A stretch of 64,000 nucleotides of DNA, taken from the NCBI GenBank assembly GCA_017431005.1, contig JAFRLY010000059.1, positions 1 through 64,000 of the forward strand. Reading direction: 5' to 3'. The position numbers and the translations under genes are program-made. The notes beneath the pieces were generated by a model. The model made no database searches, was not told where the DNA came from, and saw nothing but the letters and a program-made list of their open reading frames with translations. Below, piece by piece: positions 1 to 64,000 of the stretch (its first letter is position 1; each line of letters starts with the position of its first letter). This DNA comes from Clostridia bacterium (lineage in GTDB: Bacteria > Bacillota > Clostridia > Christensenellales > Aristaeellaceae).

Positions 1-60
1 CAGCTTAAGCCTTTTTTTCGAATCCAGTTTCGCATCATATTCCCGAACAGCGGCTTCCAT
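1..60 (-). CDS. Antitoxin-like protein, N-terminal fragment (cut by window edge)
   Basis: Only the first 20 codons lie inside the window (MEAAVREYDAKLDSKKRLKL). The start is well supported: a GGAGGG ribosome binding site sits six bases upstream of the ATG, with a good promoter and a palindrome further upstream. The N-terminus resembles small type II toxin-antitoxin antitoxins as I recall them, but so short a stretch cannot settle the family. The palindrome just after the -10 box fits an autoregulated toxin-antitoxin operon. The rest of the gene, and any toxin, would lie to the left of the window. Confidence 0.55.
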   Translation of the reverse strand, partial: MEAAVREYDAKLDSKKRLKL

Positions 61-83
61 TTCAATCCCTCCACAACGTCATT

Positions 84-131
84 AGTGGGATATCCCACTT
101 CGAGAATACCATCTCAAATGCCAGTTGTCAA
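84..131 (-). promoter_or_regulatory. Promoter and palindromic operator for the antitoxin-like gene
   Basis: Read on the minus strand, TTGACA (126-131) is followed after 17 bases by TATTCT (103-108), a good sigma-A promoter. Directly downstream, over the expected transcription start, lies the perfect 16-bp palindrome AGTGGGATATCCCACT (84-99). A repressor bound there would block initiation, so autoregulation by the downstream DNA-binding protein is a reasonable inference. Confidence 0.7.
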
Positions 132-218
132 GCGCATTGATGCAGAGATAACTTTAAAGTTGGGAGTGATGACCTTCCGACCATCACACGAAAATAATAC
201 CATATTCCCAAAAACAAA

Positions 219-260
219 AAAAGCCCGCAGAACTCGAAAAAATAAGCTCTGCGGGCTTTT
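219..260 (-). terminator. Intrinsic terminator, bidirectional
   Basis: A 13-bp stem (AAAAGCCCGCAGA at 219-231, complement at 248-260) is flanked by an A tract on the left, which is a U tract for minus-strand transcripts. It lies just after the stop of the recombinase remnant at 268. A related hairpin follows the second remnant near 2,600, so it was part of the duplicated element. Confidence 0.8.
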
Positions 261-267
261 TAGTCTA

Positions 268-766
268 TCAGGCGCTGGCTTCCGTCTTTCTCCCAAGGAA
301 CTGCTCCGCTGTCATGCGCCAGTGAATGGTAATATCGTAACCGTCATTCTTCCGGATCTCGATCCGGTCAACCAGCTGGGCGATTACCAGATACTTGGCT
401 TCGTAGCTGGTATCGTCAAAGCGGCTGGCCCAGCTCAGGATCTCGTCCACCTGGACTTCGTTGGCCTTCTTGTTGTTCTTCTCCATTTCCAGCAGGACTT
501 TAGCCTCTTCCTTCTTCTTCGCGGCTGCGTCCAGCCGGGCCTTCTGCTTCAGGAGCATGGAGTTGACAACGCCGAGATCAAGCTGGTTCTCGCCGGTGAG
601 GGCTTTCAGGGCTTCAGCCTCCAAGGCATCAACCTGCCGCTGCGCGTCGTTGAATTCCGAAACAGCTTGTTTGTAGTTCACCTCCGCTACTTTCACCTCC
701 CGGATTCCTGCCAATGCGATCAGATCCTCCCGGGGGATAACGCTGATCCTGTTCAGGTAATTCCCC
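268..766 (-). pseudogene. Large serine recombinase, C-terminal remnant 1
   Basis: About 165 codons encode a coiled-coil rich segment followed by the closing domain typical of large serine recombinases (TnpX/integrase group): conserved-looking blocks ALKALTGENQLDL, YLVIAQLVDRIEI and ITIHWRMTAEQFLG, then stop. The catalytic resolvase domain and zinc ribbon are absent; the frame ends at a stop codon at 772-774, abutting the 3' end of the YhfC gene. No start codon with a ribosome binding site is present, so this is a dead fragment and not a small gene. Its closest visible relative is the remnant at 2,643-3,154, in the same orientation, aligned block for block. Confidence 0.8.
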
Positions 767-1597
767 TTATCTCATCAGCCGCTCTTCCATTTTTCTATAT
801 AGTCCGGCTGCAATGAAACCAGTTATCATGGTCCAGAATGCAGCCCAAGCCTCGACCGCCCATAATGGTACCGCACCGCGCTGATATAGGGCAGGGAATG
901 TGTCCATCAACATATGCAGAAGAATAGCCAGCGGCAGGAAGACCTTCTTTGCGTTCACTGCGCCATAAAACACAATGACCGTAAGCCCGATATGGAGGGA
1001 TATTGCAAGCAGCCGCTCCAGGACATTTGCAGCCATCATCCCGTAATCAAACGCGGCGGCTGCCTGAACAGACGGAAGAGCGGATGCTGAGGTTTCTTCC
1101 GTGATTTTCAGTTGATTCATCGCTTCTTCCACATTGCCTTTGGAAAACAGAATCGCAATGACAAGATACAGAATCATAGCAGGCAGAATGACAGCCAATA
1201 TCTCGATCCCGCCGTGGCCGATACCGTACAGAACCGCGTTCTCCCGAGTACGATTCTTTTTCATGATGTATTTGAAAACGATATGCCGTCCGCACTCCTC
1301 GAAAACCCCCGCCATCATGGTTCCGTAAAGGACAAAGGCCCAAGTGTTCCCGTTGATGAATCGGGAAACGGGGTTATCCGCCAGGATGCAGAAATAATGC
1401 ACACCAAACTCCAGCACCCGGGCGGAAAGGATGAACCCAATCGCGCCTGCGATCAGATAGCTGATATTCGTCTGTTGTTTATGTTTTCTGCGCCAACAGA
1501 GGAAGCAACCTGCAGGGATCACAATCATCAGAATGACCGTAATAATCAATGCGGGAATACTTGTCTTGCCAATGACGATCTTTTCAAACTCCGTCAT
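767..1597 (-). CDS. YhfC-family intramembrane glutamic/metalloprotease
   Basis: This 276-residue polytopic membrane protein has about seven hydrophobic segments. The signature of the YhfC branch of CAAX-protease-like (ABI) enzymes is visible: GVFEECGRH around residues 97-105 (paired Glu plus Arg), GIGHGGIE at 125-132, and further His residues at 202 and 228 followed by MD, all placed to form a membrane-embedded active site. The start overlaps the stop of the upstream MerR gene in an ATGA, so the two are translationally coupled. Substrates of YhfC proteins are not known. Because its partner regulator is itself predicted to be membrane-inserted, the regulator is a candidate substrate; that is inference. 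No signal peptide. Confidence 0.8.
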   Translation of the reverse strand: MTEFEKIVIGKTSIPALIITVILMIVIPAGCFLCWRRKHKQQTNISYLIAGAIGFILSARVLEFGVHYFCILADNPVSRFINGNTWAFVLYGTMMAGVFEECGRHIVFKYIMKKNRTRENAVLYGIGHGGIEILAVILPAMILYLVIAILFSKGNVEEAMNQLKITEETSASALPSVQAAAAFDYGMMAANVLERLLAISLHIGLTVIVFYGAVNAKKVFLPLAILLHMLMDTFPALYQRGAVPLWAVEAWAAFWTMITGFIAAGLYRKMEERLMR

Positions 1598-2319
1598 TTT
1601 CCGTCACCTCCCCAGACCTCCACGCAGAAGCCTTTATGGCCGCAGGCAGTACAGGTCAGCTTGCGGGCGGTGGGCGTGTGATTCGCCCAAAAGGCTTCCT
1701 TCATTGCAGGCTTGAATACTTCGTGGCATTCCGGGCAGATGTATTTTACGTGATGAAAGTAGTACCGGCTTACCAGTGTACCCCAAACGGCAGCGGCCAG
1801 TACCCAGACAACGAACGGCCACCAAATCCCTTTGACGATCCAGAAAATAACGGAAAACCATTGCAGCGCCGTGACTGGGATTCCCGTCAGGATCATCATC
1901 CAGCGCATGTTTTTCAGTTTCTTCTTGCCTTCCATAATGATGGCTATGTCGCTGATTGTTTCGAGAGAGAAGTCTGTTTTCCCTTTCAGTCCGTTTTTCA
2001 GCTCACGCAGTTTTTCCAGTTTGTCCTGTTTTTTCGCAATCTCTTCCGAAAGCGTATCCTCCTGCTGTTCAATCAGCAGTGATATCACCTTCTCAGGATG
2101 CTCTTCCTTCAGAATCTGAGAAATAGCGTCGATGGGAAGATCCAGTTCCCGCAAGAAGCATATGATCTTCATGCGCTTCAGATCATCTTCCGAGTAGAGC
2201 CTTCTCCCGCCTTCGGAGAGCTCGCTGGGAACCAGGATGCCTCTGGTGTCATAATACTGAACCGTTCGGACGGTCACGTCGCAGAGCTTTGCAAGCTCTC
2301 CTGTTGTGTACTTTGACAT
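1594..2319 (-). CDS. Membrane-bound MerR-family regulator with C-terminal zinc ribbon
   Basis: A 241-residue one-component regulator. Residues 1-70 are a clear MerR winged helix (YTTGELAKLC, VQYYDTRGIL, GGRRLYSEDDL); 70-115 a dimerisation coiled coil; two adjacent transmembrane helices follow at about 140-163 and 165-187; the tail carries a Cys4 zinc ribbon (C195/C198 and C223/C226). With two membrane spans both ends should be cytoplasmic. The start at 2319 is preferred over an in-frame GTG at 2328 because AAGGAGG then sits eight bases upstream. Its promoter has the 19-bp spacer typical of MerR control. It is translationally coupled to the intramembrane protease at 767-1597. The signal sensed is unknown. 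Confidence 0.85.
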   Translation of the reverse strand: MSKYTTGELAKLCDVTVRTVQYYDTRGILVPSELSEGGRRLYSEDDLKRMKIICFLRELDLPIDAISQILKEEHPEKVISLLIEQQEDTLSEEIAKKQDKLEKLRELKNGLKGKTDFSLETISDIAIIMEGKKKLKNMRWMMILTGIPVTALQWFSVIFWIVKGIWWPFVVWVLAAAVWGTLVSRYYFHHVKYICPECHEVFKPAMKEAFWANHTPTARKLTCTACGHKGFCVEVWGGDGK

Positions 2320-2343
2320 AGCCTTCACCTCCTTTCGCCATGT

Positions 2344-2374
2344 ATCCTACAACATGACGCTGCGTAACAAGCAA
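2344..2374 (-). promoter_or_regulatory. MerR-type promoter with 19-bp spacer and dyad
   Basis: On the minus strand TTGCTT (2369-2374) and TAGGAT (2344-2349) are separated by 19 bp, the over-long spacing that MerR activators characteristically correct by untwisting DNA. A perfect 9-bp dyad ACGCTGCGT (2357-2365) lies near the spacer centre. The predicted start is only a few bases before the ribosome binding site of the MerR gene, so autoregulation is likely. Confidence 0.65.
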
Positions 2375-2590
2375 TACCTGACGCAGGGGGATTTTTTAGA
2401 AGGAACCAAAAATCGATTATTCGTTAGTGAATCAAATCCCGATTTGTTGTCAGTATATTGAAAGCTAAGTTTTTTGGAAAAGTCCGGTCTGCCTTCCCAG
2501 CTCCAATGATAGCATATCCCCGGAGAAATTCCAGGTAATATTTCACCGCTGGCATTCATCAAAAGCAAGCTTTGGTTTTGATTTCCAAAA
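2375..2590. other. Intergenic stretch with no gene
   Basis: About 215 bases between the MerR promoter and the terminator of the second recombinase remnant. Open frames here lack ribosome binding sites and family features. The right end, from about 2,575, resembles the sequence at 195-220 beside the first remnant and is probably part of the duplicated recombinase element. Confidence 0.5.
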
Positions 2591-2627
2591 ACAAAAAAAA
2601 CGCAGAGTTCAATCTGTAAGCTCTGCG
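2591..2627 (-). terminator. Terminator-like hairpin after recombinase remnant 2
   Basis: CGCAGAG (2601-2607) pairs with CTCTGCG (2621-2627); to the left is an A8 tract that reads as U8 for minus-strand RNA. The hairpin and its flanks align with the terminator at 219-260. Confidence 0.65.
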
Positions 2628-2642
2628 GGGATTGTGCCCTGC

Positions 2643-3154
2643 TCAGGCGCGGGCCTGTTCCTTGTTCATGAACTGCTCGAAGGAAACCCGGTACTTGATC
2701 GTGATCTTATTACCTTCCTCTGCATCAATCCGTTCAACCAGTCTGCCGATGATCATATGCCTGATCTCGTCCTTGGCTCCGTCGTAAAGCTCGCCCCAGG
2801 TGCGCAGCCCATCGACATGCGCCTTGGTAGTCTTTTTTTAGTTCTCCTGCTCTACCCGGTTTCTGGTCTCTTCCATTTCACGCTGAGCGGATTCCAGCTT
2901 CTCCCGGTGTTTCATGAGCATAGCGTTGACCACCTTCAGATCCAGTTGACTCTCGCCGGTGAGAGCTTTCACTGCTTCTTTACCATCGTGCCCAAAGCGT
3001 CTGTCACCGTCATCTGTTCTACAGAGACAGCTTTTCCTTCCACGGCTTTCTGAAACAGGTGGACCAGTATACCATAGGTCTTTGCGGCAGGTTCCATTTT
3101 CCGCAGCGCCATGCCTGAAACAGAATCCGTGGTGTATTTCTTTTCACCGAGCAT
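2643..3154 (-). pseudogene. Large serine recombinase, C-terminal remnant 2 (frameshift and nonsense)
   Basis: Reading leftward, a frame starting MLGEKKYTTDSV runs to a stop near 2,969, where a one-base shift restores recombinase sequence (AVKALTGESQLDLKVV). A TAA follows in an A-rich run near 2,833, after which homology resumes (IIGRLVERIDAE, ITIKYRVSFEQFMN) to the natural end at 2643. The blocks correspond one to one with those of remnant 1, so both come from the same family of C-terminal domains. The catalytic domain is missing. The origin of the first 50 codons is unclear; they may be the junction of a large internal deletion. Not functional. Confidence 0.75.
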
Positions 3155-3295
3155 AGTGCTGTACCTCCCCGAAGATCATTTGACTTTCAAGAAGAATAAA
3201 TACCTGTCGGGAAAGCCAATAGTTTTCCCAAAGTCTTTCTTTATTCATAGAAAGGTGCGGAAAGCCCTCCCAGAACCAACGGTTCCGCTTCGTTC

Positions 3296-3324
3296 TTGCG
3301 TGCCCGGGATGCCTTGTGTATAAT
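3296..3324 (+). promoter_or_regulatory. Sigma-A promoter for the L,D-transpeptidase
   Basis: TTGCGT (3296-3301), a 17-bp spacer, then a perfect TATAAT (3319-3324), about 60 bases before the start codon at 3388. Confidence 0.7.
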
Positions 3325-3387
3325 GAGCCTGCAGCATTTGTCCATATTCAGCGGGAATCCGCCGCGGGAGCGGGAGGAGGGAGAGCA

Positions 3388-4806
3388 ATGAGCATGCGTC
3401 CTTTGAATCGGAAACGCGCATGTCTTCTTCTGGCCCTTTTCGCCGCGGTATTCTTGTCTTTTGCAGCTTCTGCGGAGGAAGCCTTTTCTGTTTCACTGCC
3501 GAAGACGGTCAAGGGCTATACCCCCTGCGAAATCCGGATCAACGCCCCCGTGGCCGGGGAGGCCGTGCTTCGCCTGTACGACGCGAAGAAAAATCCCTGG
3601 CGGGTGATGCGCACCTCCGTTGTCCCCGGAGAAAATGTGCTCCCCTGGGACGGGCTGGGAGAACACCTGGAACGTCTGTTCGCCGGTCCCTATCATTTTG
3701 AAGTATCCCTGACCGGAGCGGACGGGGAGGTCCGGAATGCCACCGCCCGCTTCAAAATCAGCGGGACCACGTCGACTCTGGTCTATGCCCTTCCCTCGTC
3801 CGAAACCCTGTATCTGGACGGAAGCGAGGATTGGTTCGCGGAGTGCTATGTTTCCTTTGAATGCACGGTCCGGATGGAGGTCCGGGATGAAGGCGGTATT
3901 CTGTACACCCGGGAAGAGTATTTCGGCGATGTGGACGGCGGCGGCGCCCAGATCCGCTGGAAAGGTTCCCTCGGGCGGAATGAAACCATTCCGCCGGGCG
4001 AGTATACCGTCTCGTTTTACAGCCTGCCGAACCCGGATTATTCCTTCTCCTGGCCGCTTCGCATCCTGGAAGCCGGTTCCGGACCGGAGGAAATCCTGGA
4101 GACCGGTCCCATCCTCCCGGAGCGCGGGATGTCGGACGCGGAAATCTGGGACATCATGATGCAGCCCTCCGTGGTCCTCAGGAACGCAGGCGCGGACGCG
4201 GATATGAACCTGTATGCTTCACCCTCGGCCCGCAGCCGCTCCGTCGCCACCATCGGCAGCAACACTCAGGCTATGGAGGTACTGGGCTTTGAAAGCAGTT
4301 GGGTGAAAGTGCGGGTCTGGTCCCACCGGGATGGGCAGGAAGCGATCGGCTATGTCCGGAAATCCGATCTGACCATCCAGCGGCCGGGATCCCACTATGG
4401 CGTGCTGATTGACAAGCGGGACCAGACCCTGACGGTGTATCGGGATGGACTGCGGATGGCCGTGATGCCCGTTACCACCGGAAAGCCCACAAAAAAAGCG
4501 CCTTCACGGGAAACCCCGGCCGGCGCCTTCCTGACAAGCTTCCGCCTGGGCGCGTCCTTCGCCCAGGCTGGATACAGATATGAATACCCTATCCGGTATG
4601 ACGGGGTGAACATGATTCACGGTCTCGGATACGTCCGCGTCGGCCGGGTCCGGGACTACAGCAATAATCTGCCCCTTCTCGGGCAGAAAGCCTCTCACGG
4701 ATGCGTGCGGGTCAATCTCTTTGTCACCGACAGCTGCCCCATTAACATCTACTGGTTATGGACGCATCTTCCCTATCACACCCGGGTGATTGTTCTGGAT
4801 AACTAA
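3388..4806 (+). CDS. Secreted L,D-transpeptidase with SH3-like domain
   Basis: 472 residues. A signal peptide (about residues 1-30, ending AASA/EE) is followed by a beta-rich region of unassigned type with FlgD/Ig-like character (about 35-220), an SH3-like domain (about 235-320: NLYASPSARS, WVKVRVW, IGYVRKSDL), and a C-terminal YkuD catalytic domain. The active-site block SHGCVRVN is present with Cys near 439 and an upstream His in MIHGLG. The enzyme should cross-link peptidoglycan stems (3-3 links) or attach proteins outside the membrane. The start at 3388 is chosen because a GGAGGAGGGAG site precedes it and the signal peptide begins there. It appears monocistronic. Confidence 0.88.
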   Translation: MSMRPLNRKRACLLLALFAAVFLSFAASAEEAFSVSLPKTVKGYTPCEIRINAPVAGEAVLRLYDAKKNPWRVMRTSVVPGENVLPWDGLGEHLERLFAGPYHFEVSLTGADGEVRNATARFKISGTTSTLVYALPSSETLYLDGSEDWFAECYVSFECTVRMEVRDEGGILYTREEYFGDVDGGGAQIRWKGSLGRNETIPPGEYTVSFYSLPNPDYSFSWPLRILEAGSGPEEILETGPILPERGMSDAEIWDIMMQPSVVLRNAGADADMNLYASPSARSRSVATIGSNTQAMEVLGFESSWVKVRVWSHRDGQEAIGYVRKSDLTIQRPGSHYGVLIDKRDQTLTVYRDGLRMAVMPVTTGKPTKKAPSRETPAGAFLTSFRLGASFAQAGYRYEYPIRYDGVNMIHGLGYVRVGRVRDYSNNLPLLGQKASHGCVRVNLFVTDSCPINIYWLWTHLPYHTRVIVLDN

Positions 4807-5309
4807 TGGCTTCGGCCGTATCCGGGATCCCGCAGCCCAGCTGTTGTTTTCGCCCGGAGAAGCCTTGCTTTTCCAGGTGTTATGATTTACTCCGCCCTGG
4901 CCGTTTCGAAAATCCGTCCCTCTGCGTGGGAAAAGGTCATCCTGAAAGCTGTGCACAGGCTGTTACACGTCCGGCCATCCTCCCAAGTCTCCCAAACCCG
5001 CAGGCACCCGCGGCGGCACAGCCGGAAACATGGCAGTTACAGCATTCCTCAGGTTTTGCCCGGCTGCGTCCCACGAAATCCATCATTTTGCAGAGGCAAT
5101 CTTTTTTAGATCCTCCTCCACCGTACCGAGCCGGTATTCATGAAATCCGATCCCGGAATGCCAGGAAACCGGATATGAGGAATAACGGAATTTTGTTTTA
5201 TCCCATTTGTCCGGACTGCAACTGATGAGAAATCAGGAAAGAAAATGCAGGAAAAACTGTTTTGTCTGACATTGTTTTCTGCCGCAATCACAATACGAAC
5301 GCCTCAAAG
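4807..5309. other. Intergenic stretch with no convincing gene
   Basis: About 500 bases between the transpeptidase and the terminator of the sensor phosphatase. Several short frames exist on both strands but none has a ribosome binding site with a recognisable product. No strong terminator for the upstream gene was seen. Confidence 0.5.
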
Positions 5310-5344
5310 CAAAAAAGCGGTCCTGCGGATTACTCCGCAGGACC
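5310..5344 (-). terminator. Intrinsic terminator of the sensor phosphatase gene
   Basis: An uninterrupted 11-bp stem GGTCCTGCGGA (5319-5329) and its complement (5334-5344) with a 4-base loop; on the minus strand it is followed by U6. Confidence 0.85.
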
Positions 5345-5433
5345 TGACGATCAACTGACCGCACCATCTTATGCTTCCTGCATTGCAACTCGCTTCTTTA
5401 GCCGGTTGCTCCTCTCCTGATGGGCCAAATCTT

Positions 5434-8400
5434 CTATTTGCAAGGCTCTGTCTGGTCACCTCTGTATTCCACACAGAGCATAGTCAGGTCGTCGAACTGC
5501 TCAGCATCCTGGACAAAATCGTCGACAGCGCGGCGCACCTGCTGCAGAATCTCCTGCGGGCTGCTGTCCGGTTTGGCGTTCAGGGCATCCAGCATCCGGT
5601 CCGTGCCGAACAGCGTTGCCTTGCTGTCGTTGGCTTCCGGCACACCATCCGTGTACAGGAACAGCTTATCGCCTTTCTCCAGCTGCAGCTCATATTCCCT
5701 GTATCTGAGGCCGTCCATCCCCCCAAGCACAAAGCCGTGTTTATCCCTGAACAGACCAAATGAACCGCCTTTTCGGCAGATTGTCGGGTATTCATGCCCG
5801 GCGTTGGAGCAGACCACCTTTCCGGTGCTGATTTCCAGAATCCCGAGCCACACCGTCACGAACATATCCATATGGTTGTCGGCACAGATCTCTTTATTTG
5901 CCTTGGTCAGAATATCCCCGGCGCTCTTTCCCGGGCTGGCGCTGCTCCGGATGATCGCCCTGGATTTCATCATGAAGAGCGCGGCGGGCACGCCCTTCCC
6001 GCTCACGTCCGCCATGACCAGGCACAGGTGGTCCTCGTCGATCAGGAAGAAATCATAGAAATCTCCCCCGACCTCCTTCGCCGTATCCATGGATGCGTAC
6101 AGGTCAAACTCATGGCGGTCCGGAAACGGCGGAAACACGTTCGGCAGCGTGCTCGCCTGAATCTGCTTCGCCATGTTCAGTTCCGTGCTGATCCGTTCCT
6201 TCTCTTTTTCTTCCTGATGCTTTTTCTCCATTTCCGCGATTCTCCGGCGGATATACAGCCAGATGCACAGCGTCAGAATACCAGTAACGGCGATACCGGC
6301 AAGAATATAGAACCACGTCTGCTCATAATAGGCCTTTTCCTTAGTGATCCGGAAGGCAACCATGTTCATAATCCGGCCTTGCGAATCCTTCACTTCCATG
6401 ACAAATCGGTAGGTTCCCCCGGAAAGGTTCATGTACTCGACCGGCTTCAGCTCGCTGCGGCTGACCGTCACCGGCTCAGTGTCAAAGCCATCCAGACAAT
6501 AGGAAACCTGCGGATTGGACAGCGAATAATTGAATACATAGCCGCAGACTGTCAGTCTGCGCGTCCCGGATGGAACGGTATAATTGCCTTCTTCGTCCGG
6601 ATACATCCGTTTGCCGTCCACATAAAGATAGGGAACGTCCGCTTTCAGGTTGATGAGGGAATCATCCGTTTCCTCGATATTGACCTTTGCCACACCCGTG
6701 TTGCCCGAAAGGTACAGATCGCCGTTTTCCGTCAGTTCACTGTACGAATTCGCCGTCACGGTGCAGGGCAGCCCGTTGCCGACGTTATAGCGCATGGGTT
6801 TCATCCCATCCCCGTTCCGGAGCAGCTCCTCCGCGGGAAGGATATAAACGCCGTCGCTGTTGATCACCCACGCTTCGCCTTTGCGGTTCCAGTAAATATC
6901 GAAATTATTGGAATAAGGGAAATTGTCCAGCGTGATCACCCGGCCGTCCGGAATCATGTATGCCAGGGAATTGCTGGTCACGATCCACAGAACCCGGCGT
7001 TCATCGTCCCGTTTGATCCGCATGACGACCTCCGAAGTGAGGCCCTCCTCCAGCCCGATATGCCGTGTTTCTTCTCCGCTGATGATATAGATGCCCCCGC
7101 CGTCCGTGCCGAGGATTATTTCGCCCGCGAATCCTTCTGTCACCGTCAGGATTTCCGTATTGGCAATGCCGTTATCCTCGCCGTACCCGGCGATGACCTT
7201 GCCGTCCCGGATCACGTTCACGCCTCCGGTGTTGGCCGCCATTACAGACCCGTCGCTCCGTTCGTACACCGCGCGGAGGCGGTCCGAAAACATCCCGTCC
7301 TCCGGAGTATAAACCAGCAGTTCTCCGTGATTGTAGCAAAGCAGGCCGTATTTCCGCCACGCGGAAATCCAGAGCTGATCCTTGCTGTCCCGGATAATGG
7401 ATCGGATCCGCACGTCCCGCAGCATGTCCAGCAGATCGTCCGCTTTCAGTTCCTTCCCGGAGGCTGTTGCCGCCCGCGTGATCGGGACATTACTGACCGG
7501 TCCGTGATTGTCCAGGACCGTCAGCCCGGAATCCGTCGCGATAAAAAGCTGGCTGTCGTATAAACAAGTGGAGTTGACCACCGCTTCAGGCAGGTTCCAC
7601 TGTTCATATAGATTGGAAAAATGGTTGGCCACGATCTTCATGACACCCTGCCGCGAGGACGCGAACCACAGGTTTCCCTCATAATCCGTCATCATGCGGA
7701 CGACGGAGTTGTTCATGGGAACATTGTCCAGCAGGCGGAAGCCCTGGCTGTCCGACCGGCCGATCCCGTTTCCCGCGCAGATCCAGATCTGGCCGTCGAT
7801 ATATTCGAAACGTTCGATATAGGTCAGCGGCGCGACATCCCGGACGCCCATGGAACCGAAATTCCGCTGCAGGCTGCCGTAATAGATCTCGCTTCCTTCC
7901 GTACCCAGATACAGATATCCGGGCTTCCGCGGGTCCGGCAGAATGCCGACAACACCCTTCACCCGGCAGTCCTCGCTGCGCAGGTAGCCGGCCACTTTGC
8001 CGTTCTGCAGCGTAAAGAGGTCGCCAAGCTGGGTCAGGCCGTAGATCAGGCCGTCGTTCCCGATCCTGAGATCGCGGATATAAGTATCTTCCAGGCGGCT
8101 GTCATCCATCAGGGTCAGATTCAGATTCGTATCAATCAGCGCGATACCGGAAGTCGTCGCGATGTATATCACGCCCTGCCCGTCCTCCGTAATCGCGCGG
8201 ATGTTGACCGCGATGCCCCCGTTCAGCTTGTCCCACTTCTGCAGCCGGTCCTGATCCATCATGATCACGCCGGAATCGTTGGTGCCGATCCACAGCCGGT
8301 CTTTACTGTCCACGAATAAAGTAGTCACACTCGGGATGGCCGGACTGGTATCCATGCGCTCAAAAGTGTTTCCGTCATAGCGGATCAGGCCGCTGTAGCT

Positions 8401-8673
8401 GCCGATCCAGATAAAGCCGTCCCTGGTCTGTGCAATGGCATTCGCCTCGGATGTCGGCAGGCCATTCCGGTTGTTGTACAGGATTGCCATATAGCCCTTC
8501 ACCGGATTGGACGGATCGACGGAAAGGCTTCGGTTCAGACTGCCGCTGGCATTCATCGCCGTAACTTTTTCCGCGCCTGAAGCCTGCCTCACCGGCAGGA
8601 CCGTCAGCGCAAGCAGCGCCAGCAGGACGCAGAGAAGTGCCTTGTGATTCATTCGCCGCAGAGATCTCATCAT
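5434..8673 (-). CDS. Extracytoplasmic propeller sensor with SpoIIE/PP2C phosphatase output
   Basis: 1,079 residues. A signal peptide or signal anchor (about 8-33) leads into a long extracytoplasmic part made of two-component-regulator-propeller repeats (about 50-690; recurrent units such as DGFIWIGSYSGL, DRLWIGTNDSGV, GNLWFASSRQGV) and a Y_Y_Y domain (about 700-775). One transmembrane helix lies near 790-812, then a short coiled coil, then a SpoIIE-type PP2C serine phosphatase (about 850-1,070) with all metal-binding blocks visible: GGDFYDFF, ADVSGKG, LYTDGV and DDLTML. The same sensor usually drives a histidine kinase in Bacteroidetes; here the output is a phosphatase, suggesting partner-switching control of an anti-sigma antagonist, which is not encoded nearby. 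It is divergent from the solute-binding protein at 9083, a plausible ligand partner. Confidence 0.9.
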   Translation of the reverse strand: MMRSLRRMNHKALLCVLLALLALTVLPVRQASGAEKVTAMNASGSLNRSLSVDPSNPVKGYMAILYNNRNGLPTSEANAIAQTRDGFIWIGSYSGLIRYDGNTFERMDTSPAIPSVTTLFVDSKDRLWIGTNDSGVIMMDQDRLQKWDKLNGGIAVNIRAITEDGQGVIYIATTSGIALIDTNLNLTLMDDSRLEDTYIRDLRIGNDGLIYGLTQLGDLFTLQNGKVAGYLRSEDCRVKGVVGILPDPRKPGYLYLGTEGSEIYYGSLQRNFGSMGVRDVAPLTYIERFEYIDGQIWICAGNGIGRSDSQGFRLLDNVPMNNSVVRMMTDYEGNLWFASSRQGVMKIVANHFSNLYEQWNLPEAVVNSTCLYDSQLFIATDSGLTVLDNHGPVSNVPITRAATASGKELKADDLLDMLRDVRIRSIIRDSKDQLWISAWRKYGLLCYNHGELLVYTPEDGMFSDRLRAVYERSDGSVMAANTGGVNVIRDGKVIAGYGEDNGIANTEILTVTEGFAGEIILGTDGGGIYIISGEETRHIGLEEGLTSEVVMRIKRDDERRVLWIVTSNSLAYMIPDGRVITLDNFPYSNNFDIYWNRKGEAWVINSDGVYILPAEELLRNGDGMKPMRYNVGNGLPCTVTANSYSELTENGDLYLSGNTGVAKVNIEETDDSLINLKADVPYLYVDGKRMYPDEEGNYTVPSGTRRLTVCGYVFNYSLSNPQVSYCLDGFDTEPVTVSRSELKPVEYMNLSGGTYRFVMEVKDSQGRIMNMVAFRITKEKAYYEQTWFYILAGIAVTGILTLCIWLYIRRRIAEMEKKHQEEKEKERISTELNMAKQIQASTLPNVFPPFPDRHEFDLYASMDTAKEVGGDFYDFFLIDEDHLCLVMADVSGKGVPAALFMMKSRAIIRSSASPGKSAGDILTKANKEICADNHMDMFVTVWLGILEISTGKVVCSNAGHEYPTICRKGGSFGLFRDKHGFVLGGMDGLRYREYELQLEKGDKLFLYTDGVPEANDSKATLFGTDRMLDALNAKPDSSPQEILQQVRRAVDDFVQDAEQFDDLTMLCVEYRGDQTEPCK

Positions 8674-8921
8674 GGTCAGCGTTTCCTTCCCGAATCGTCA
8701 GTCTCCCGGCGCAGACGCCGGCAGCCGGGCATAAAAATATTATATCATGCCGCAGGAAGAAACAGAAGAGCGGACGGAGTCTTTTTACATACTCTTCGTA
8801 ATCCTTTGCACGGTCAGCGCACATCTGAGATAAACGGAAAAAGGATAACGGCGGGATGCATTTTCAGCCGCTGTAAGCTTCACTCTCGGTAAGCAGGAAT
8901 CCGTGCGGTCCGCCTGCAATC
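8674..8921. other. Intergenic region upstream of the divergent sensor gene
   Basis: Holds the leftward control region of the sensor phosphatase gene. A TATAAT hexamer on the minus strand (forward 8739-8744) lies about 65 bases before its start; the matching -35 is weak. The sequence farther right contains no gene. Confidence 0.45.
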
Positions 8922-8950
8922 TTGACGATTGCAGACAGCACGCATATAAT
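8922..8950 (+). promoter_or_regulatory. Near-consensus sigma-A promoter of the solute-binding protein
   Basis: TTGACG (8922-8927), a 17-bp spacer and TATAAT (8945-8950) differ from consensus at one base. It leaves a leader of about 125 bases before the ATG at 9083, most of which is the repeat array described separately. A promoter this strong suggests that downstream elements or a repressor set the expression level. Confidence 0.85.
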
Positions 8951-9041
8951 CGTTGACGGAATATTATCGTTAATTGAATGACAGCATTGAAGAATGATCA
9001 TTGAAGGATAATCGCTGAACCAATATAACCGTTAACGGAAT
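8946..9041 (+). repeat. Six degenerate 14-17 bp tandem repeats in the leader
   Basis: Six units follow each other without gaps: 8946-8962, 8963-8979, 8980-8995, 8996-9009, 9010-9024 and 9025-9041. The first and last are closest to each other (ATAATCGTTGACGGAAT and ATAACCGTTAACGGAAT); the inner ones are diverged but keep a TTGA/TTAA core and an AAT or GAT end. The array begins within the -10 box and fills the leader. It may be an iterated operator, a processing or RNA-binding array, or a relic of slippage. Confidence 0.55.
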
Positions 9042-9082
9042 ACCTCCGGAGTTCATATTGACCGGCGGGAAGGAAGTTGCGC

Positions 9083-10156
9083 ATGAAAAGAATTTTTGCT
9101 GTAATCCTGGCGGCTGCTGTCGCGTTTTTTTGCGTGCCGTCCGTTTCAGCCGACGAAATCGATCCGGAGCTGATTGCCGCAGCGCAGGCGGACGGGGAAC
9201 TGATCGTATACGGTTCCTGCGAGGAGGATTACCTGCAGGCTGCCTGCGACAGGTTTGAACTGCTCTATAACGTCAGAGTAACCTATCGCCGCCTGAGCAG
9301 CGCCGAGGTGCAGAAGCGCATCGAGGCAGAAAACGGCAGCCCCTCCGCGGACGTATGGTTCGGCGGTACGACAGATCCGTATAATATCTGTGCCGGGGAA
9401 GGCCTGCTTGAGCCTTACGAGGCCGTGAATGCTTCCCATCTGCTCAGCCCGGTTTTCCGCGACAGCGAAGGCGCCTGGTACGGCATCTATATGGGGATCC
9501 TCGGCTTTACCGTGAACGCCGCAAAGCTGAAAGCCCTGAACCTGGAGATTCCCCGGGACTGGCCGGATCTGCTGAAAAAAGAATATAGGAATCTGATCTG
9601 GCTGAGCAACTACAGCACTTCCGGCACAGCCCAGCTGATTCTCAACACAATGGTCCAGAAATACGGCCGTGAGGAAGGTATCCGATATCTGGTGGACCTG
9701 GACAGAAACGTACAGGTTTACACCCGTTCCGGATCCGCCCCGGCCAAGAATGTCGGCACGGGCAGCGGCGCGATCGCCGTTGGCTTTCTGCATGACGGCA
9801 TTTCCCAGATTGTGGACAGCGGCAGCGAAAACCTCACCCTGATCATTCCCTCCGGCGGCACCTCCTATGAGGTAGGCGCAACCGCCATTTTCAAAGGCGC
9901 CAGACACGGAAGCGCCGCCAGGCTGTGGATCGAATACGCGCTCAGCCCCGAATGCGTGGAGCAGGCAAACGAATGCGGCTCTTATCAGTTCCTGGTAATC
10001 GACAACGCCGAACAGCCGCCCGAAATCGCCCGTTTCGGGCTCAGTCCTGATCACATGATGGATTATGATTTTGAGGATGCCCGAAGCAACACTTCCGCAT
10101 ACCTCGCCGATCTCCTGGAAGCTCTCGGTCCCGCCGTTGACAGCCGCTTCCAATAA
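9083..10156 (+). CDS. Periplasmic-type iron(III)/small-solute ABC substrate-binding protein
   Basis: 357 residues with an N-terminal signal peptide (about 1-24, ending VSADE) and a type II periplasmic-binding-protein fold typical of the AfuA/FbpA iron(III) group (ELIVYGSCEEDY, ADVWFGGTTDPY, LIWLSNYSTSGT, SGAIAVGF, PSGGTSYEVGA). It has no lipobox cysteine, so in a Gram-positive cell it should be released or held by another partner; no permease or ATPase gene lies beside it. Start taken at ATG 9083, after GGGAAGGAAG. The divergent neighbour is an extracytoplasmic sensor, so a sensing rather than transport role is possible, though unproven. Confidence 0.85.
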   Translation: MKRIFAVILAAAVAFFCVPSVSADEIDPELIAAAQADGELIVYGSCEEDYLQAACDRFELLYNVRVTYRRLSSAEVQKRIEAENGSPSADVWFGGTTDPYNICAGEGLLEPYEAVNASHLLSPVFRDSEGAWYGIYMGILGFTVNAAKLKALNLEIPRDWPDLLKKEYRNLIWLSNYSTSGTAQLILNTMVQKYGREEGIRYLVDLDRNVQVYTRSGSAPAKNVGTGSGAIAVGFLHDGISQIVDSGSENLTLIIPSGGTSYEVGATAIFKGARHGSAARLWIEYALSPECVEQANECGSYQFLVIDNAEQPPEIARFGLSPDHMMDYDFEDARSNTSAYLADLLEALGPAVDSRFQ

Positions 10157-10168
10157 AACGAAAAACGT

Positions 10169-10255
10169 GGGACACATCAGCAGTGTGTCCCGCGCCGGAT
10201 TTACTGTAAAACCCGAAGCATGTTTCAGCCTGATTTGAGCAGCTTCGGTTTTTTT
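10169..10255 (+). terminator. Tandem terminator-like hairpins
   Basis: An 8-bp hairpin GGGACACA/TGTGTCCC (10169-10191) lacks a T tract, but a second pairing, CCGAAGC (10213-10219) with GCTTCGG (10242-10248), is followed by T7. Either or both should end transcripts of the binding-protein gene. Confidence 0.6.
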
Positions 10256-10257
10256 CC

Positions 10258-10515
10258 TCAGCCTTTCTCTTTTTTTGAGCCGGCAAGTAGGCCGAGCAGC
10301 ATGCCTGCCATCATGCCAAGTCCGACATTGAAATGCATTGATACAGCCAGGGCCGTACCGAGGCACATGCCCAGAGCCATTCCCTCAGTGCCGTAATCCT
10401 CATGCTTTTCCCTGTTCTTTCCGCGACCAGCGCTTCGCGCAGAAAATATCGCCAGCAGCAGCGCTATGGCAATCCACGGTAAAGCCGCTCCCATAAATTC
10501 AATGAAACCCTTCAT
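10258..10515 (-). CDS. Small membrane protein, glycine/methionine-rich
   Basis: 85 residues with two hydrophobic segments: one near residues 9-26 (LPWIAIALLLAIFSA) and a glycine- and methionine-rich one near 47-78 (MALGMCLGTALAV, MMAGMLLGLLAG). A charged segment rich in Lys, Glu and Asp separates them. Start at 10515 chosen because AAGGAA precedes it. It follows the PadR/DUF2812 pair on the same strand after about 60 bases and may be in that operon. Function not recognised; the pattern resembles small uncharacterised membrane proteins found beside PadR genes. Confidence 0.65.
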   Translation of the reverse strand: MKGFIEFMGAALPWIAIALLLAIFSARSAGRGKNREKHEDYGTEGMALGMCLGTALAVSMHFNVGLGMMAGMLLGLLAGSKKEKG

Positions 10516-10578
10516 AACAATCAGTTCCTTTCTGAATCCGCTTTTCCTTACAGGATCCATATTTTATCTTCAGATCGC

Positions 10579-11085
10579 TCATTCGTGCAGCAGGCGTTCC
10601 TTTTCCAGAGCTTCCTTTTTTCCGTGGATTCTGCCCAGCGAGTACATCAGCAGTGTGGCGCAGAGCAGGTTGATCCATCCCATACGGGCGGGACTGAACG
10701 TATTTGCTAGCCCGATCGCCAGATTGGCCCCGCCGATCACGGTCAGCATTTTGCCGATCTTGTCCAGATGGCTGATCCTGGAATCAATATCAGAAAAGAG
10801 ATCAAAAGCCCCGTCCGCGGTTTTCCTCCGGAAATAAATCCACACCATCATCCGGCCGATGTATTCAGCGCCGGTTTCCTCCATAAAGGAAAGATAGGCT
10901 TCGTCATAAGGATGCATTTCCAGGCGCACGCTGTATTCTCCGGGCTCGCAGCGTATAAAGTGGTAGGTGCAGAAGCCGACGTTTTCCAGCACCCAGCCGT
11001 TCATCGCCATTTCATTCAGCCAGTCCTCTTCCTTCTCAAAGCTCCAGACCCAGAACCATTTCCGAATTGTTTTTCTGCTCTCCAT
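10579..11085 (-). CDS. DUF2812 membrane protein
   Basis: 168 residues. The N-terminal block FEKEEDWLNEMAMNGWVLENV with a following beta-rich domain is characteristic of DUF2812; two hydrophobic helices occur near 112-132 and 136-150. DUF2812 proteins are commonly encoded directly after PadR regulators, as here (three-base gap). Their biochemical role is unknown; association with membrane stress or export regulation has been assumed from neighbourhoods. A fragment of a second DUF2812 gene lies at 14131-14206. Confidence 0.85.
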   Translation of the reverse strand: MESRKTIRKWFWVWSFEKEEDWLNEMAMNGWVLENVGFCTYHFIRCEPGEYSVRLEMHPYDEAYLSFMEETGAEYIGRMMVWIYFRRKTADGAFDLFSDIDSRISHLDKIGKMLTVIGGANLAIGLANTFSPARMGWINLLCATLLMYSLGRIHGKKEALEKERLLHE

Positions 11086-11088
11086 CTT

Positions 11089-11403
11089 TCATTCCCCCCG
11101 CAGTATTCTTTCCCCGTTGTCCGCCAGCTCCCTCAGTCTGGCTGTCTCATTTTTCAGGACCTGAAGTCCTTTCTCTGTCAGCCTGTATTCCTTGCGACGG
11201 CTTTCATCCTCCGATGGAAGCTGAATAATCCAGCCCTTCGTGCATAACGCGTTCAGCGCTCCGTACAGGGTTCCGGCCGCCAGATGAACCCGTCCTCCGG
11301 ACAGTTCTTCTGTCAGCTGCATGATGCCGTATCCGTGCCGTGGGCTGACCAGAGACAGAAGAATATAGTATGTCGCTTCTGTCAAAGCCAAGCTTTCTGC
11401 CAT
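11089..11403 (-). CDS. PadR-family transcriptional regulator
   Basis: 104 residues, typical for the short PadR subgroup. The winged helix is plain: YYILLSLVSPRHGYGIMQ, VHLAAGTLYGALNALCTKGWI, RRKEYRLTEKG, then a short dimerisation helix. It heads an operon with the DUF2812 gene. Two copies of a 10-bp palindrome lie between its promoter and start, with a further inverted repeat between the -35 and -10 boxes, so strong negative autoregulation is expected, relieved by an unknown ligand. Confidence 0.92.
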   Translation of the reverse strand: MAESLALTEATYYILLSLVSPRHGYGIMQLTEELSGGRVHLAAGTLYGALNALCTKGWIIQLPSEDESRRKEYRLTEKGLQVLKNETARLRELADNGERILRGE

Positions 11404-11424
11404 GTGCTCACCTCAATCGTCGTT

Positions 11425-11485
11425 CGATATATCGTGTTACGATATATCGTATCTGGATTATATCGTCTCTCGATACATTTGTCAA
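11425..11485 (-). promoter_or_regulatory. Consensus promoter and PadR operator cluster
   Basis: On the minus strand TTGACA (11480-11485), 17 bp, TATAAT (11457-11462): a perfect sigma-A promoter. The spacer holds the inverted repeat TATCG-5-CGATA (11461-11475), and downstream lie two exact palindromes CGATATATCG at 11440-11449 and 11425-11434, spaced 15 bp start to start. All share the ATATCG half-site, consistent with cooperative binding of PadR dimers across the promoter. Confidence 0.85.
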
Positions 11486-11495
11486 GCGTTGGTTC

Positions 11496-11531
11496 AAAAA
11501 AACTTCCGCTGGGTTCATCACCCGGCGGAAG
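11496..11531 (-). terminator. Intrinsic terminator (leftward)
   Basis: CTTCCGC...GCGGAAG stem extended by a GGGT/ACCC inner pairing (11503-11531) with U7 on the minus strand (11496-11502). It lies some 220 bases beyond the end of the 2-hydroxyacid dehydrogenase gene and directly upstream of the PadR promoter, shielding it. Confidence 0.7.
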
Positions 11532-11756
11532 CCCGTGTTTTCCGTTCAGAATGTCATGATCCGCTTGCTCAGCGCTGATATGGGATCTGATTTTCAGCCC
11601 GTTGCAGGGGTTTGCTGTTCATTCCGGTTTCCGGACATCAGGATACTGTAAGGAGCACCCGATTTCCGCATCCTGCTCCCTGCCGGAATCAGTTGAGATT
11701 ATACAGGAAGCTTCCGGTTTCCCTGATTCCTTTCAGTCTGAGCAGGTCACACCTGT

Positions 11757-12701
11757 TCAGTAACCCAGATTCCGGTCCACCACATGGATCGGAGGTTTTC
11801 CCTGCAAAACCAGGGTAAGGTTCTGCACCGCTGTGCTGATCACCCGTTCATAGTTCACACCGGCGCGGTAACCGCCCGAAATATGCGGTGTGATCCATAC
11901 ACGCGGGGCGGTCCAGAGCGGATGATCCACAGGCAATGGTTCCGGATCCATCACATCCAGGCACGCGGCCCGCAGATGACCCTCAGCCATTACCCGGATC
12001 AGGTCTTCTGTCACTACGGCGTTTCCGCGCCCGACATTCAGCAGAATCGCGGACCGTTTCATCAGCCTGAGGCGCCGTTCATTGAACATTCCGGCCGCAC
12101 TGACCGTTCCCGGCAGACTGAGGGCAACCACGTCCATTTCAGGGAGCAGCGCATCCATTTCTTCTGATGTCACCAGCTCCCGGATGAACTCCGGCTGATC
12201 GTGAACCGTCCTGCGGACACCGTAGCAAACCGCACCCAGCGCTGCCGCCTTCCTTGTGTATGCTGTTCCGATGGATCCCATACCTACGGATAGTATTTTC
12301 GAGCCTTCGAAACGGACGATGTCCGTCAGCAGATCCCATTCCTTCCGATCCTGCATATGCAGGTATTCCGGAATCCGCTTCATCGCCATCAGCGTCGTCG
12401 TCAGCATGTGCTCCGCAATGGAATCTCCATAGGCTCCGTAGGCGTTCGCCAATGTAATTCTCTGCGGAAGCCAGCCGAAGCTGTCGGCTCCCGCGCTGAG
12501 CAGCTGCACAAAGCGGAGCCTGGGCATTTTCTGCACAAGCGCCTGGCTGACCCATCCCACATAGCATTCCGCGTCGGCCAGATCCTCGGGCTGAAGATCT
12601 TCAGACCGTTCCGCCGTCACGACACGGCAGTCCGGAAGGCTTCTGAAACGCCGGAGGCTTTCCTCACTGTGATGTCCGGTAACGATCACCAAAGGCTTCA
12701 T
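11757..12701 (-). CDS. D-isomer 2-hydroxyacid dehydrogenase
   Basis: 314 residues, NAD(P)-dependent oxidoreductase of the D-2-hydroxyacid family. The Rossmann motif GMGSIG lies near residue 140. The catalytic set is complete: Arg in NVGRGNAVV (about 227), Glu in DPEPLP (about 254) and His in TPHISGG (about 276). The N-terminal substrate domain contains LLSAGADSF. This subgroup (similar to GhrA/SerA-like enzymes) reduces 2-oxoacids; the substrate cannot be read from sequence. A ribosome binding site AAGGAGA precedes the ATG. It is a single-gene unit. Confidence 0.9.
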   Translation of the reverse strand: MKPLVIVTGHHSEESLRRFRSLPDCRVVTAERSEDLQPEDLADAECYVGWVSQALVQKMPRLRFVQLLSAGADSFGWLPQRITLANAYGAYGDSIAEHMLTTTLMAMKRIPEYLHMQDRKEWDLLTDIVRFEGSKILSVGMGSIGTAYTRKAAALGAVCYGVRRTVHDQPEFIRELVTSEEMDALLPEMDVVALSLPGTVSAAGMFNERRLRLMKRSAILLNVGRGNAVVTEDLIRVMAEGHLRAACLDVMDPEPLPVDHPLWTAPRVWITPHISGGYRAGVNYERVISTAVQNLTLVLQGKPPIHVVDRNLGY

Positions 12702-12854
12702 GCTGTTTGATCTCCTTTCATCCGGCTGACATTCTCATGACTCCATAATATACAACGCTCATCCGTCCAGCTATCCCACTGACACACGGATCGGACAGGA
12801 TTGCGTAAGTCTCCGGATGCCGGTATGTATCCCCCATGACATCACCGCTCCTGT

Positions 12855-12877
12855 GGGTTCTGAGCGGATCAGAACCC
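12855..12877 (-). terminator. Terminator-like hairpin
   Basis: A perfect 9-bp stem GGGTTCTGA/TCAGAACCC with a 5-base loop lies three bases after the stop of the P-loop kinase gene. There is no T tract, so it may be a 3'-end stabiliser rather than a full terminator. Confidence 0.45.
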
Positions 12878-12879
12878 GG

Positions 12880-13434
12880 TCACAGAACCAGGTACTGCTC
12901 CGGTTCGATCTCCCGGATGACGTCCTCTGTCTTCTTCCCGGTGTTGTTATAAATATGTCCCTGATTTTCGGGCATTGCCTCCAGTTTCTTATTCAGAAAC
13001 AGGGCTCTGCTGATCAGATCGGTATCGCCGCGGTTCCGGATGCGTTTTTCCAGTTCATCTGCGTCGGCTGTCAGAACAATATAATACAGGGATGCCCGGT
13101 TCTTCTCCGCCAGTTCCCGTACTCGGGGAAGTTCATCTTCGATCACGTAATCGATCACGACATCCAGATTGTCCTGAAGGGCTCTCTGCGCCGTGAACAG
13201 AATGCAGTCCCAGTTGAACCGCAGGATATCCTCCCACAGAACCTGATCTGAGGCCTGCCCGTCCACAAAGAAGTTATCCTTCTCTTCTGTTTCCACAAAG
13301 CCTCCGTGAAAATCATCCCCGTGGATAACATAAACTGTTTTATGATCCCGCCGGACAAGGTATCTGGCATATACATCCGCGAATGTGGATTTTCCGCTGC
13401 CGCACGCACCGGATATAAAAATAATTTTCGGCAT
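12880..13434 (-). CDS. P-loop small-molecule kinase-like protein
   Basis: 184 residues, an AAA/adenylate-kinase-like P-loop protein. Walker A GACGSGKST lies at about residues 8-16, an HGDDFHGG block at about 38-45, and a lid-type arginine segment (ELEKRIRNRGD) near 128-140. Family members phosphorylate small metabolites such as gluconate, shikimate or nucleosides; the substrate is not evident. Start at 13434 is preferred over the in-frame ATG at 13458 because the protein fold begins PKIIFISG and a weak GAGG site precedes it. It lies downstream of the GNAT gene, same strand, 73 bases away. Confidence 0.75.
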   Translation of the reverse strand: MPKIIFISGACGSGKSTFADVYARYLVRRDHKTVYVIHGDDFHGGFVETEEKDNFFVDGQASDQVLWEDILRFNWDCILFTAQRALQDNLDVVIDYVIEDELPRVRELAEKNRASLYYIVLTADADELEKRIRNRGDTDLISRALFLNKKLEAMPENQGHIYNNTGKKTEDVIREIEPEQYLVL

Positions 13435-13507
13435 ACAAAGCAACCTCGCAATTCTCATTTATCTATCTGATCTGAAGCTTTCCCTTATGCCAGGGGAAAC
13501 AGGAGCT

Positions 13508-14035
13508 TCATCGCAGTTTTTTGGAAAGGAACAGGATCAGATCGTCATCAACCGTGCACACTGTTTCATACTGAACGCATTGTCTGCCCTGATACCAGAC
13601 GCCGGAACCGTCCGGAATATATCCGCGTCTGACATACATCCGCTGCGCTTCGCCATAGCTGTCACACAGTCCGACCCCGAGGCATACAGTATCCGCGTAC
13701 CGGCCGGCAATCCGCTCTGCCGCATCCATCAGTCTGCTTCCTATGCCCCTTCTCTGAAATTTCTTCAGCACGTTGAAATCAACGATGACAGGCCAGTTCT
13801 TCCCTTTAAAGGGGCCGTCGCTCGCCTGCCGGTACACATAAACATACCCTGCTGGACAGCCTTCATATACAGCGGTCAGGGCAACGCATTTCCCCTCTGA
13901 CTGTTCGTTCAGTCTTGCCATAAAGCCGGCAATCTCCGGATGCCATCCCTGAGCTGTTAATTCATCTGTAAAGGTCTGAGCATCCGTTTTTTCCATCGTA
14001 CGGATCATCAGCTTCCCGTCTTCGTAGTAAACCAT
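13508..14035 (-). CDS. GNAT-family N-acetyltransferase
   Basis: 175 residues. The acetyl-CoA pyrophosphate loop is visible as RRGIGSRLMDAAERIA (about residues 95-110), preceded by the beta-4 strand PVIVDFNVLKKF and followed by GLCDSYGEAQRMYVRRGYIPDGSG, typical of the C-terminal half. Substrate unknown. A GAGGAAAA site precedes the ATG. Stands in a small leftward group with the P-loop kinase. Confidence 0.88.
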   Translation of the reverse strand: MVYYEDGKLMIRTMEKTDAQTFTDELTAQGWHPEIAGFMARLNEQSEGKCVALTAVYEGCPAGYVYVYRQASDGPFKGKNWPVIVDFNVLKKFQRRGIGSRLMDAAERIAGRYADTVCLGVGLCDSYGEAQRMYVRRGYIPDGSGVWYQGRQCVQYETVCTVDDDLILFLSKKLR

Positions 14036-14130
14036 GGTGTTGTTTTCCTCCTCAGGAAAGGATTCTGTTCTTTTGGCCGCTCTTTCACCATGACGGAATT
14101 GTTTATATTTTTATATTATACGCTGACTGC

Positions 14131-14206
14131 TTATTCATGCAACAGACGTTCCTTTTTTCAGTGTCTCCTCTTTTTCCTGTATCCTGCCGGCGTACATCAG
14201 CAAAAG
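14131..14206 (-). pseudogene. 3' fragment of a second DUF2812 gene, frameshifted
   Basis: The 76 bases align clearly with the last 25 codons of the intact DUF2812 gene (10579-10650). They read LLLMYAGRIQEKEETLKK, matching LLMYSLGRIHGKKEALEK. One extra A in the A6 run then shifts the frame so that the expected ERLLHE-stop is lost. No upstream part of the gene is present. This is a decayed duplicate, lying between the GNAT gene and the terminator of the HIT gene. Confidence 0.75.
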
Positions 14207-14231
14207 AAAAAACACCTCCTGAGGAGGTGTT
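14203..14231 (-). terminator. Intrinsic terminator of the HIT gene
   Basis: AACACCTCC (14211-14219), 3-base loop, GGAGGTGTT (14223-14231), with a U-rich run on the minus strand (14203-14210). Confidence 0.8.
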
Positions 14232-14261
14232 TCTGACAGGTTTGCGCGGAGGCGGCTCCGG

Positions 14262-14690
14262 TTACAGTTTTTCCCGGATCATGCAGACCAGCTGGTCATA
14301 CTCTTCCTGCCGGAGCGTAACAGCTTTGGGGTTCATGGCAAACACACCGCCCCACTCAAAGCCGTCCTTATACTTCGGAACCAGATGGAAGTGAAGATGA
14401 TGCATGGTGTCGCCGTAGGCGCCGAAGTTGATCTTGTCCGGATGGAACAGCTCATGGAGGATTTCCGCCACATGGCTGACATCATCCATATACTGTTTCC
14501 GTTCTTCCTCCGTCAGCATGGTGATGTCGTCCACATGCTTTTTGCAGGCAACAATCACGCGGCCGTGATGGCTCTGTTCCCTGAACAGGATCACCTTGGA
14601 CATCGGAAGCTCTCCGATTTTGATTCCGAACGCGTCCAGCAGTGCCCCCTCCGAGCAGTAAGAGCAGTTCTTCATTTCTTCCGTCATCAT
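14262..14690 (-). CDS. HIT-family nucleotide hydrolase/transferase
   Basis: 142 residues. The histidine triad HLHFHLVPK lies near residue 98-106, with the middle His expected to be the nucleophile on a nucleotide phosphate. An N-terminal CSYC pair (about 9-12) could bind zinc, as in several HIT proteins, though the second half of a zinc site is not obvious. It hydrolyses or transfers nucleoside monophosphates; physiological substrate unknown. GGAAG precedes the ATG. Its own promoter and terminator make it monocistronic. Confidence 0.9.
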   Translation of the reverse strand: MMTEEMKNCSYCSEGALLDAFGIKIGELPMSKVILFREQSHHGRVIVACKKHVDDITMLTEEERKQYMDDVSHVAEILHELFHPDKINFGAYGDTMHHLHFHLVPKYKDGFEWGGVFAMNPKAVTLRQEEYDQLVCMIREKL

Positions 14691-14802
14691 ACAAAACTTC
14701 CTTTCCGCGTAATCATTCCGTTTTTTCCATTCCGGCTGTCCGCAGAGCTGTAAGGCCTGCGCGTAAACGGAGCATTATTCTGCCATTCGGCTTCCTGCTT
14801 TT

Positions 14803-14831
14803 ATCATAGCACATCCTGCTTTGTTTTGTAA
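14803..14831 (-). promoter_or_regulatory. Promoter of the HIT gene
   Basis: On the minus strand TTACAA (14826-14831), 17 bp, TATGAT (14803-14808), about 115 bases before the start codon. Confidence 0.6.
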
Positions 14832-14950
14832 GCATAATTTCCCGCTGCTGCGGATTATGGCATTGATCTTCTCTTCAGCGCTTGTCTTTGGCGGAAAATC
14901 GTGTATAACGGTATGGGGCTGAAAAGTCATGAAATGTTTTTCAGCATTTT

Positions 14951-14976
14951 TGTAAGGTTTTCGCCTGACATGCGTC
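14951..14976 (+). promoter_or_regulatory. ECF-type autoregulatory promoter
   Basis: TGTAAGG followed by a T-rich tract (14951-14957) and CGTC (14973-14976) 15 bases later matches the general form of ECF-sigma promoters (AAC-like -35, CGTC -10). It lies 27 bases before the sigma gene start, so the sigma factor probably transcribes its own operon. A weaker sigma-A-like TATAAC occurs farther upstream near 14,902. Confidence 0.65.
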
Positions 14977-15002
14977 CAATTCTATGAAAGGAGGAGAGCA
15001 CA

Positions 15003-15488
15003 GTGGAGCCAAAGTCATTTGATGAAATATATCAGAGCTGTTTTGACCTGGTCTATCGGTATGTGCTCTCCCTTTCCGGAAGTCCGCATATCGCGGAAGA
15101 AATCACCCAGGAAACCTTCTTTAAGGCGCTACGGTCACTGGATCAGTTCCGGGGAGAAAGCAGCGTGAAAAGCTGGCTCTGCGCCATTGCGAAAAACATC
15201 TGGTTCTCAGAGCAGCGAAAAAAGAAGGCAAAGCCGATTGACGAAGCTTCGGCTCTTCCCGATCCCGGTCCGGGTCCGGAAGAGTCCGTTGTACGTCAGG
15301 ATGAAAGCATGCGCATCCATCGGCTGCTTCATCGTCTGGATGAACCGTACCGGGAGGTTTTCACCCTGCGGACACTTGGTCAGCTCAGCTTCCGTGATAT
15401 CGGGGAGCTCTTCGGTAAATCTGAGAACTGGGCCTGTGTGGTCTATCACCGTGCCCGCACCAGGCTCAAGGAAGGAATGAAAGCATGA
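15003..15488 (+). CDS. ECF RNA polymerase sigma factor
   Basis: 161 residues. Region 2 (about 5-75: FDLVYRYVLSLSG, AEEITQETFFKAL, SSVKSWLCAIAKNIW) and region 4 (about 105-158: PYREVFTLRTLGQLSFRDIGELFGKSENWACVVYHRAR) are both complete, with nothing between but a proline-rich linker. Start is GTG with AGGAGGAG upstream. The anti-sigma gene overlaps its stop by four bases. It should activate a small regulon including its own promoter. SigM/SigW-like class, by inference. Confidence 0.93.
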   Translation: MEPKSFDEIYQSCFDLVYRYVLSLSGSPHIAEEITQETFFKALRSLDQFRGESSVKSWLCAIAKNIWFSEQRKKKAKPIDEASALPDPGPGPEESVVRQDESMRIHRLLHRLDEPYREVFTLRTLGQLSFRDIGELFGKSENWACVVYHRARTRLKEGMKA

Positions 15489-16414
15489 ATATGAAACTGC
15501 CCTGCGCCGTTGTCAGGGATCTTCTTCCCCTGTATGCGGAGAAGCTTACGGAAGCTGAAACAAGGAAGCTGGTTGATGAGCATCTGGAGAATTGTGCGGA
15601 ATGCCGTCAGCGCCTGGCGGATATGGATGCGGAATCCCCTGCCCCGGTCGAATCGGCAAAACCGCTGATAGCCCTGAAGAAGGAAATCCGGAAGCGCCGC
15701 TGGTTTTCCGCTGTCGCTGCCGCGCTGGTTGTGTTCGTTGTCTTCTTTGCTTTCTTCTGCCATGAAACCCGCATGGAACCGGTTCCGTGGCAGTCCGGTC
15801 TGATTGAAGTCGAAGGCATTGAGGCACGGACATACGGGGAAGTATACGAAGGCGCTGAAGCATCTGATACATCTGAATCCGCGGTTGACGTTCTTGTCCT
15901 CAGGGTTGACGGTCGCATCAATGGTACAAGCGAATCCGTGTTCATCGATGACGACGGGTCAAGAACGCTCATCCTGCAGGGCTGGAGCTCAAATCACAAT
16001 GTCAGTACCCTTGCCATGGATTCTCACGAGATGATCTTTTGCCCAGTGCCGGACCGGCTGATCTACACCGCCGGCAGCCAGCAGATGCTTTTGTGGGGGA
16101 AGCCGATGAACGGTGGTGTGGAGATCCTGCCCCGGCTCGCGCTTGGATTCTACGTCATCATTGCGGCCGGATCCGCTCTGGTTTTCGGGATCATCTGGTT
16201 TCTCCTGCGCAGACAGCATCACAGCTGGATTCCCCGGCAGCTCTTCTTTGCGCCTGCTTCCTATGCAACTGCGCATCTTCTGATCATGGGCATCCGGACG
16301 GAAAGTTTCTTTATGGAAAGGGACTTCCTCAGCATTCTGCTGTCGGCCGCTGCTCTTTATGCCCTGGTTTCCTTGGTCTGGCAGCTTTGGCTGCAGCACA
16401 GAGAAGCAGCATAA
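15485..16414 (+). CDS. Zinc-finger membrane anti-sigma factor
   Basis: 309 residues. The N-terminal ZAS domain has the HxxxCxxC motif (DEHLENCAECRQRL, His about 33, Cys 37 and 40) with an early Cys7. A transmembrane helix follows at about 76-96, an extracytoplasmic domain at about 97-210, then three more hydrophobic helices (about 218-240, 256-272, 280-303), more than the single span usual for ZAS proteins. It should hold the co-encoded sigma factor inactive at the membrane until an envelope signal arrives. ATGA overlap with the sigma gene ensures balanced synthesis. Confidence 0.9.
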   Translation: MNMKLPCAVVRDLLPLYAEKLTEAETRKLVDEHLENCAECRQRLADMDAESPAPVESAKPLIALKKEIRKRRWFSAVAAALVVFVVFFAFFCHETRMEPVPWQSGLIEVEGIEARTYGEVYEGAEASDTSESAVDVLVLRVDGRINGTSESVFIDDDGSRTLILQGWSSNHNVSTLAMDSHEMIFCPVPDRLIYTAGSQQMLLWGKPMNGGVEILPRLALGFYVIIAAGSALVFGIIWFLLRRQHHSWIPRQLFFAPASYATAHLLIMGIRTESFFMERDFLSILLSAAALYALVSLVWQLWLQHREAA

Positions 16415-16448
16415 AAAACATCCCGCAAGGTTACAGGAAACCTTGCGG
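16412..16448. terminator. Bidirectional terminator between converging genes
   Basis: An 11-bp perfect stem CCCGCAAGGTT (16421-16431)/AACCTTGCGGG (16438-16448). The minus-strand side has U6 (16412-16417); the plus side has a weaker TTTT. It serves the converging anti-sigma and secreted-protein genes. Confidence 0.8.
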
Positions 16449-16469
16449 GAAGTCGGTGTTTTCATCTGA

Positions 16470-18017
16470 TCAGCCGTGATCCTCTGTCAGCTGCACCTCT
16501 TCTTCCGAAGCGGGGACATATCCTCCGCCGCCTTCGGCATCCGTCAGGCTGAACCCATCGTCGTCAAAATCCAATCCCCGGATCGTTACCAGGCCGTTAT
16601 TGTATATCAGAGTCAGCTGATAAGGCGGCCTGTTCCAGTACAGGTTCATGAACGGATTGTATCCTGTCACATACCATGTGCCGGAGGATCCGGCGGCATT
16701 TTCAGCCCGTTCAGGCGTATCCGGCTCCCAGTTCCACGTGCCGGCGGTAAAGGTCCCGTCACTGTTGAAAACAAGATAATCATCCGCCATGGAGCCGCCT
16801 GCGTAAATCTTCCAGCTGCCCGCCAGCCTGCTCATGGCTTCCGGCTGTTTCTCCTGCTCCATGGGTTTCAGGTCCCGGATCGGCACAAAGCCCCAGACAA
16901 TGGCTCCGCCGTCCGAGAATCTGTCATTCTTCACTTCCGCGCCGACATAGGCATAAAAAAGATTGTACAGGCCCATACAGGTAAACTGTGTTCCCTTCGG
17001 TACCCTGAACTGCTGATACTGGCTGAGATCCGGATCATCTGTCAGCCAGGTTTCCGCTGTCGCCTCCACATCCACATGGGCAAAGCCTTCCAGCGGTTCC
17101 TCCGGATGCCATTCCGTGATCTCCGGCAGTCCCAGGTCGCTGCACAGCGTGTAACCGATCCTTTGCGTCCGTTCGCTCACATTGTAGCGTATGCAGGCAT
17201 AGGACCGGCCGTCCTCATTCAGATACCCGGACAGCTGCCAGATCTCACCGTTCAGTCCCGCGGCAGCCTTGCCTTTCCCGGCCCGCCAGGCGGATTTCCC
17301 GTAAGGTGCGCTGTAAACCGGCACTGTCCCTTTTTCCCCGGGCTGCAGAAGTTTTCCGGGCCGGTCCGGACTGTAATATGCCCCGGTGTAATCAGCGCAT
17401 CCCAGGCACTGCAGGCTGCTCTGAAACTGCGCCTGCATCAGGTTCATATTCCGGACCTCCCGGACTGAGTGCGGCAGCAGTCTGATATTGAAATCGGACA
17501 GACGGATCTGCCCCCACCACAGGGCAGTGCTGTCCGCCTCGCTTGCCCGGTAGAAGTACAGGCCGCCCTCCTCATTGTCCCGGTTTGCGGTAAGCCGGAA
17601 ATCTCCGATTTCTGCACTGCTGAGCAGATATTCCCCGTCTTCGGTCCTCGGGCGGAAAACATAAGTCTCGCTGCTGCCATAGCTGAGATACAGATCCTGA
17701 TCCTTCACTTTCAGTGAGGGCGTTTCTCTTTTATCATCCGGTTGATAAACCGCGGTTGTATAAACATGCAACTTATCCTGATCATCCACAAAAAACAGTG
17801 CGTTGTGATATCGGGCCTGCATGACCGCGAAAGATCCGTCCTGATTGCTGAGTGTGGAGTAATTATCCCAGGCCTTCGATCTTTCCACCGCCCGGTACAG
17901 CTTTCCCGTCAGTCCCCAGCTGTTGGCTGAGGCCGTGCCGCAGAGCAGCAGGCTGAGCAGGATCATCATCACAGTGATCAGAAAACAATATCTCATGACT
18001 CCGGTTCTTTTATGCAT
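16470..18017 (-). CDS. Secreted protein of unknown function with lipocalin-like C-terminus
   Basis: 515 residues with a signal peptide (about 9-33, ending ASANS). The body is beta-rich and hydrophilic. Residues about 205-330 contain SH3-like elements (VPVYSAPYGKSAW, ACIRYNVSE, RIGYTLCSDLGLP). Residues about 410-500 begin LAGSWKIYAGG and contain YLVFNSDGTFTAGTWNWEP, the pattern of small lipocalin-like/DUF5640 domains seen in clostridial secreted proteins. No catalytic motif is visible. The GGAGGTG site eight bases before the ATG supports the start. Convergent with the sigma/anti-sigma operon; possibly an envelope or bile/peptide-sensing factor, but no function should be assigned. Confidence 0.75.
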   Translation of the reverse strand: MHKRTGVMRYCFLITVMMILLSLLLCGTASANSWGLTGKLYRAVERSKAWDNYSTLSNQDGSFAVMQARYHNALFFVDDQDKLHVYTTAVYQPDDKRETPSLKVKDQDLYLSYGSSETYVFRPRTEDGEYLLSSAEIGDFRLTANRDNEEGGLYFYRASEADSTALWWGQIRLSDFNIRLLPHSVREVRNMNLMQAQFQSSLQCLGCADYTGAYYSPDRPGKLLQPGEKGTVPVYSAPYGKSAWRAGKGKAAAGLNGEIWQLSGYLNEDGRSYACIRYNVSERTQRIGYTLCSDLGLPEITEWHPEEPLEGFAHVDVEATAETWLTDDPDLSQYQQFRVPKGTQFTCMGLYNLFYAYVGAEVKNDRFSDGGAIVWGFVPIRDLKPMEQEKQPEAMSRLAGSWKIYAGGSMADDYLVFNSDGTFTAGTWNWEPDTPERAENAAGSSGTWYVTGYNPFMNLYWNRPPYQLTLIYNNGLVTIRGLDFDDDGFSLTDAEGGGGYVPASEEEVQLTEDHG

Positions 18018-18087
18018 TATTTCACACCTCCGTCACTAATATGACGATCCTGCCGGCCGGTTTGTTTCATGCGCGGAAATAAAAAAG

Positions 18088-18588
18088 TCATTCCTTTTCT
18101 CCGCCGTCTGACTCCAGATACGCCTGAAGCGCTCTGTATTCCCGAAGATAGGATCCGCGCTTTTCCTCACTGATTGCCGCCCAGGCTTCATGCTCTGAAA
18201 ACAGTTCAACGGCTTCCCTCACCGGAAGCCATTGCGGCTCGAGGCCCCGCTGTCTCTCCGCCTCGGTCAGACGCATCCGCCCGGTGCCGGTCACCTCACA
18301 GGAAAAATAATGGCTGATATAGCGGTATTCCTCATAGTATTCATACAGGGTCAGAAACTGCCGGAGCGGGCGGACAATCAGTCCGGTCTCCTCTTCTGTT
18401 TCCCGGATGCAGCACGCCTCCGGGGTCTCATCCCCTTCCAGGCCTCCTCCGGGAATCAGCCACCAGCCGGACTTTGTTTCGTGTGACAGAAGGAGCATTC
18501 CCTCCCGTACGATCACCGCGCGGCAGCCGATCCGGGTCTTGGAAAAAGTTTCAAAACGGTTTGCGCCAAGGATACTGATCTCTTTCAT
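18088..18588 (-). CDS. Nudix hydrolase
   Basis: 166 residues. The Nudix box is intact: a GGGLEGDETPEACCIRETEEE core with the REtxEE glutamates that bind magnesium (about residues 48-70). It cleaves a nucleoside diphosphate linked to some moiety; the substrate is not readable. The upstream GTG at 18594 overlaps the stop of the preceding GNAT gene, but ATG 18588 has better GAGG spacing and was chosen. Confidence 0.88.
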   Translation of the reverse strand: MKEISILGANRFETFSKTRIGCRAVIVREGMLLLSHETKSGWWLIPGGGLEGDETPEACCIRETEEETGLIVRPLRQFLTLYEYYEEYRYISHYFSCEVTGTGRMRLTEAERQRGLEPQWLPVREAVELFSEHEAWAAISEEKRGSYLREYRALQAYLESDGGEKE

Positions 18589-18590
18589 AT

Positions 18591-19037
18591 TCACTGAACC
18601 TCTTTCCTGAACAGCTGATCTGTTGTCCCGTATCTGGTTTCAAAATCACCAAGTTTTCTGAAACCGTATTTTTCATACAGCCCGTGCTCACCGCTCAGAA
18701 TGTACACTGCCGTGCAGCCCAGCTCCTTCGCGTAGGAAAGCACATAATCAATCATCCGGCCGGACAGACGTTTCCCGCGATGCTTCCCGTCCACAAACAC
18801 AAACCCGATGAACGGCGAATAATCATAGCTTTCAGGTAATTCATCCTTTTCCAGAAAAGCGCAGAACCCTGCAACAGACTCCTGGTCAACAGCGACCGCA
18901 ATGCGTTCCCAGTCCAGAAAGTCGTTTTTCAGCATGCGCTCTGCAAGAACCGGTCCGGCTTTCCATGAACAGGTTTCAGCGTATGTAATCGTCTTTTCCC
19001 AGAGCGGATGACCGTACTGAATCAATTGTATTTCCAT
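18591..19037 (-). CDS. GNAT-family N-acetyltransferase
   Basis: 148 residues. The acetyl-CoA loop is HRGKRLSGRMIDYVLSYA (about 88-105), after the strand FIGFVFVDGK; the C-terminal part has VYILSGEHGLYEKYGFRKLGD, very typical of bacterial GNATs. Substrate unknown. It is the first of a two-gene leftward unit with the Nudix hydrolase; a GGAGG site precedes the ATG. Confidence 0.9.
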   Translation of the reverse strand: MEIQLIQYGHPLWEKTITYAETCSWKAGPVLAERMLKNDFLDWERIAVAVDQESVAGFCAFLEKDELPESYDYSPFIGFVFVDGKHRGKRLSGRMIDYVLSYAKELGCTAVYILSGEHGLYEKYGFRKLGDFETRYGTTDQLFRKEVQ

Positions 19038-19048
19038 CGGAGCCTCCG

Positions 19049-19504
19049 TCAGAGCGCCAGGCTGTTCATTGCCTCCAGTATCATCTGTTCAAAGCTTTGC
19101 GCAAAGCGTGCGTCATCTTCGGCTGTACGCTTTGCGGGGCCCTTCAGGTGATGTTTTCCGCTGCGTCTGGCTTTTCGGGCCAGATGCCGTTCCATCAGCA
19201 GGCTGTCAATGTTCTCATTCGTATACCGCCTGCCGCTCTGGTGAATTGCCTTCGCGCCTTTCCCCAGCGCCAGCGCTGCCACACCGTAATCCTGTGTGAT
19301 GACAATGTCACCGCCCCGACAAAGGTTGATCAGGGCAAGGTCCACGGCATCCGCGCCCGCGCCGATCACGCTGACCGTGCTGTAGTCCGAAGTCAGCCAG
19401 TGATTCGTATCGCACAGCAGCGTTACGGGGATGCCGTGCCTGCGGGCAATGTCCTCCGCGATGCGGATCACGGGGCAGGCGTCAGCGTCAATATATACCG
19501 TCAT
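19049..19504 (-). CDS. YaiI/YqxD-family (DUF188) PIN-like protein
   Basis: 151 residues. The N-terminus VYIDADACPV is the hallmark of the YaiI/YqxD family; ADAVDLALI, GDIVITQDYGVAALAL and the later DARFAQSFEQMI segment also fit. These proteins have a PIN-like fold with conserved Asp residues that would bind metal, suggesting nuclease activity, but no role is established. Start placed at 19504, where AGGAG precedes the ATG and the conserved motif begins, rather than the longer upstream frame. Confidence 0.9.
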   Translation of the reverse strand: MTVYIDADACPVIRIAEDIARRHGIPVTLLCDTNHWLTSDYSTVSVIGAGADAVDLALINLCRGGDIVITQDYGVAALALGKGAKAIHQSGRRYTNENIDSLLMERHLARKARRSGKHHLKGPAKRTAEDDARFAQSFEQMILEAMNSLAL

Positions 19505-19520
19505 TTTCTCTGCTCCTGGA

Positions 19521-19835
19521 TCATTTTTTCTTTTTGGGAGCCGGCAGCTCGTCATACATGGCTGTCAGCAGTTCAGTCAGAAACTCCCTGCTGTCCACAT
19601 TGTCCACAAGCAGCATTTCCTTTGCGCCTTCATAGGGAAGCTCCCTGTCTGCATCCGGCATCATGGCCATAGCGGATCTGGTCGGTCTGACCAGAAAGCG
19701 GTTGTCATAAATACCGCCGGCGATCCTTCCGCGATAGTAAATAATGTACTCTCCCATCATGGCCCGGTAAGTGACATTCTCCAGTCCGGAAAGCTGTTCC
19801 AGAATGAAATCCAGGTATGCCTTGTCTGATGCCAT
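19521..19835 (-). CDS. TfoX/Sxy N-terminal domain protein
   Basis: 104 residues, a single TfoX N-terminal domain (FILEQLSGLENVTYRAMMGEYIIYYRG, GGIYDNRFLVRPT). In proteobacteria full-length TfoX controls competence; the stand-alone domain in Firmicutes has no proven role and probably does not act the same way. The tail is very lysine-rich (PKKKK). Start at 19835 with AGGAGG upstream; a TTG six bases earlier is less likely. Confidence 0.85.
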   Translation of the reverse strand: MASDKAYLDFILEQLSGLENVTYRAMMGEYIIYYRGRIAGGIYDNRFLVRPTRSAMAMMPDADRELPYEGAKEMLLVDNVDSREFLTELLTAMYDELPAPKKKK

Positions 19836-20143
19836 TTTCAATCCTCCTGATCAGCCGTTTCCATTCCGGAACCAGTCCGGCGGATATCAATCTTTGAAAA
19901 AGGAAAAGTCCCCGGCGTGCTTCTCTTCATTTCTGAGTATCATACCATAGAATTCGGACTCCTGAAAGCGGTTATCTGTCTGAGGCGGACTTTTGCGGCC
20001 GGCTCAGGCATGCTATAATGGCTGTAACGGAAGTCATGGCATACCGGTATACCTGACAGATTCAGGAGCAGGTGTGCCCGGAGATCAGGGTGGCATACTG
20101 CTGTCCCCGCAAAAGTCAAATCATAAAGCACGGGGAGTCAGAG
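19836..20143. other. Intergenic region with a rightward promoter
   Basis: Holds a promoter for the phosphoesterase: TTTTGC (19991-19996), 17 bp, TATAAT (20014-20019), giving a leader of about 120 bases. Apart from this and the upstream region of the TfoX gene nothing recognisable is seen. Confidence 0.55.
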
Positions 20144-21367
20144 ATGAAAAAACATTCTGCAGGCAGCGGAAAAACCGGCATCATCACTGCGGTACTGTTT
20201 CTGCTGATCAGCCTGTTCACCTCCGCCTCGGCCGAAACAAGGCTGATGGTCGTTTCAGACCTGCACTATCTGGCCCCGGAACTGTACCGGGACAGCAGTC
20301 TGTTTCTGCAGATTTTGCGAAATGGCGACGGCAAGGTCACCCAGCACGGTGACACGCTGCTGGAAGCGCTGTACCGTCAGATTCAGTCCGAGCAGCCCGA
20401 TGCGCTGATTGTTACCGGAGATCTGACCTTTAACGGGGAGAAGCTGAGCCATGCCGCTCTTGCGGAGTGGTTCGGAACCGTGGAGGACGCCGGTGTTCCG
20501 GTCTGGGTTATTCCGGGCAACCATGATATCAACACCGTCCGGCCGGTTGGTTTCGGAAACGGCCTGTATTATACCGTGGAGTCCGTGACGCCGGAGGAAT
20601 TCGCAGCGATATACGCCGGTTTTCTGGAACCCGGAGAGGCCGGTTTCTCCTACACGGCGAAAATCAGCGATGATCTGCGTGTTGCTATGACGGATGTGTC
20701 CTGGTACAGTAATCAGGCGGAAACCTTCGGTCTGTTCACCCCGGCCCATGCCGCCTGGCTGGAGGCAGTACTGCGGGATGCCGATGCCGCCGGGGCAAAG
20801 GTCGTCACCGCCACACATCACAGTCTTCTGCCCCACACAGATTTTGCGAGGGACAGCTTTCTGATGTTCGGCAGTGAAAGCATGCTGAAGCTTGCGGCGG
20901 AATACGGTGTGAAGCTGAATCTGTCCGGTCATCTGCATATCCAGCATATTGCCCGGAGCGAAGACATGGCGGATGCCGCACTCGGAGCCTTCTGCATCTG
21001 GCCGCACCGCTACGCTCTGGTCACCTGCAGGGGGGACGGAAAGCTTCAGTATGAAGCAAAGGCGCTGGATGAAGCCTTCCTGCCAGAAGAGTTTCTGCAG
21101 GACAGCAGAGACTGGTTTGCCGGAATCACACGGGACAAGCTGACGGATGCGCTTTCCGGAACCCCGGAGGAAATCAGCCTGATGGCGGATTATGCGGCCC
21201 GTTTCAATCTGGCCTACTTTTCCGGCACCTACCGGCAGGATGACACCTCCTGGATGGCAGATCCCGCCTGCGTCCTCTGGCAGAAGCAGCAGGATTCCGG
21301 CTTCTGGCAGCACATGCAGCTCGTGAAGAACGAATCCGCCGGGGACAATCTGCACTGGGAGGAATAG
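20144..21367 (+). CDS. Secreted metallophosphoesterase (calcineurin-like)
   Basis: 407 residues with a signal peptide (about 10-33, ending ASAE). The calcineurin-like motifs appear in order: VVSDLHYL, GDLTFNGEK, GNHD, THHS and SGHLHIQH, giving all expected Asp, Asn and His metal ligands. The enzyme acts outside the membrane on a phosphoester; substrates of this group are varied. The start at 20144 follows GGGAG and begins the signal peptide; the longer frame from 20072 is rejected. Its own promoter and a strong bidirectional terminator frame it as a single gene. Confidence 0.9.
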   Translation: MKKHSAGSGKTGIITAVLFLLISLFTSASAETRLMVVSDLHYLAPELYRDSSLFLQILRNGDGKVTQHGDTLLEALYRQIQSEQPDALIVTGDLTFNGEKLSHAALAEWFGTVEDAGVPVWVIPGNHDINTVRPVGFGNGLYYTVESVTPEEFAAIYAGFLEPGEAGFSYTAKISDDLRVAMTDVSWYSNQAETFGLFTPAHAAWLEAVLRDADAAGAKVVTATHHSLLPHTDFARDSFLMFGSESMLKLAAEYGVKLNLSGHLHIQHIARSEDMADAALGAFCIWPHRYALVTCRGDGKLQYEAKALDEAFLPEEFLQDSRDWFAGITRDKLTDALSGTPEEISLMADYAARFNLAYFSGTYRQDDTSWMADPACVLWQKQQDSGFWQHMQLVKNESAGDNLHWEE

Positions 21368-21407
21368 AGCGGAGACGGTTGTTTCCGCCCCCTGTCCCAT
21401 ATAAATA

Positions 21408-21442
21408 AAAGCCGTGGGGACCTGTCTCCCCGCGGCTTTGCA
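21408..21442. terminator. Bidirectional terminator
   Basis: AAAGCCGTGGGGA (21408-21420) pairs with TCCCCGCGGCTTT (one G.U). It separates the converging phosphoesterase and cysK genes. Confidence 0.75.
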
Positions 21443-21452
21443 TGTCCGTTCC

Positions 21453-22385
21453 TTATTCCATAAACAAAGGCGTTGAATAATACCTGTCCCCGCTGTCCGG
21501 CAGCAGTGCGACAATCATCCTGCCCCGGTTTTCGGGCCGCCTGGCCAGTTCGATGGCGCCCCACAGCGCAGCGCCGGAGGAGATACCGACAGAAATGCCT
21601 TCCTTCCGGGCCAGCAGCTTTGCCGTCTCATATGCGTCCCGCGTCGAGGCACGGATAACCTCATCATAGATACCGGTATTCAGCACCTCAGGAACGAACC
21701 CAGCTCCGATGCCCTGAATGCCGTGCGCGCCTGCCTTTCCTTCCGAAAGCACCGGAGAATCCTCCGGTTCCAGAGCAACGATCCGGATTTCCGGGTTCTG
21801 CTGCTTCAGATACTCGCCTGTCCCGGTCAGCGTACCGCCGGTTCCGACACCCGCAATGAAGATGTCCACTCTACCGTCGGTATCCCGCCAGATCTCAGGG
21901 CCGGTTGACGTTCTGTGCGCGGCCGGATTGGCCGGGTTCACAAACTGCCCTGCAATCATTGCCCCCGGGATCTCCTTTACCAGCTCCTCCGCCCGGTCAA
22001 TTGCCCCTTGCATGCCCTTCGCGCCTTCTGTCAATACGATTTCAGCACCGTACGCCTTCAGGATGTTCCGCCGCTCCACACTCATGGTGTCCGGCATGGT
22101 CAGAATGGTCCGGTATCCCCTGGACGCCGCGATCGCAGCCAGGCCGATCCCCGTATTCCCGGAGGTCGGTTCGATGATGACGGAGTCCTTATTCAGCCGG
22201 CCCTTCGCCTCCGCCTCCTCAATCATTGCCTTCGCAACCCGGTCCTTCACACTGCCGGCAGGATTAAGATACTCCAGCTTTACCAGAACTGTGGCCTGCA
22301 GCCTGAGTTCCTTTTCTAAGTTGACAACTTCCACCAGCGGTGTATTTCCCACCAGTTCCGCTATTCCCCTGTAAATATTCGCCAT
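21453..22385 (-). CDS. cysK: Cysteine synthase (O-acetylserine sulfhydrylase)
   Basis: 310 residues, standard CysK length. Makes cysteine from O-acetylserine and sulfide with PLP. The PLP lysine lies in PAGSVKDRVA (about residue 45), the phosphate-binding loop in TSGNTGIGLA (about 75), and the glycine-rich GVGTGGTLTG near 177. GGAGGAAAA precedes the ATG. It lies after iscU with a 145-base gap on the same strand, so cysteine synthesis is placed beside the Fe-S machinery that consumes cysteine sulfur. Confidence 0.95.
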   Translation of the reverse strand: MANIYRGIAELVGNTPLVEVVNLEKELRLQATVLVKLEYLNPAGSVKDRVAKAMIEEAEAKGRLNKDSVIIEPTSGNTGIGLAAIAASRGYRTILTMPDTMSVERRNILKAYGAEIVLTEGAKGMQGAIDRAEELVKEIPGAMIAGQFVNPANPAAHRTSTGPEIWRDTDGRVDIFIAGVGTGGTLTGTGEYLKQQNPEIRIVALEPEDSPVLSEGKAGAHGIQGIGAGFVPEVLNTGIYDEVIRASTRDAYETAKLLARKEGISVGISSGAALWGAIELARRPENRGRMIVALLPDSGDRYYSTPLFME

Positions 22386-22530
22386 GTTCTTTTCCTCCGG
22401 CTGCTGTCGTTTCGTTTTTTCCGCCGGGGATGCTTTCGGTTGGGAAGCGGAATTCGGGAGTGCTCAGCTCTCCCTCCCGGCAGATGATGATAATTTACCA
22501 CGATCTGCCTTTGCTGTCCACGTTTACACC

Positions 22531-22914
22531 TTATTCTCCGCTCTGTTTTCTTCTTTCATAATCTTCCAGCGCTGACTGTATGGCTTCCTCCGCCAGCACA
22601 GAACAGTGCATTTTATATGCCGGCAGGCCGTCCAGCGCCTCAGCCACGGCTTTGTTGGTCAGCTTTCGCACTTCGCTCAGCGGCTGACCCTTGATCAGCT
22701 CTGTGGCCATGGAGCTGGAAGCAATCGCGCTTCCGCAGCCGAATGTCTCAAATTTCACATCCTGAACAATATCATTCTCTATTTTCAGATACATTTTCAT
22801 GATATCTCCGCATTTCGCGTTGCCAACCTCGCCGATTCCGTTGGCGTCTTCAATCACACCCACATTCCGGGGATTGCGGAAGTGATCCATTACCTTTTCA
22901 CTGTACAGTGCCAT
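22531..22914 (-). CDS. iscU: Fe-S cluster scaffold, IscU/NifU N-terminal type
   Basis: 127 residues. The three cluster-binding cysteines are present in NAKCGD, FGCGSA and MHCSVLAEE. It lacks the SufU insertion and its zinc-site signature, and so belongs to the NifU-N/IscU branch used with IscS/NifS in clostridia. It accepts sulfur from the desulfurase encoded immediately upstream and passes clusters on. Start at 22914 with GGAGGAAA; the longer frame overlapping iscS is rejected. Confidence 0.93.
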   Translation of the reverse strand: MALYSEKVMDHFRNPRNVGVIEDANGIGEVGNAKCGDIMKMYLKIENDIVQDVKFETFGCGSAIASSSMATELIKGQPLSEVRKLTNKAVAEALDGLPAYKMHCSVLAEEAIQSALEDYERRKQSGE

Positions 22915-22927
22915 ACCGGTTTCCTCC

Positions 22928-24112
22928 TCAAAGAATGAATCTGGTTTTTCCCGCGCACAGGTCCCGCCATACCGGAGAGAAGCCCCGCAGATAAGCCACA
23001 ACCTCCTGCACGAACTGAATCATATAGTCTGCTTCTTCTTCTGTCAGTTCCTCCCCGATGCTCAGCCGCAGGGATCCGTGCGCCACGTCGTGCACACGCC
23101 CGATAGCCAGCAGCACATGGCTCGGATCAAGGGAACCGGAGGTACAGGCGCTGCCGGAGGATGCCTCGATTCCTTTATCATCCAGCAGCAGAAGCAGCGA
23201 CTCTCCTTCAATGCCTTCAAAGCAGAAATTCACATTTCCCGGAAGCCTTCTGACCGCATCTCCGTTCAGGGCGCAGTGCGGAATCTGCCCGAGGCCCCGG
23301 ATCAGCCTGTCCCGCAGGGCTGAAACCTTTGCGGCTCTTTCCTCCAGATGATCCGCTGCTTCCTTCAGCGCTGCTGCCATTGCCGCAATACCCGGCACGT
23401 TTTCCGTCCCGGCGCGCTTTCCTTTTTCCTGGGCGCCTCCCTCAATCAGGCTGGACAGGCGGATCCCCTTCCGGGCGTACAGGAAGCCGACTCCCTTCGG
23501 GCCGTGGAATTTGTGCGCGGAGGCGGAAAGCATATCGACCTGATCCGTTCTGACGTTCAGCGGAATATGTCCGACAGCCTGCACCGCGTCTGTATGGAAA
23601 AGAACATTCCTTTCCCTGCAGATCATCCCGATCTCGCTGATGGGCTGAATCGTTCCGATCTCATTGTTGGCGTACATGATCGTAACCAGGCAGGTATCCT
23701 CCCGGATTGCGTTCCTGACTTCCTCCGGAGAAACAATCCCGTTTTCATGCACGTCAAGCAGTGTAATGTCAAATCCGCTTTTTTTCAGCTTTTCCAGCGT
23801 ATGCAGCACCGCGTGATGCTCAAAAGCGGAAGAGATAATATGTGTTTTCCCGTTTCTTCTTCCCAGCTCAGCGGCGGAAAGAATCGCCTGGTTATCTGAT
23901 TCGCTGCCTCCGGATGTGAACAGAATCTCTTCAGGAGAAGCCCCGATCACCTCCGCGATATCCTCCCTGGCCTTTTCGAGTATTTCCTTTGCCCGCTGCC
24001 CGAAGCTGTACAGGCTTGAAGGATTCCCGTAATTCTCTTTCATCACGGATACCATGGTATTGATCGCCGCTTCGCTCATCCGGGTTGTTGCGGCCTGATC
24101 CGCGTAAATCAT
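22928..24112 (-). CDS. iscS: Cysteine desulfurase, IscS/NifS type
   Basis: 394 residues. PLP lysine in SASAHKFHGPKGVGF (about 200-212); the cysteine loop SSGSACTSGSLDPSH (about 322) carries the catalytic Cys; HTDAVQA and EHHAV are the usual PLP contacts. It supplies persulfide sulfur to the downstream scaffold IscU. Divergently transcribed from an IscR-like Rrf2 regulator across a compact region with paired promoters. The C-terminal extension past the conserved core is slightly long. Confidence 0.95.
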   Translation of the reverse strand: MIYADQAATTRMSEAAINTMVSVMKENYGNPSSLYSFGQRAKEILEKAREDIAEVIGASPEEILFTSGGSESDNQAILSAAELGRRNGKTHIISSAFEHHAVLHTLEKLKKSGFDITLLDVHENGIVSPEEVRNAIREDTCLVTIMYANNEIGTIQPISEIGMICRERNVLFHTDAVQAVGHIPLNVRTDQVDMLSASAHKFHGPKGVGFLYARKGIRLSSLIEGGAQEKGKRAGTENVPGIAAMAAALKEAADHLEERAAKVSALRDRLIRGLGQIPHCALNGDAVRRLPGNVNFCFEGIEGESLLLLLDDKGIEASSGSACTSGSLDPSHVLLAIGRVHDVAHGSLRLSIGEELTEEEADYMIQFVQEVVAYLRGFSPVWRDLCAGKTRFIL

Positions 24113-24144
24113 TGCAATCCATCTCCTTCCGGTTGAACCAGCTC

Positions 24145-24234
24145 ATATTAATGCCATTTACCTACTATGTCAATAGTTTAAATGTCAGAAAAGCACTTGC
24201 ATTGCCTATTCACCTTGCGGTATAATAGGTAAAT
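24145..24234. promoter_or_regulatory. Divergent iscS/rrf2 promoters with inverted operator pair
   Basis: Leftward: TTGACA (24168-24173), 17 bp, TAATAT (24145-24150) for iscS. Rightward: TTGCAT (24197-24202), 18 bp, TATAAT (24221-24226) for the regulator. A 16-base element, ATTTACCTACTATGTC (24156-24171), recurs inverted at 24219-24234 as ATTTACCTATTATACC, with 13 of 16 matches. Each copy overlaps core promoter elements, one covering the iscS spacer and part of its -35, the other the regulator's -10. This is well suited to joint repression. Confidence 0.75.
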
Positions 24235-24263
24235 AGAGAAAGAGTGAAGCGAGGGGTTCTGTC

Positions 24264-24659
24264 ATGATATCCACCAGAGGCAGATACGCGATCCGGGTCA
24301 TGATTGACCTGGCGCAGAATAATGCGGGAAGCTGCATTCCGCTGAAGGACATCGCGGAGCGGCAGCAGATTTCAAAAAAATACCTCGAAATCATTGTCAA
24401 GGATATGGTGGCCGGCGGTCTTCTGAAAGGCGTCAGCGGAAAAGGCGGAGGTTACAGGCTCAGCCGGAGGCCGGAAGAATACTCCATCGGCGAAATCCTT
24501 GAGCTCATGGAGGGGCCCTTGTCCTCCGTGGCCTGCCTTGCGGAACATCAGAATACCTGCCCCCGGAAAGCTGTCTGTCAGACGCTCCCGATGTGGACAG
24601 AGTTCGATCAGATGGTACATGATTTCTTCTTCGGCAAAAAACTGAGCGATCTGCTCTGA
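24264..24659 (+). CDS. Rrf2-family regulator, IscR-like
   Basis: 131 residues. N-terminal winged helix (RYAIRVMIDLA, PLKDIAERQQISKKYLEIIVKDM, GKGGGYRLSRRPEEYSIGEILE). Three cysteines in a C-x7-C-x5-C arrangement (about 90-104: ACLAEHQNTCPRKAVC) match the Fe-S ligands of IscR rather than the Cys-less CymR/NsrR variants. It likely senses cluster supply and represses iscS-iscU and itself. Divergent from iscS; followed by a strong terminator. Confidence 0.9.
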   Translation: MISTRGRYAIRVMIDLAQNNAGSCIPLKDIAERQQISKKYLEIIVKDMVAGGLLKGVSGKGGGYRLSRRPEEYSIGEILELMEGPLSSVACLAEHQNTCPRKAVCQTLPMWTEFDQMVHDFFFGKKLSDLL

Positions 24660-24680
24660 TCCTCCTGTTTTTCTGCAGAA

Positions 24681-24711
24681 AAAAGGCGCTCATGCAGCAT
24701 GAGCGCCTTTT
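24681..24711. terminator. Bidirectional terminator
   Basis: A perfect 14-bp stem AAAAGGCGCTCATG/CATGAGCGCCTTTT with a 3-base loop, between the converging Rrf2 and thioesterase genes. Confidence 0.9.
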
Positions 24712-24716
24712 TACGT

Positions 24717-25163
24717 TCAGTTCATGTTCAGTCTTTCCTTCCGCCGTCTTTCCGCTGCGGCATATTCGAGTTTTTCTGCAACCGTTTCCGGCTCAAAGAG
24801 GGGAACAGGAGCGGGGCGGTCCTGATCATCCAGCGCCACAAAAACCAGATAGGCCCGGTTAATCAGTTCTCTGGAACCGTCCAGATGCTCCACCATGCTG
24901 TCCACGCGAACCTCCAGGGATGTGCGCCCGGTCCAGGTGACGCCCGCCTCCTGCACGATGGTGTCATTCAGATACGCAGGCTTCAGGAATGTCAGGTTAT
25001 CGATGCACACAGTGGTAACGGCCTTCTGGGTATACCGCCTGGCAGCCACCGCGCCGACAACGTCGATCCAGGCCATCATCTGGCCGCCGAACAGTCTCGG
25101 TTTTGCATATCCGTTGCAATGCTGCGGCATGACAATCTGGACAGCGGTTGTTTTCTCTGTCAT
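24717..25163 (-). CDS. Acyl-CoA thioesterase, YkhA/YciA hotdog family
   Basis: 148 residues. The hotdog signature is NGYAKPRLFGGQMMAWIDVVGAVAA (about 17-41, with the catalytic Asp in MAWID), then NLTFLKPAYLNDTI and TSLEVRVDSM. It hydrolyses acyl-CoA in the cytoplasm; chain-length preference cannot be read. AAAGGAAAAG precedes the ATG. It follows the esterase gene by 21 bases on the same strand. Confidence 0.9.
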   Translation of the reverse strand: MTEKTTAVQIVMPQHCNGYAKPRLFGGQMMAWIDVVGAVAARRYTQKAVTTVCIDNLTFLKPAYLNDTIVQEAGVTWTGRTSLEVRVDSMVEHLDGSRELINRAYLVFVALDDQDRPAPVPLFEPETVAEKLEYAAAERRRKERLNMN

Positions 25164-25184
25164 ATTCTTTTCCTTTCAGGCTCT

Positions 25185-26273
25185 TCAGTCAGCCCTGAAC
25201 AGTCGGGGCAGGAAGGAGCGGATGCATCTGCGCCATACAGTCCAGTCATGCCCGCCGGGGAAGGTCTCCCGGATAATCCGGAGATCCTTGCCCTCCAGGA
25301 ACTGATCATCCGACGCGAAGCTTTCAAAAAACTGATCCTCAGTCCCCATTGCCCGGTAGAACACCCTGAATTCCTGATTGAACCGTTCCGGATCATTCAG
25401 CAGCTCCAGATGCTTCTCGGGTCCGTCCGCAGCCCATGGTGCCCGCATAAATCCGCTGAAAACCCCGGCATACGCAAACAGTTCGGGATGGGAAAGGGTT
25501 GTTACGCTGGTCTGATAGCTGCCCATGCTGAGTCCGGCCATCGCCCGGGAGGCTCTGTCTGTCCTGACAGGATAACGGGCTTCTATATAAGGAATCAGGT
25601 CGTGCAGCAGGATCTCTGTAAACAGCTGTCTGCCGCCCTCCTCCCCCTTTCTGGCCATGCCGTTTCCCATTACAATCAGCATTTCCTCCATCTGACCCGC
25701 TGCCAGCAGCTGATCCGCGATGCGTCCGACATGTCCCTGATAGACCCAGCCGGTTTCATTCTCACCGTATCCGTGCTGCAGATAAAGCACCGGATATTTC
25801 CTGGCCGGGTCAAATGCAGGCGGTGTATACACCAGGCAGATTTCATGCTTGCCGGTAACCCCGGAATAATAGTAATGACGTGTTACCGCGCCGTGTGCGA
25901 TCTCACCGAGATCATCCCAGCCAAGCATATCCGGCACAGGTACATCCACAAAGTTCATCGGCCTGCAGCACCCGTATCCGATCGGCAGATACGGACATAA
26001 TACGTCTGCTCCGTCAATCTTCAGAAAGAAATACAGGAATCCGGTCCCCATATCGAAGGTGCCCTCCCAGACTCCGTCTTCCCTTTTTGTCAGCGGAAAA
26101 ACCGTCCCGAAGCGGTCGATCAGCACCTCCTGCGCTTTCGGTGCAGGTATGGAGAAACGGACTTTGCCGTCCGGCAGAACCTCACAGCCTGTTTCCCCGT
26201 CCCTCCCGGGTTCTCCGTAATACGGATCGAATGATAGGCTTACATCCAGCGGCCATTGGGTCTTCATGGTCAT
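25185..26273 (-). CDS. CE1-like (feruloyl/acetyl) esterase, cytoplasmic
   Basis: 362 residues. An N-terminal beta-sandwich (about 15-105; CBM48/E-set-like: [19 protein letters not shown]) precedes an alpha/beta hydrolase of the esterase D/feruloyl esterase group ([24 protein letters not shown]). The nucleophile Ser is in AGLSMGSYQ (about 250) and the catalytic His in FPGGHDW (about 340); the acid is probably Asp in the loop between. There is no signal peptide, so it should act on imported ester-bearing sugars from plant polysaccharide. Operon with the thioesterase. Confidence 0.85.
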
Positions 26274-26411
26274 AACGCTCCTTCCGTTCTGTCCGGAGCC
26301 CTCCCGGTGCCGGGAGAGCAGTTTTATATTGTCCGTACTGTTTATCTTTATTGTAGCTTATCCCGAGAGAAAAAACAATATCAGGCATTCTTCATCCTGC
26401 TGAAGCAGCAG

Positions 26412-26444
26412 AAAGCCGGCCGCGGATTACCCGCGGCCGGCTTT
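26412..26444 (-). terminator. Terminator-like hairpin after tpiA
   Basis: A perfect 14-bp GC-rich stem AAAGCCGGCCGCGG/CCGCGGCCGGCTTT with a 5-base loop. No long T run, but the stem is very stable; it closes the cggR-pgk-tpiA operon. Confidence 0.75.
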
Positions 26445-26462
26445 GCCGGTCAGTCAGACAGA

Positions 26463-27215
26463 TTATTTGTCGTAGTTGACAACCAGGGAGAAGTCCGGAG
26501 CCTTCAGGCTGGCGCCGCCGATCAGACCGCCGTCAATCTCGGGCTGGGCCATCAGACCCTTGACGTTCTTGGGGTTCATGCTTCCGCCGTACTGAATGCG
26601 GATGGCTTCACCGGTTTCGCAGCCGTATTTGTGCGCAACCGCCTTGCGGATCACGCCGATCGTTTCATTCGCCTGCTCATCCGTGGCCGTCAGTCCGGTG
26701 CCGATCGCCCATACGGGTTCATAAGCAATCACCACCTGGGAAACCTGTTCCGCTGTCAGTCCGTTCAGCGCGATCAGCGTCTGATACTCCACGAGCGCAT
26801 CGGTATATCCTGCTTCCCGTTCTTCCTTGTTCTCACCGACGCACAGGATCACCTTCAGGCCGGTTTCGACAGCCGCCAGCACCCGCTGGTTCACTGTCTT
26901 GTCGGTTTCCCCGAAGTACTGACGGCGTTCGCTGTGACCGATAATGACGTATTCCACGCCGCAGGCCTTCAGCATGTCCGCGCTCAGTTCACCGGTGAAA
27001 GCGCCGCTCTTTGCCCAGTGCACGTTTTCAGCGCCCAGGTGGATGTTGCTGCCTTCGGCAGCTTCCTTCACCGCGCAGAAATCAACGGCGGGAACGCAAA
27101 CCACGACGTCGCAGGAAGCGTCCGCCACCAGAGGCCGCAGCTCCGTTACCAGGGCTTTTGCTTCCTCAGGCGTTTTGTTCATTTTCCAGTTGCCGGCAAT
27201 AATCGCTCTACGCAT
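26463..27215 (-). CDS. tpiA: Triosephosphate isomerase
   Basis: 250 residues, the usual length. Interconverts dihydroxyacetone phosphate and glyceraldehyde 3-phosphate. Catalytic Lys in GNWKMNKT (about 12), His in IIGHSERR (about 95), Glu in [11 protein letters not shown] (about 167); the phosphate loop is IQYGGSM and GLIGGASL. Start at 27215 with GAGGTG; a GTG nine bases earlier overlaps that site. Last gene of the CggR-controlled operon. Confidence 0.97.
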
Positions 27216-27229
27216 GATTTTCACCTCTG

Positions 27230-28432
27230 TTATTTCTCGTCCAGGCAGGCAACGCCGGGCAGGGTCTTGCCTTCAAGGAATTCCAGGGAAGCGCCGCCGC
27301 CGGTGGAGATGTGCGTCATCTTCGCCGCCAGGCCCATCTGCTCCACAGCCGCCGCGCTGTCGCCGCCGCCGATGATTGTAACGGCTTCGCTGTCCGCCAT
27401 CGCCTGCGCGACTGCCAGCGTGCCCTGAGCCAGTGTGGGGTTCTCAAACACGCCCATCGGTCCGTTCCAGACAACAGTCTTCGCGGCCTTGACAGCCTCC
27501 GCGAACAGTTCGCGGCTCTTGGGTCCGATATCCACGCCTTCCATGTCCGCCGGGATCTGATCCACGTCGACCACCAGGGTGTCAACCGGTCCGTCAATCG
27601 GATCCGGGAAGCTCTTCACGCACACTGTGTCAACGGGCAGCAGCAGATTGACGCCCTTTTCCTTTGCCTTGGCCATCATATCCTTGCAGTAATCGATCTT
27701 GCTTTCATCCAGCAGGCTGTTGCCGATTTCGAGTCCCTTGGCCTTCAGGAAGGTGAACGCCATGCCGCCGCCGATGATCAGGGTGTCAACCTTTTCCAGC
27801 AGGTTGTTGATCACGTTCAGCTTGTCCTCGATCTTCGCGCCGCCCAGCACCGCCACAAAGGGACGGTCAGCGTTTTCCAGCGCCTTGCCCATGATGGACA
27901 GTTCCTTGCCGATCAGATAGCCGGCTACGTTGGGGCTGGTAAAGGCAGTCACACCGGCGGTGGAGCAATGGGCACGGTGGCAGGATCCGAAAGCGTCATC
28001 CACATACGCATCCGCCAGAGAAGCCAGTTCCTTGCTGAACTCTTCAATATTCTTGGTCTCTTCCTTGCGGAACCTGGTGTTCTGCAGCAGCACCACGTCG
28101 CCGTCCTTCATCGCGGCCACGGCAGCCTTCGCGTTTTCACCGACAACATTATCGTCATCCGCAAAAACCACAGGCTGGCCCAGCAGCTCAGAAAGACGTT
28201 CCGCCACGGGAGCCAGGGAGAACTTGGCTTCCGGTCCGTTCTTCGGCTTGCCCAGATGGCTGCACAGAATAACCTTTCCGCCGTCCTTGATCAGCTTCTG
28301 AATCGTGGGCAGAGCCGCAACAATCCGCTTATCATTTGTGATCTTTCCATCCTTCATGGGGACATTGAAGTCGCAGCGAACCAGAACCCGTTTACCCTGT
28401 ACCTGAATGTCGTCAACCGTCTTCTTAGCCAT
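27230..28432 (-). CDS. pgk: Phosphoglycerate kinase
   Basis: 400 residues. Transfers phosphate from 1,3-bisphosphoglycerate to ADP. N-terminal [31 protein letters not shown] (substrate side), and C-terminal [21 protein letters not shown] and [11 protein letters not shown] (nucleotide side) are all present. Start at 28432 after AAGGAGAGG. Fourteen bases separate it from tpiA and about 70 from the cggR gene upstream. Confidence 0.97.
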
Positions 28433-28500
28433 AAACGTACCTCTCCTTTTTATTTGGTCTCTTTGTATCACGAAATCCCCTGCGGGGATACGTAATCATT

Positions 28501-29544
28501 TTACACCAGATTCCGTTCCTCTTCCAGTATTTCCGCCATCCGCCTGGCAGCTCCCTCGTCCGTGACCAGCAGTGCGTGACGGCCGTGGCGCATCACGGCC
28601 AGAATGGCTTTGGCCTTGGAGGATCCCGCTGCCACCGCAATCATGCTGCAGGTCGGCTTCAGTCTCGCCAGGTCAACGCCGATCCCCGTAGCCTCCAGCA
28701 GAACGCGCCCCTGCGGGTCAAAGAACGCCCCGAAACACTCGCCGCTGACCTCCTGCTCAGTCAGCCGCTTTTTCGTTGCCCGGTCAAGCTGCTGAAAGCG
28801 TGTTGTTTCATTCGCTTTTCCGATTCCGTGCAGAATGATGTCAGCCCGCTGAAGCAGTTCCATCACTTCACTGATTTCAGGCAGCTTCAGCATCTGCTGC
28901 ATAGCGGAGGCATCCAGCCGGTCCGGCAGATGAATCAGCCGGTAGTGTCCGCCCAGCTTCCCCGCCATTTCCTCTGCCAGGGTGTTGGCTTCCCATTCCA
29001 CTGAACGTCCAAGTCCGCCCCGGGCGGGAACCACCATCACATTCAGCGGCGTACTGCCCTGATAGCTTCGGACAACCGCGGCTACGGAACGTCCGCCTGT
29101 GATCGCAACCGTATTTCCGTTCTGCAGCATGCTCCGAAGCCGGACAGCGCAGAGGCGTCCCGCGTCTGACAGAACGGTCGGCTCCTCATCCGCGTCACCG
29201 GGTGCAACGATCACCCGGTCCACAGGGAGCGCTGCGCTGAGTCTGTTTTCCAGCTCTGTCAGACCGCTCATGGCCTTCGAGAACGCCCGCGCCGGCTCCA
29301 GAACACTCTCCGCTTTGCCGGTTACTGTCATTCCGGACGCGTTCAGCTCCACATAGCCCAGATCTCTCAGCAGGGCTGCCGTATTCCGGATTTCACGTTC
29401 AGGCAGATGAAGATGCTGAGCCAGCTGCCGGCGTCCGACAGGCTGCATCACGGAAATCCGTTCCAGTATCAGCGCCCTTCGTGCCATCTCATCCGTCAGG
29501 TCGGGCGCCAGCTTGCGCATCATCGTAAGCAGATCTGCATCCAT
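28501..29544 (-). CDS. cggR: Central glycolytic genes regulator, SorC family
   Basis: 347 residues. An N-terminal winged helix (about 10-80: MQPVGRRQLAQHLHLPEREIRNTAALLRDLGYV) precedes a SorC-type sugar-phosphate-binding domain with NTVAITGGRSVAAVV and an ADIILHGIG strand. In Bacillus, CggR represses the gapA operon and is released by fructose-1,6-bisphosphate; position at the head of pgk-tpiA, plus the operator upstream, supports the same role. Start at 29544, after GAGGGAGGG; the frame extends farther upstream but across the operator. Confidence 0.93.
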   Translation of the reverse strand: MDADLLTMMRKLAPDLTDEMARRALILERISVMQPVGRRQLAQHLHLPEREIRNTAALLRDLGYVELNASGMTVTGKAESVLEPARAFSKAMSGLTELENRLSAALPVDRVIVAPGDADEEPTVLSDAGRLCAVRLRSMLQNGNTVAITGGRSVAAVVRSYQGSTPLNVMVVPARGGLGRSVEWEANTLAEEMAGKLGGHYRLIHLPDRLDASAMQQMLKLPEISEVMELLQRADIILHGIGKANETTRFQQLDRATKKRLTEQEVSGECFGAFFDPQGRVLLEATGIGVDLARLKPTCSMIAVAAGSSKAKAILAVMRHGRHALLVTDEGAARRMAEILEEERNLV

Positions 29545-29575
29545 GCCGCGGCCCTCCCTCGTTTGCTTTTTGGGG

Positions 29576-29646
29576 CGGGACAATTTTTGCCCGGTCGGTT
29601 CGGCTTCGTCCCGACTCATCTTACCACAGGGCGCCCGGCATGACAA
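29576..29646 (-). promoter_or_regulatory. cggR promoter with CggR operator
   Basis: On the minus strand TTGTCA (29641-29646), 17 bp, TAAGAT (29618-29623). Immediately downstream, 29576-29613 reads CGGGAC, 14 bases, CGGGCA, five bases, TGTCCCG. This tracks the known Bacillus consensus of two CGGGAC-N6-TGTC half-operators separated by four bases, with the second half best conserved at its TGTC end. The placement, between -10 and gene start, is also as in Bacillus. Confidence 0.78.
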
Positions 29647-29661
29647 GTTTTTTCCGCTTTA

Positions 29662-30807
29662 TTATACGCTGATTGTCTCCACTCCGGCCAGTGCCGCTTC
29701 AATCAGCTTTTCCTCCTCCAGCCTGCTTTCGCCCTCCAGTATTTTTTCCAGCTTCGGTTTGGTGGCGGGATGCCGCGGTGTAAAGACCGTACAGCAGTCC
29801 TCGTAAGGCAGTGAGGAAATCTCCAGGGTGTCAATCCTGCGGGCAACCTCGATAATTTCACTCTTATCGAACCCGATCAGCGGTCTGAAGACCGGCATGC
29901 CGGTTACAGCGTCTGTGGTTCCCAGAGCCTGCATGGTCTGGCTGGCAACCTGGCCGATGCTCTCGCCGGTAATGAGTGCTTCACAGCCCTCCTGCCGGGC
30001 GATCCGCTCCGCGATCCGCATCATATATCTGCGCATGATCAGCGTCGAATACTCCTCCGGACATTTTTCGTGAATGGCCAGCTGAATTTCTGTAAACGGA
30101 ACGACAAACACCTTCAGACCGCAGCAGCTGTAGCTCAGCTTTCTGGCAAGATCCAGGACCTTTTCCTTGGCCCGGTCTGAGGTGTAAGGATAGCTGTGAA
30201 AATGCACCGCGTTGATCTGAACGCCTCTCTTTGCAATCATCCATCCGGCTACCGGGCTGTCTATTCCGCCGGACAGAAGCAGAGTCGCCCGTCCGTTGGT
30301 GCCCACGGGCATTCCGCCGACTGCGGGAATTTCCCGTACGTACAGATAAGCCAGATCACGGATTTCAATGTTCATCAGGTGTTCCGGATGATGCACGTCC
30401 ACCTTCAGGTCCGGATTTGCCTGCAGGATCCGGTATCCCACCTCTTCATTGATGGCCGGCGAGTCCAGCGGATACCGTTTGTCACTGCGCCGCGCCACAA
30501 CCTTAAAGGTTCCCCGCATGTCCCGGGTCATTGAAACCGCCTGCGCGCAGATCGCCTCAAAATCCTCCTTGGGCATTTCCACCGCCGGGCTCACACTGTG
30601 CACGCCGAATACATGCGTCACCCTGTCAATGCAGGTTTCCAGGTCTGAAAAACCGCTGACAAAAATCCGGCTGTCATGCATCCAGACTTCTCCCTGCAGA
30701 TCCTTCACGGCGTAACGGATTTTGCGTACCAGCGCGCGCATAAAATACGGGCGGTTCAGGCCCTTAAGAAAGATTTCCCCGAAGCGAACCAGCAGCAGGT
30801 CTCTCAT
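29662..30807 (-). CDS. thiI: tRNA 4-thiouridine synthase
   Basis: 381 residues. Order: NFLD/THUMP RNA-binding region (about 1-165), then a PP-loop adenylation domain with LLSGGIDSPVAGWM (about 180-195) and ITGESIGQVASQT. It ends without the C-terminal rhodanese domain found in E. coli, as is normal in Firmicutes. It adenylates U8 of tRNA and inserts sulfur carried by a dedicated desulfurase, here the gene just upstream (17-base gap). Cys in EDCCTVF is the conserved persulfide-side cysteine. GGAGGAATAA precedes the ATG. Confidence 0.94.
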   Translation of the reverse strand: MRDLLLVRFGEIFLKGLNRPYFMRALVRKIRYAVKDLQGEVWMHDSRIFVSGFSDLETCIDRVTHVFGVHSVSPAVEMPKEDFEAICAQAVSMTRDMRGTFKVVARRSDKRYPLDSPAINEEVGYRILQANPDLKVDVHHPEHLMNIEIRDLAYLYVREIPAVGGMPVGTNGRATLLLSGGIDSPVAGWMIAKRGVQINAVHFHSYPYTSDRAKEKVLDLARKLSYSCCGLKVFVVPFTEIQLAIHEKCPEEYSTLIMRRYMMRIAERIARQEGCEALITGESIGQVASQTMQALGTTDAVTGMPVFRPLIGFDKSEIIEVARRIDTLEISSLPYEDCCTVFTPRHPATKPKLEKILEGESRLEEEKLIEAALAGVETISV

Positions 30808-30823
30808 GAATTATTCCTCCAGA

Positions 30824-31975
30824 TTATCGGCGTGTAAATCTTCTGAGCGCGGCATGGTGGGCGGCGGCTCTTTCGATTGTGTAATCAATCTCTTCCTGTG
30901 TCGTGTCCGGGCACAGGCTGAACCGCAGGGAACAGTCCGCGATCTCCTGCCGTACGTTCATAGCCTTCAGCACCGGCGAAATCTTCTGCTTTCTGCTGGC
31001 GCACGCGCTTCCTGCGGAAACATAGATTTCGTCTCCCTCCAGGGCAAAAAGCATCGTCTGACTCCTTACCGGCGGAAGCGCGGCGTTCAGGATGTGCGGA
31101 GCGGCCCATTCGCTGTCCGCTTCCGGCCCGTTCAGAACCGCGTCGGGAATTCTGTCCTTCAGGCCTTCCCACAGGCGGATCTTCAGAGACTTCATCCGTT
31201 CATTGTTTTCTTCCCGGTATGCCCGGGCGGCGGCTCCCAGTGTGAGAATGCCAAGGGTGTTCTCGGTTCCGGACCGGATGCCGCCCTCCTGCCCTCCTCC
31301 GAAAATCAGAGGCTTCAGAGAGCTGTCATTCCGGACAATCAGCGCGCCGCTTCCCTTCAGTCCGTGTATTTTATGAGCGGAGAGCGCATAGGACTGGATT
31401 CCCCATCCGCGAAAATCCAGCGGTACCCGCAGAAAGCCCTGAACACCGTCCACATGAATCGCGGCTTCAGGGCACAGCCGGTTACGCAGCTCCGCGATTT
31501 CACGGATCGGCTGAACCGCTCCGGTTTCATTGTTAACCTGCATCACAGCAATCAGAAAAACGGTTTCATCCATCAGCGCTTCCAGCGCCTGCAGATCCAG
31601 CCGGCCGTCCGCCAGAACGGGGATTTTCACCACAGTATGCCCCAGGCGGCGGATCTCATCCTCACAGGCCAGGACCGCCGGATGCTCCACCTGAGACACC
31701 AGCACCTTTCCGGGTGTCCGTCTTCCCTTCGCCCGTCCCAGCAGCGCCAGGTTGTCCGCTTCCGTTCCGCCGGAAGTGAAAAAGATCCGGCTTCCCTCCG
31801 CGCGGACCGCTTTCAGGCAGATCTGCCTGGTTTCCTCCAGCAGCTTCTGAACCTCCATGGCAGGCTTATAGAGGGCGGATGGATTATACCATCCGCCCTT
31901 CATTGCGTTCTCGGCGACCTGCACGACCTCAGGAGCAGGACGTGTCGTCGCACTGTTGTCCAGATAAGCGGTCAT
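30824..31975 (-). CDS. Cysteine desulfurase, ThiI partner (NifZ/IscS-like)
   Basis: 383 residues. PLP lysine in ALSAHKIHGLKGSG (about 205); active cysteine in YVSAGSACASRKQK (about 325); HVDGVQGFLR and VEHPAV contacts. It differs clearly from IscS at 22928, and its tight pairing with thiI matches the arrangement of nifZ-thiI in Bacillus, so its sulfur probably goes to tRNA rather than to Fe-S clusters. Two bases separate it from the membrane-protein gene upstream. Confidence 0.92.
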   Translation of the reverse strand: MTAYLDNSATTRPAPEVVQVAENAMKGGWYNPSALYKPAMEVQKLLEETRQICLKAVRAEGSRIFFTSGGTEADNLALLGRAKGRRTPGKVLVSQVEHPAVLACEDEIRRLGHTVVKIPVLADGRLDLQALEALMDETVFLIAVMQVNNETGAVQPIREIAELRNRLCPEAAIHVDGVQGFLRVPLDFRGWGIQSYALSAHKIHGLKGSGALIVRNDSSLKPLIFGGGQEGGIRSGTENTLGILTLGAAARAYREENNERMKSLKIRLWEGLKDRIPDAVLNGPEADSEWAAPHILNAALPPVRSQTMLFALEGDEIYVSAGSACASRKQKISPVLKAMNVRQEIADCSLRFSLCPDTTQEEIDYTIERAAAHHAALRRFTRR

Positions 31976-31977
31976 CC

Positions 31978-32517
31978 TTAATTCTCCTGCTCCACGCCTC
32001 TGGGCAGGTACTGCCGGACGTTGGACACCATTTCGTCACTGGGTTCAAAAATAATCATTTTCTTCACGTTATCCTTGCTGAAATAGAAATAGTACAGCTC
32101 GGCGTCCCTGTTCAGGAACCAGTTCATCCGCTTGATGTCCTTCATGTTCAGGTAACGGTGGAAGGATCCGGAGGATACCTTTCCGAACGCTTCAACATTC
32201 CGCACGTTCAGGCTTCCGAGGCTCTTTCTCTTTTTATTGTTGTACACCTCGGCAAAGTCAAGCGCCCCGTTGGTGAAGGTATATTCATATTCTGTCAGCA
32301 GGCGGTCATGGAACAGGAAGGTATAAATGGCTATTCCGGCCATCACCAGCATTGTCACCAGACTCACGATATTGAAATTCATGGTAATCGTGCCCAGGAT
32401 CATGGCAGCCAGAAGCGCTGAAAAGACCATGATAACCCAGCTGAAATAATACACGATACGATTGATGGTGTTGTTCCGTTTCACCACAACTTCTTCCAGA
32501 AAATGATCCATTGCCAT
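31978..32517 (-). CDS. DUF6106-like membrane protein
   Basis: 179 residues. Two transmembrane helices lie near 20-42 and 47-68 (YYFSWVIMVFSALLAAMI, IVSLVTMLVMAGIAIYTFLF); the rest is a cytoplasmic beta-rich domain (EYEYTFTNGALDFAEVYNNKKRKSLG, LYYFYFSKDNVKKMIIFEPSDEM) reminiscent of a PH-like fold. The protein matches my memory of the DUF6106 family of Clostridia, whose role is unknown. Start at 32517 with GGAGGAAA. It is embedded between ispA and the ThiI sulfur genes in one leftward operon. Confidence 0.75.
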   Translation of the reverse strand: MAMDHFLEEVVVKRNNTINRIVYYFSWVIMVFSALLAAMILGTITMNFNIVSLVTMLVMAGIAIYTFLFHDRLLTEYEYTFTNGALDFAEVYNNKKRKSLGSLNVRNVEAFGKVSSGSFHRYLNMKDIKRMNWFLNRDAELYYFYFSKDNVKKMIIFEPSDEMVSNVRQYLPRGVEQEN

Positions 32518-32542
32518 TGTCTTTTTCCTCCGTCTCTCTGTT

Positions 32543-33421
32543 TTATTGCACCCGGTCCAGCACGTTCCTGGCCAGCCGGACAAAAAGCTCCGTGTCCCAG
32601 GGGGCCATCCGTTCTGCCGCAGCAATCGCCGCTTCCGCTTCGCGGCGGGCATCTTCCCGTGTGCCGTCTGTTCCCCGCAGGGAAACCCAGGTCATTTTCC
32701 CCCGTTCAGCGTCCATGCCGGTTTTTTTGCCCAGCAGGCTCACGTCGCCGATAACATCCAGCAGATCATCCGTCATCTGGAACGCCAGCCCGAAATGGTA
32801 ACCGTACGCCAGACCGTTGGCAATCATCTCTTCAGGCGCTCCCGCCAGTATCAGCCCCGCCTCCAGAGGCGCCTGGAGCAGATCCGCCGTCTTATGCACG
32901 TGAATCCGTTTCAGCTCCTCCAGCGAGGGTTCCCCGCCCTCAGCGCTCAGATCGTATATCTGTCCGGCAATCATACCGGTTACTCCCGCGTGGCGCAGAA
33001 TGGATTCCATGGCCCGGAGGCCGTTGCGGTCTTCCCTGGCCAGTGCGGCCCTGGCCATGATTTCACCGGCCGCGTTCAGCAGGCCGTCTCCGGCCAGGAT
33101 GGCGATGTCCTCCCCGAAAACCTTATGATTCGTCGGTTTTCCCCTGCGGAGATCATCGTTGTCCATTGCGGGAAGATCGTCATGGATCAGGCTGTATGTG
33201 TGGATCATTTCCAGTGCGCAGGCAAAGGGAAGCGCCTCTTCCGGACTGCCTCCCGCCATCTCGCAGGCCGCCAGCAGCAGTACCGGGCGTATCCGCTTTC
33301 CGCCGGCGCTCAGGCTGTAATCCATTGCTTCAGCCAGACGGTCCGGAATGGCTCCTATGCCCGGCAGAACCTGTGTCAGCGCCGTTTCAGTCATGGACCG
33401 GTATTCATCAAACGTTCTCAT
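32543..33421 (-). CDS. ispA: Farnesyl/geranyl diphosphate synthase
   Basis: 292 residues, polyprenyl synthetase. First aspartate-rich motif LIHDDLPAMDND (about 82-93), second MTDDLLDVIGD (about 215-225), and GGKRIRPVL near the N-terminus. The small residues ahead of the first motif suit a C15 product. It provides the primer for undecaprenyl and menaquinone chains. Its ATG overlaps the stop of xseB (ATGA). Confidence 0.93.
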   Translation of the reverse strand: MRTFDEYRSMTETALTQVLPGIGAIPDRLAEAMDYSLSAGGKRIRPVLLLAACEMAGGSPEEALPFACALEMIHTYSLIHDDLPAMDNDDLRRGKPTNHKVFGEDIAILAGDGLLNAAGEIMARAALAREDRNGLRAMESILRHAGVTGMIAGQIYDLSAEGGEPSLEELKRIHVHKTADLLQAPLEAGLILAGAPEEMIANGLAYGYHFGLAFQMTDDLLDVIGDVSLLGKKTGMDAERGKMTWVSLRGTDGTREDARREAEAAIAAAERMAPWDTELFVRLARNVLDRVQ

Positions 33422-33663
33422 TCAGTCTCCTCCAGCGCCGTCTCCTGCTCCGTTCCGTCCGGCCCGGTCTGCAGTACTGTAAGCCTGCGGCTGTAATCCT
33501 GCAGCTCCTGGTCCAGCGCCTTCAGCAGTCCCATTCCTTCCTCATAACATCGGACAGATTCCTCCAGCGGCAGCGTACCGCTCTCGATCCTGCTGATCAT
33601 GCGCTGCACAGCTTCCAGTTTCTCCTCAAATGTTGCTCCGCTGTTGTCCGGTCTCTCACTCAT
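33418..33663 (-). CDS. xseB: Exodeoxyribonuclease VII small subunit
   Basis: 81 residues from the preferred ATG. FEEKLEAVQRMISRIESGTLPLEESVRCYEEGM is the full XseB helical-hairpin motif; the tail is acidic. Several copies bind one XseA to form the single-strand exonuclease. The start codon overlaps the xseA stop; an earlier ATG at 33675 directly abuts the GGAGG and is less likely. Overlap with ispA at the other end. Confidence 0.93.
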   Translation of the reverse strand: MSERPDNSGATFEEKLEAVQRMISRIESGTLPLEESVRCYEEGMGLLKALDQELQDYSRRLTVLQTGPDGTEQETALEETE

Positions 33664-34939
33664 CTCTGTATGCATCCTCCCTGATCACAGCAACTTCCCC
33701 GTCTGCGAACCGCAGCGTCATTTTCTGCTGTTTTTCCGCTTCCAGTGCCGCGGATATGACCCGTCTGTCCCGGGAATAAACCATCGCGTACCCGCGGTTC
33801 AGAACAGCCAGCGGCGACAGCGCTTCCAGCTTCATCCGCTGCCGGTTCACGCTGTATAACAGCTGCTCCGTCCTGCGGATGCCGGCTGTCCGGAGCTCAC
33901 TTTCCAGCAGTTTCCGGATGTTTCCGGCCCGTTCAAGCTTCGCATTCATTGCATGTGTCAGCTGCTCCGCCAGTATCCGGCTCCGGGCTGTAAGCTGCTG
34001 AACCCGCCGCTCGGGATTCAGCTGGTTCAGCCGTTCCCTGAGTCTTCCGGTCTGCAGCTCTCTGCCTCTGATCTCACGGCCCAGCGACTGTCCCAGCTCG
34101 GCCCGCAGCGCTCTGATGCGCCCGGCCAGTTCCCTGCGGTCAGGGAAAACCAGCTCTGCGGCATTGCTGGGAGTGGAGGCCCGTACATCCGCGGCATAAT
34201 CACAGATTGTGATGTCAATTTCATGCCCTACGCCGGATACGACCGGAACCGGGCTGTCAGCAACGGCTCTTGCGACTGCTTCCTCATTGAAACACCAGAG
34301 ATCCTCCTGGGAGCCGCCTCCGCGTCCGACAATAATCACGTCGACGCCCGGCAGGGTGCCCGCTCTCCGGATCCCTCGGGCTATTTCTTCCCCGGCTCCG
34401 GTTCCCTGCACCGTCACCGGAATCAGCACAATCGGAACAGAAGGGTTTCTCTGTCCGGATACGTTCAGAATATCATGAATTGCCGCGCCGCTCTGGGAGG
34501 TAACGACGGCCACCTTCCGCGGAAGCATGGGCAGCGGTTTCTTCCGGGAGGGATCAAACAGCCCCTCCGCATTCAGCCTGCGCTTCAGGTTCTCGAACTG
34601 TATGTACATGGCGCCTGGTCCGTCCGCCTGAAGAGATGTTACATACAGCTGATAGCTTCCGTTTCGGGGATATACGTCGATATATCCCGTCACGATCACG
34701 GACGTACCGTCCGTCGGGCGGAACGGGGCCCTGAAGGTGTGGGTTCTGAACATCACGCAGCTTATGCTGGACTGTTCATCTTTCAGGGAAAAGTACCAGT
34801 GCCCTGAAGCGATGTGGTGCCTGAAACCGGCAACTTCACCGCGGACAGCCAGGCTGCGTGTCCGCGGATCCTTCCGGATCGCTTCCGCAATCATCAGGTT
34901 CAGTTCCGAAACGGATAAACCGGTTTTTTCAGGAGCCAT
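33656..34939 (-). CDS. xseA: Exodeoxyribonuclease VII large subunit
   Basis: 427 residues. Order: OB-fold (about 1-105: [25 protein letters not shown]), catalytic domain (about 125-320: [56 protein letters not shown]), then a long coiled coil and a C-terminal [14 protein letters not shown] segment. Degrades single-stranded DNA with XseB. Its start lies within the last codons of folD. Confidence 0.96.
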
Positions 34940-35783
34940 ATGCTGTTCTTTCCGCCGCTTCCACTGTGTTTTCCAGCAGCATGGTAATTGTCATCTTCCC
35001 CACGCCGCCCGGTACCGGAGTAATCCAGGCCGCTTTTTCGGAGACCGGCTCAAAATCCACGTCTCCGCAGATTTTTCCGTCAGCCCGGTTGATGCCGACG
35101 TCAATCACGACCGCGCCGTCCCTGACCATGTCAGCGGTGATAAAGCGCGGCTTCCCGACTGCGGCAACCAGAATATCCGCGTTCCGGGTAATCTCCGCCA
35201 GGTTCCTTGTCCTGCTGTGGCAGATTGTAACCGTGCAGTTTTCCCGCAGCAGCAACATGGCCATCGGTTTCCCGACAATATTGCTTCTGCCGACAACCAC
35301 AGCCTGTTTCCCTGTCAGATCAATCCCTGTGCTCTTGATCATATACAGAGCACCCTTGGGTGTGCAGGCAATCACACCCGGGACCCCGGTCATCAGGCTG
35401 CCGGCATTGATCAGATGAAAGCCGTCGACGTCCTTTTCCGGCAGCACATGCCGGAGTGCCCGGTTCTCATCCAGATGGCCGGGCAGCGGCAGCTGCACCA
35501 GAATGCCGTGAATGGCGGGATCCGCGTTCAGCTTCTCAATTTCAGCTTCAAGCGTTTCCTGTGAAACAGATTCCTCCAGCCGGATGGTCCTGCTGTATAT
35601 GCCGATTTCCTGACAGCCTTTTTCCTTGTTCCTTACATAGATTTCGCTGGCCGGATCGTGCCCGACCAGAATCACGGCAAGGCCTGGTACGATTCCCTGC
35701 TCCTTCAGCTTTTCAGCCCTCCGGGCCAGCTTTTCCCGAAGCTCCAGGGACATGGCTTTTCCGTCCAGAATCTTCGCATGCAT
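34929..35783 (-). CDS. folD: Bifunctional methylenetetrahydrofolate dehydrogenase/cyclohydrolase
   Basis: 284 residues. Catalytic lysine and tyrosine region [13 protein letters not shown] (about 51-63), [10 protein letters not shown], and the dinucleotide motif [15 protein letters not shown] (about 165). It interconverts one-carbon forms of tetrahydrofolate in the cytoplasm. AGGAGG precedes the ATG. Position between nusB and xseA is common in Firmicutes. Folate supply is also addressed elsewhere in this window by a folate transporter with a THF riboswitch. Confidence 0.96.
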
Positions 35784-35807
35784 CTGTTTTTCCTCCTGAA
35801 CATCCGG

Positions 35808-36773
35808 TCAGGGTTCCGGCTTTAGTACTCCGGCAGCCTGTAACCCGATCAGAGCTACTCCGACAGCATTGTCCCCGCTGTATTCCGGAGCACCGAACGT
35901 CACCTGCAGGGATGTCCTGTTTTTCTTCATCCGCTCTGTCAGCAGCTGCCTGAAAAGCGGGGATGACGCCACGCCGCCCGTGACCAGTGCGCGTGATTCA
36001 CCGCTGGCCCGTTCTCCGGCAGCCAGCATCCGGCTGACGGTTCTGGCCAGCAGATCATAGACTTCCCGGGCCAGCTGGCTCCCGGGTATGCTGCCGCCGG
36101 CGATCAGCCGTTGTATCTGTGTTTCCGCCCCGCTGAAATGGCACCAGAGATCTCCGCGCTCCATACTGCATCCGAGGATGCCTTCTGCCTTCCCCTCCAT
36201 TGCCATCTGCTCAAGTTCCGGTCCTGAAGGAAAAGACAGGCCCATTGCCACTCCGGCGCGGTCCACCAGCTGTCCGGCATGCAGGTCCAGGCTGCCGCCG
36301 ATCTGGCAAAGCCTGTTTTCATGCCAGTGCAGCAGATCCGTCGTTCCTCCGGAGAGATGCGCAGCCAGAAAGCTGTCCGCTTTTTCAAGCTCTGTATGCC
36401 ATGCCGCCGCGGCCAGATGGCCGCGCTGATGAGTCGTCTGAATAAAAGGAACCCCCAGCACAGCCGCGGCTGTGCCGGCCGCTTCTGCGCCGGCGGTAAA
36501 GACCGGCATATAGGACTCTTCCGGGTCACGCGGACGAACGCTGGCTGCCACAGCAATAATCTCAGCCTGCTGCACAGCCTGCCGCAGCTGCCCCTGCATC
36601 CGCTGAATCCCGCGTAGATGCGCAAAAACGGCCTCGCTCTGCCGTATCCCCCGCTCTCCCTTCGGAACGGGAAGAAGCTCCCTGATGTTCAGCAGCACTT
36701 CCCCCGTCTCAGTCAGGACCGCCGCAGATGTTCTGTAGTTGCTGGTATCAAAGCCGATGACGGCTCTTTTCAT
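35808..36773 (-). CDS. TsaD/Kae1-like paralogue (peptidase M22 family)
   Basis: 321 residues, ASKHA fold. The family start GFDTSNYRTSAAVL and the metal-binding HxxxH pair (HQRGH, about 113-117) are kept, as is a late GGVASSPLFRQLL block. It is shorter and more diverged than true TsaD, and clostridial genomes usually encode a separate canonical tsaD; this is the nusB-linked paralogue. It may modify tRNA or another target; no activity is proven. ATGA overlap with the nusB stop. Confidence 0.82.
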   Translation of the reverse strand: MKRAVIGFDTSNYRTSAAVLTETGEVLLNIRELLPVPKGERGIRQSEAVFAHLRGIQRMQGQLRQAVQQAEIIAVAASVRPRDPEESYMPVFTAGAEAAGTAAAVLGVPFIQTTHQRGHLAAAAWHTELEKADSFLAAHLSGGTTDLLHWHENRLCQIGGSLDLHAGQLVDRAGVAMGLSFPSGPELEQMAMEGKAEGILGCSMERGDLWCHFSGAETQIQRLIAGGSIPGSQLAREVYDLLARTVSRMLAAGERASGESRALVTGGVASSPLFRQLLTERMKKNRTSLQVTFGAPEYSGDNAVGVALIGLQAAGVLKPEP

Positions 36774-37222
36774 TGCTGAGCCTCTTTTTCACGCTGTATC
36801 GTACCCAGAATGCCGTTCACAAAGGGTTTGTCCTCTTCCCCGGAATAGCGTTCCGTCAGAGCAACCGCTTCCGCGATGGCCACCCGGTCCGGCACCTGAG
36901 GTTCATAATATATTTCCCAGATTGCCAGTCTCAGGATGGAAAGAATGACCAGTGACATCTGATCCAGCTTCCATCCCTTGGAGGTTTTTTCAATCAGGCT
37001 GTCCAGCTCATCCCTGTGCTGCATGACGCCTTCAAACGCCTGTGCAATATAGGCGCGGTCCTCTTCATCCGGCTCCTGGAGTCCGATCCGGCCGGCATCG
37101 GCGGCACCGTATTCCCGCAGCTCGTCATAAACCATCTGCAGGGTTTCTTCTCCGCCCTGTCCGCCTGAAACCCGCTCAAAAATCATCTGCATTGCGGCAG
37201 TACGCGCAGTCGTTCTGGACAT
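36770..37222 (-). CDS. nusB: Transcription antitermination factor NusB
   Basis: 150 residues, all-helical. TTARTAAMQMIFER at the N-terminus and LAIWEIYYEPQVPDRVAIAEAVALTERYSGEEDKPFVNGILG at the C-terminus in pieces match the family closely. It binds boxA RNA with NusE for rRNA antitermination. A ribosome binding site GAGGAG precedes the ATG. Linked as usual in Firmicutes to asp23 upstream and xse/ispA downstream. Confidence 0.95.
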   Translation of the reverse strand: MSRTTARTAAMQMIFERVSGGQGGEETLQMVYDELREYGAADAGRIGLQEPDEEDRAYIAQAFEGVMQHRDELDSLIEKTSKGWKLDQMSLVILSILRLAIWEIYYEPQVPDRVAIAEAVALTERYSGEEDKPFVNGILGTIQREKEAQQ

Positions 37223-37224
37223 AT

Positions 37225-37548
37225 TTACTCCTCAGCCGTTTCTTCTTCCGTTTCGGAAGCTTCCTGATCATCCTGATCCAGCTGCTCGCTCCGGGCCTTC
37301 TGCTCCTTCACCAGTTCGCTTCTCAGGTCAATTGCCTCGGGCTCTTTTTTGGGAATCACCCGGTTCGCAGCTTCCCGGATCAGCTCTCCCTTGTTTTCGG
37401 CTGCACCGAGAAAATATCCCACCGCGAAAAGTGCCGCCAGCAGCAGCGTCCGCCAGAATCCAAGTGTCATCCAGAGCACGCCGAGCAGTACAAAAAGTGA
37501 ACCGAGCAGTAAACCCAGAGCTGTAGTGCCTTTCTTAAACTGATTCAT
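37225..37548 (-). CDS. DUF2273 small membrane protein
   Basis: 107 residues. Two adjacent hydrophobic segments (about 9-27 and 29-49: LGLLLGSLFVLLGVLWMTLG, LLLAALFAVGYFLG) fit DUF2273, which is found beside amaP and asp23. The rest is a charged, glutamate-rich cytoplasmic tail, longer than usual. Probably part of the Asp23 membrane-anchoring complex. Start at the second Met (37548), nine bases after GGAGG; the gene begins inside the 3' end of amaP. Confidence 0.85.
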   Translation of the reverse strand: MNQFKKGTTALGLLLGSLFVLLGVLWMTLGFWRTLLLAALFAVGYFLGAAENKGELIREAANRVIPKKEPEAIDLRSELVKEQKARSEQLDQDDQEASETEEETAEE

Positions 37549-38644
37549 TTTCATTGACCTCCGTTATACATTTCCCGTTTTCAACCTTTTCAGGGGCGGC
37601 CGGCGGTTCCTCTTCCGCCAGTGCAGCCTCAGATGTATCATTCCCGCAGGCGCCGTCCTTTTCTTCCGCTGCCGCGTCGTTCTCCAGCAGGGTTCCGGTA
37701 TCCTCCTGCGTTTCCGGAGCCGCTTCATCCGCGTCGTTCGTTTCCGTTTCCGGTTCGCTGAATTCCGGATATGCAGGCTCCTCCGTCTCCACAGGCGGTT
37801 CGGGAATGATGCAGGGTTCCGGCTGCGCGCTGAACAGCCGCTGATGCATCGGCCGGTCGTCCTCTTCCTCTTCCGGAATGATATCATCCGGCGACAGCAG
37901 CGCTGCTGAAAGAATTTCAGCCTCCACCGGCGTTTCAGCCGGACCGGCGGAGGAAGCTTCCAGTGCAGTCTCCTGCGGTGCCGGCATCTCCTCCGTTACA
38001 GTTTCCGTTTTTTCCTCCGGGCTTTCCTGCGCTGTTTCCCGTACAGGCTGCTCTGTCTCACGCGGAAGGCGCGGTACGCTTGGCGCCGGGATCGCAAACG
38101 GCGCGTTTGCCGCTTCTCCTCCGGACATCTCTATTTCCATCCGTACGCCCGAAATCTCCACGCCGCTGCAGGCTGTTACGTACTGTTTGATCTCCTTCTG
38201 CAGCGCATCCACGGTCAGCGGAATGCTGATCCCGCCCGAAGCATTGCTTCTGATGCGGATCAGCAGGCCGTCCCTGCGGTTTTCGAGATCCAGTCCCTGG
38301 ATCTCCATTTCCGGATGCTGTTCCAGGCACTTCCGAACCATCTGATCCAGCACCTTCATGGATATCGCCAGCTCACCGTTCTCGGTCTTCTGCCTGATAA
38401 AGCGGTCTTTTTTCTTCCTGTGGCGGAAAAGAACCATCAGGCTGTACAATCCCAGCAGCAGCAGTCCCGCGGCGGCCAGGCCCAGAATCACGCGTCTGCC
38501 GACGGACGCATCGGAAAGAACTCTTCCGGCAAACCCAAGCACATCTGTTCCGAAGAACACCTGCGCGGCAAGCGCTCCGCCGGCGCACAGCAGAATAAGT
38601 CCTGCCAGCGCTGCCAGGATCCGGTCCATAATACGTAATTTCAT
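37535..38644 (-). CDS. amaP: Alkaline-shock membrane anchor protein AmaP with long acidic tail
   Basis: 369 residues. Two N-terminal transmembrane helices (about 8-30 and 49-70) frame a small extracytoplasmic loop. An Asp23-interacting, Asp23-like domain follows (about 85-175: ELAISMKVLDQMV, GLLIRIRSNASGGISIPL). Residues about 185-369 form a very acidic, Pro/Glu-rich low-complexity tail, roughly doubling the usual AmaP length. It should hold Asp23 beneath the membrane. Start at 38644 (GAGGTG upstream). Confidence 0.85.
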   Translation of the reverse strand: MKLRIMDRILAALAGLILLCAGGALAAQVFFGTDVLGFAGRVLSDASVGRRVILGLAAAGLLLLGLYSLMVLFRHRKKKDRFIRQKTENGELAISMKVLDQMVRKCLEQHPEMEIQGLDLENRRDGLLIRIRSNASGGISIPLTVDALQKEIKQYVTACSGVEISGVRMEIEMSGGEAANAPFAIPAPSVPRLPRETEQPVRETAQESPEEKTETVTEEMPAPQETALEASSAGPAETPVEAEILSAALLSPDDIIPEEEEDDRPMHQRLFSAQPEPCIIPEPPVETEEPAYPEFSEPETETNDADEAAPETQEDTGTLLENDAAAEEKDGACGNDTSEAALAEEEPPAAPEKVENGKCITEVNENESV

Positions 38645-38716
38645 CGCTGACACCTCGTCTGTGCCGTTCCGCGCGGCTGTTCTTCTCAGCCGCTGAACCG
38701 GCAGGAAATAGAAAGA

Positions 38717-38753
38717 TCAAAAACAGCATGGACAGAGGAATTGCCCTCTGTCC
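38717..38753 (-). terminator. Internal terminator/attenuator between asp23 and amaP
   Basis: GGACAGAGG (38730-38738)/CCTCTGTCC (38745-38753), then about six bases on a U5 run on the minus strand. It sits in the 115-base gap inside an otherwise tight operon, so it probably keeps asp23 mRNA more abundant than the distal genes. Confidence 0.6.
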
Positions 38754-38759
38754 CTTTGC

Positions 38760-39323
38760 TTATCCTTCAGTTGTTTCCTCAGGTTCCTTCTGATCGGATG
38801 CCGGAGCCGCTTCCTGCTCCGCTGCGGCCGGCACCGGCTCAGTTTCGGCAGCCGGCTTCTCTTCGCTCTGAACCGGATCCTCTCCCGCTTCAAGCACCGC
38901 GCTCTTGGCGCCGGCCTGCAGTGCATTGTTCTCCGCCTCAAAGCTGACATTCTGCACATGCACGTCCACCCGGACGACATGCAGCCCTGTCATGGATTCA
39001 ATGGCTTTACGGACGTTCTCCTGAGCGTCCTGCGCAGCGCGCTGAATCGGCGTGCCGTATTCAACGATGACATACAGATCAACAGCGGCTTCCTCCGCCC
39101 CGATTTCCACCTTCACGCCTCTCGTGATGTTCCGGTTCTTGTTCAGCAGATTGCTGTTGACGGAACACATGCCAGCGATACCGTCCACCTCATTGGCTGC
39201 CAGTCCGGCAATGATCGCCACGACCTCGTTGGCGTAATTGATGGAAGAAGACGGCGTCATGTCATTGTCCGTCGCGGTCGGCAGATCCGGTGCCGTTTCC
39301 TTTTTGATCTTTTTGTTCGCCAT
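38760..39323 (-). CDS. Asp23/Gls24 family envelope stress protein
   Basis: 187 residues. The Asp23 core spans about 22-125 (INYANEVVAIIAGLAANEVDGIAGM, TRGVKVEIGAEEAAVDLYVIVEYG, GLHVVRVDVHVQNVSF). The final 60 residues are an acidic Ala/Glu/Pro tail, similar in composition to that of AmaP. Asp23 proteins are abundant membrane-proximal proteins in Gram-positives linked to envelope homeostasis. Start at 39323 with AAGGAGG. First gene of a long leftward operon and preceded by its own good promoter. Confidence 0.92.
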   Translation of the reverse strand: MANKKIKKETAPDLPTATDNDMTPSSSINYANEVVAIIAGLAANEVDGIAGMCSVNSNLLNKNRNITRGVKVEIGAEEAAVDLYVIVEYGTPIQRAAQDAQENVRKAIESMTGLHVVRVDVHVQNVSFEAENNALQAGAKSAVLEAGEDPVQSEEKPAAETEPVPAAAEQEAAPASDQKEPEETTEG

Positions 39324-39364
39324 GTTCACAGCCTCCTTAATTGCTGAAAATGGTTCAGTTTGAG

Positions 39365-39393
39365 ATTATACCAGAAATCCGTCTGTTTTACAA
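39365..39393 (-). promoter_or_regulatory. Promoter of the asp23-nusB operon
   Basis: On the minus strand TTGTAA (39388-39393), 17 bp, TATAAT (39365-39370). The -35 box overlaps the stop codon of aspS, so asp23 can be transcribed both from here and by read-through. Confidence 0.8.
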
Positions 39394-41172
39394 CTTGTCG
39401 CTCTCCGTGTCCTCCGCGATCCGGATATGCAGCTCTTCCAGCTGTCTGTCCTCCACACGTCCGGGCGCGCCCATCATGATATCCTGGGCATTCTTGTTCA
39501 TCGGGAAAGCGATCACTTCGCGGATGGACTCCTCTCCGGCCAGCAGCATCACCATCCGGTCCACGCCGGGAGCAATGCCCGCGTGAGGCGGCGCGCCATA
39601 GCAGAAAGCATTGTACATGGCCGGGAATTTCGCCTTGACGTCTTCCTCTCCCAGCCGCACCATTTCAAAGGCTTTGATCATGATTTCCGGATCATGATTC
39701 CGGACCGCGCCGGAGGACAGCTCCACCCCGTTGCATACCAGGTCGTACTGGAAAGCAGTGATATCCAGCGGATCCACCTCGCCGCGCTCAGCTTTTTCCA
39801 GAATTTCAAGGCCGCCGTTGGGCATGGAGAAGGGATTGTGGCAGAACTCCAGCTGACCGCTTTCCTCTCCGATCTCGTACATCGGGAAATCGACGATCCA
39901 GCAGAATTCATACTTTTCCCGGTCCATATGATCCGGGCAAAGCTCGCCCAGCTTCTTGATCAGCACGCCGGCCGTCTTCTGTGCCGCTCCCAGGCTGCCG
40001 CAGGACAGCGCGACAAAGGTGCCGGGCTTCAGATCCAGAGTCTGCGCGATCCGTTCCTTCCGTTCCTGCAGGAATTTGGCGATACCGCCGGTCAGTTCTC
40101 CCTGCTCGTCCAGTCTGAACCAGTACGCCTTGTTCCCGCTGACCACTTCCGTGTCGGCGCACAGCTTGTCAATCTGTTTGCGGGTAGCGGTGAAGTTCGT
40201 CACTCTGACAGCTTTCACCCGCTGATTCAGGAAGGGGCCGAAACCGCAGTCACCCAGCAGGTCCGTGACATCCTCGGCTGTCAGGTCAATCCTCAGATCC
40301 GGTTTGTCGCTTCCGTAGGTTTCCATGGCTTCCAGATACGGAATCCGGCGGAAAGGCGCTTCGGACGCCCGGTTATACAGGCCGTATTCAGCGAAGATGG
40401 GAGGCAGAACATCCTCCAGAACGGCAAATACGTCCTCCTGCGAGGCAAAGGCCATCTCCATATCCAGCTGATAGAATTCTCCCGGGCTCCTGTCTCCCCG
40501 GGCGTCCTCGTCCCGGAAGCAGGGAGCAATCTGGAAATACCGGTCGAATCCGCTCGTCATCAGCAGCTGCTTGAACTGCTGCGGTGCCTGGGGCAGCGCG
40601 TAAAACATGCCCGGATGCTTTCTCGCGGGAACCAGATAGTCTCTGGCGCCCTCAGGAGAGGAGGCGGTCAGGATCGGTGTGGTGATCTCCAGGAAATGAT
40701 GTGCGTTCATGGCCTGACGCAGGGCTGACACAACGTTGCAGCGCAGCACAATGTTCTGCTTCACGGCCGGATTGCGCAGATCCAGGTAGCGGTATTTCAG
40801 CCGGAGGCTTTCATCCGCCTCCCGGCTCCGCTGAATCTGGAAGGGCAGCGCGTTGTAGCGGCATTTGCCGAGTATTTCCACGCTGTCCGGCACCACTTCA
40901 ATGTCTCCGGTATCCATCTTCGGGTTTTTGCTGGACCGTTCCCGGACCGTCCCTGTTACGGAAATAACGGTTTCCTTGTTCATGTCCAGGAAGGTCTTCA
41001 GAATTTTTTCATCCTCGGCCACCAGCTGCGTGGACCCGTAAAAGTCGCGCAGCACGACAAAGGCCAGATTTCCGCCGACCTCGCGGATGTTTTCGGCCCA
41101 GCCGCTCAGCCGCACTTTTTTTCCTGCGTCAGCGAGCCTCAGTTCGTTGCAATGATGTGTTCTGTACTGCAT
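39388..41172 (-). CDS. aspS: Aspartyl-tRNA synthetase
   Basis: 594 residues, the bacterial type with an inserted GAD domain. Order: OB anticodon-binding domain (about 1-105), class II core with motif 2 FRDEDARGDRSPGEFYQLD (about 218-236), GAD insertion (about 290-415) and motif 3 GAPPHAGIAPGVDRMVMLL (about 530-548). Charges tRNA-Asp. It lies 47 bases downstream of hisS on the same strand, a common pairing. No T-box leader is present in that gap. Confidence 0.97.
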   Translation of the reverse strand: MQYRTHHCNELRLADAGKKVRLSGWAENIREVGGNLAFVVLRDFYGSTQLVAEDEKILKTFLDMNKETVISVTGTVRERSSKNPKMDTGDIEVVPDSVEILGKCRYNALPFQIQRSREADESLRLKYRYLDLRNPAVKQNIVLRCNVVSALRQAMNAHHFLEITTPILTASSPEGARDYLVPARKHPGMFYALPQAPQQFKQLLMTSGFDRYFQIAPCFRDEDARGDRSPGEFYQLDMEMAFASQEDVFAVLEDVLPPIFAEYGLYNRASEAPFRRIPYLEAMETYGSDKPDLRIDLTAEDVTDLLGDCGFGPFLNQRVKAVRVTNFTATRKQIDKLCADTEVVSGNKAYWFRLDEQGELTGGIAKFLQERKERIAQTLDLKPGTFVALSCGSLGAAQKTAGVLIKKLGELCPDHMDREKYEFCWIVDFPMYEIGEESGQLEFCHNPFSMPNGGLEILEKAERGEVDPLDITAFQYDLVCNGVELSSGAVRNHDPEIMIKAFEMVRLGEEDVKAKFPAMYNAFCYGAPPHAGIAPGVDRMVMLLAGEESIREVIAFPMNKNAQDIMMGAPGRVEDRQLEELHIRIAEDTESDKL

Positions 41173-41219
41173 ATTGTTTCTCTCCTGCCTGTATCGTCAG
41201 ATTGTTGTTCTGCTTCCGC

Positions 41220-42482
41220 TCACGCCAGCATCGTCCGGATGGTTTCCGCTGCCCGGCCGGCCGGTACTGTCTGTTCCTCCCCGGTGGACATGCGTTTCAG
41301 CCGCACAGTGCCCGCCGCTGCTTCCTCATCCCCGATGGTTGCTGTGACAGGCGCGCCTGTTTTGTTGGCATATTTGAACTGTGCCTTCAGGCTTCTGCCG
41401 CAGTGATCCATATCGCAGCGGATTCCTTCTTTGCGGAGCGCTTCCGTCAGCCGGAAAGCCTGGATCCTGTTATCCCCCATATAGGTTACGAAAGCATCGT
41501 ACCAGCCCGGTGAAGGGATCTCAATTCCTTCGGCGTCCAGCAGCATCAGCACGCGCTCCAGCCCCATGCCGAATCCGACGGCCGGCATGTCCGGACCTCC
41601 GAGCTGCTCAACCAGGTGATCGTACCGTCCGCCTCCGCAGACAGTCAGATCGCCGTCCTTCGTCCTGGTGATCAGTTCAAAAACCGTCTTGGTATAATAA
41701 TCCAGTCCGCGGACAATCCGGGCATCCACAGCAAACGGAATATCAGCCGAGCGCAGGCATTCCTGCAGCTGCTCGAAATGCTCCGCGCAATCTCCGCAAA
41801 GCATGTTCAGCATGCTTGGCGCGTCCTTGGTCAGCTCACGGCACTGCTTTTCCTTGCAGTCAAGCACCCGGAGCGGATTCCGTTCAAACCTTTCCCGGCA
41901 GGTCGGGCACAGGCCGTCGAACCTGTCTGCCAGAAATTCCTTCAGCGCCTGATGGTACAGCGGCCTGCATTTCGGGCAGCCGATACTGTTGATATTGACG
42001 CTGAGGTTGGAAATCCCCAGATCCTTCAGCAGATGGAAGGCCAGCAGGATCAGCTCTGCGTCTGTCGTGGCCTCCTTCGCACCGAAGCATTCGCAGCCGA
42101 ACTGGTGATGCTCACGCAGCCGTCCGCTCTGCGGCGCTTCATATCTGAAGATCGGCGCATCCAGATAATACATTTTGCTCGGCAGGGCGTCCGCGTACAG
42201 ATTGTGCTCCAGGAAGCAGCGCGCGGCGCCGGCCGTTCCTTCCGGCTTCAGTGTGATGGAACGGTCTCCTTTATCCTTAAAGGTATACATTTCCTTCTGA
42301 ACGATATCGGTGGTATCCCCCACGCCCCTGGCAAAAAGCTCCGTATGCTCAAATACCGGCGTACGGACCTCCCGGTATCCCGCCAGCGCCGCCGAGCGGC
42401 GCATTTTCGTTTCCAGATACTGCCAGCGATAGCTTTCGGCGGGAAGAACGTCCTTCGTTCCCCGCGGTGCCTGTGTCAGCAT
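41220..42482 (-). CDS. hisS: Histidyl-tRNA synthetase
   Basis: 420 residues. Class II motifs: motif 2 APIFRYEAPQSGRLREHHQFG (split across about 106-126), histidine motif ARIVRGLDYYTKTVFE (about 258-273), motif 3 PAVGFGMGLERVL, and the C-terminal anticodon domain. A cysteine-rich insertion (about 168-240; CPKC, CPTC, DCKEKQC, CGDC) indicates a zinc-binding insert seen in many clostridial HisRS. Start at 42482 with AAAGGAGG; a minus-strand TATAAT (forward 42519-42524) supplies a promoter. Confidence 0.96.
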   Translation of the reverse strand: MLTQAPRGTKDVLPAESYRWQYLETKMRRSAALAGYREVRTPVFEHTELFARGVGDTTDIVQKEMYTFKDKGDRSITLKPEGTAGAARCFLEHNLYADALPSKMYYLDAPIFRYEAPQSGRLREHHQFGCECFGAKEATTDAELILLAFHLLKDLGISNLSVNINSIGCPKCRPLYHQALKEFLADRFDGLCPTCRERFERNPLRVLDCKEKQCRELTKDAPSMLNMLCGDCAEHFEQLQECLRSADIPFAVDARIVRGLDYYTKTVFELITRTKDGDLTVCGGGRYDHLVEQLGGPDMPAVGFGMGLERVLMLLDAEGIEIPSPGWYDAFVTYMGDNRIQAFRLTEALRKEGIRCDMDHCGRSLKAQFKYANKTGAPVTATIGDEEAAAGTVRLKRMSTGEEQTVPAGRAAETIRTMLA

Positions 42483-42592
42483 ACCTTTCCTCCTTTGAAA
42501 GTCTTCATACAAACGTTTATTATATCATGGAATTTTATATTAATGAAGTCCAAATTTTTTTGTTCCTTTTCCGTCGACCCGGCAAATCATTC

Positions 42593-42768
42593 TTGCATTT
42601 CCCCGCCAAAAGTGCTAAGGTATGCGCCGGTGGGTCTTTAAGACGGTACGGGATGCCGACAAGATGCGACCGGGATTTTTTGTGGAATCGCCGCTTGCCG
42701 TCCTTATGCCGGCAGGCGTTTTTCTTTGTCCGAAGGCCCTCCAGAATAAAAGAAGGAGGTTCTGAAGA
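42593..42768 (+). promoter_or_regulatory. Promoter and attenuator-like leader of uraA-pyrR
   Basis: TTGCAT (42593-42598), 17 bp, TAAGGT (42616-42621) starts a leader of about 140 bases. A terminator lies at its end: CGCTTGCCG (42692-42700), 9-base loop, CGGCAGGCG (42710-42718) and T5. Upstream, CGGTA/TGCCG (42644-42658) can form a hairpin whose 3' arm overlaps CGACAAG (42657-42663), which in turn can pair (one mismatch) with the 5' arm of the terminator. That gives the anti-antiterminator/antiterminator/terminator layout of pyr attenuators. The known PyrR-binding loop sequence was not seen. Confidence 0.65.
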
Positions 42769-44103
42769 ATGAACCTGGTTTACAATGTGAAGGATCGGCC
42801 GAAGTTCGGTCAGATGATGGTCTTTGCCCTGCAGCAGCTGCTGGCGATTCTGGCGGCCACAATCGCGGTGCCCAGCATCGTCGGGAACGGCATGAGTCAG
42901 AGTGCGGCCCTGTTCGGCGCCGGCGTCGGCACCATCATCTATCTGCTGTTCACCAAATTCAGAAGCCCCGTGTTCCTGGGCTCCAGCTTCGCGTTCCTGG
43001 GCTCCATGTTCGCGGCCTTCGGCGGCGCTGCTTCCGTCAGCGTCGGCTATGCCGGCCTCATCATCGGCGCAGCGCTGGCCGGTCTGGTCTATGTCGTCAT
43101 CGCCGTCATCGTCAAGGTTGCCGGCGTCAGCTGGATCAACAAACTGATGCCCCCCGTCGTCATCGGCCCCACGGTTGCCATCATCGGTCTGAGCCTGGCC
43201 GGCAATGCGATCAGCGACGCGCTGCACGGTGCGGAGAATGCCGGCGGCTCCTATGTGATGGGAACAGCCGGCTGGGTCAGCCTGATCTGCGCGCTTGTAA
43301 CGCTGCTGACCGTCATCTACTGTTCCGTCAAAGGAAAGAAGATGATGAAGCTGATTCCGTTCATCATCGGTATCCTGGCGGGCTATGTCGTCGCTCTGAT
43401 CTTCACCCTGATCGGCAACGCCACCGGCAATGCCGCTCTGAAGGTCATTGATTTCAGCGCCTTCTCCGCTATGAAGTGGGTGCCGCAGTTCACCTTTGTG
43501 GAAGCGTTCAAGGGTCTGAAGGATATCAGCGCCCAGTATATCGCCACGGTTGCCGTCGCATATGTGCCGGTTGCCTTCGTGGTTTTCGCCGAGCATATTG
43601 CTGACCACAAGAACCTCTCCACCATTATCGGTCAGGAGCTGCTGGAGGAGCCGGGTCTCCACCGCACGCTGCTGGGTGACGGTGTCGGTTCCATGGTCGG
43701 CGCTTTCTTCGGCGGCTGCCCCAACACCACCTACGGCGAGAGCGTCGGCTGCGTCGCCATCACCGGTAACGCTTCCGTCATCACGATTCTGGCAACTGCC
43801 GTCCTGGCGATCGTCGCCAGCTTCTTCGGCCCCTTCGTCACCTTCCTGAGCACAATTCCCAGCTGCGTAATGGGCGGTGTCTGCATCACGCTGTACGGCT
43901 TCATTGCCGTCTCCGGTCTCAAGATGCTGCAGCCCGTTGACCTGAATGATAACCGCAACCTCTTCACTGCTTCTGTCATCCTGATCGCCGGTATCGGCGG
44001 CCTGACACTGCAGATCGGCTCGGTAACCCTCACCGAGATTGCCTGCGCCCTGATTCTGGGCATTGTGGTCAATCTGCTTTTCAACAAGTCCGAACGGAAG
44101 TAA
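42769..44103 (+). CDS. uraA: Uracil permease, NCS2 family
   Basis: 444 residues with about 14 hydrophobic segments. The signature substrate-binding blocks of UraA are present: VAFVVFAEHIADHKNL (about 260-275, substrate Glu) and GGCPNTTYGESVG (about 313-325), with GDGVGS between. It imports uracil with protons. AAGGAGG precedes the ATG. Seven bases before pyrR, with which it shares the leader and terminator, so uptake and pyrimidine regulation are co-expressed. Confidence 0.93.
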   Translation: MNLVYNVKDRPKFGQMMVFALQQLLAILAATIAVPSIVGNGMSQSAALFGAGVGTIIYLLFTKFRSPVFLGSSFAFLGSMFAAFGGAASVSVGYAGLIIGAALAGLVYVVIAVIVKVAGVSWINKLMPPVVIGPTVAIIGLSLAGNAISDALHGAENAGGSYVMGTAGWVSLICALVTLLTVIYCSVKGKKMMKLIPFIIGILAGYVVALIFTLIGNATGNAALKVIDFSAFSAMKWVPQFTFVEAFKGLKDISAQYIATVAVAYVPVAFVVFAEHIADHKNLSTIIGQELLEEPGLHRTLLGDGVGSMVGAFFGGCPNTTYGESVGCVAITGNASVITILATAVLAIVASFFGPFVTFLSTIPSCVMGGVCITLYGFIAVSGLKMLQPVDLNDNRNLFTASVILIAGIGGLTLQIGSVTLTEIACALILGIVVNLLFNKSERK

Positions 44104-44110
44104 AACCCAG

Positions 44111-44650
44111 ATGAAGCTCAAGTCAGTCGTGATGGATAAGCCCGCGGTTCAGCGAAGTATCGCCCGTATCACCCATGAAATTATTGAAAAGAACAGCGGG
44201 CTGGAGGATCTGGTTCTGCTCGGCATCCGCCGCCGGGGCCTGACCCTGGCCGCGATGCTGCAGGCAAACATGCTGAAATTTGAGGGGATTTCTGTTCCGC
44301 TGGGCAGCATTGACATCTCCCTGTACCGGGATGACCTTACGGAGCTTACGCCTCTTCCGTCTGCCGGAGAGAGCGACATCCCCTGTGATCTGACAGGCCG
44401 GAAAATCGTTCTGGTGGACGATGTCATTTTTACCGGCCGTACAGCCAGGGCTGCCATCGAAGCGGTCTTTCATCACGGACGGCCGAAATCCATTCAGCTG
44501 GCTGTCCTGATTGATCGGGGGCACCGTGAGCTTCCCATCCGCCCGGATTATGTGGGCAAAAATATTCCCACAAGTCATTCGGAGATTGTCTCCGTCATGG
44601 TGGAGGAATATGACAGGCAGGAGGGGGTCTTCCTTTTCCAGATGGACTGA
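44111..44650 (+). CDS. pyrR: PyrR bifunctional regulator/uracil phosphoribosyltransferase
   Basis: 179 residues. The PRPP-binding motif VLVDDVIFTGRTARAA (about 97-112) and the PyrR-specific LGIRRRGLTLA and GSIDISLYRDDLTEL are present. It binds pyr mRNA leaders when UMP is high and promotes termination, and converts uracil to UMP. The start at 44111 is eight bases after the uraA stop. A likely target is the leader of its own operon. Confidence 0.95.
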   Translation: MKLKSVVMDKPAVQRSIARITHEIIEKNSGLEDLVLLGIRRRGLTLAAMLQANMLKFEGISVPLGSIDISLYRDDLTELTPLPSAGESDIPCDLTGRKIVLVDDVIFTGRTARAAIEAVFHHGRPKSIQLAVLIDRGHRELPIRPDYVGKNIPTSHSEIVSVMVEEYDRQEGVFLFQMD

Positions 44651-44674
44651 GGACCGTTCCTGAATGCTTTGCAG

Positions 44675-44707
44675 CCGGGGATACGCTGTTTGTATCCCCG
44701 GTTTTTT
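44675..44707 (+). terminator. Intrinsic terminator of uraA-pyrR
   Basis: CCGGGGATAC (44675-44684)/GTATCCCCGG (44692-44701), 7-base loop, then T6. Confidence 0.92.
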
Positions 44708-44723
44708 CTTCCGTATTTTATGG

Positions 44724-44752
44724 TTTACAAACCGGCATTTCTCTGGTAGAAT
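44724..44752 (+). promoter_or_regulatory. Promoter of rpsO
   Basis: TTTACA (44724-44729), 17 bp, TAGAAT (44747-44752). The leader of about 115 bases may hold the S15 autoregulatory site, but no known structure could be assigned by eye. Confidence 0.72.
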
Positions 44753-44874
44753 ACGCAACGGGTTATGGTTATTGAACCATCTGCTCAGGCTGCCGACTCT
44801 CCGACGGCTTCCCGGGTTGATGGCGATTCAGGCCCGAAATACCCGGATTCGGGAAATATTAAGGAGGTTGTCCC

Positions 44875-45129
44875 ATGAACAAGTCTGAAATCATCGCCGC
44901 CTATGCGCAGCATGAAGGCGACACCGGTTCCCCCGAGGTGCAGATCGCGCTGCTGACCGCCCGCATCAATCACCTCAATGAGCACCTGAAGCAGAACAAG
45001 AATGACCACCATTCCAACCGCGGTCTTCTGCTGATGGTCGGCCGCCGCCGGAACATGCTGGAGTACCTGAAGAAGACGGATATCGAGCGGTATCGTACCC
45101 TGATCGCCCGTCTGAACCTGCGTAAGTAA
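44875..45129 (+). CDS. rpsO: 30S ribosomal protein S15
   Basis: 84 residues. The sequence carries the S15 hallmarks [42 protein letters not shown] and a terminal ARLNLRK. Binds the three-way junction of 16S rRNA. AAGGAGG precedes the ATG. It is followed by a terminator and then pnp, the same order as in many bacteria. Confidence 0.97.
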
Positions 45130-45159
45130 GGTTTCTCCCGGTACAGGAAGTGGTTTCAC

Positions 45160-45189
45160 AAGCCGCCGGAGGTTCTCTTCCGGCGGCTT
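45160..45189 (+). terminator. Terminator-like hairpin after rpsO
   Basis: AAGCCGCCGGA (45160-45170)/TCCGGCGGCTT (45179-45189). A T5 run follows about seven bases later, so termination may be partial, allowing read-through into pnp. Confidence 0.7.
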
Positions 45190-45200
45190 TGAAGATTTTT

Positions 45201-45286
45201 CCGGAGTCCTGTTCGTATGTTATCCCATGAAAATCCCCCGGCTGACGGGTTTGCGGGTTTTCATATGATAGCATACGGAGCTCCGG
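45201..45286 (+). promoter_or_regulatory. Long imperfect hairpin in the pnp leader
   Basis: The arms 45215-45236 and 45255-45276 pair at 20 of 22 positions (two G.U), an inner CCCG/CGGG hairpin closes the loop, and an outer CCGGAG/CTCCGG (45201-45206 with 45281-45286) extends it. The whole forms a rod ending eight bases before the ribosome binding site of pnp. In E. coli a comparable leader stem is cut by RNase III and allows PNPase to repress its own mRNA; the same design here is inference from structure and position. Confidence 0.75.
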
Positions 45287-45307
45287 ATCAGAAAAGGAGT
45301 GAAATGT

Positions 45308-47461
45308 ATGGAATCTCAGAAGTTTACCATGGACTTTGCCGGCCGTCCGCTGACGCTGGAGTTCGGCAAATACTGCGAGCAGGCCAACGGCTCTGTCTGG
45401 GTTCACCTCGGCGATACCGTCGTGATGGTGAATGCGACCATGGCGCCTTCACCGCGTGAGGGCGTGGACTTCTTCCCTCTCGCTGTGGATGTGGAAGAAA
45501 AACAGTATTCCGTCGGCAAGATCCCCGGTGGATTTATCAAGCGTGAAGGCCGCCCCACGGAGAAGGCGACCCTGACCTGCCGGCTGATCGACCGTCCCCT
45601 TCGTCCTCTTTTTGACAAGGGAATGCGGAATGATGTTCAGGTCGTTGTGACCATCCTGAGTGTTGAACAGGATGTGCCGCCGGAAATCCCTGCGATGATC
45701 GGTTCCTCTGTCGCCCTGGCGGTGAGCGATATCCCCTGGAACGGACCCACCGGCGCTGTGCTCGTCGGCCGTGTGGACGGCAAATTCGTCATCAACCCCG
45801 ATGAAGCACAGCGGGAAGTCAGCGACCTGAGCCTCTATGTCGCCGGCACCGAAGAAGCAATCATGATGGTGGAAGCCGGCGCCAAAGAGCTTTCTGAGGA
45901 CACGATGCTGGACGCGATTCTCTTCGGGCATGAGGAAATCAAGAAGCTGGTTGCCTTCCAGAAGCAGATCGTTGCCGAAATCGGCAAGGAAAAGAAAGTT
46001 GTGCCGCTGAATGTGACCGGCGACGATATCAAGGCCGCGGTCCGTGAGTTTGCATACGACAAGTGCGTATGGACATTTGAGACATTTGAGCGGAAAGAGC
46101 GTCAGGAACGTGAAGCTCAGACAAAGGAAGAGACCCTTGCCGCGCTGGCGGAGCGTTTCCCGGAGCGGGAAGCGGAGATTGAGGACGCACTGTATTATCT
46201 GAATAAGGAAGTCATGCGTGCCAAGATCCTGAACGAAGGCATTCGTCCCGACGGCCGCAAGGTCACGGAAATCCGCCCCATCTGGTGTGAAGTCGGCGTT
46301 CTTCCCCGGACCCACGGCAGCGCTATCTTTACCCGCGGTCAGACACAGGCTCTGACTGTGACCACTCTGGGCACCGTTTCCGAAGGCCAGACGCTGGACG
46401 GCCTGTCCACCGAGGATTTCAAACGGTATATTCATCACTACAATATGCCTCCGTACGCGACCGGTGAGGCCGGCCGGCTGAAGAGCCCCGGGCGCCGTGA
46501 GATCGGTCACGGAGCGCTGGCGGAGCGGGCTCTGCTGCCCGTCATCCCGAACGAGGATGAATTCCCCTACGCTCTGCGGCTGGTCAGTGAGATCCTCTCC
46601 TCCAACGGTTCTTCCTCCATGGCTTCCGTATGCGGCTCCACGCTGAGCCTGATGGATGCCGGCGTTCCGATTCACGCTCCCGTTGCCGGTGTGGCGATGG
46701 GCCTGATTACGGACAAGGAAACCGGTAAGCTTGCCGTGCTGACGGACATTCAGGGTCTTGAAGACTTCCTGGGTGATATGGACTTTAAGGTTGCCGGTTC
46801 CATGAACGGCATCACCGCCCTGCAGATGGATATCAAGATTGCCGGCATCAACCGTGCAATCCTGCAGCAGGCCCTGCATCAGGCGCTTGAAGGCCGCCTG
46901 TATATCCTGAAGATCATGCTCGACACCCTGGGCCAGCCCAGAGAAGAGCTGAGTCCCTATGCGCCGAAGATTATCCGCTTCACCATTAATCCCGAGAAGA
47001 TCCGCGAAGTCATCGGACCCGGCGGAAAGATGATCAACAAGATTATCGCGGAAACCGGTGTCAAGATTGATATCGAGGATGACGGACGGGTCTTCATCTC
47101 CACCCCTGATCAGGCTGCTGCCGATAAGGCGCGCAGGATTATCGAAGGCATCGCCAAGGATATCGAAGTCGGTGATGTGTACACCGGAAAAGTGGTGCGT
47201 ATCATGAACTTCGGCGCCTTCGTTGAGCTGGCTCCCGGCAAGGACGGCATGATCCACATCTCCAAGCTGGACACCAAGCGCGTGGAAAAGGTCGAGGATG
47301 TAGTGAACATCGGCGACGAGCTGGAAGTCAAAGTCAGCGAAATTGACGCGCAGGGACGGATCAATCTGATCCGGAACGATATCGTCTATACCGGCGGGAA
47401 CGATGCTCCCCGCAGGGCTGACGGCAACCGCCGTCCTCCCCGCCGCAACAGTCACGAGTAA
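45308..47461 (+). CDS. pnp: Polynucleotide phosphorylase
   Basis: 717 residues. Two RNase PH domains (about 12-230 and 315-540) around a helical linker, with [24 protein letters not shown] split around residue 390-412 and the active-site [18 protein letters not shown]; then KH (about 555-615) with [15 protein letters not shown] and S1 (about 622-690). Degrades RNA 3'-5' phosphorolytically. Tail rich in Arg and Pro. Start at 45308, eight bases after AAGGAG. Confidence 0.97.
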
Positions 47462-47474
47462 ATTACAGGCAGGA

Positions 47475-47504
47475 GGGCTGATCCCGGGCGGATCAGCCCT
47501 TTTT
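47475..47504 (+). terminator. Intrinsic terminator of pnp
   Basis: GGGCTGATC (47475-47483)/GATCAGCCC (47491-47499), 7-base loop, T5. Confidence 0.88.
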
Positions 47505-47520
47505 CTTCAGGGAGTATGCA

Positions 47521-47937
47521 ATGAGCAAAAGAATGCTTGCCTTGGACATCGGAGACGTAAGAATCGGAATCGCCGTGTCGGATCCCAGCCGTACGATCGC
47601 CACCCCGCTGGAGGTTCTGAAGCGTGTCGGCTGGGGGCCGGATACACGGTATATTAAAGCGCTCTGTGAAAGGTATGAAACGGATCAGGTGCTTTCCGGC
47701 CTGCCGCTGAATATGGACGGCAGTGAAGGATTCCAGGCGCAGAAGGTGCGGGCCTTCTGTGAGCAGCTGGAAAAAACCGGCCTTTCTGTCACCTTTCAGG
47801 ATGAACGTTTGACGACCGTTGTGGCTGAAGACGCGCTGCTGGAAGATAACATGTCCCGGGCGGACCGGAAAAAGAATGTGGATAAAATAGCCGCGGCTGT
47901 TATTCTGCAGCAGTGGCTGGATGAACAGAAAGCATAA
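47521..47937 (+). CDS. ruvX: Holliday junction resolvase-like protein RuvX (YqgF)
   Basis: 138 residues. RNase H-like fold with MLALDIGDVRIGIAVSDP at the start, SGLPLNMDGSEG in the middle and FQDERLTTVVAE plus VDKIAAAVILQQWLD at the end, giving the expected acidic residues. Family members have been implicated in pre-16S rRNA processing and junction resolution. The ribosome binding site lies within the pnp terminator tail (GGGAG). Followed by DUF1292, as usual in Firmicutes. Confidence 0.95.
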   Translation: MSKRMLALDIGDVRIGIAVSDPSRTIATPLEVLKRVGWGPDTRYIKALCERYETDQVLSGLPLNMDGSEGFQAQKVRAFCEQLEKTGLSVTFQDERLTTVVAEDALLEDNMSRADRKKNVDKIAAAVILQQWLDEQKA

Positions 47938-47959
47938 AAGAATAAGGAGGCTTTTCCCT

Positions 47960-48277
47960 ATGGCGGACATGAAAGACATGCGGCCTGATTCCGGCGATCA
48001 GGAGGATCTGATTGAGCTGATCGACGAGGAAGGCGAATCCGTTTTATTTGAGCATCTGGCGACGCTGGAGCACCAGGGAGGCACCTTCCTGGCTCTGACG
48101 CCGGCAGGAGAAGAAGCGGATCCCGAATCCGATGAGGATGACATGGAGATACTCATCATGCAGATCCAGCAGGATGAGCAGGGACAGGATATTTATGTCC
48201 GTCCCGATGAGCAGCTGGAGGAAGCTGTTTTCGAAAAGTTTCTGAAGCTGATTGATGAAATGGAAGAGGAAGACTGA
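47960..48277 (+). CDS. DUF1292 protein (YrzB-like)
   Basis: 105 residues, strongly acidic. IELIDEEGESVLFEHLATLEHQGGTFLALTPA, seen in parts, is the DUF1292 core; the C-terminus VFEKFLKLIDEMEEED is also characteristic. Commonly encoded next to ruvX and thought to have a housekeeping role, not defined. Start at 47960 with AAGGAGG; the longer upstream frame overlaps ruvX. Confidence 0.9.
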   Translation: MADMKDMRPDSGDQEDLIELIDEEGESVLFEHLATLEHQGGTFLALTPAGEEADPESDEDDMEILIMQIQQDEQGQDIYVRPDEQLEEAVFEKFLKLIDEMEEED

Positions 48278-48281
48278 GCTC

Positions 48282-49031
48282 ATGACCAGCGATCCGCTTC
48301 TCAGGCATCTGGAGGATCTCTGCCGGCAGGCGGAAAACCGGAACACATGGCGCTATTCCGGTTTTCTGTCCCCGGCCGAGCAGGAGGATTTCTGCCGGTC
48401 CCCGTCCTGGGCGCCGGACTTTTGCCGTTTCTGGGGAGGCTTTGAAACGGCGGAGCGCTGCATTCTCGGCGCGGGCAGCGAAGCTTTTTTTGATGAAGCT
48501 CCTTCCTGGCCCATTTCCGTCGTCCATATTGCTCCCCTCTCGGAAAAATATGCCGAGGACCTGACGCACCGTGATTTTCTCGGCGCTATTCTGGGCCTCG
48601 GCATAGAAAGGAGTCTGATCGGGGATATTCTGGTACGGGATCATCATGCCTATGTTTTCTGCCTGGAAAGTGCAAGGGACCTGCTGCTTTCTTCCCTGTC
48701 TCAGGTTCGCCGGACATCGGTCCGGGCGGAGCAGGCTGCTGCGGATACCCCCGCCCTTTCTCCCAGGCTTCAGCCGCTTTCCCTGAACGTGGCGTCTGAG
48801 CGTCTGGATGCGGTGGTTGCCGCTTTCTGCGGTCTGTCCCGCGGGCAGAGCGCTGGTCTGTTCCCTGCCGGAAAGGTTCTGGTAAACAGCCGCCCGGCCG
48901 CGGACGGGAGCGTCCGTCTGAAGTCGGGCGACATCCTGTCGGTACGCGGTTTCGGAAAAGCCCGGTATGAAGGCATTGACCGTTCATCGCGCAAGGGACG
49001 GCTGTTTGTTGCCCTGCAGAAATATGTTTAA
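48282..49031 (+). CDS. YlmH-like RNA-binding protein with S4 domain
   Basis: 249 residues. The N-terminal YlmH domain (about 1-165) contains HRDFLGAILGLGIERSLIGDI and DHHAYVFCLE; the C-terminal S4 domain (about 175-240) has LNVASERLDAVVAAFCGLSRGQSAGLFPAGKVLVNSR. YlmH associates with the ribosome/division cluster in Bacillus and has been linked to rescue of stalled complexes. The start lies five bases after the DUF1292 stop. Normally sits near sepF/divIVA; here it follows DUF1292. Confidence 0.88.
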   Translation: MTSDPLLRHLEDLCRQAENRNTWRYSGFLSPAEQEDFCRSPSWAPDFCRFWGGFETAERCILGAGSEAFFDEAPSWPISVVHIAPLSEKYAEDLTHRDFLGAILGLGIERSLIGDILVRDHHAYVFCLESARDLLLSSLSQVRRTSVRAEQAAADTPALSPRLQPLSLNVASERLDAVVAAFCGLSRGQSAGLFPAGKVLVNSRPAADGSVRLKSGDILSVRGFGKARYEGIDRSSRKGRLFVALQKYV

Positions 49032-49038
49032 ACAGCGG

Positions 49039-50283
49039 TTACCAGACGCCCCATCTCATGGCGAAGCATACGGCATAACCCGCGGACGCGCATCCCAGCA
49101 GCAATGCCGTCACCCATTTCGGAACCGGCTGCTGATCCGCGGCAACCGCCAGCGGAAAAAAGACCGTCATGTAGCGCGGACCGCTGAGCAGCCAGCTGGA
49201 ACCGTAGCACACAAAGAAATACACAGCGTACCAGGCCGTATAGGCCGGGCGCATTTTTTTTGCCGCAACCGTCATCCAGATCAGGGAGAGATATCCTGTC
49301 AGAAGGTTCGGCATCCACAGTCCCCAGAATTTAACCGGCTCCTCCGTCCACGTCCGGACCGCGTACTCCGTCTGGACAGCGGCGGTCCGGAAAAACCATC
49401 CCAGCTGCTGGTGCCAGTTCGATTGCTGATACTGCAGAAAAATCAGCGGATCCCCCTTGACCGTGAAATTGATATACAGGTATAGGACTGTCCCGCCCGG
49501 AACCAGCAGCAGGAACGCGCCTTTCTGAAGGATTTCCCTCCATGCTTCCCGGGTTCTCAGCTTCCCGGCCTGCCGGCTGAGCAGCTCCATCGCCAGCGGA
49601 ACAGCGGTCAGCACGCCTACCGAGCGTGTAAAAGCCGCAAGAAAGCCTAATGCGCCTGCCAGTCCCCACCTTTCCTTCCGGGCCGCATACAGACTTCCTG
49701 CCGCAGCCATCAGGAACAGGGATTCGGACATGGGATAAGCGAAAAAGACCGCCGCGGGAAACAGACAGAACAAAGACAGCTGCCGCAGCGCCTGCCTCTC
49801 ATCCGCGTCCAGGCGGAACAGGCTGTACAGCAGCGCTCCGCCGCCGAGAAAAGGCAGCCACGCAGCCAGATAGCCGCAGAGCGGCTCACTGGGAATCACC
49901 ATCATAAGCAGGCCTGTCAGCAGCGGATAGCCCGGGAAGAAGACCAGATTCAGGATCTCGCCTGCCTCATTGGCCTGCGTGTACCCTGCCCTGGCGATAT
50001 CAAAATAATGCCTGGAATCAAGCCCGGAATACAGCAGAAAGGTTCCCTGCAGATTCTGATTTTTGCCTGCCAGAATCCGGACAGCACTGACCAGGGCTAT
50101 ACGCAGAACCAGTGCGCAGCCCAGCACAACCATGACCCGGATAAATTCCTTTTTGCTGACAGGGGCAGGCGTCATCTCAATGCGGAACGGCTGCGAAAAG
50201 CACCGGAACCAGCCGGGAACAGCCCGGATCAGGAAAATCAGGAACAGAAGCCCGCTGATCCATGCAGCCGCCATGCTCATCAT
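49039..50283 (-). CDS. PIG-V-like mannosyltransferase, polytopic membrane protein
   Basis: 414 residues with about eleven hydrophobic segments. The motif DSRHYFDIARAGYTQ (about 88-102) and LVFFPGYPLLTGLL (about 112-125) match the PIG-V/GPI-mannosyltransferase-like GT family using polyprenyl-phosphate sugars outside the membrane. Also visible is the AAFTRSVGVL segment. Likely glycosylates a lipid or surface polymer. It converges with ylmH and follows the esterase-TPR gene by about 30 bases, so they may form an operon acting on a shared surface glycan. Confidence 0.82.
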   Translation of the reverse strand: MMSMAAAWISGLLFLIFLIRAVPGWFRCFSQPFRIEMTPAPVSKKEFIRVMVVLGCALVLRIALVSAVRILAGKNQNLQGTFLLYSGLDSRHYFDIARAGYTQANEAGEILNLVFFPGYPLLTGLLMMVIPSEPLCGYLAAWLPFLGGGALLYSLFRLDADERQALRQLSLFCLFPAAVFFAYPMSESLFLMAAAGSLYAARKERWGLAGALGFLAAFTRSVGVLTAVPLAMELLSRQAGKLRTREAWREILQKGAFLLLVPGGTVLYLYINFTVKGDPLIFLQYQQSNWHQQLGWFFRTAAVQTEYAVRTWTEEPVKFWGLWMPNLLTGYLSLIWMTVAAKKMRPAYTAWYAVYFFVCYGSSWLLSGPRYMTVFFPLAVAADQQPVPKWVTALLLGCASAGYAVCFAMRWGVW

Positions 50284-50312
50284 TCATCCCGCTCCTTTCG
50301 TTCCCTGTTCGT

Positions 50313-52217
50313 TTATTTCAGCCGGTCACGGATTGCTTTCGCCTTCCCGCTGAGCTCCGCTTCCTTCAGGAAGTATCCGTAGTGCGCAAACACCGGCGCG
50401 CATTTTTCCAGCACAAACGCGTAATACGCGTTTTCAGGAATATCAGGTTCCTCCAGCAGGGCGGCGGCATGTTCAAGGCAGGATTCCACGGTTTTCTCCG
50501 CTTCCTCCGTTCCCATCCGCGCCTCCGCGTTATCCGCAAGGTTCAGCCAGGTGATGGCCTGCTCCAGCTTTCCTCCCGGCTGAGCCTTCATCACGCGCAT
50601 AGCCTTGTGAAACAGGGTTTCGGCTTCCGCATGGCGGCCGGTCGCCATGAGTGCCAGTCCCATGTTGTTGTACAGGCCGCCAAGTCTGGCATCCTGCTCC
50701 GGAAGGTTTTTCTCGTAGTTTTCCCTGGCACGGTCAAAATAGCGCAGTCCGCTTTCCGGGTCACCAAAGGCTTCCTGGACGGTGCCGGCATTGATATATG
50801 TGGTTCCGGCCGTGATGGTATCCTCCAGGCCCAGCCGGTCCACAAGCGCCACCGCCTGACCGGCGTGCTTTCTGGCCAGAACACCGTCCCCGCGCATGCG
50901 GTAATAGCCCATCAGCTCATTGTTGAGCGTCAGCTGTCCCCGTTCATCCCGGTTCAGCTCAGCCTCCGCCAGCCAGTATCTCAGATGCCGCCCGGCGCCT
51001 TCGGTATCGTTCCTGCGCTCATATTCACTGAGCTTGTCCAGAATACGCCCGATCGGGACAGGATGAGCCGTCTCTGTCTCCCCCGGCTTTCCGCACAGCA
51101 CGCAGGCGGGATCCATATAATCCTCCGGCGATAAACCGGTCCCGGGCTCATCCGGAACCTTTTCGGAGTTCCATGCTCTGATAGCCTCTGTCACATCCTG
51201 CGCCAGGCGTTCCTGCGTCCGGACACTGGGATGAAAGTCCGCCCCGGCGCCGTCCTGCTCCAGGTCCTGTTCCCGGAAAAGCATCACCCGCAGATTCCCG
51301 TCCCCGGCGGCTTCCCTGTATGCATCCGCAGCCTGCTGCACGGATTCATTCAGTCCCTCCCCCATGATTCCGAGCATGCACAGGATTCCTGCCCGGGGGT
51401 TCCTTGCACGGACAGTTTTCAGGAACTGAATATACCCCCGCCGGAAAGCTTCCGCCCGTTCCGGCACGGAACCGCACCAGGACAGATCGTTGGTGCCGAG
51501 ATGAATGATGATGTACTGCGGCTGCCATGCCGTAAAGTCCCACGGTATATCCTGCAGTCTTTTTCCGGAAGGCAGTCTGTAGTCATTGCACCCCGCTTTT
51601 TCATAATAAGGCGGAATCAGCTCCGTCTCATTGCGGATATCCGGACTGTCTGTATAACCCGAAACAATTCCGAAACCGCTGCAGGCAGTCAGCACAGCAT
51701 CGGCGGATAATGCTTTCGCTGTAAGTCCGGCATAGCTTTTTTCAGCGTTTTCCGTGGCTGTGGTGAAGGATTCCTCCGCCCCGGCCGCTTCCACGCCGTA
51801 TCCGCAGGTAATGGAATCCCCGATGAACTCAATCCGCAGCGGGTTCTCCGGAAGCGGCTCCAGCAGGCCGTCGGTTTCTATATCCTCCAGCGCCATCAGG
51901 CTCTGGGTGCACTCGCTGAGCTTGACAAGCCGGACCTCCGCCTGCTCCCACGCTTTTCCTTCAAAAACAATAACGCTGCTCCTCCTGGATTTCATCCGCA
52001 TGTCTGCGGTTTTCTTTCCGTTCATATAAACAGCGAACCGCGCAAGAACTCCTTCCTTTGCAGGGTCGGATACCGTATCATCTCCCCGCAGCCGAAGCCG
52101 CAGAAAAGAAGCATGGCTTACCCGGAAACTCACCTCAGTCAGCGGAAAGGTCATCCAGAGGCAGCCGCCGTCCTCAACGCATCTTCCCAGTACACGGACA
52201 CGGGACAAATCCAGCAT
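50313..52217 (-). CDS. CE2-type SGNH esterase fused to TPR repeats
   Basis: 634 residues. An N-terminal beta-sandwich (about 1-120; VSFRVSHASFLRLRLRGD) and an SGNH hydrolase with block I IEFIGDSITCGYG (about 130, Ser), GTNDLSW (block III) and DFHPS (block V, Asp/His) form a carbohydrate esterase 2-like enzyme. The C-terminal half (about 375-630) is made of TPRs (GRHLRYWLAEAELNRD, AGTVQEAFGDPESGLRYFDRA, NNMGLALMATGRHAEAETLFHKAM). No signal peptide. Fusion of a deacetylase with TPRs is unusual. Start taken at 52217; an upstream TTG is possible. Confidence 0.83.
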   Translation of the reverse strand: MLDLSRVRVLGRCVEDGGCLWMTFPLTEVSFRVSHASFLRLRLRGDDTVSDPAKEGVLARFAVYMNGKKTADMRMKSRRSSVIVFEGKAWEQAEVRLVKLSECTQSLMALEDIETDGLLEPLPENPLRIEFIGDSITCGYGVEAAGAEESFTTATENAEKSYAGLTAKALSADAVLTACSGFGIVSGYTDSPDIRNETELIPPYYEKAGCNDYRLPSGKRLQDIPWDFTAWQPQYIIIHLGTNDLSWCGSVPERAEAFRRGYIQFLKTVRARNPRAGILCMLGIMGEGLNESVQQAADAYREAAGDGNLRVMLFREQDLEQDGAGADFHPSVRTQERLAQDVTEAIRAWNSEKVPDEPGTGLSPEDYMDPACVLCGKPGETETAHPVPIGRILDKLSEYERRNDTEGAGRHLRYWLAEAELNRDERGQLTLNNELMGYYRMRGDGVLARKHAGQAVALVDRLGLEDTITAGTTYINAGTVQEAFGDPESGLRYFDRARENYEKNLPEQDARLGGLYNNMGLALMATGRHAEAETLFHKAMRVMKAQPGGKLEQAITWLNLADNAEARMGTEEAEKTVESCLEHAAALLEEPDIPENAYYAFVLEKCAPVFAHYGYFLKEAELSGKAKAIRDRLK

Positions 52218-52247
52218 AAGGCTTTCCCATCCTTCCTGATTGGACAA

Positions 52248-52272
52248 ACGGCCCGGCGCAATGCCGGGCCGT
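52248..52272 (-). terminator. Terminator-like hairpin after the EF-G2 gene
   Basis: A perfect 10-bp stem ACGGCCCGGC/GCCGGGCCGT with a 5-base loop. Only a short U-rich stretch follows on the minus strand. It overlaps the upstream side of the esterase-TPR gene. Confidence 0.6.
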
Positions 52273-52292
52273 TCTGCAGTCCTTCGAATATA

Positions 52293-54377
52293 TTATTCTT
52301 CTTCGTCGTCCTCGATCTTCGCGTTGGCAATGATCTTCTGGGCTTCTGTCTGAGGCACTTCCTCATACCGTTCAAACCGCATGGAGAAGGAGCCTCTCGC
52401 CTGGGTCATGCTGCGCAGATCCGTGGCGTATTTGAACATTTCCGCCAGAGGCGCTTCCGCTTCCAGCTGCTGCATGCCGTTCACCTGGTTCATGCCCATA
52501 ATCCGGCCGCGGCGCTTGTTCATATCGCCCATAATATCGCCCATGTACTCGTTGGGCACCAGCACGTCCACGTGCATGATGGGCTCCAGCAGAACCGGGC
52601 TGGCGTCCATGCAGCCCTTCTTGTAGGCGATGCGTGCCGCGGTCTTGAAAGCCATTTCGGAAGAGTCCACCGGATGGTAGGAACCGTCGTACAGCTTGGC
52701 GTGCAGATGAACCATCGGATACCCGGCCAGCACACCCTTCACGATATTCTCCCGAAGTCCCTTCTCAACGCTGGGAATGAAGTTTCTCGGAACAACGCCG
52801 CCGACAACGGCATCTTCGAATTCGAAGTCGTTCTCATTGCCTGTGGGGCTGAACTCAATCCAGACATCACCGAACTGACCGTGTCCGCCTGTCTGCTTCT
52901 TGTGGCGTCCCTGGACCTTGACGGTCTTCCGGATCGTTTCACGGTAAGGAATTTTGGGATCCTGCAGTACGGCATTGGCGCCGAACTTGGAAGCCAGCTT
53001 GTTCTTGATCACGTCCAGATGCATTTCGCCCTGGCCGCTGAGTTCGGTTTCCAGCGTGTCGGCATTCTTGGCAATCTTAATGGACGGATCTTCCTCCGCC
53101 AGACGGTTCAGGCCGCTGAACACCTTGTCTTCCTCACCCTGCTTGGCAGCAAATACAGCCTTGGAGATGCAGGGCGCCGGGAACTCGATCACGGGATAGA
53201 GAATCGGGTTGGCGGCATCGCAGAGCGTGTCGCCTGTGGAAGTCAGCTGCAGCTTTGCCAGCGCGCCGATATCACCGGCATGCAGTTTTTCAACGTTCGT
53301 CTGCTTGTTGCCCTTCAGGGTGAAGAGGCCGCCGGCTTTTTCCGTCTTTTCCTTGTTGGCGTTATAGAGGGGCGTGGCGCTCGTCAGCACACCGGAGAAA
53401 ATCCGGAACAGGCTCAGTTTGCCGACAAACGGGTCAGCAATGGTTTTGAAAACCAGAGCGGAGAAGGGCTCATCATCCTTGCAGCTCCGGGAAACCTCTT
53501 CACCGGTCTTGGGATTGACGCCCTTCTGCTCCAGACCTTCGTGCGCGGGGCTGGGCAGATACTTGGCCATCAGATCCATGGTCCGGGCAATACCGACGCC
53601 TGTCAGGGCGGAGCAGGCAACCACAGGCACAATGCTGCCGTCCTTCATACCCTTGCGGAAGCCTGCCATGATCTCATCATAGGTCAGCTCCTCGCCTTCC
53701 AGATACTTCATCATCAGGTCGTCGTCAGCAGCGGCGGCCTGCTCAGTCAGATATTCAAAGGCTTCATTCACTTCCGCTTCCAGCTCGGCCGGCATCGGAA
53801 CTTCCTTGCTCTTCTTGTAGGCGCCTTCATAGGCTTTCTTTTCCAGGACGTTGACAACGCCGCGGAAGGACGCGCCTGCGCCGAGAGGAATCAGGATCGG
53901 AACGACGCTGGAGCCGTATTTTTCCCGCAGCGCCGCGGTCACCTTCTCGAAATTGGCATGCTCACGGTCCATCTGATTCACGACAAACATCCGGCCCAGC
54001 TTGTGCTGTCCGGCATAGTCCCATGCCTTCTCCGCGCCTACGCTCAGGCCGTTTACGCCGCCCACAACGATCACGGCGGTTTCAATCACCCGCAGCGGCC
54101 CCATCAGCTCGCCGACAAAGTCGAAATAGCCGGGAACATCAATGCAGTTGATCACCTTTCCGTCCCAGGGGATCGGAGCGTAGCTGGCGCTGATGGAAAA
54201 GCCGCGCTTTTTCTCTTCGGGATCAAAGTCGGAAACAGTCGTGCCGTCTTCCACCTTGCCCTGACGGTCAATCATGCCGGCAGCAAAGAGCATTGCCTCT
54301 GTTAAAGTGGTTTTGCCCTCGCTGCCATGCCCCATGAGGGCGATGTTCCGGATGTTACTGGACGTGAATTCAGCCAT
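52293..54377 (-). CDS. Elongation factor G-like GTPase, EF-G2 type
   Basis: 694 residues with all five EF-G domains, but diverged G motifs: P-loop GHGSEGKT (16-23), switch 2 DVPGYFDF where EF-G has DTPGHVDF (Tyr84 in place of the catalytic His), and NQMD (134-137) for NKxD. The domain IV loop tip is RHKKQTGGHGQFGDVW. These traits define the EF-G-like/FusA2 group, whose role in translation is unclear and whose GTP hydrolysis is slow or ribosome-conditional. Start at 54377 after GGAGGAAG. Acidic C-terminal tail. It is a monocistronic gene by position. Confidence 0.9.
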   Translation of the reverse strand: MAEFTSSNIRNIALMGHGSEGKTTLTEAMLFAAGMIDRQGKVEDGTTVSDFDPEEKKRGFSISASYAPIPWDGKVINCIDVPGYFDFVGELMGPLRVIETAVIVVGGVNGLSVGAEKAWDYAGQHKLGRMFVVNQMDREHANFEKVTAALREKYGSSVVPILIPLGAGASFRGVVNVLEKKAYEGAYKKSKEVPMPAELEAEVNEAFEYLTEQAAAADDDLMMKYLEGEELTYDEIMAGFRKGMKDGSIVPVVACSALTGVGIARTMDLMAKYLPSPAHEGLEQKGVNPKTGEEVSRSCKDDEPFSALVFKTIADPFVGKLSLFRIFSGVLTSATPLYNANKEKTEKAGGLFTLKGNKQTNVEKLHAGDIGALAKLQLTSTGDTLCDAANPILYPVIEFPAPCISKAVFAAKQGEEDKVFSGLNRLAEEDPSIKIAKNADTLETELSGQGEMHLDVIKNKLASKFGANAVLQDPKIPYRETIRKTVKVQGRHKKQTGGHGQFGDVWIEFSPTGNENDFEFEDAVVGGVVPRNFIPSVEKGLRENIVKGVLAGYPMVHLHAKLYDGSYHPVDSSEMAFKTAARIAYKKGCMDASPVLLEPIMHVDVLVPNEYMGDIMGDMNKRRGRIMGMNQVNGMQQLEAEAPLAEMFKYATDLRSMTQARGSFSMRFERYEEVPQTEAQKIIANAKIEDDEEE

Positions 54378-54530
54378 GGTTTCTTCCTCCTCTATGGTTT
54401 TCAGCAGCATTTACATGTTCTGAATGCTGCCGAAACAGCAATCAGTCTCAAAAGCCTTATAAATATATCATACTCTGTCAAAAATGAAAAGGTTTTTTTG
54501 TTATTCCCGGGGAGTAACATCCCAGATTGT

Positions 54531-55292
54531 TTAAGTATCAGCGTTCTGTAGAAGCCTGTTCATTTTTTGCAGATCCGTATCCGTGCCGCTGGTCAGAATC
54601 CTTACGGAGCCCTCCCCGGCGTCGTTCAGCAGCTCTCTCTCTGCCAACACGCGGCGGAGCTGGCGCGCGGTGCCGGCATTTCCGTCCGTAATTGCGACAT
54701 GGTCCGGAATCATGTTTTTTATCATGTCGCGCAGGAAAACATAATGCGTGCATCCAAGCACGACAGCATCCACTTCATCGAGCCTGAATCCGGCAAGAAG
54801 CGTCTCCAGATAGCGTTTCGCTCCGTCTCTGTCTTCCGCCTCCACCAGCTCCACCAGGCCCTCGCACGGCACCTTTTCCGCACCCTCCCCGAACCGGCTC
54901 ATCAGCCGAGAGAACTTTTCCTCCCGGAGTGTCAGCGGTGTGGCCAGAACAAGGATTTTCCCGGATTTCCGGATCTCATGGGCGGGCTTCAGCGCCGGTT
55001 CCATTCCGATGACCGGGATCTGCAGATCCTTTCTCAGCTGTGCGGCTGCGACGCTGGTTGCCGTATTGCAGGCAATCACCAGCGCCTTGATCTGCTCCTT
55101 CAGCAGTCTGTCCACAACCCTGCTGACGCACTGCAGCACTTCCTCCCGCGTCTTTGTTCCGTAAGGAGCGTTCCCGGTGTCTCCGTAGTAGATAAAATGC
55201 TCCCCGGGGAGAAGCTTTCTCATTTCACGCAGCGTGCTGATCCCGCCCAGTCCGCTGTCAAAAATGCCGATCGGATCCGTTCTTGCATTCAT
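54531..55292 (-). CDS. murI: Glutamate racemase
   Basis: 253 residues. The two catalytic cysteine blocks are ALVIACNTATS (about 72) and VVLGCTHY (about 182), with IGIFDSGLGG at the N-terminus and YYGDTGNAPYGTK. It makes D-glutamate for peptidoglycan. No obvious terminator follows. Divergent from the DUF951 gene at 55457. Confidence 0.95.
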   Translation of the reverse strand: MNARTDPIGIFDSGLGGISTLREMRKLLPGEHFIYYGDTGNAPYGTKTREEVLQCVSRVVDRLLKEQIKALVIACNTATSVAAAQLRKDLQIPVIGMEPALKPAHEIRKSGKILVLATPLTLREEKFSRLMSRFGEGAEKVPCEGLVELVEAEDRDGAKRYLETLLAGFRLDEVDAVVLGCTHYVFLRDMIKNMIPDHVAITDGNAGTARQLRRVLAERELLNDAGEGSVRILTSGTDTDLQKMNRLLQNADT

Positions 55293-55456
55293 GTCTGTCC
55301 TTCTTGTCCGCCTGTTCTTCTTTTTGGTTTTTTCATTTTAGCAAATTCAGCCCGGTATGTAAACAAGTTGAATTTTCCGCCGCTTTGGCTTATACTTTCC
55401 ATGGATTTCAGAAGAAATTGATTCGTATATATCTGCCTGGAAAGGAGGCGGGGAAA

Positions 55457-55666
55457 GTGCCCGTGGAACCGATTCATGTCGGAGACGTTATCCGGACTCG
55501 TAAGCCTCATCCCTGCGGCGGCGATCAGTGGACGGTTACGCGTACCGGCGCAGATATCAAAATGCGCTGCAATACCTGCAGCCGGGTTGTGATGCTGGAC
55601 CGGGAGGCATTTCTGAAGCGCAGAAAGGCCACGATCTCCGGCGGCGCTCCTGATGCTTGCCAATAA
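55457..55666 (+). CDS. DUF951 zinc-ribbon-like protein
   Basis: 69 residues. IHVGDVIRTRKPHPCGGDQWTVTRTGADIKMRCNTCSRVVML (quoted in halves: HVGDVIRTRKPHPCGGDQW and GADIKMRCNTCSRVVML) is the DUF951 signature, with Cys22, Cys43 and Cys46 likely to bind metal. Such small proteins occur throughout Firmicutes, often near parB/engD, and have no established function. Start is GTG at 55457, eight bases after GGAGG. Confidence 0.85.
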   Translation: MPVEPIHVGDVIRTRKPHPCGGDQWTVTRTGADIKMRCNTCSRVVMLDREAFLKRRKATISGGAPDACQ

Positions 55667-55686
55667 ATCTTCCGCTATGGTATACT
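55657..55686 (+). promoter_or_regulatory. Promoter of the secreted protein gene
   Basis: TTGCCA (55657-55662), 18 bp, TATACT (55681-55686), with the -35 inside the last codons of the DUF951 gene and only about 25 bases from -10 to the start codon. Confidence 0.6.
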
Positions 55687-55715
55687 GACCAGTAAGCTTA
55701 TTTCAAATGTAAGGA

Positions 55716-57257
55716 ATGGTGAATCCTGTGCGTAAAGCTGTTCTGTTGCTTCTGGCCGCGCTGCTGGCTATGTGTTTTACCGGTGCGCTGGCCGATACCG
55801 AATACCAGTTTGACGGCGTATCCGCCACACTTTCCCTTGCCGACAGCTATATTGTGCTGACGCCGGATAATCTGGCCGCCCATCAGGAGCTGCTCAGCAA
55901 GCTGAACAGAAGCAAGGAAGTTGTTGAGGCTGATTTTGCCGAGCGTGGGGTTCTGCTGCAGGCCTGGGTGCAGGGGCTGGACGCCTGTCTGGAAATCACA
56001 GCTGTCCAGGATGACAATGCCCGCACCTATTATGATCTGGATCAGCAGACTGCTCAGGTCCGCCGTGCCTATCGCACCTCCATCCTGAAAAGCCAGTCCT
56101 TGAAGGATGCAGGCTACTCCGTAAAATCAGCGGAGTGGAAGCGTCAGACCCACGGCGGTCTGTTCCTGATGATCAAGTATAAGCGCACAACAGCGGAAAA
56201 AATATACTGGGGATATGCCCGGACCGCTGTCCGCAACGGCTATACCTTCACGCTGGATTACCAGGTATATGACCGCGGCCTGAAAGCAAAGGATCTTAAT
56301 GCGGTAAACAAAGTCGCCAACACGGTTTCCTTTGCCCCGGTGGACGGTGTTCCGGCAACCGTGGCCGGCATTCTGTCCTTCTCCGCCGCCCCGCCCGCGG
56401 AGACAAACACCGGTGTTTTTGATGTGGAGGGAAAATGCACACCCGGAGCACATCTGACCGGCGTTCTGATGCGTCCCGTCTCCACCACTCCGCTCCTGGT
56501 TGAAGCCACAGCCAGAAAGAACGGAACCTTCAAGCTTCCTGTCGCCCTTCCGGAGGAAGGTGTCTGGGTCATGACGGTCACGGTGGAAGTGGATGGGCAG
56601 GAGATCGCCTGGGAATACTTCGAACCGACGACCTTCAGCAAAACGATGCTCCCGGTGCAGCTGGATGCACCTGTTCCCGAGCAGCTTTCCGGCGATGAAC
56701 TGGTTCTCACGGGAAAAACCGCCAAGAACGTCTCCGTACAGTGTATCGTCATGCGCGGAACCGATACGGTTTTCAACAAGCAGATCCGGACTAACGGAAC
56801 CGGTAAATTCACTTTTAAGATCCCGACCTCCGCGGAAGCTGATTATGACATCACACTGGTGTTTTCCAAAAAGAACTACATCACCCGCCGTCTGACCTAT
56901 ATCGCCAAGCGTGATCTGACTGAAGAGGATCTGCGGAATCAGGCCCGCAATGAAGCTGTCAAACCGGCCTACGCAACGCTGGTAAAGAAGCTGGACAGCT
57001 ATATCGGCCGGAAAATGGTATACAACGTTTATATCGCGGATATACAGCAGTCGGGAGATGAGTGGATTATCACCGGCGCCCTGAAACAGACGAAGAAAGG
57101 CTATGATAACCTGGTTATCATCACGGCGGATGAAAAGCCGTCCTTTGAAACCGGTGTTCAGAAAAAGATGTACGGCACCTGCGTCGGAACGCATCAGGTT
57201 CTGTCCGAGGAGGACATCGTGAATTATCCGTGCTTTGATCTGCTGTTCTGGGAATAA
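55716..57257 (+). CDS. Secreted multidomain beta protein of unknown function
   Basis: 513 residues. A signal peptide (about 5-27, ending GALADTE) precedes a domain (about 28-215) and then Ig-like beta segments (about 216-400: LSFSAAPPAETNTGVFDVEGKC, DELVLTGKTAKNVSVQCIVMRG). The C-terminal part (about 410-513) is mixed. There is no catalytic motif or anchor. Start is uncertain: ATG at 55716 overlaps the AAGGA site; the in-frame GTGs at 55719 and 55728 are alternatives. Terminated by a strong hairpin. Possible role in envelope or adhesion; not recognised. Confidence 0.75.
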   Translation: MVNPVRKAVLLLLAALLAMCFTGALADTEYQFDGVSATLSLADSYIVLTPDNLAAHQELLSKLNRSKEVVEADFAERGVLLQAWVQGLDACLEITAVQDDNARTYYDLDQQTAQVRRAYRTSILKSQSLKDAGYSVKSAEWKRQTHGGLFLMIKYKRTTAEKIYWGYARTAVRNGYTFTLDYQVYDRGLKAKDLNAVNKVANTVSFAPVDGVPATVAGILSFSAAPPAETNTGVFDVEGKCTPGAHLTGVLMRPVSTTPLLVEATARKNGTFKLPVALPEEGVWVMTVTVEVDGQEIAWEYFEPTTFSKTMLPVQLDAPVPEQLSGDELVLTGKTAKNVSVQCIVMRGTDTVFNKQIRTNGTGKFTFKIPTSAEADYDITLVFSKKNYITRRLTYIAKRDLTEEDLRNQARNEAVKPAYATLVKKLDSYIGRKMVYNVYIADIQQSGDEWIITGALKQTKKGYDNLVIITADEKPSFETGVQKKMYGTCVGTHQVLSEEDIVNYPCFDLLFWE

Positions 57258-57267
57258 TCCGGGCTAT

Positions 57268-57306
57268 AAAAAGGAGATCCGGCCTTGCCTGCCGGATCTC
57301 CTTTTT
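57268..57306. terminator. Bidirectional terminator
   Basis: A 15-bp stem AAAAAGGAGATCCGG (57268-57282) with its complement ending in T5 (57292-57306), between the converging secreted-protein and nth genes. Confidence 0.92.
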
Positions 57307-57313
57307 CGTCCTT

Positions 57314-57946
57314 TTATTCTTTCTCTTTCTCATGCCAGGGGCACAGATCACGCAGCCCGCATTCACTGCACAGCGGGTGCTGCGCCCTGCAGACTCGTCT
57401 GCCGTGCCAGATCAGCCAGTGGTGGGCCATCCCCCATTTTTCCTCCGGGATCAGCTTCGTCATCTGGCGCTCCGTTTCCTCCACGGTATCCGCCCTGCAC
57501 AGTTCCAGCCGGTTACTCACCCGGAATACATGGGTGTCCACGGCAAAAGCCGGAATTCCGAACGCGTTGGACAGAACCACATTGGCCGTTTTGCGTCCCA
57601 CGCCCGGCAGTGCTGTCAGTTCTTCCCGGGTATGGGGTACCTCTCCGCCGTGCTCGTCCCGGATGATTTTGCAGGCAGCTATAATATTCCCGGCTTTGGA
57701 CCTGAATCCGCAGCTTTTGACCATGGGATACAGATCCTCCACCGCCGCGCCGGCCATCGCGGTTGCGTCCGGATACTTTGCAAAGACCGCCGGCGTGACT
57801 TTATTAACCTGCTTGTCCGTGCACTGAGCGGACAGAATCGTAGCCACCAGCATTTCATAGGGATTGGAGAATACCAGCTCTGCTTTTGCTTCCGGATACA
57901 TCGATTCAAGCCTGTCCAGTATCTGTGTCTTCTTCGCCCGGGTCAC
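57314..57946 (-). CDS. nth: Endonuclease III
   Basis: 210 residues. DNA glycosylase/AP lyase for oxidised pyrimidines. Helix-hairpin-helix ALPGVGRKTANVVL with the catalytic Lys (about 119), Asp in FAVDTHVFRVSNRL (about 138), and the 4Fe-4S loop C-x6-C-x2-C-x5-C at the C-terminus (CRAQHPLCSECGLRDLC). Start is GTG, overlapping the stop of the folate transporter gene in GTGA, so the two are co-transcribed. Confidence 0.95.
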   Translation of the reverse strand: MTRAKKTQILDRLESMYPEAKAELVFSNPYEMLVATILSAQCTDKQVNKVTPAVFAKYPDATAMAGAAVEDLYPMVKSCGFRSKAGNIIAACKIIRDEHGGEVPHTREELTALPGVGRKTANVVLSNAFGIPAFAVDTHVFRVSNRLELCRADTVEETERQMTKLIPEEKWGMAHHWLIWHGRRVCRAQHPLCSECGLRDLCPWHEKEKE

Positions 57947-58986
57947 TTCTGGTCCCTTCCTTTTTCCGGTTCCTTTGCGTTTTCCGTCAGCACAATTTCT
58001 TCGTTGAACAGTTTCTCCAGCTCTTCCCTGGCTGCTGCTTTGGATTTGCTGAGACCTTCAAGCTCAGCCATCAGCTCCCCGGCGTTTTCCGCTCCGGAAA
58101 TGTTCGCCTTATATACAGCCACCTGGTAGGTAACCTCCGGGCGGAAGGCTTTGGGATAAGCCGATTCAATGATGCAGACTGTCTCATCCGCCTCCAGCTC
58201 CGGATGCTTCTCAATCACGTAAGTCTCAATGGCTCTGTTTCGGGCCAGCCTCTGTTCCGGGCTGTAGGACGCGCTGAGGGAGGTGGTGTTGTAGCTGTGA
58301 ACGCCATACCAGAACACGCATCCGGCTCCGGCTGCAAACAGCGCGGCCAGCAGCAGAACATGCCTCCTGTTCATTTCCAGCCTGTCGGTTCCTGAATAAA
58401 GATATCCAAGCTTTTGGAACGGAGGCAGCAGGCTGCGGAAAATCACGGCAAGCAGCACGGCTTCCACCGGAAACAGTACAATATTCTTCACGATCCGGAC
58501 CCAGGTCAGGGAGTAATCCTTTCCGAGCATGATACTGTAATACGCGACATGGATCGGATAGGACAGCAGTACATTCACAAAAAAGCAGATGCAGAAGCGG
58601 CAGAGGATCAGTCTCGGGATGGAAATTTCCGCTCTGTACAGGAACAGCGCGAATACAAAGCTTCCGGCCATTTCCGTAATCATATAAGCCGGAAAATACA
58701 CGCCGCTCGGATGTACCAGAAACCCCAGCGTATCGGAGAGCGCACCGCTGAGCAGCGCCACCACCGGGCCGTAGATCATGGAGCCGAAAGCATTGACAAT
58801 AAACCCGATTCCCTCTGTCAGGTCTCCGGTAATTGTAATTGACAGCGGCTTCACCGCAATCCGCAGCGCCAGAATCAGAGCCGCGAACACAAGCGTCCGG
58901 GGATTCTTCATCTCGCCGAAGGCAAGCTGCCAGTATTCCCTGCTGAAGGGGGTTCTGAAGAGTTTTTTGTTTTCTGATGTACGCAT
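57943..58986 (-). CDS. folT: ECF-type folate transporter S component with C-terminal extension
   Basis: 347 residues. The N-terminal part (about 20-190) is an ECF S component: six hydrophobic helices with LALRIAVKPLSITITGDLTEGIGF and GPVVALLSGALSDTLGF, close to FolT. The protein continues with another membrane helix (about 232-252) and a hydrophilic, charged domain (about 255-347) that FolT lacks. Its mRNA is preceded by a THF riboswitch, which fixes the substrate as folate. ECF A/T modules are encoded elsewhere. Start at 58986 after AAGGAGG, within the riboswitch platform. Confidence 0.88.
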   Translation of the reverse strand: MRTSENKKLFRTPFSREYWQLAFGEMKNPRTLVFAALILALRIAVKPLSITITGDLTEGIGFIVNAFGSMIYGPVVALLSGALSDTLGFLVHPSGVYFPAYMITEMAGSFVFALFLYRAEISIPRLILCRFCICFFVNVLLSYPIHVAYYSIMLGKDYSLTWVRIVKNIVLFPVEAVLLAVIFRSLLPPFQKLGYLYSGTDRLEMNRRHVLLLAALFAAGAGCVFWYGVHSYNTTSLSASYSPEQRLARNRAIETYVIEKHPELEADETVCIIESAYPKAFRPEVTYQVAVYKANISGAENAGELMAELEGLSKSKAAAREELEKLFNEEIVLTENAKEPEKGRDQK

Positions 58987-58993
58987 GAAAAAA

Positions 58994-59152
58994 GCCTCCT
59001 TCGTAATCACTGTATCGGTAAGAAAAGTGATTCGTAGAGGCTGTTTGCTGAAAAAGCAGCGGGATGCGCATCCTCCACCGCGCGAGGGCTCGCTTCGTTT
59101 CATGACAACTCCCCGTTCATGAACACTTAACGCGAAGGACGCTACTCTGCCT
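58994..59152 (-). promoter_or_regulatory. Tetrahydrofolate (THF) riboswitch with terminator/SD-sequestering platform
   Basis: Reading leftward, 59055-59152 carries the conserved parts of the class I THF riboswitch in order: GAGUAG, UUCGCGUUAAGUG, a G-rich loop, ACGAAGCGAG, CGCGGUG and GAUGC/CAUCC, closed by GCAG/CUGC. Downstream, a hairpin pairs GCCTC (forward 59037-59041) and AATCACT (59026-59032) with AGTGATT (59005-59011) and GAGGC (58994-58998). Its 3' arm contains the GGAGG ribosome binding site and is followed by U6, so it can act as terminator and as SD mask. Confidence 0.92.
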
Positions 59153-59166
59153 TTACGAATCAGAAG

Positions 59167-59204
59167 AAAAGTGCTCCGCGCCGCAAGGAGATGCGGCGGG
59201 GCAC
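59167..59204 (-). terminator. Terminator of asd
   Basis: GTGCTCCGCGCCGC (59171-59184) pairs with GCGGCGGGGCAC (59193-59204), with UUUUC on the minus strand to its left. It lies between asd and the riboswitch and separates the two leftward units. Confidence 0.78.
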
Positions 59205-59217
59205 GGTCCTGATCTGT

Positions 59218-60312
59218 TTATTTCGCCTGAATATAGCCTTTTCTGCAAAGCAGCTCAGCGGTCAGAATGCCGCCGCCCGCCGCTCCGCGGATGGTATTAT
59301 GGCTCAGGCACACAAATCTCCAGTCAAAAATCCTGTCTTCCCGGAGGCGGCCGATGCTGACACCGAAACCGTTCTGGAAATCCCGGTCCAGTCTGGTCTG
59401 AGGCCTGGCAGGATCATCAAAATACTGCAGGAAGGGCTTCGGTGCGCTGGGCAGCTCCAGCCGCTGCGCTTCCGTTTCATAATGATTCCAGCGATCCAGA
59501 ATTTCTTCCTTTGTGACTTTCTTCCCGAAGGCGACGGATACGGCAGCCATATGTCCGTCGCTGGCCGCCACACGCAGGCACTGGGCGCTGATGACCGGCA
59601 GCTCCGCGTTGACAATGACCGGGCCGTTTCCCCGGTCTTCCAGGTGTCCCCACAGCTTCAGCGGCTCCTGTTCACTCTTTTCATCCTCGCCGCCGATGTA
59701 GGGGATGACATTGTCCACCATCTCCGGCCAGGTACGGAAATTCTTTCCGGCTCCGCTGATGGCCTGATAGGTGCAGACGCTGACTTTTTCCGGCCGGAAA
59801 TCCAGCAGCGGCGTCAGAGCAGGCACATAGCTCTGAATCGAGCAGTTCGGTTTCACGGTGATAAAGCCCCGCGCAGTTCCAAGCCGCTTCCTCTGGGTCG
59901 CGATCACGTCCAGATGCTGGCTGTTGATTTCCGGAACCACCATGGGAACATCCTCGATGCCCCTGCATGCGCTGTTGTTGCTGACAACAGGAACCTCGTA
60001 CTTTGCGTAGTTCTCCTCCAGAGCGCGGATTTCATCCTTCTTCATATCCACGGCGCAGAACACGAAATCCACCTGTTCCGCGACCGTATCCACATCCGAT
60101 GCGTCAACAACCGTCAGATCCGCCACATCTTCCGGAATCTGCCAGTCAAAAAACCACCGGTCGCCTACAGCCTCCCGGTACGTTTTTCCTGCGCTGCGGG
60201 CGGATGCCGCCACACAGGTTACCTGAAACCACGGATGGCCCCGCAGCAGCGAGATAAACCGCTGTCCGACCATGCCTGTTGCGCCGATGATACCAACTCT
60301 CAACCGTTCCAT
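59218..60312 (-). CDS. asd: Aspartate-semialdehyde dehydrogenase
   Basis: 364 residues. The NADP motif GIIGATGMVGQRF (about 7-19), active Cys in TVKPNCSIQSY (about 155) and His in SDGHMAAV (about 256) are clear. It belongs to the archaeal/fungal-like branch (longer N-terminal, QAISGAGK block), which some Clostridia use. Makes aspartate semialdehyde for lysine, diaminopimelate, threonine and methionine. GGAGGAAT precedes the ATG. Confidence 0.93.
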   Translation of the reverse strand: MERLRVGIIGATGMVGQRFISLLRGHPWFQVTCVAASARSAGKTYREAVGDRWFFDWQIPEDVADLTVVDASDVDTVAEQVDFVFCAVDMKKDEIRALEENYAKYEVPVVSNNSACRGIEDVPMVVPEINSQHLDVIATQRKRLGTARGFITVKPNCSIQSYVPALTPLLDFRPEKVSVCTYQAISGAGKNFRTWPEMVDNVIPYIGGEDEKSEQEPLKLWGHLEDRGNGPVIVNAELPVISAQCLRVAASDGHMAAVSVAFGKKVTKEEILDRWNHYETEAQRLELPSAPKPFLQYFDDPARPQTRLDRDFQNGFGVSIGRLREDRIFDWRFVCLSHNTIRGAAGGGILTAELLCRKGYIQAK

Positions 60313-60510
60313 CCTGATTCCTCCGCATGCAGCCGCTTCTGCAGATGCTGAAGCCGGCCGGGTATGTTGGGAATCATATCATGAAGCCATGCGGGTGTCA
60401 ATCGCCCGCGGAAGTTCAGACAATTGAAATACAGGGAATTCTCCGGCGCAGGAACCTTTCCCCCGGATGTCGAAAAAAAGAAACACAGCTGTAAAAAGGA
60501 GGGCATCCAA

Positions 60511-61227
60511 ATGTCTTACGATATACTGCAGAAAATGGTTTCCGAAAGCAGCAGGTTTGTTTTCTTCGGCGGAGCCGGCGTGTCCACGGAAAGCGGCATT
60601 CCCGACTTCCGGAGTCAGGACGGGCTGTACCATCAGAAATATGATTATCCGCCGGAAACCATTCTCTCCCATACCTTCTTTGTCCGCCACCCGGAGGAAT
60701 TTTTCCGTTTTTACCGGGATAAGATGCTTCCCCTGGACGCGAAACCGAACGCGGCGCACCTGAAGCTGGCCGAGTGGGAGCGCCAGGGCAGGCTTCTGGC
60801 TGTCGTCACTCAGAATATCGACGGCCTGCATCAGGCAGCCGGCAGCCAGCGGGTATATGAGCTTCACGGCAGCATACACCGGAACACCTGTCTGTCCTGC
60901 GGCCGGCGTTACGGGCCGGAGTACATCAGGGACTCGAAGGAGCCGGTTCCCCTCTGCTCCTGCGGCGGAAGAATCAAGCCGGACGTTGTGCTGTATGAGG
61001 AAGGTCTGGATAACGATGTTCTGTCCGGCGCGATTCACGCGATCCGCCAGGCGGACCTGATGATCGTTGCGGGAACCAGTCTGACCGTTTATCCCGCCGC
61101 CGGTCTGATCAGCTATTTCCGCGGAAACAGACTCGTGCTGATCAACCGGGATGCGACGCCGATGGACAGCCAGTGTGATCTGGTCATTCACGACAGTGTC
61201 GGAAAGGTGCTTGGGTCTCTGACATAA
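60511..61227 (+). CDS. cobB: NAD-dependent protein deacylase, sirtuin
   Basis: 238 residues. Sir2 motifs: FFGGAGVSTESGIPDFRS (about 19-36), TQNIDGLHQAAGS (about 103-115), catalytic His in ELHGS (about 122), four zinc ligands in CLSCG and PLCSCGG, and VAGTSLTVYPAA. It removes acyl groups from lysines using NAD. Start at 60511 with AAAGGAGG; the longer upstream frame is not used. Divergent from asd. Confidence 0.94.
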   Translation: MSYDILQKMVSESSRFVFFGGAGVSTESGIPDFRSQDGLYHQKYDYPPETILSHTFFVRHPEEFFRFYRDKMLPLDAKPNAAHLKLAEWERQGRLLAVVTQNIDGLHQAAGSQRVYELHGSIHRNTCLSCGRRYGPEYIRDSKEPVPLCSCGGRIKPDVVLYEEGLDNDVLSGAIHAIRQADLMIVAGTSLTVYPAAGLISYFRGNRLVLINRDATPMDSQCDLVIHDSVGKVLGSLT

Positions 61228-61246
61228 TTGTTACTTTTCTGTTTCG

Positions 61247-61275
61247 TTTACATTTCTTTTCTTTTATGATAAAAT
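61247..61275 (+). promoter_or_regulatory. Promoter of the proton-channel operon
   Basis: TTTACA (61247-61252), 17 bp, TAAAAT (61270-61275), 32 bases before the ATG at 61308. The local sequence is unusually AT-rich (about 61,230-61,290). Confidence 0.82.
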
Positions 61276-61307
61276 AATATCTATCCTGTTAATAGGAGGT
61301 TTGCTGT

Positions 61308-62582
61308 ATGCCTGATCTGTCCAAAGTGACCGGCATGCTTCCGGATCTTGCTGATTATCTGGTCTACGGTGCCATTGCTGTTGTCACCCTGATCGGTGTT
61401 TTTAAATGTCTCCTTCCGCTCTGGAACACCACCGGCGCCCTGCGCAGGGCAATTTCCAGGCTTCAGGCCGATGCGGGAAACACCTCCGGCAGCAAGCCCG
61501 TCTGGCAGGAAGCGCGCTTCGTCGGCAAGCGCCTTCGCGGATCCTGGCTGCGTTTTCTGCAGAATGCGGAGCAGCTGGACCGCCGCGGTCTGCCGACCAA
61601 CGTGGAGGATTATATCAATGATGACACCGTGACCCATGGTCCCGGCAATGCCACGCTGGCTGAGCTGATCCCGAATCTGCTGACTTCCCTGGGTATCCTT
61701 GGTACCTTTATGGGATTGTCCCGCGGCCTCTCTTCCCTGAATTTTGCCGATTCCACCCAGCTGGTTGAAGGCATTCCCGTTCTGCTGGAGGGGATGCGTT
61801 TCGCCTTCGGCACCTCAGTGGCAGGCATCAGCTGCAGCATTGTTTTTAACATGCTGAATCGCATTTCCCAGGGCTCCAGCTACCGGGCCATTGATGACTT
61901 TGTTTCGTCCTTTACACAGCTGGCCATGTCCCGCCCTCTGGACAATGACGTTCAGCTCATCTGTCAGAATCAGGACCGGAACTTCATGCTCCAGGGGATT
62001 AATGACACCCTGGTGGACCGGCTGGCTGAAAATGTGAAGCTTTCCATGACCCAGGCTCTGAACCCGGTTGCCGACAGCATGGATCGCTTCATTCTCGGAA
62101 CCACACGGAATCAGATTGACGGCGTAAACCGGATCGTCGGCCGCTTTCTGGATGAAATGGACCGGAGCCTTGGCAACCAGTTTTCAGCCCTGTCCGGCGC
62201 CATGGATTCCGTCACGCAGAATCAGATTGCCGCTGCCCGTCAGACCGGAGCCGCTCTTTCCGCCGCTGAAGGCATTGTCCGGAACGCCCAGTCCCTGCAG
62301 GATATGACGGGAGGGATACTGAATCAGTTTGACCAGTATCTGGATAAAATCAACGCTCATACAGTCCGGGATGAAGGCTTCGAAAAGCGGACGGCGGAGC
62401 TCATGAACCGTATTCAGCAGGAAAACAGGGAGATGGCTTCCCTGATCGCCTCCCTGAAAGAGGCAATGCAGCTTCTTCAGCAGGACGACGCCGCTCTTCC
62501 GAAGATTCAGGGATTGACAGCCTCCCTTAACGACAACGTCAAAATCATTGCCGATGCTCTTTCGGCCCTAAAGGAGTCCTGA
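61308..62582 (+). CDS. MotA/TolQ/ExbB-type proton channel, ZorA-like
   Basis: 424 residues. Three transmembrane helices are visible: about 15-37, 118-141 and 161-183. The second contains LLTSLGILGTFMGLSRGL, the signature turn of MotA/ExbB channels and notably of ZorA. A cytoplasmic tail of about 240 residues (190-424) is predicted to be helical, with heptad-like, Gln/Leu-rich sequence (TAELMNRIQQENREMASLIASLKEA). This short head plus long helical tail is the ZorA architecture, not that of flagellar MotA. GGAGG is seven bases before the ATG; the next gene starts two bases after the stop. Confidence 0.85.
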   Translation: MPDLSKVTGMLPDLADYLVYGAIAVVTLIGVFKCLLPLWNTTGALRRAISRLQADAGNTSGSKPVWQEARFVGKRLRGSWLRFLQNAEQLDRRGLPTNVEDYINDDTVTHGPGNATLAELIPNLLTSLGILGTFMGLSRGLSSLNFADSTQLVEGIPVLLEGMRFAFGTSVAGISCSIVFNMLNRISQGSSYRAIDDFVSSFTQLAMSRPLDNDVQLICQNQDRNFMLQGINDTLVDRLAENVKLSMTQALNPVADSMDRFILGTTRNQIDGVNRIVGRFLDEMDRSLGNQFSALSGAMDSVTQNQIAAARQTGAALSAAEGIVRNAQSLQDMTGGILNQFDQYLDKINAHTVRDEGFEKRTAELMNRIQQENREMASLIASLKEAMQLLQQDDAALPKIQGLTASLNDNVKIIADALSALKES

Positions 62583-62584
62583 CG

Positions 62585-63562
62585 ATGGCGCGGCAGCGTA
62601 TTCATAACCGAAGGGCGTCCCGCGGCTCCGCGGGAGGAGGCGCCAGCTGGATCAGCTACTCTGATATGATGGCTGCGCTTCTGCTGATCTTTGTGCTGAT
62701 TCTGAGCTACAGCCTGTATCAGTATTTTTCCATGCTCGAAACCAAAACCCGGGAGCTGGATCAGCAGACGGTTCAGCTGAATCTGGCTCAGGATGAGCTG
62801 GCGGAAAAGGAAAAAACACTGATTGTCATTCAGGCGGATCTGGATACGCTTCAGGATACCCTGACCGCCAAGGAAGAAGAGCTGAATGCAGCCAATCTGA
62901 TTCTGATCAGCAAGGAGGACGAGCTGGCGCAGCTGCAGGCTGCCCTGACGGTAAAGCAGGCTGATCTTGACGCCGCGACCCTCAAGCTCGAGGAGCAGCG
63001 TCTCGCCCTTACAAATCAGGCCCGGCGCATTGATGATCTGATCGGTATCCGGACCGTTATGATTCAGGATCTTTCCTCCTCCCTGGCCGCGGCGAACCTG
63101 AAAGCGGCTGTCGATCCCAACAACGGCGATATCATTCTGGACAGCACAGTCTTCTTCGATACTGCGAAATCTGCCATCAAGGAGGAAGGCAAGGCATTGC
63201 TGGACAGCTTTATTCCGGTTTACCTGGATGTTCTGCTGCGGGATGAATATAAGGATTATCTGGGTGAAATCATTATTGAAGGGCATACGGATTCCAGCGG
63301 CTCCTACAATACCAACCTGAAGCTGAGCCAGGACCGGGCGCTGCAGGTCGCCCTCTATTGTCTGGATATGCCTTCCCTGTCCGCCGCTCAGAAAGCCCGT
63401 CTGCAGCAGATCCTGACTGCCAAGGGCCGGAGCTACGCGGATCTTGTTTATGATGAAAACGGCAGGGAGAACGCGGAAGCCTCCCGCCGTGTGGAGTTCA
63501 AATTCAGCCTGAAGGATACGGAAATGATCGAGGAGATGGACCGGATCCTGAACGCCGAATAA
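62585..63562 (+). CDS. MotB/OmpA-type peptidoglycan-binding stator partner, ZorB-like
   Basis: 325 residues. A single N-terminal helix (about 24-45) bears the proton-carrying Asp27 in WISYSDMMAALLLIF. A coiled coil of about 100 residues follows (about 50-150, repeated LxxxxDxL-type units), then an OmpA-like domain (about 175-315: TVFFDTAKSAI, EGHTDSSGSYNTNLKLSQDRA, NAEASRRVEF) that binds peptidoglycan. The coiled-coil spacer is longer than in typical ZorB. It lies two bases after the channel gene with the ribosome binding site in its end; the pair should form a proton-driven stator unit. Confidence 0.85.
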   Translation: MARQRIHNRRASRGSAGGGASWISYSDMMAALLLIFVLILSYSLYQYFSMLETKTRELDQQTVQLNLAQDELAEKEKTLIVIQADLDTLQDTLTAKEEELNAANLILISKEDELAQLQAALTVKQADLDAATLKLEEQRLALTNQARRIDDLIGIRTVMIQDLSSSLAAANLKAAVDPNNGDIILDSTVFFDTAKSAIKEEGKALLDSFIPVYLDVLLRDEYKDYLGEIIIEGHTDSSGSYNTNLKLSQDRALQVALYCLDMPSLSAAQKARLQQILTAKGRSYADLVYDENGRENAEASRRVEFKFSLKDTEMIEEMDRILNAE

Positions 63563-63580
63563 AGGAAGTGTCTGATTGTC

Positions 63581-64000
63581 ATGAAAGCAGCGGCAATTCT
63601 TATGCTGGTCGTATGCCTGGCGGCTTTGTGCGGGGTCGGTTATCTCTACATGTCAGCCAGCATCACCGTATCTCCTGTGGAAACCATTGCCTCCGACGCG
63701 GTTTCGCAGTCTGAGTATTATCAGACGCTTCGGGAGCAGCTGGAAAGCGGCTCCTTTACCGGTACGCTGTTCTCGCAGGCCCGTCCTGACAATCCGGAAA
63801 AGGACGTGTTCTACACATACACGGTTCAGATATCCAACCGTTCCTTCCTTCCTGCTGAAGTTGTCGAACTGCAGATCATGCCGATCACCGGCGATATTCT
63901 TCAGATCGGCGATCCTTCGGAGCACACACTGGTCTCCGGCCATACGATCAGTCTTTCCGCCACCCTGCTGACTGAAAAGCAGCTTCATAACATCCGGGAG
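63581..64000 (+). CDS. Membrane-anchored protein, third gene of the proton-channel operon (cut by window edge)
   Basis: The frame is open from ATG 63581 to the window end (140 codons). Residues about 5-25 are one transmembrane helix or signal anchor (ILMLVVCLAALCGVGYLYMS); the rest appears extracytoplasmic and beta-rich, with ISNRSFLPAEVVELQIMPITG resembling an Ig-like/FixG-type beta sandwich. AAAGGAAG precedes it with longish spacing. Eighteen bases separate it from the OmpA gene, so it is in the same operon. No match to ZorC, ZorD or ZorE was recognised from this part. Function unknown. Confidence 0.7.
   Translation, partial: MKAAAILMLVVCLAALCGVGYLYMSASITVSPVETIASDAVSQSEYYQTLREQLESGSFTGTLFSQARPDNPEKDVFYTYTVQISNRSFLPAEVVELQIMPITGDILQIGDPSEHTLVSGHTISLSATLLTEKQLHNIRE

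Follow-up and report, generated by a model that had tools for sequence, protein, structure and literature searches.

A ZorAB-like gene pair and a third membrane-anchored gene in the core genome of the clostridial family Aristaeellaceae

The closest characterised relatives of the gene pair described here are ZorA and ZorB, which are defence proteins; to our knowledge, every ZorAB motor of solved structure is from a phage-defence system. In Zorya types I and II (PDB 8qyd, 8vvn and 8vvi), ZorA and ZorB have a channel core, an aspartate in the transmembrane (TM) segment of ZorB, a long ZorA tail and an OmpA-type domain, all of which are held in common with the pair reported below. Differential distribution across strains is typical of anti-phage systems, according to PMC11890865. 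We analysed a window of 64,000 nucleotides from a contig of a Clostridia bacterium, at the right-hand end of which lie a ZorA-like gene (A), a ZorB-like gene (B) and a third gene (X). In the published work searched, coverage of which was partial, no ZorAB pair with a third membrane partner was recognised in Clostridia.

The three genes and their products

The initial annotation of the window described a three-gene unit, and this observation is confirmed. ORF analysis places A, B and X in a tight operon (Table 1), with 2 nt between A and B and 18 nt between B and X. To the right of 64,000, X closes at 64069 as a protein of 162 aa and the contig stops at position 64229. The third gene had been called overlapping-spaced; its close spacing stands, and at this locus the two genes are separated by a gap rather than overlapped. 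Among 81 loci compared, A precedes B in all, directly in 77; in the other four A was recognised upstream of B by profile (one longer frame, two cut by contig starts and one split by a stop). X lies immediately 3' of B in 79 of the 81 loci, and B and X overlap by 4 nt in 25 of these. These counts leave out L083-L112 of the full set of 112 loci, which comprise the window's own place and own-genus places partly repeating L003-L082.

Table 1. Features of the A-B-X locus (window positions)
Feature	Position	Strand	Evidence
A, ZorA-like MotA/ExbB-type channel subunit, 424 aa	61308..62582	+	ORF, Pfam, PADLOC, PDB profile matches
A residues 114-193, channel core	61647..61886	+	PF01618, invariant columns, alignment to ZorA chains
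A residues 190-424, tail, hydrophobicity period 3.5	61875..62579	+	Periodicity; profile aligns into ZorA tails of 8vvn, 8qyd
B, ZorB-like subunit, 325 aa: TM with Asp27, linker, OmpA-type peptidoglycan-binding domain	62585..63562	+	ORF, Pfam, PADLOC, PDB
B Asp27 codon, presumed ion-carrying residue	62663..62665	+	Invariant; aligned to TM of ZorB chains
B residues 48-150, probable coiled-coil linker	62726..63034	+	No Pro or Gly; periodicity
B residues 190-299, OmpA domain	63152..63481	+	Pfam, invariant columns
X, third gene, one N-terminal hydrophobic segment and about 135 residues; 162 aa	63581..64000 in window, stop 64069	+	ORF, alignment, distribution

The Pfam MotA_ExbB match on A has an E value of 7.9e-5, exactly at the curated cut-off, and T126, S127, T133, T169 and S170 are invariant in 41 aligned sequences. 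A plain hydropathy scan recovered three segments in 25 of 78 sequences but a single one in the A of the window, so the annotated three TM segments come from homology to ZorA, while the assignment as a MotA/ExbB-type channel holds. The long helical tail of A is upheld by a periodicity that was equally strong in 5 of 300 shuffles.

Asp27, within the TM segment of B, is invariant across 44 aligned sequences, as are H234, T235, D236, N244, L247 and R251 of the OmpA domain (Pfam E 4.3e-11). By spacing, H234, T235, L247 and R251 correspond to H186, T187, L199 and R203 of ZorB I. The strongest period in the Pro/Gly-free linker is 2.35, near 7/3 (equalled in 7 of 300 shuffles). The annotation of B as an OmpA partner with Asp27 and a long spacer, probably a coiled coil, is thus borne out. 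Invariant residues at ZorB peptidoglycan-binding positions and a long linker would also suit a wall-tension sensor, in which B is tethered to the wall, stretch opens an ion path through A and B, the A tail signals inside the cell and X acts as a gate; the dipeptidase neighbour described below would suit it as well. We regard such a sensor as quite improbable, as Pfam found no signalling domain on the window's A and rotary motors are the established behaviour of this class (PMC9389320, in the part available).

X has a single hydrophobic segment in 80 of 80 sequences by hydropathy scan and five invariant residues in 71 aligned sequences, and would consist of one membrane helix and a domain that probably faces outside. 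It has no significant family match in Pfam or the PDB (best PDB E 0.33). When 71 members were compared with Pfam at E values up to 0.1, 28 families matched weakly (best E 1.8e-4), several of them Ig-like. Conservation, invariant residues and family-wide occurrence rule out a chance ORF, and both the existence and the conservation of the third membrane-anchored gene are confirmed. Distances among B sequences correlate with those among X sequences at 0.795 over 80 loci, where the best of 500 permutations reached 0.088. The correlation between B and aspartate-semialdehyde dehydrogenase was 0.70 over 28 loci, and those between B and two neighbour clusters, c10 (0.19, 19 loci) and c13 (0.44, 17 loci), were not beyond permutations; c10 also correlated weakly with a marker other than B.

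Likeness to ZorA and ZorB

Among the best 60 of 291 PDB matches to the A profile, the only channel-type matches were ZorA. The B profile matched ZorB best (84 bits), with MotB/MotS-type chains at 43-48 bits. The likeness to ZorAB noted in the initial annotation is therefore supported by the best matches in the PDB, a database that includes other motors too. PADLOC models gave E 6.1e-21 for A (ZorA) and E 9.9e-69 for B (ZorB1). The family profiles scored five ZorA-type and four ZorB-type references at 55-109 bits, in a test that leans towards Zorya because these references had been picked for matching A or B. The same profiles did not match E. coli MotA or ExbB, and scored MotB at 13 bits and Pal at 20 bits. 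A tree grouped the B rows of the family at 88/91, which is below the starred level and carries long-branch warnings. By these sequence comparisons, A and B are closer to ZorA and ZorB than to MotAB, ExbBD or Pal.

Distribution across genomes and neighbouring genes

X was found in 33 of 34 sampled genomes of the Aristaeellaceae, whose members are gut bacteria, and in 0/362 others of the order; a larger family sample gave 175/200 (98/103 among good genomes). Among other genomes of the phylum, 3 of 397 matched, at 22-24 bits. A was found in 32 of the same 34 family genomes, the other two having X with no A match, and in 8/362 others of the order, all at no more than 35 bits; a match to A of at least 65% identity is present in 32/37 genomes of the same genus. 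A-B pairs of a more distant kind are seen outside the family and on mobile DNA; two genomes examined elsewhere in the order carry a B relative (115-117 bits) together with an A at 35 bits. Flagellin (PF00669) was found in 0/60 family genomes, with 4/14 controls positive, and Omp85 (PF01103) in 0/30, with 7/14 controls positive. The flagellin result opposes placement of the pair with flagellar MotAB, which the initial annotation had named as grounds for abandoning its proposal, and a flagellar stator was rejected on it.

X and this A type stop at the same family boundary, and of the 31 order-sample genomes with both genes, 26 have X within about 3 kb of A. In the remaining five X is on another contig; three fetched loci in which X is away from A-B have it divergent from a polA gene (identified by Pfam in one). 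Some genera of the family encode X elsewhere than at A-B. Twenty family genomes without X were examined: A is retained in 15 and is likewise missing from the other five, though many are incomplete and some X may have been missed. In genus g149, A is present in 6/6 genomes and X in none, and in two of three fetched loci an M50 peptidase gene and an ScpA gene stand 3' of A-B in place of X. X is therefore usual but not strictly obligatory. The genomes that keep A without X, and those in which X stands apart, would be expected if X were merely a co-transcribed envelope gene of unrelated function and the motor were A-B alone. We consider this doubtful given the shared family boundary, the proximity of X to A and the 4-nt overlaps.

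Genes adjoining A-B were scanned for the Zorya effectors ZorC/ZorD, ZorE and ZorF/ZorG, and none was found among 105 of 162 neighbour representatives (81 loci; at least 140 aa and within four genes of B), as judged from all 10 families matched at E 1e-15 and the best 25 of 44 at E 1e-5. The library recognised true ZorC as a positive control. Minus-strand representatives were scanned without their first codon, which should not affect domain matches, and downstream of the window's own operon the result draws on other loci, as the contig ends there. A ZorC domain search gave 0/60 family genomes, and its controls likewise gave no match, so effectors acting in trans may exist. Many of the genes around A-B are housekeeping genes. 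The gene 3' of X belongs to one cluster in 21/81 loci, overlapping X by 17 nt in 16 of them; the one member of this cluster tested was identified as an M15 D-Ala-D-Ala dipeptidase.

Mobile relatives of A-B exist without X. One pair is identical in two viral-collection contigs and in one of these is flanked on either side by a serine recombinase gene; a paralogous pair has a Card1-like gene in its vicinity, with further neighbours that we take to be ArdC-like and RadC-like. X was absent from plasmid and phage records at E 0.01, and the best plasmid matches shared 25-26% identity with A and 41% with B; on these grounds we rejected the idea that the A-B-X operon was recently mobile. Such mobile pairs, and the defence function of the closest relatives, would fit a fixed Zorya-type immune system in which A-B detect phages as they enter through the wall, X serves as an outer-face sensor and the effectors are encoded elsewhere in the chromosome. 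This is unlikely in our estimate, given near-universal occurrence in one family, the many housekeeping neighbours and the lack of an adjoining effector in the neighbour scan. Elsewhere, exopolysaccharide clusters were seen to encode a MotA/ExbB channel in fusion with an EAL domain that is probably degenerate.

Another membrane-anchored gene, Y, stands 3' of A-B in five deep-branching loci and occurs in 56/60 family genomes. It was also found in 77 of 200 order genomes, 12 of these in the family, and in 10 of 19 Y loci compared one further gene cluster is shared nearby (dihydrouridine synthase, one member tested). Weak SnoaL-like matches were obtained for 14 of 19 Y members (best E 8e-4), and profile comparison found no relationship between X and Y (probability 0.7% and 5%). 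Because Y occurs in families without this A type and is kept beside another gene cluster, it was not counted as motor-specific, and its candidacy as a fourth motor subunit was dropped.

A candidate envelope motor compared with known systems

A core machine passed on by vertical descent fits the data better than does a defence system of the Zorya kind. The initial annotation had offered two readings; the absence of effectors among the representatives scanned and the near-universality of A and X in one family weaken that of a Zorya relative with a new component, and the alternative of a different energy-coupled envelope motor is favoured. With somewhat more confidence than doubt, we suggest that A-B forms a rotary motor powered by ions, which belongs to the 5:2 class and, by sequence, to the ZorAB type and is inherited vertically as a core envelope machine of the family, with X as an accessory and a likely job at the cell wall. 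Five A subunits would encircle the pair of B TM helices, and ions passing Asp27 of B and a Ser/Thr ring of A would drive rotation of A relative to B. Because the OmpA domain would anchor B to the cell wall, A and its tail would rotate inside the cell. By analogy with TonB and TolA beside ExbB and TolQ, the single TM segment of X may sit in or beside the A ring, and its outside domain may regulate how B engages peptidoglycan, or transmit force to the wall. Cell-wall upkeep or growth would be the likely task, a role that the M15-cluster gene after X in some loci supports.

More broadly, and only tentatively, ZorAB-type motors may not be immune devices alone: in this non-flagellated, apparently single-membraned clostridial family one may serve as a core wall machine in which X acts as a force transducer, resembling TonB/TolA, or as a gate. 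Zorya may then be one application among those of a broader class of motors anchored to the wall, to which the forms with a c-di-GMP-type EAL domain in exopolysaccharide clusters also belong. If so, a core-genome relative in genomes where flagellin, Omp85 and adjoining Zorya effectors were not found would show the default work of such motors, and would provide a clean system for studying the work of a wall-anchored rotary motor in the absence of a flagellum or outer membrane.

Zorya systems and the present locus share adjacent ZorA and ZorB homologues, as recognised by PADLOC. They differ in that no effector was found adjoining A-B in the neighbour scan, X is added, and A and X have a core distribution within one family rather than a differential one across strains. 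B here has a linker of about 100 residues that sets it apart from ZorB, and the best score in this comparison was 73 bits, against 1355 bits for Klebsiella ZorA1 with its own model. Flagellar MotAB belongs to the same motor class and has an Asp in the B TM segment, but no flagellin was found in the family genomes searched and the A profile misses E. coli MotA.

TolA-TolQR combines an ion-driven ring with a single-TM third partner that has an outside domain. The available part of PMC9389320 describes a like arrangement for TonB-ExbBD, an ion-driven ring with such a partner, and A-B-X resembles both. These systems act on an outer membrane, whereas Omp85 was not found in the 30 family genomes, a search that an outer membrane lacking Omp85 would escape; X is short, and no TonB/TolA family was among the best 25 of its 28 weak Pfam matches. 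A Ton/Tol unit was rejected on the Omp85 result and the lack of sequence likeness. The "generic ion transporters" of PMC12505986 are, in the part of that paper available, also operon-encoded A-B pairs that do not belong to flagella, carry additional domains and are of unknown function. Their B subunits are described there as lacking OmpA homology, and Zorya as more distant; B of the present locus, in contrast, has a clear OmpA domain.

Arrangement and sequence kinship of the A-B-X unit

In the genome under study, the ZorA-like channel gene (A), the ZorB-like gene (B) and the third gene (X) are codirectional, with intergenic gaps of 2 nt (A-B) and 18 nt (B-X). Upstream, a Sir2 gene shares their strand, and the opposite strand carries a gene of a cluster identified at another locus as semialdehyde dehydrogenase. 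The genome is 85% complete. Its contig C4 begins with the window and ends 229 bases beyond it; the locus is thus readable only as far as X.

PADLOC models matched A to ZorA (E 6.1e-21) and B to ZorB (E 9.9e-69). Since this library holds defence proteins only, we compared both subunits with other motor families. Family profiles scored 55-100 bits against five ZorA-type references (A) and 86-109 bits against four ZorB-type references (B), though these nine were chosen for matching A or B and three lack a Zor annotation; E. coli MotA, ExbB and ExbD gave no match to the profiles, and MotB and Pal scored 13 and 20 bits. Because of that preselection, comparison with all PDB chains is the fairer test. 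There, ZorA chains were the only channel-type matches to the A profile among the best 60 of 291, and B scored best against ZorB (84 bits), ahead of MotB/MotS-type chains (43-48 bits). Invariant positions include Asp27 of B, Ser/Thr residues in the channel core of A, and His234, Thr235, Leu247 and Arg251 of B, which correspond by spacing to H186, T187, L199 and R203 of ZorB I. Mutation of H186, L199 and R203 disrupted peptidoglycan binding and anti-phage activity, according to PMC11890865.

Searching species genomes with B identified 157 relatives; the 80 best of these, together with the window, make up the 81 loci compared. A lies immediately upstream of B in 77 of these and was still detected there by profile in the other four, where it sits in a longer frame (L028), is truncated by the contig start (L069, L072) or is divided by a stop (L075). 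No gene separates B from X in 79 of the 81 loci, and the two overlap by 4 nt in 25; the exceptions are L068, which lacks X where its contig ends, and L008, where two opposite-strand genes intervene. Pairwise distances correlate at 0.82 for A-B and 0.80 for B-X, compared with 0.70 for B and the semialdehyde dehydrogenase; correlations of B with neighbour clusters c10 (0.19) and c13 (0.44) did not exceed permutations. In 21 of 81 loci, the next gene after X comes from a single cluster, of which the one member tested is an M15 D-Ala-D-Ala dipeptidase, a peptidoglycan-type activity. The unit described in the initial annotation is real: three codirectional genes, of which A and B belong by sequence to the ZorAB class and the third is conserved beside them.

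Distribution of the motor and its third protein

Among 396 genomes of the order, X occurs in 33 of 34 from the family of the window's genome and in 0 of 362 others. Of these 34, 32 have a strong match to A; among the 362, A has eight matches, none above 35 bits. In a larger sample of the family, X was found in 175 of 200 genomes and in 98 of the 103 with at least 90% completeness and at most 5% contamination. In a phylum sample of 398, X was matched in the window's genome and in three others at 22-24 bits. The co-occurrence check suggested at annotation thus finds X and A together almost throughout one family. This boundary applies to X and the family's own type of A, not to all such motors: outside the family, the genomes with the two highest A scores, G045 and G170, carry a B relative at 115-117 bits, above the scores of the Zorya references; the tree groups this B relative with MotB at support 83/71, with a long-branch warning. 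On the whole, this is how the core genes of one family are distributed, not a travelling defence cassette.

Neither Pfam nor the PDB gave a noteworthy relative of X. All 80 sequences have a single hydrophobic segment, and five residues are invariant in 71. In the 31 order-sample genomes with both genes, X lies within about 3 kb of A in 26 and on another contig in five; X occurs without an A match in two genomes, and A without X in one. A different membrane-anchored gene, Y, follows A-B in five of the deep-branching loci, and in the genera concerned X is genuinely homologous (profile probability 99.8%). Y shows weak SnoaL-like matches, is carried by several families of the order and in many genomes lies near a dihydrouridine synthase cluster.

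In 20 genomes where X was not found, many of them incomplete, A was kept in 15 and also absent in five. In genus g149 of the family, A occurs in 6/6 genomes and X in 0/6; three of these genomes are 95-97% complete. Of three g149 loci examined, two (L204, L206) have genes for M50 peptidase and ScpA directly after A-B, with ScpB confirmed in L204; the third, L205, did not show this arrangement. X is therefore the usual partner of A-B, not an obligatory one; the proposed membrane-anchored third partner holds up as a real neighbour of B but is dispensable. Retention of A without X also favours the alternative that X is unrelated in function to the motor, and it led us to raise this alternative slightly, though we still think it improbable, and to lower our best reading by as little. 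That reading, which we hold at slightly better than even confidence, is of a core envelope motor of one clostridial family whose third protein is new and usual without being obligatory.

Coordinates of variant loci and wider relatives (L, loci examined)
Feature	Position	Strand
Second (paralogous) A-B pair without adjoining X	L146:7674-11260	
Second (paralogous) A-B pair without adjoining X	L149:2351-5841	
Second (paralogous) A-B pair without adjoining X	L164:14305-17765	-
ZorAB-like pair without X, common to two IMG/VR contigs	L212:1860-3924	
The same pair, other contig	L213:1655-3719	
Channel gene of a distant pair, MotA/ExbB with C-terminal EAL domain	L147:8684-10231	
Distant pair, as above	L148:7369-8979	-
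Distant pair, as above	L163:5542-7119	-
A in two same-frame pieces with intervening stop, immediately before B	L075:6229-7797	
X an intact open reading frame despite two opposite-strand genes after B; one species	L008:11056-15122	
Y	G000:C3:20529-21056 (L177:6527-7057)	
Prevotella plasmid, ZorA-like/OmpA pair, then 273-aa protein without Pfam match	L167:5007-8243	

Defence, motility and wider relatives

The initial annotation offered a Zorya relative or another envelope motor. No Zorya effector was found among 105 scanned neighbour proteins, and a true ZorC was easily recognised by the same library. The neighbours gave scattered single defence-model matches, including mad3, mad8, IetA and DolB; many are metabolic, repair or translation genes. 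The likeness to ZorAB stands (PADLOC, PDB), but of the features of a Zorya defence system that were looked for, two were not found with A-B-X: an adjacent effector and a differential distribution. Flagellar MotAB, named as a refuting alternative, was not borne out: none of 60 family genomes yielded flagellin, and E. coli MotA does not match the profile. Omp85 was found in 0 of 30 family genomes. Aristaeella species probably represent this family. They are reported as non-motile in PMC12694931.

B of the paralogous pairs is 647-699 aa; in L146 it contains two OmpA stretches as well as a long, coiled-coil-like stretch, and upstream of that pair is a gene for a Card1-like endonuclease. The L212 pair is flanked by two serine recombinase genes, and no effector was recognised within the stretch read at L212 or L213. 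The EAL domain of the channel fusions (E 1e-38 to 1e-40, three genomes) keeps an EALIR motif and has no DDF-type motif, and is thus probably degenerate. The next gene encodes a ZorB-like hydrophobic start with Asp and SpaA-type domains, with a weak ZorB match in L147 and no OmpA match. All three fusion pairs adjoin polysaccharide genes, in L147 for an HD and sugar-transferase protein and for ParA/Wzz-like, Wzy-like and flippase-like proteins. Together, the long-B paralogues, viral-contig pairs and EAL-fusion pairs suggest a broad motor class with several uses. The plasmid pair of L167 and its 273-aa protein lie between FtsK-annotated genes and are possibly another ZorAB-based system.

Proposed mechanism

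By homology, A and B would assemble 5:2 into a motor powered by ions passing Asp27. From ZorAB as described in PMC11890865, B would anchor the motor to the wall and the A tails would bundle into a cytoplasmic rod. The A-B-X unit is real and of interest, its third protein being new beside a ZorAB-class pair in one clostridial family. By analogy with known third partners, X may be an outer-face accessory that gates docking of B or transmits force to the wall. TolA combines a single membrane helix with a domain outside the membrane, the arrangement predicted for X. The third partner TonB is built likewise, as PMC9389320 describes it.
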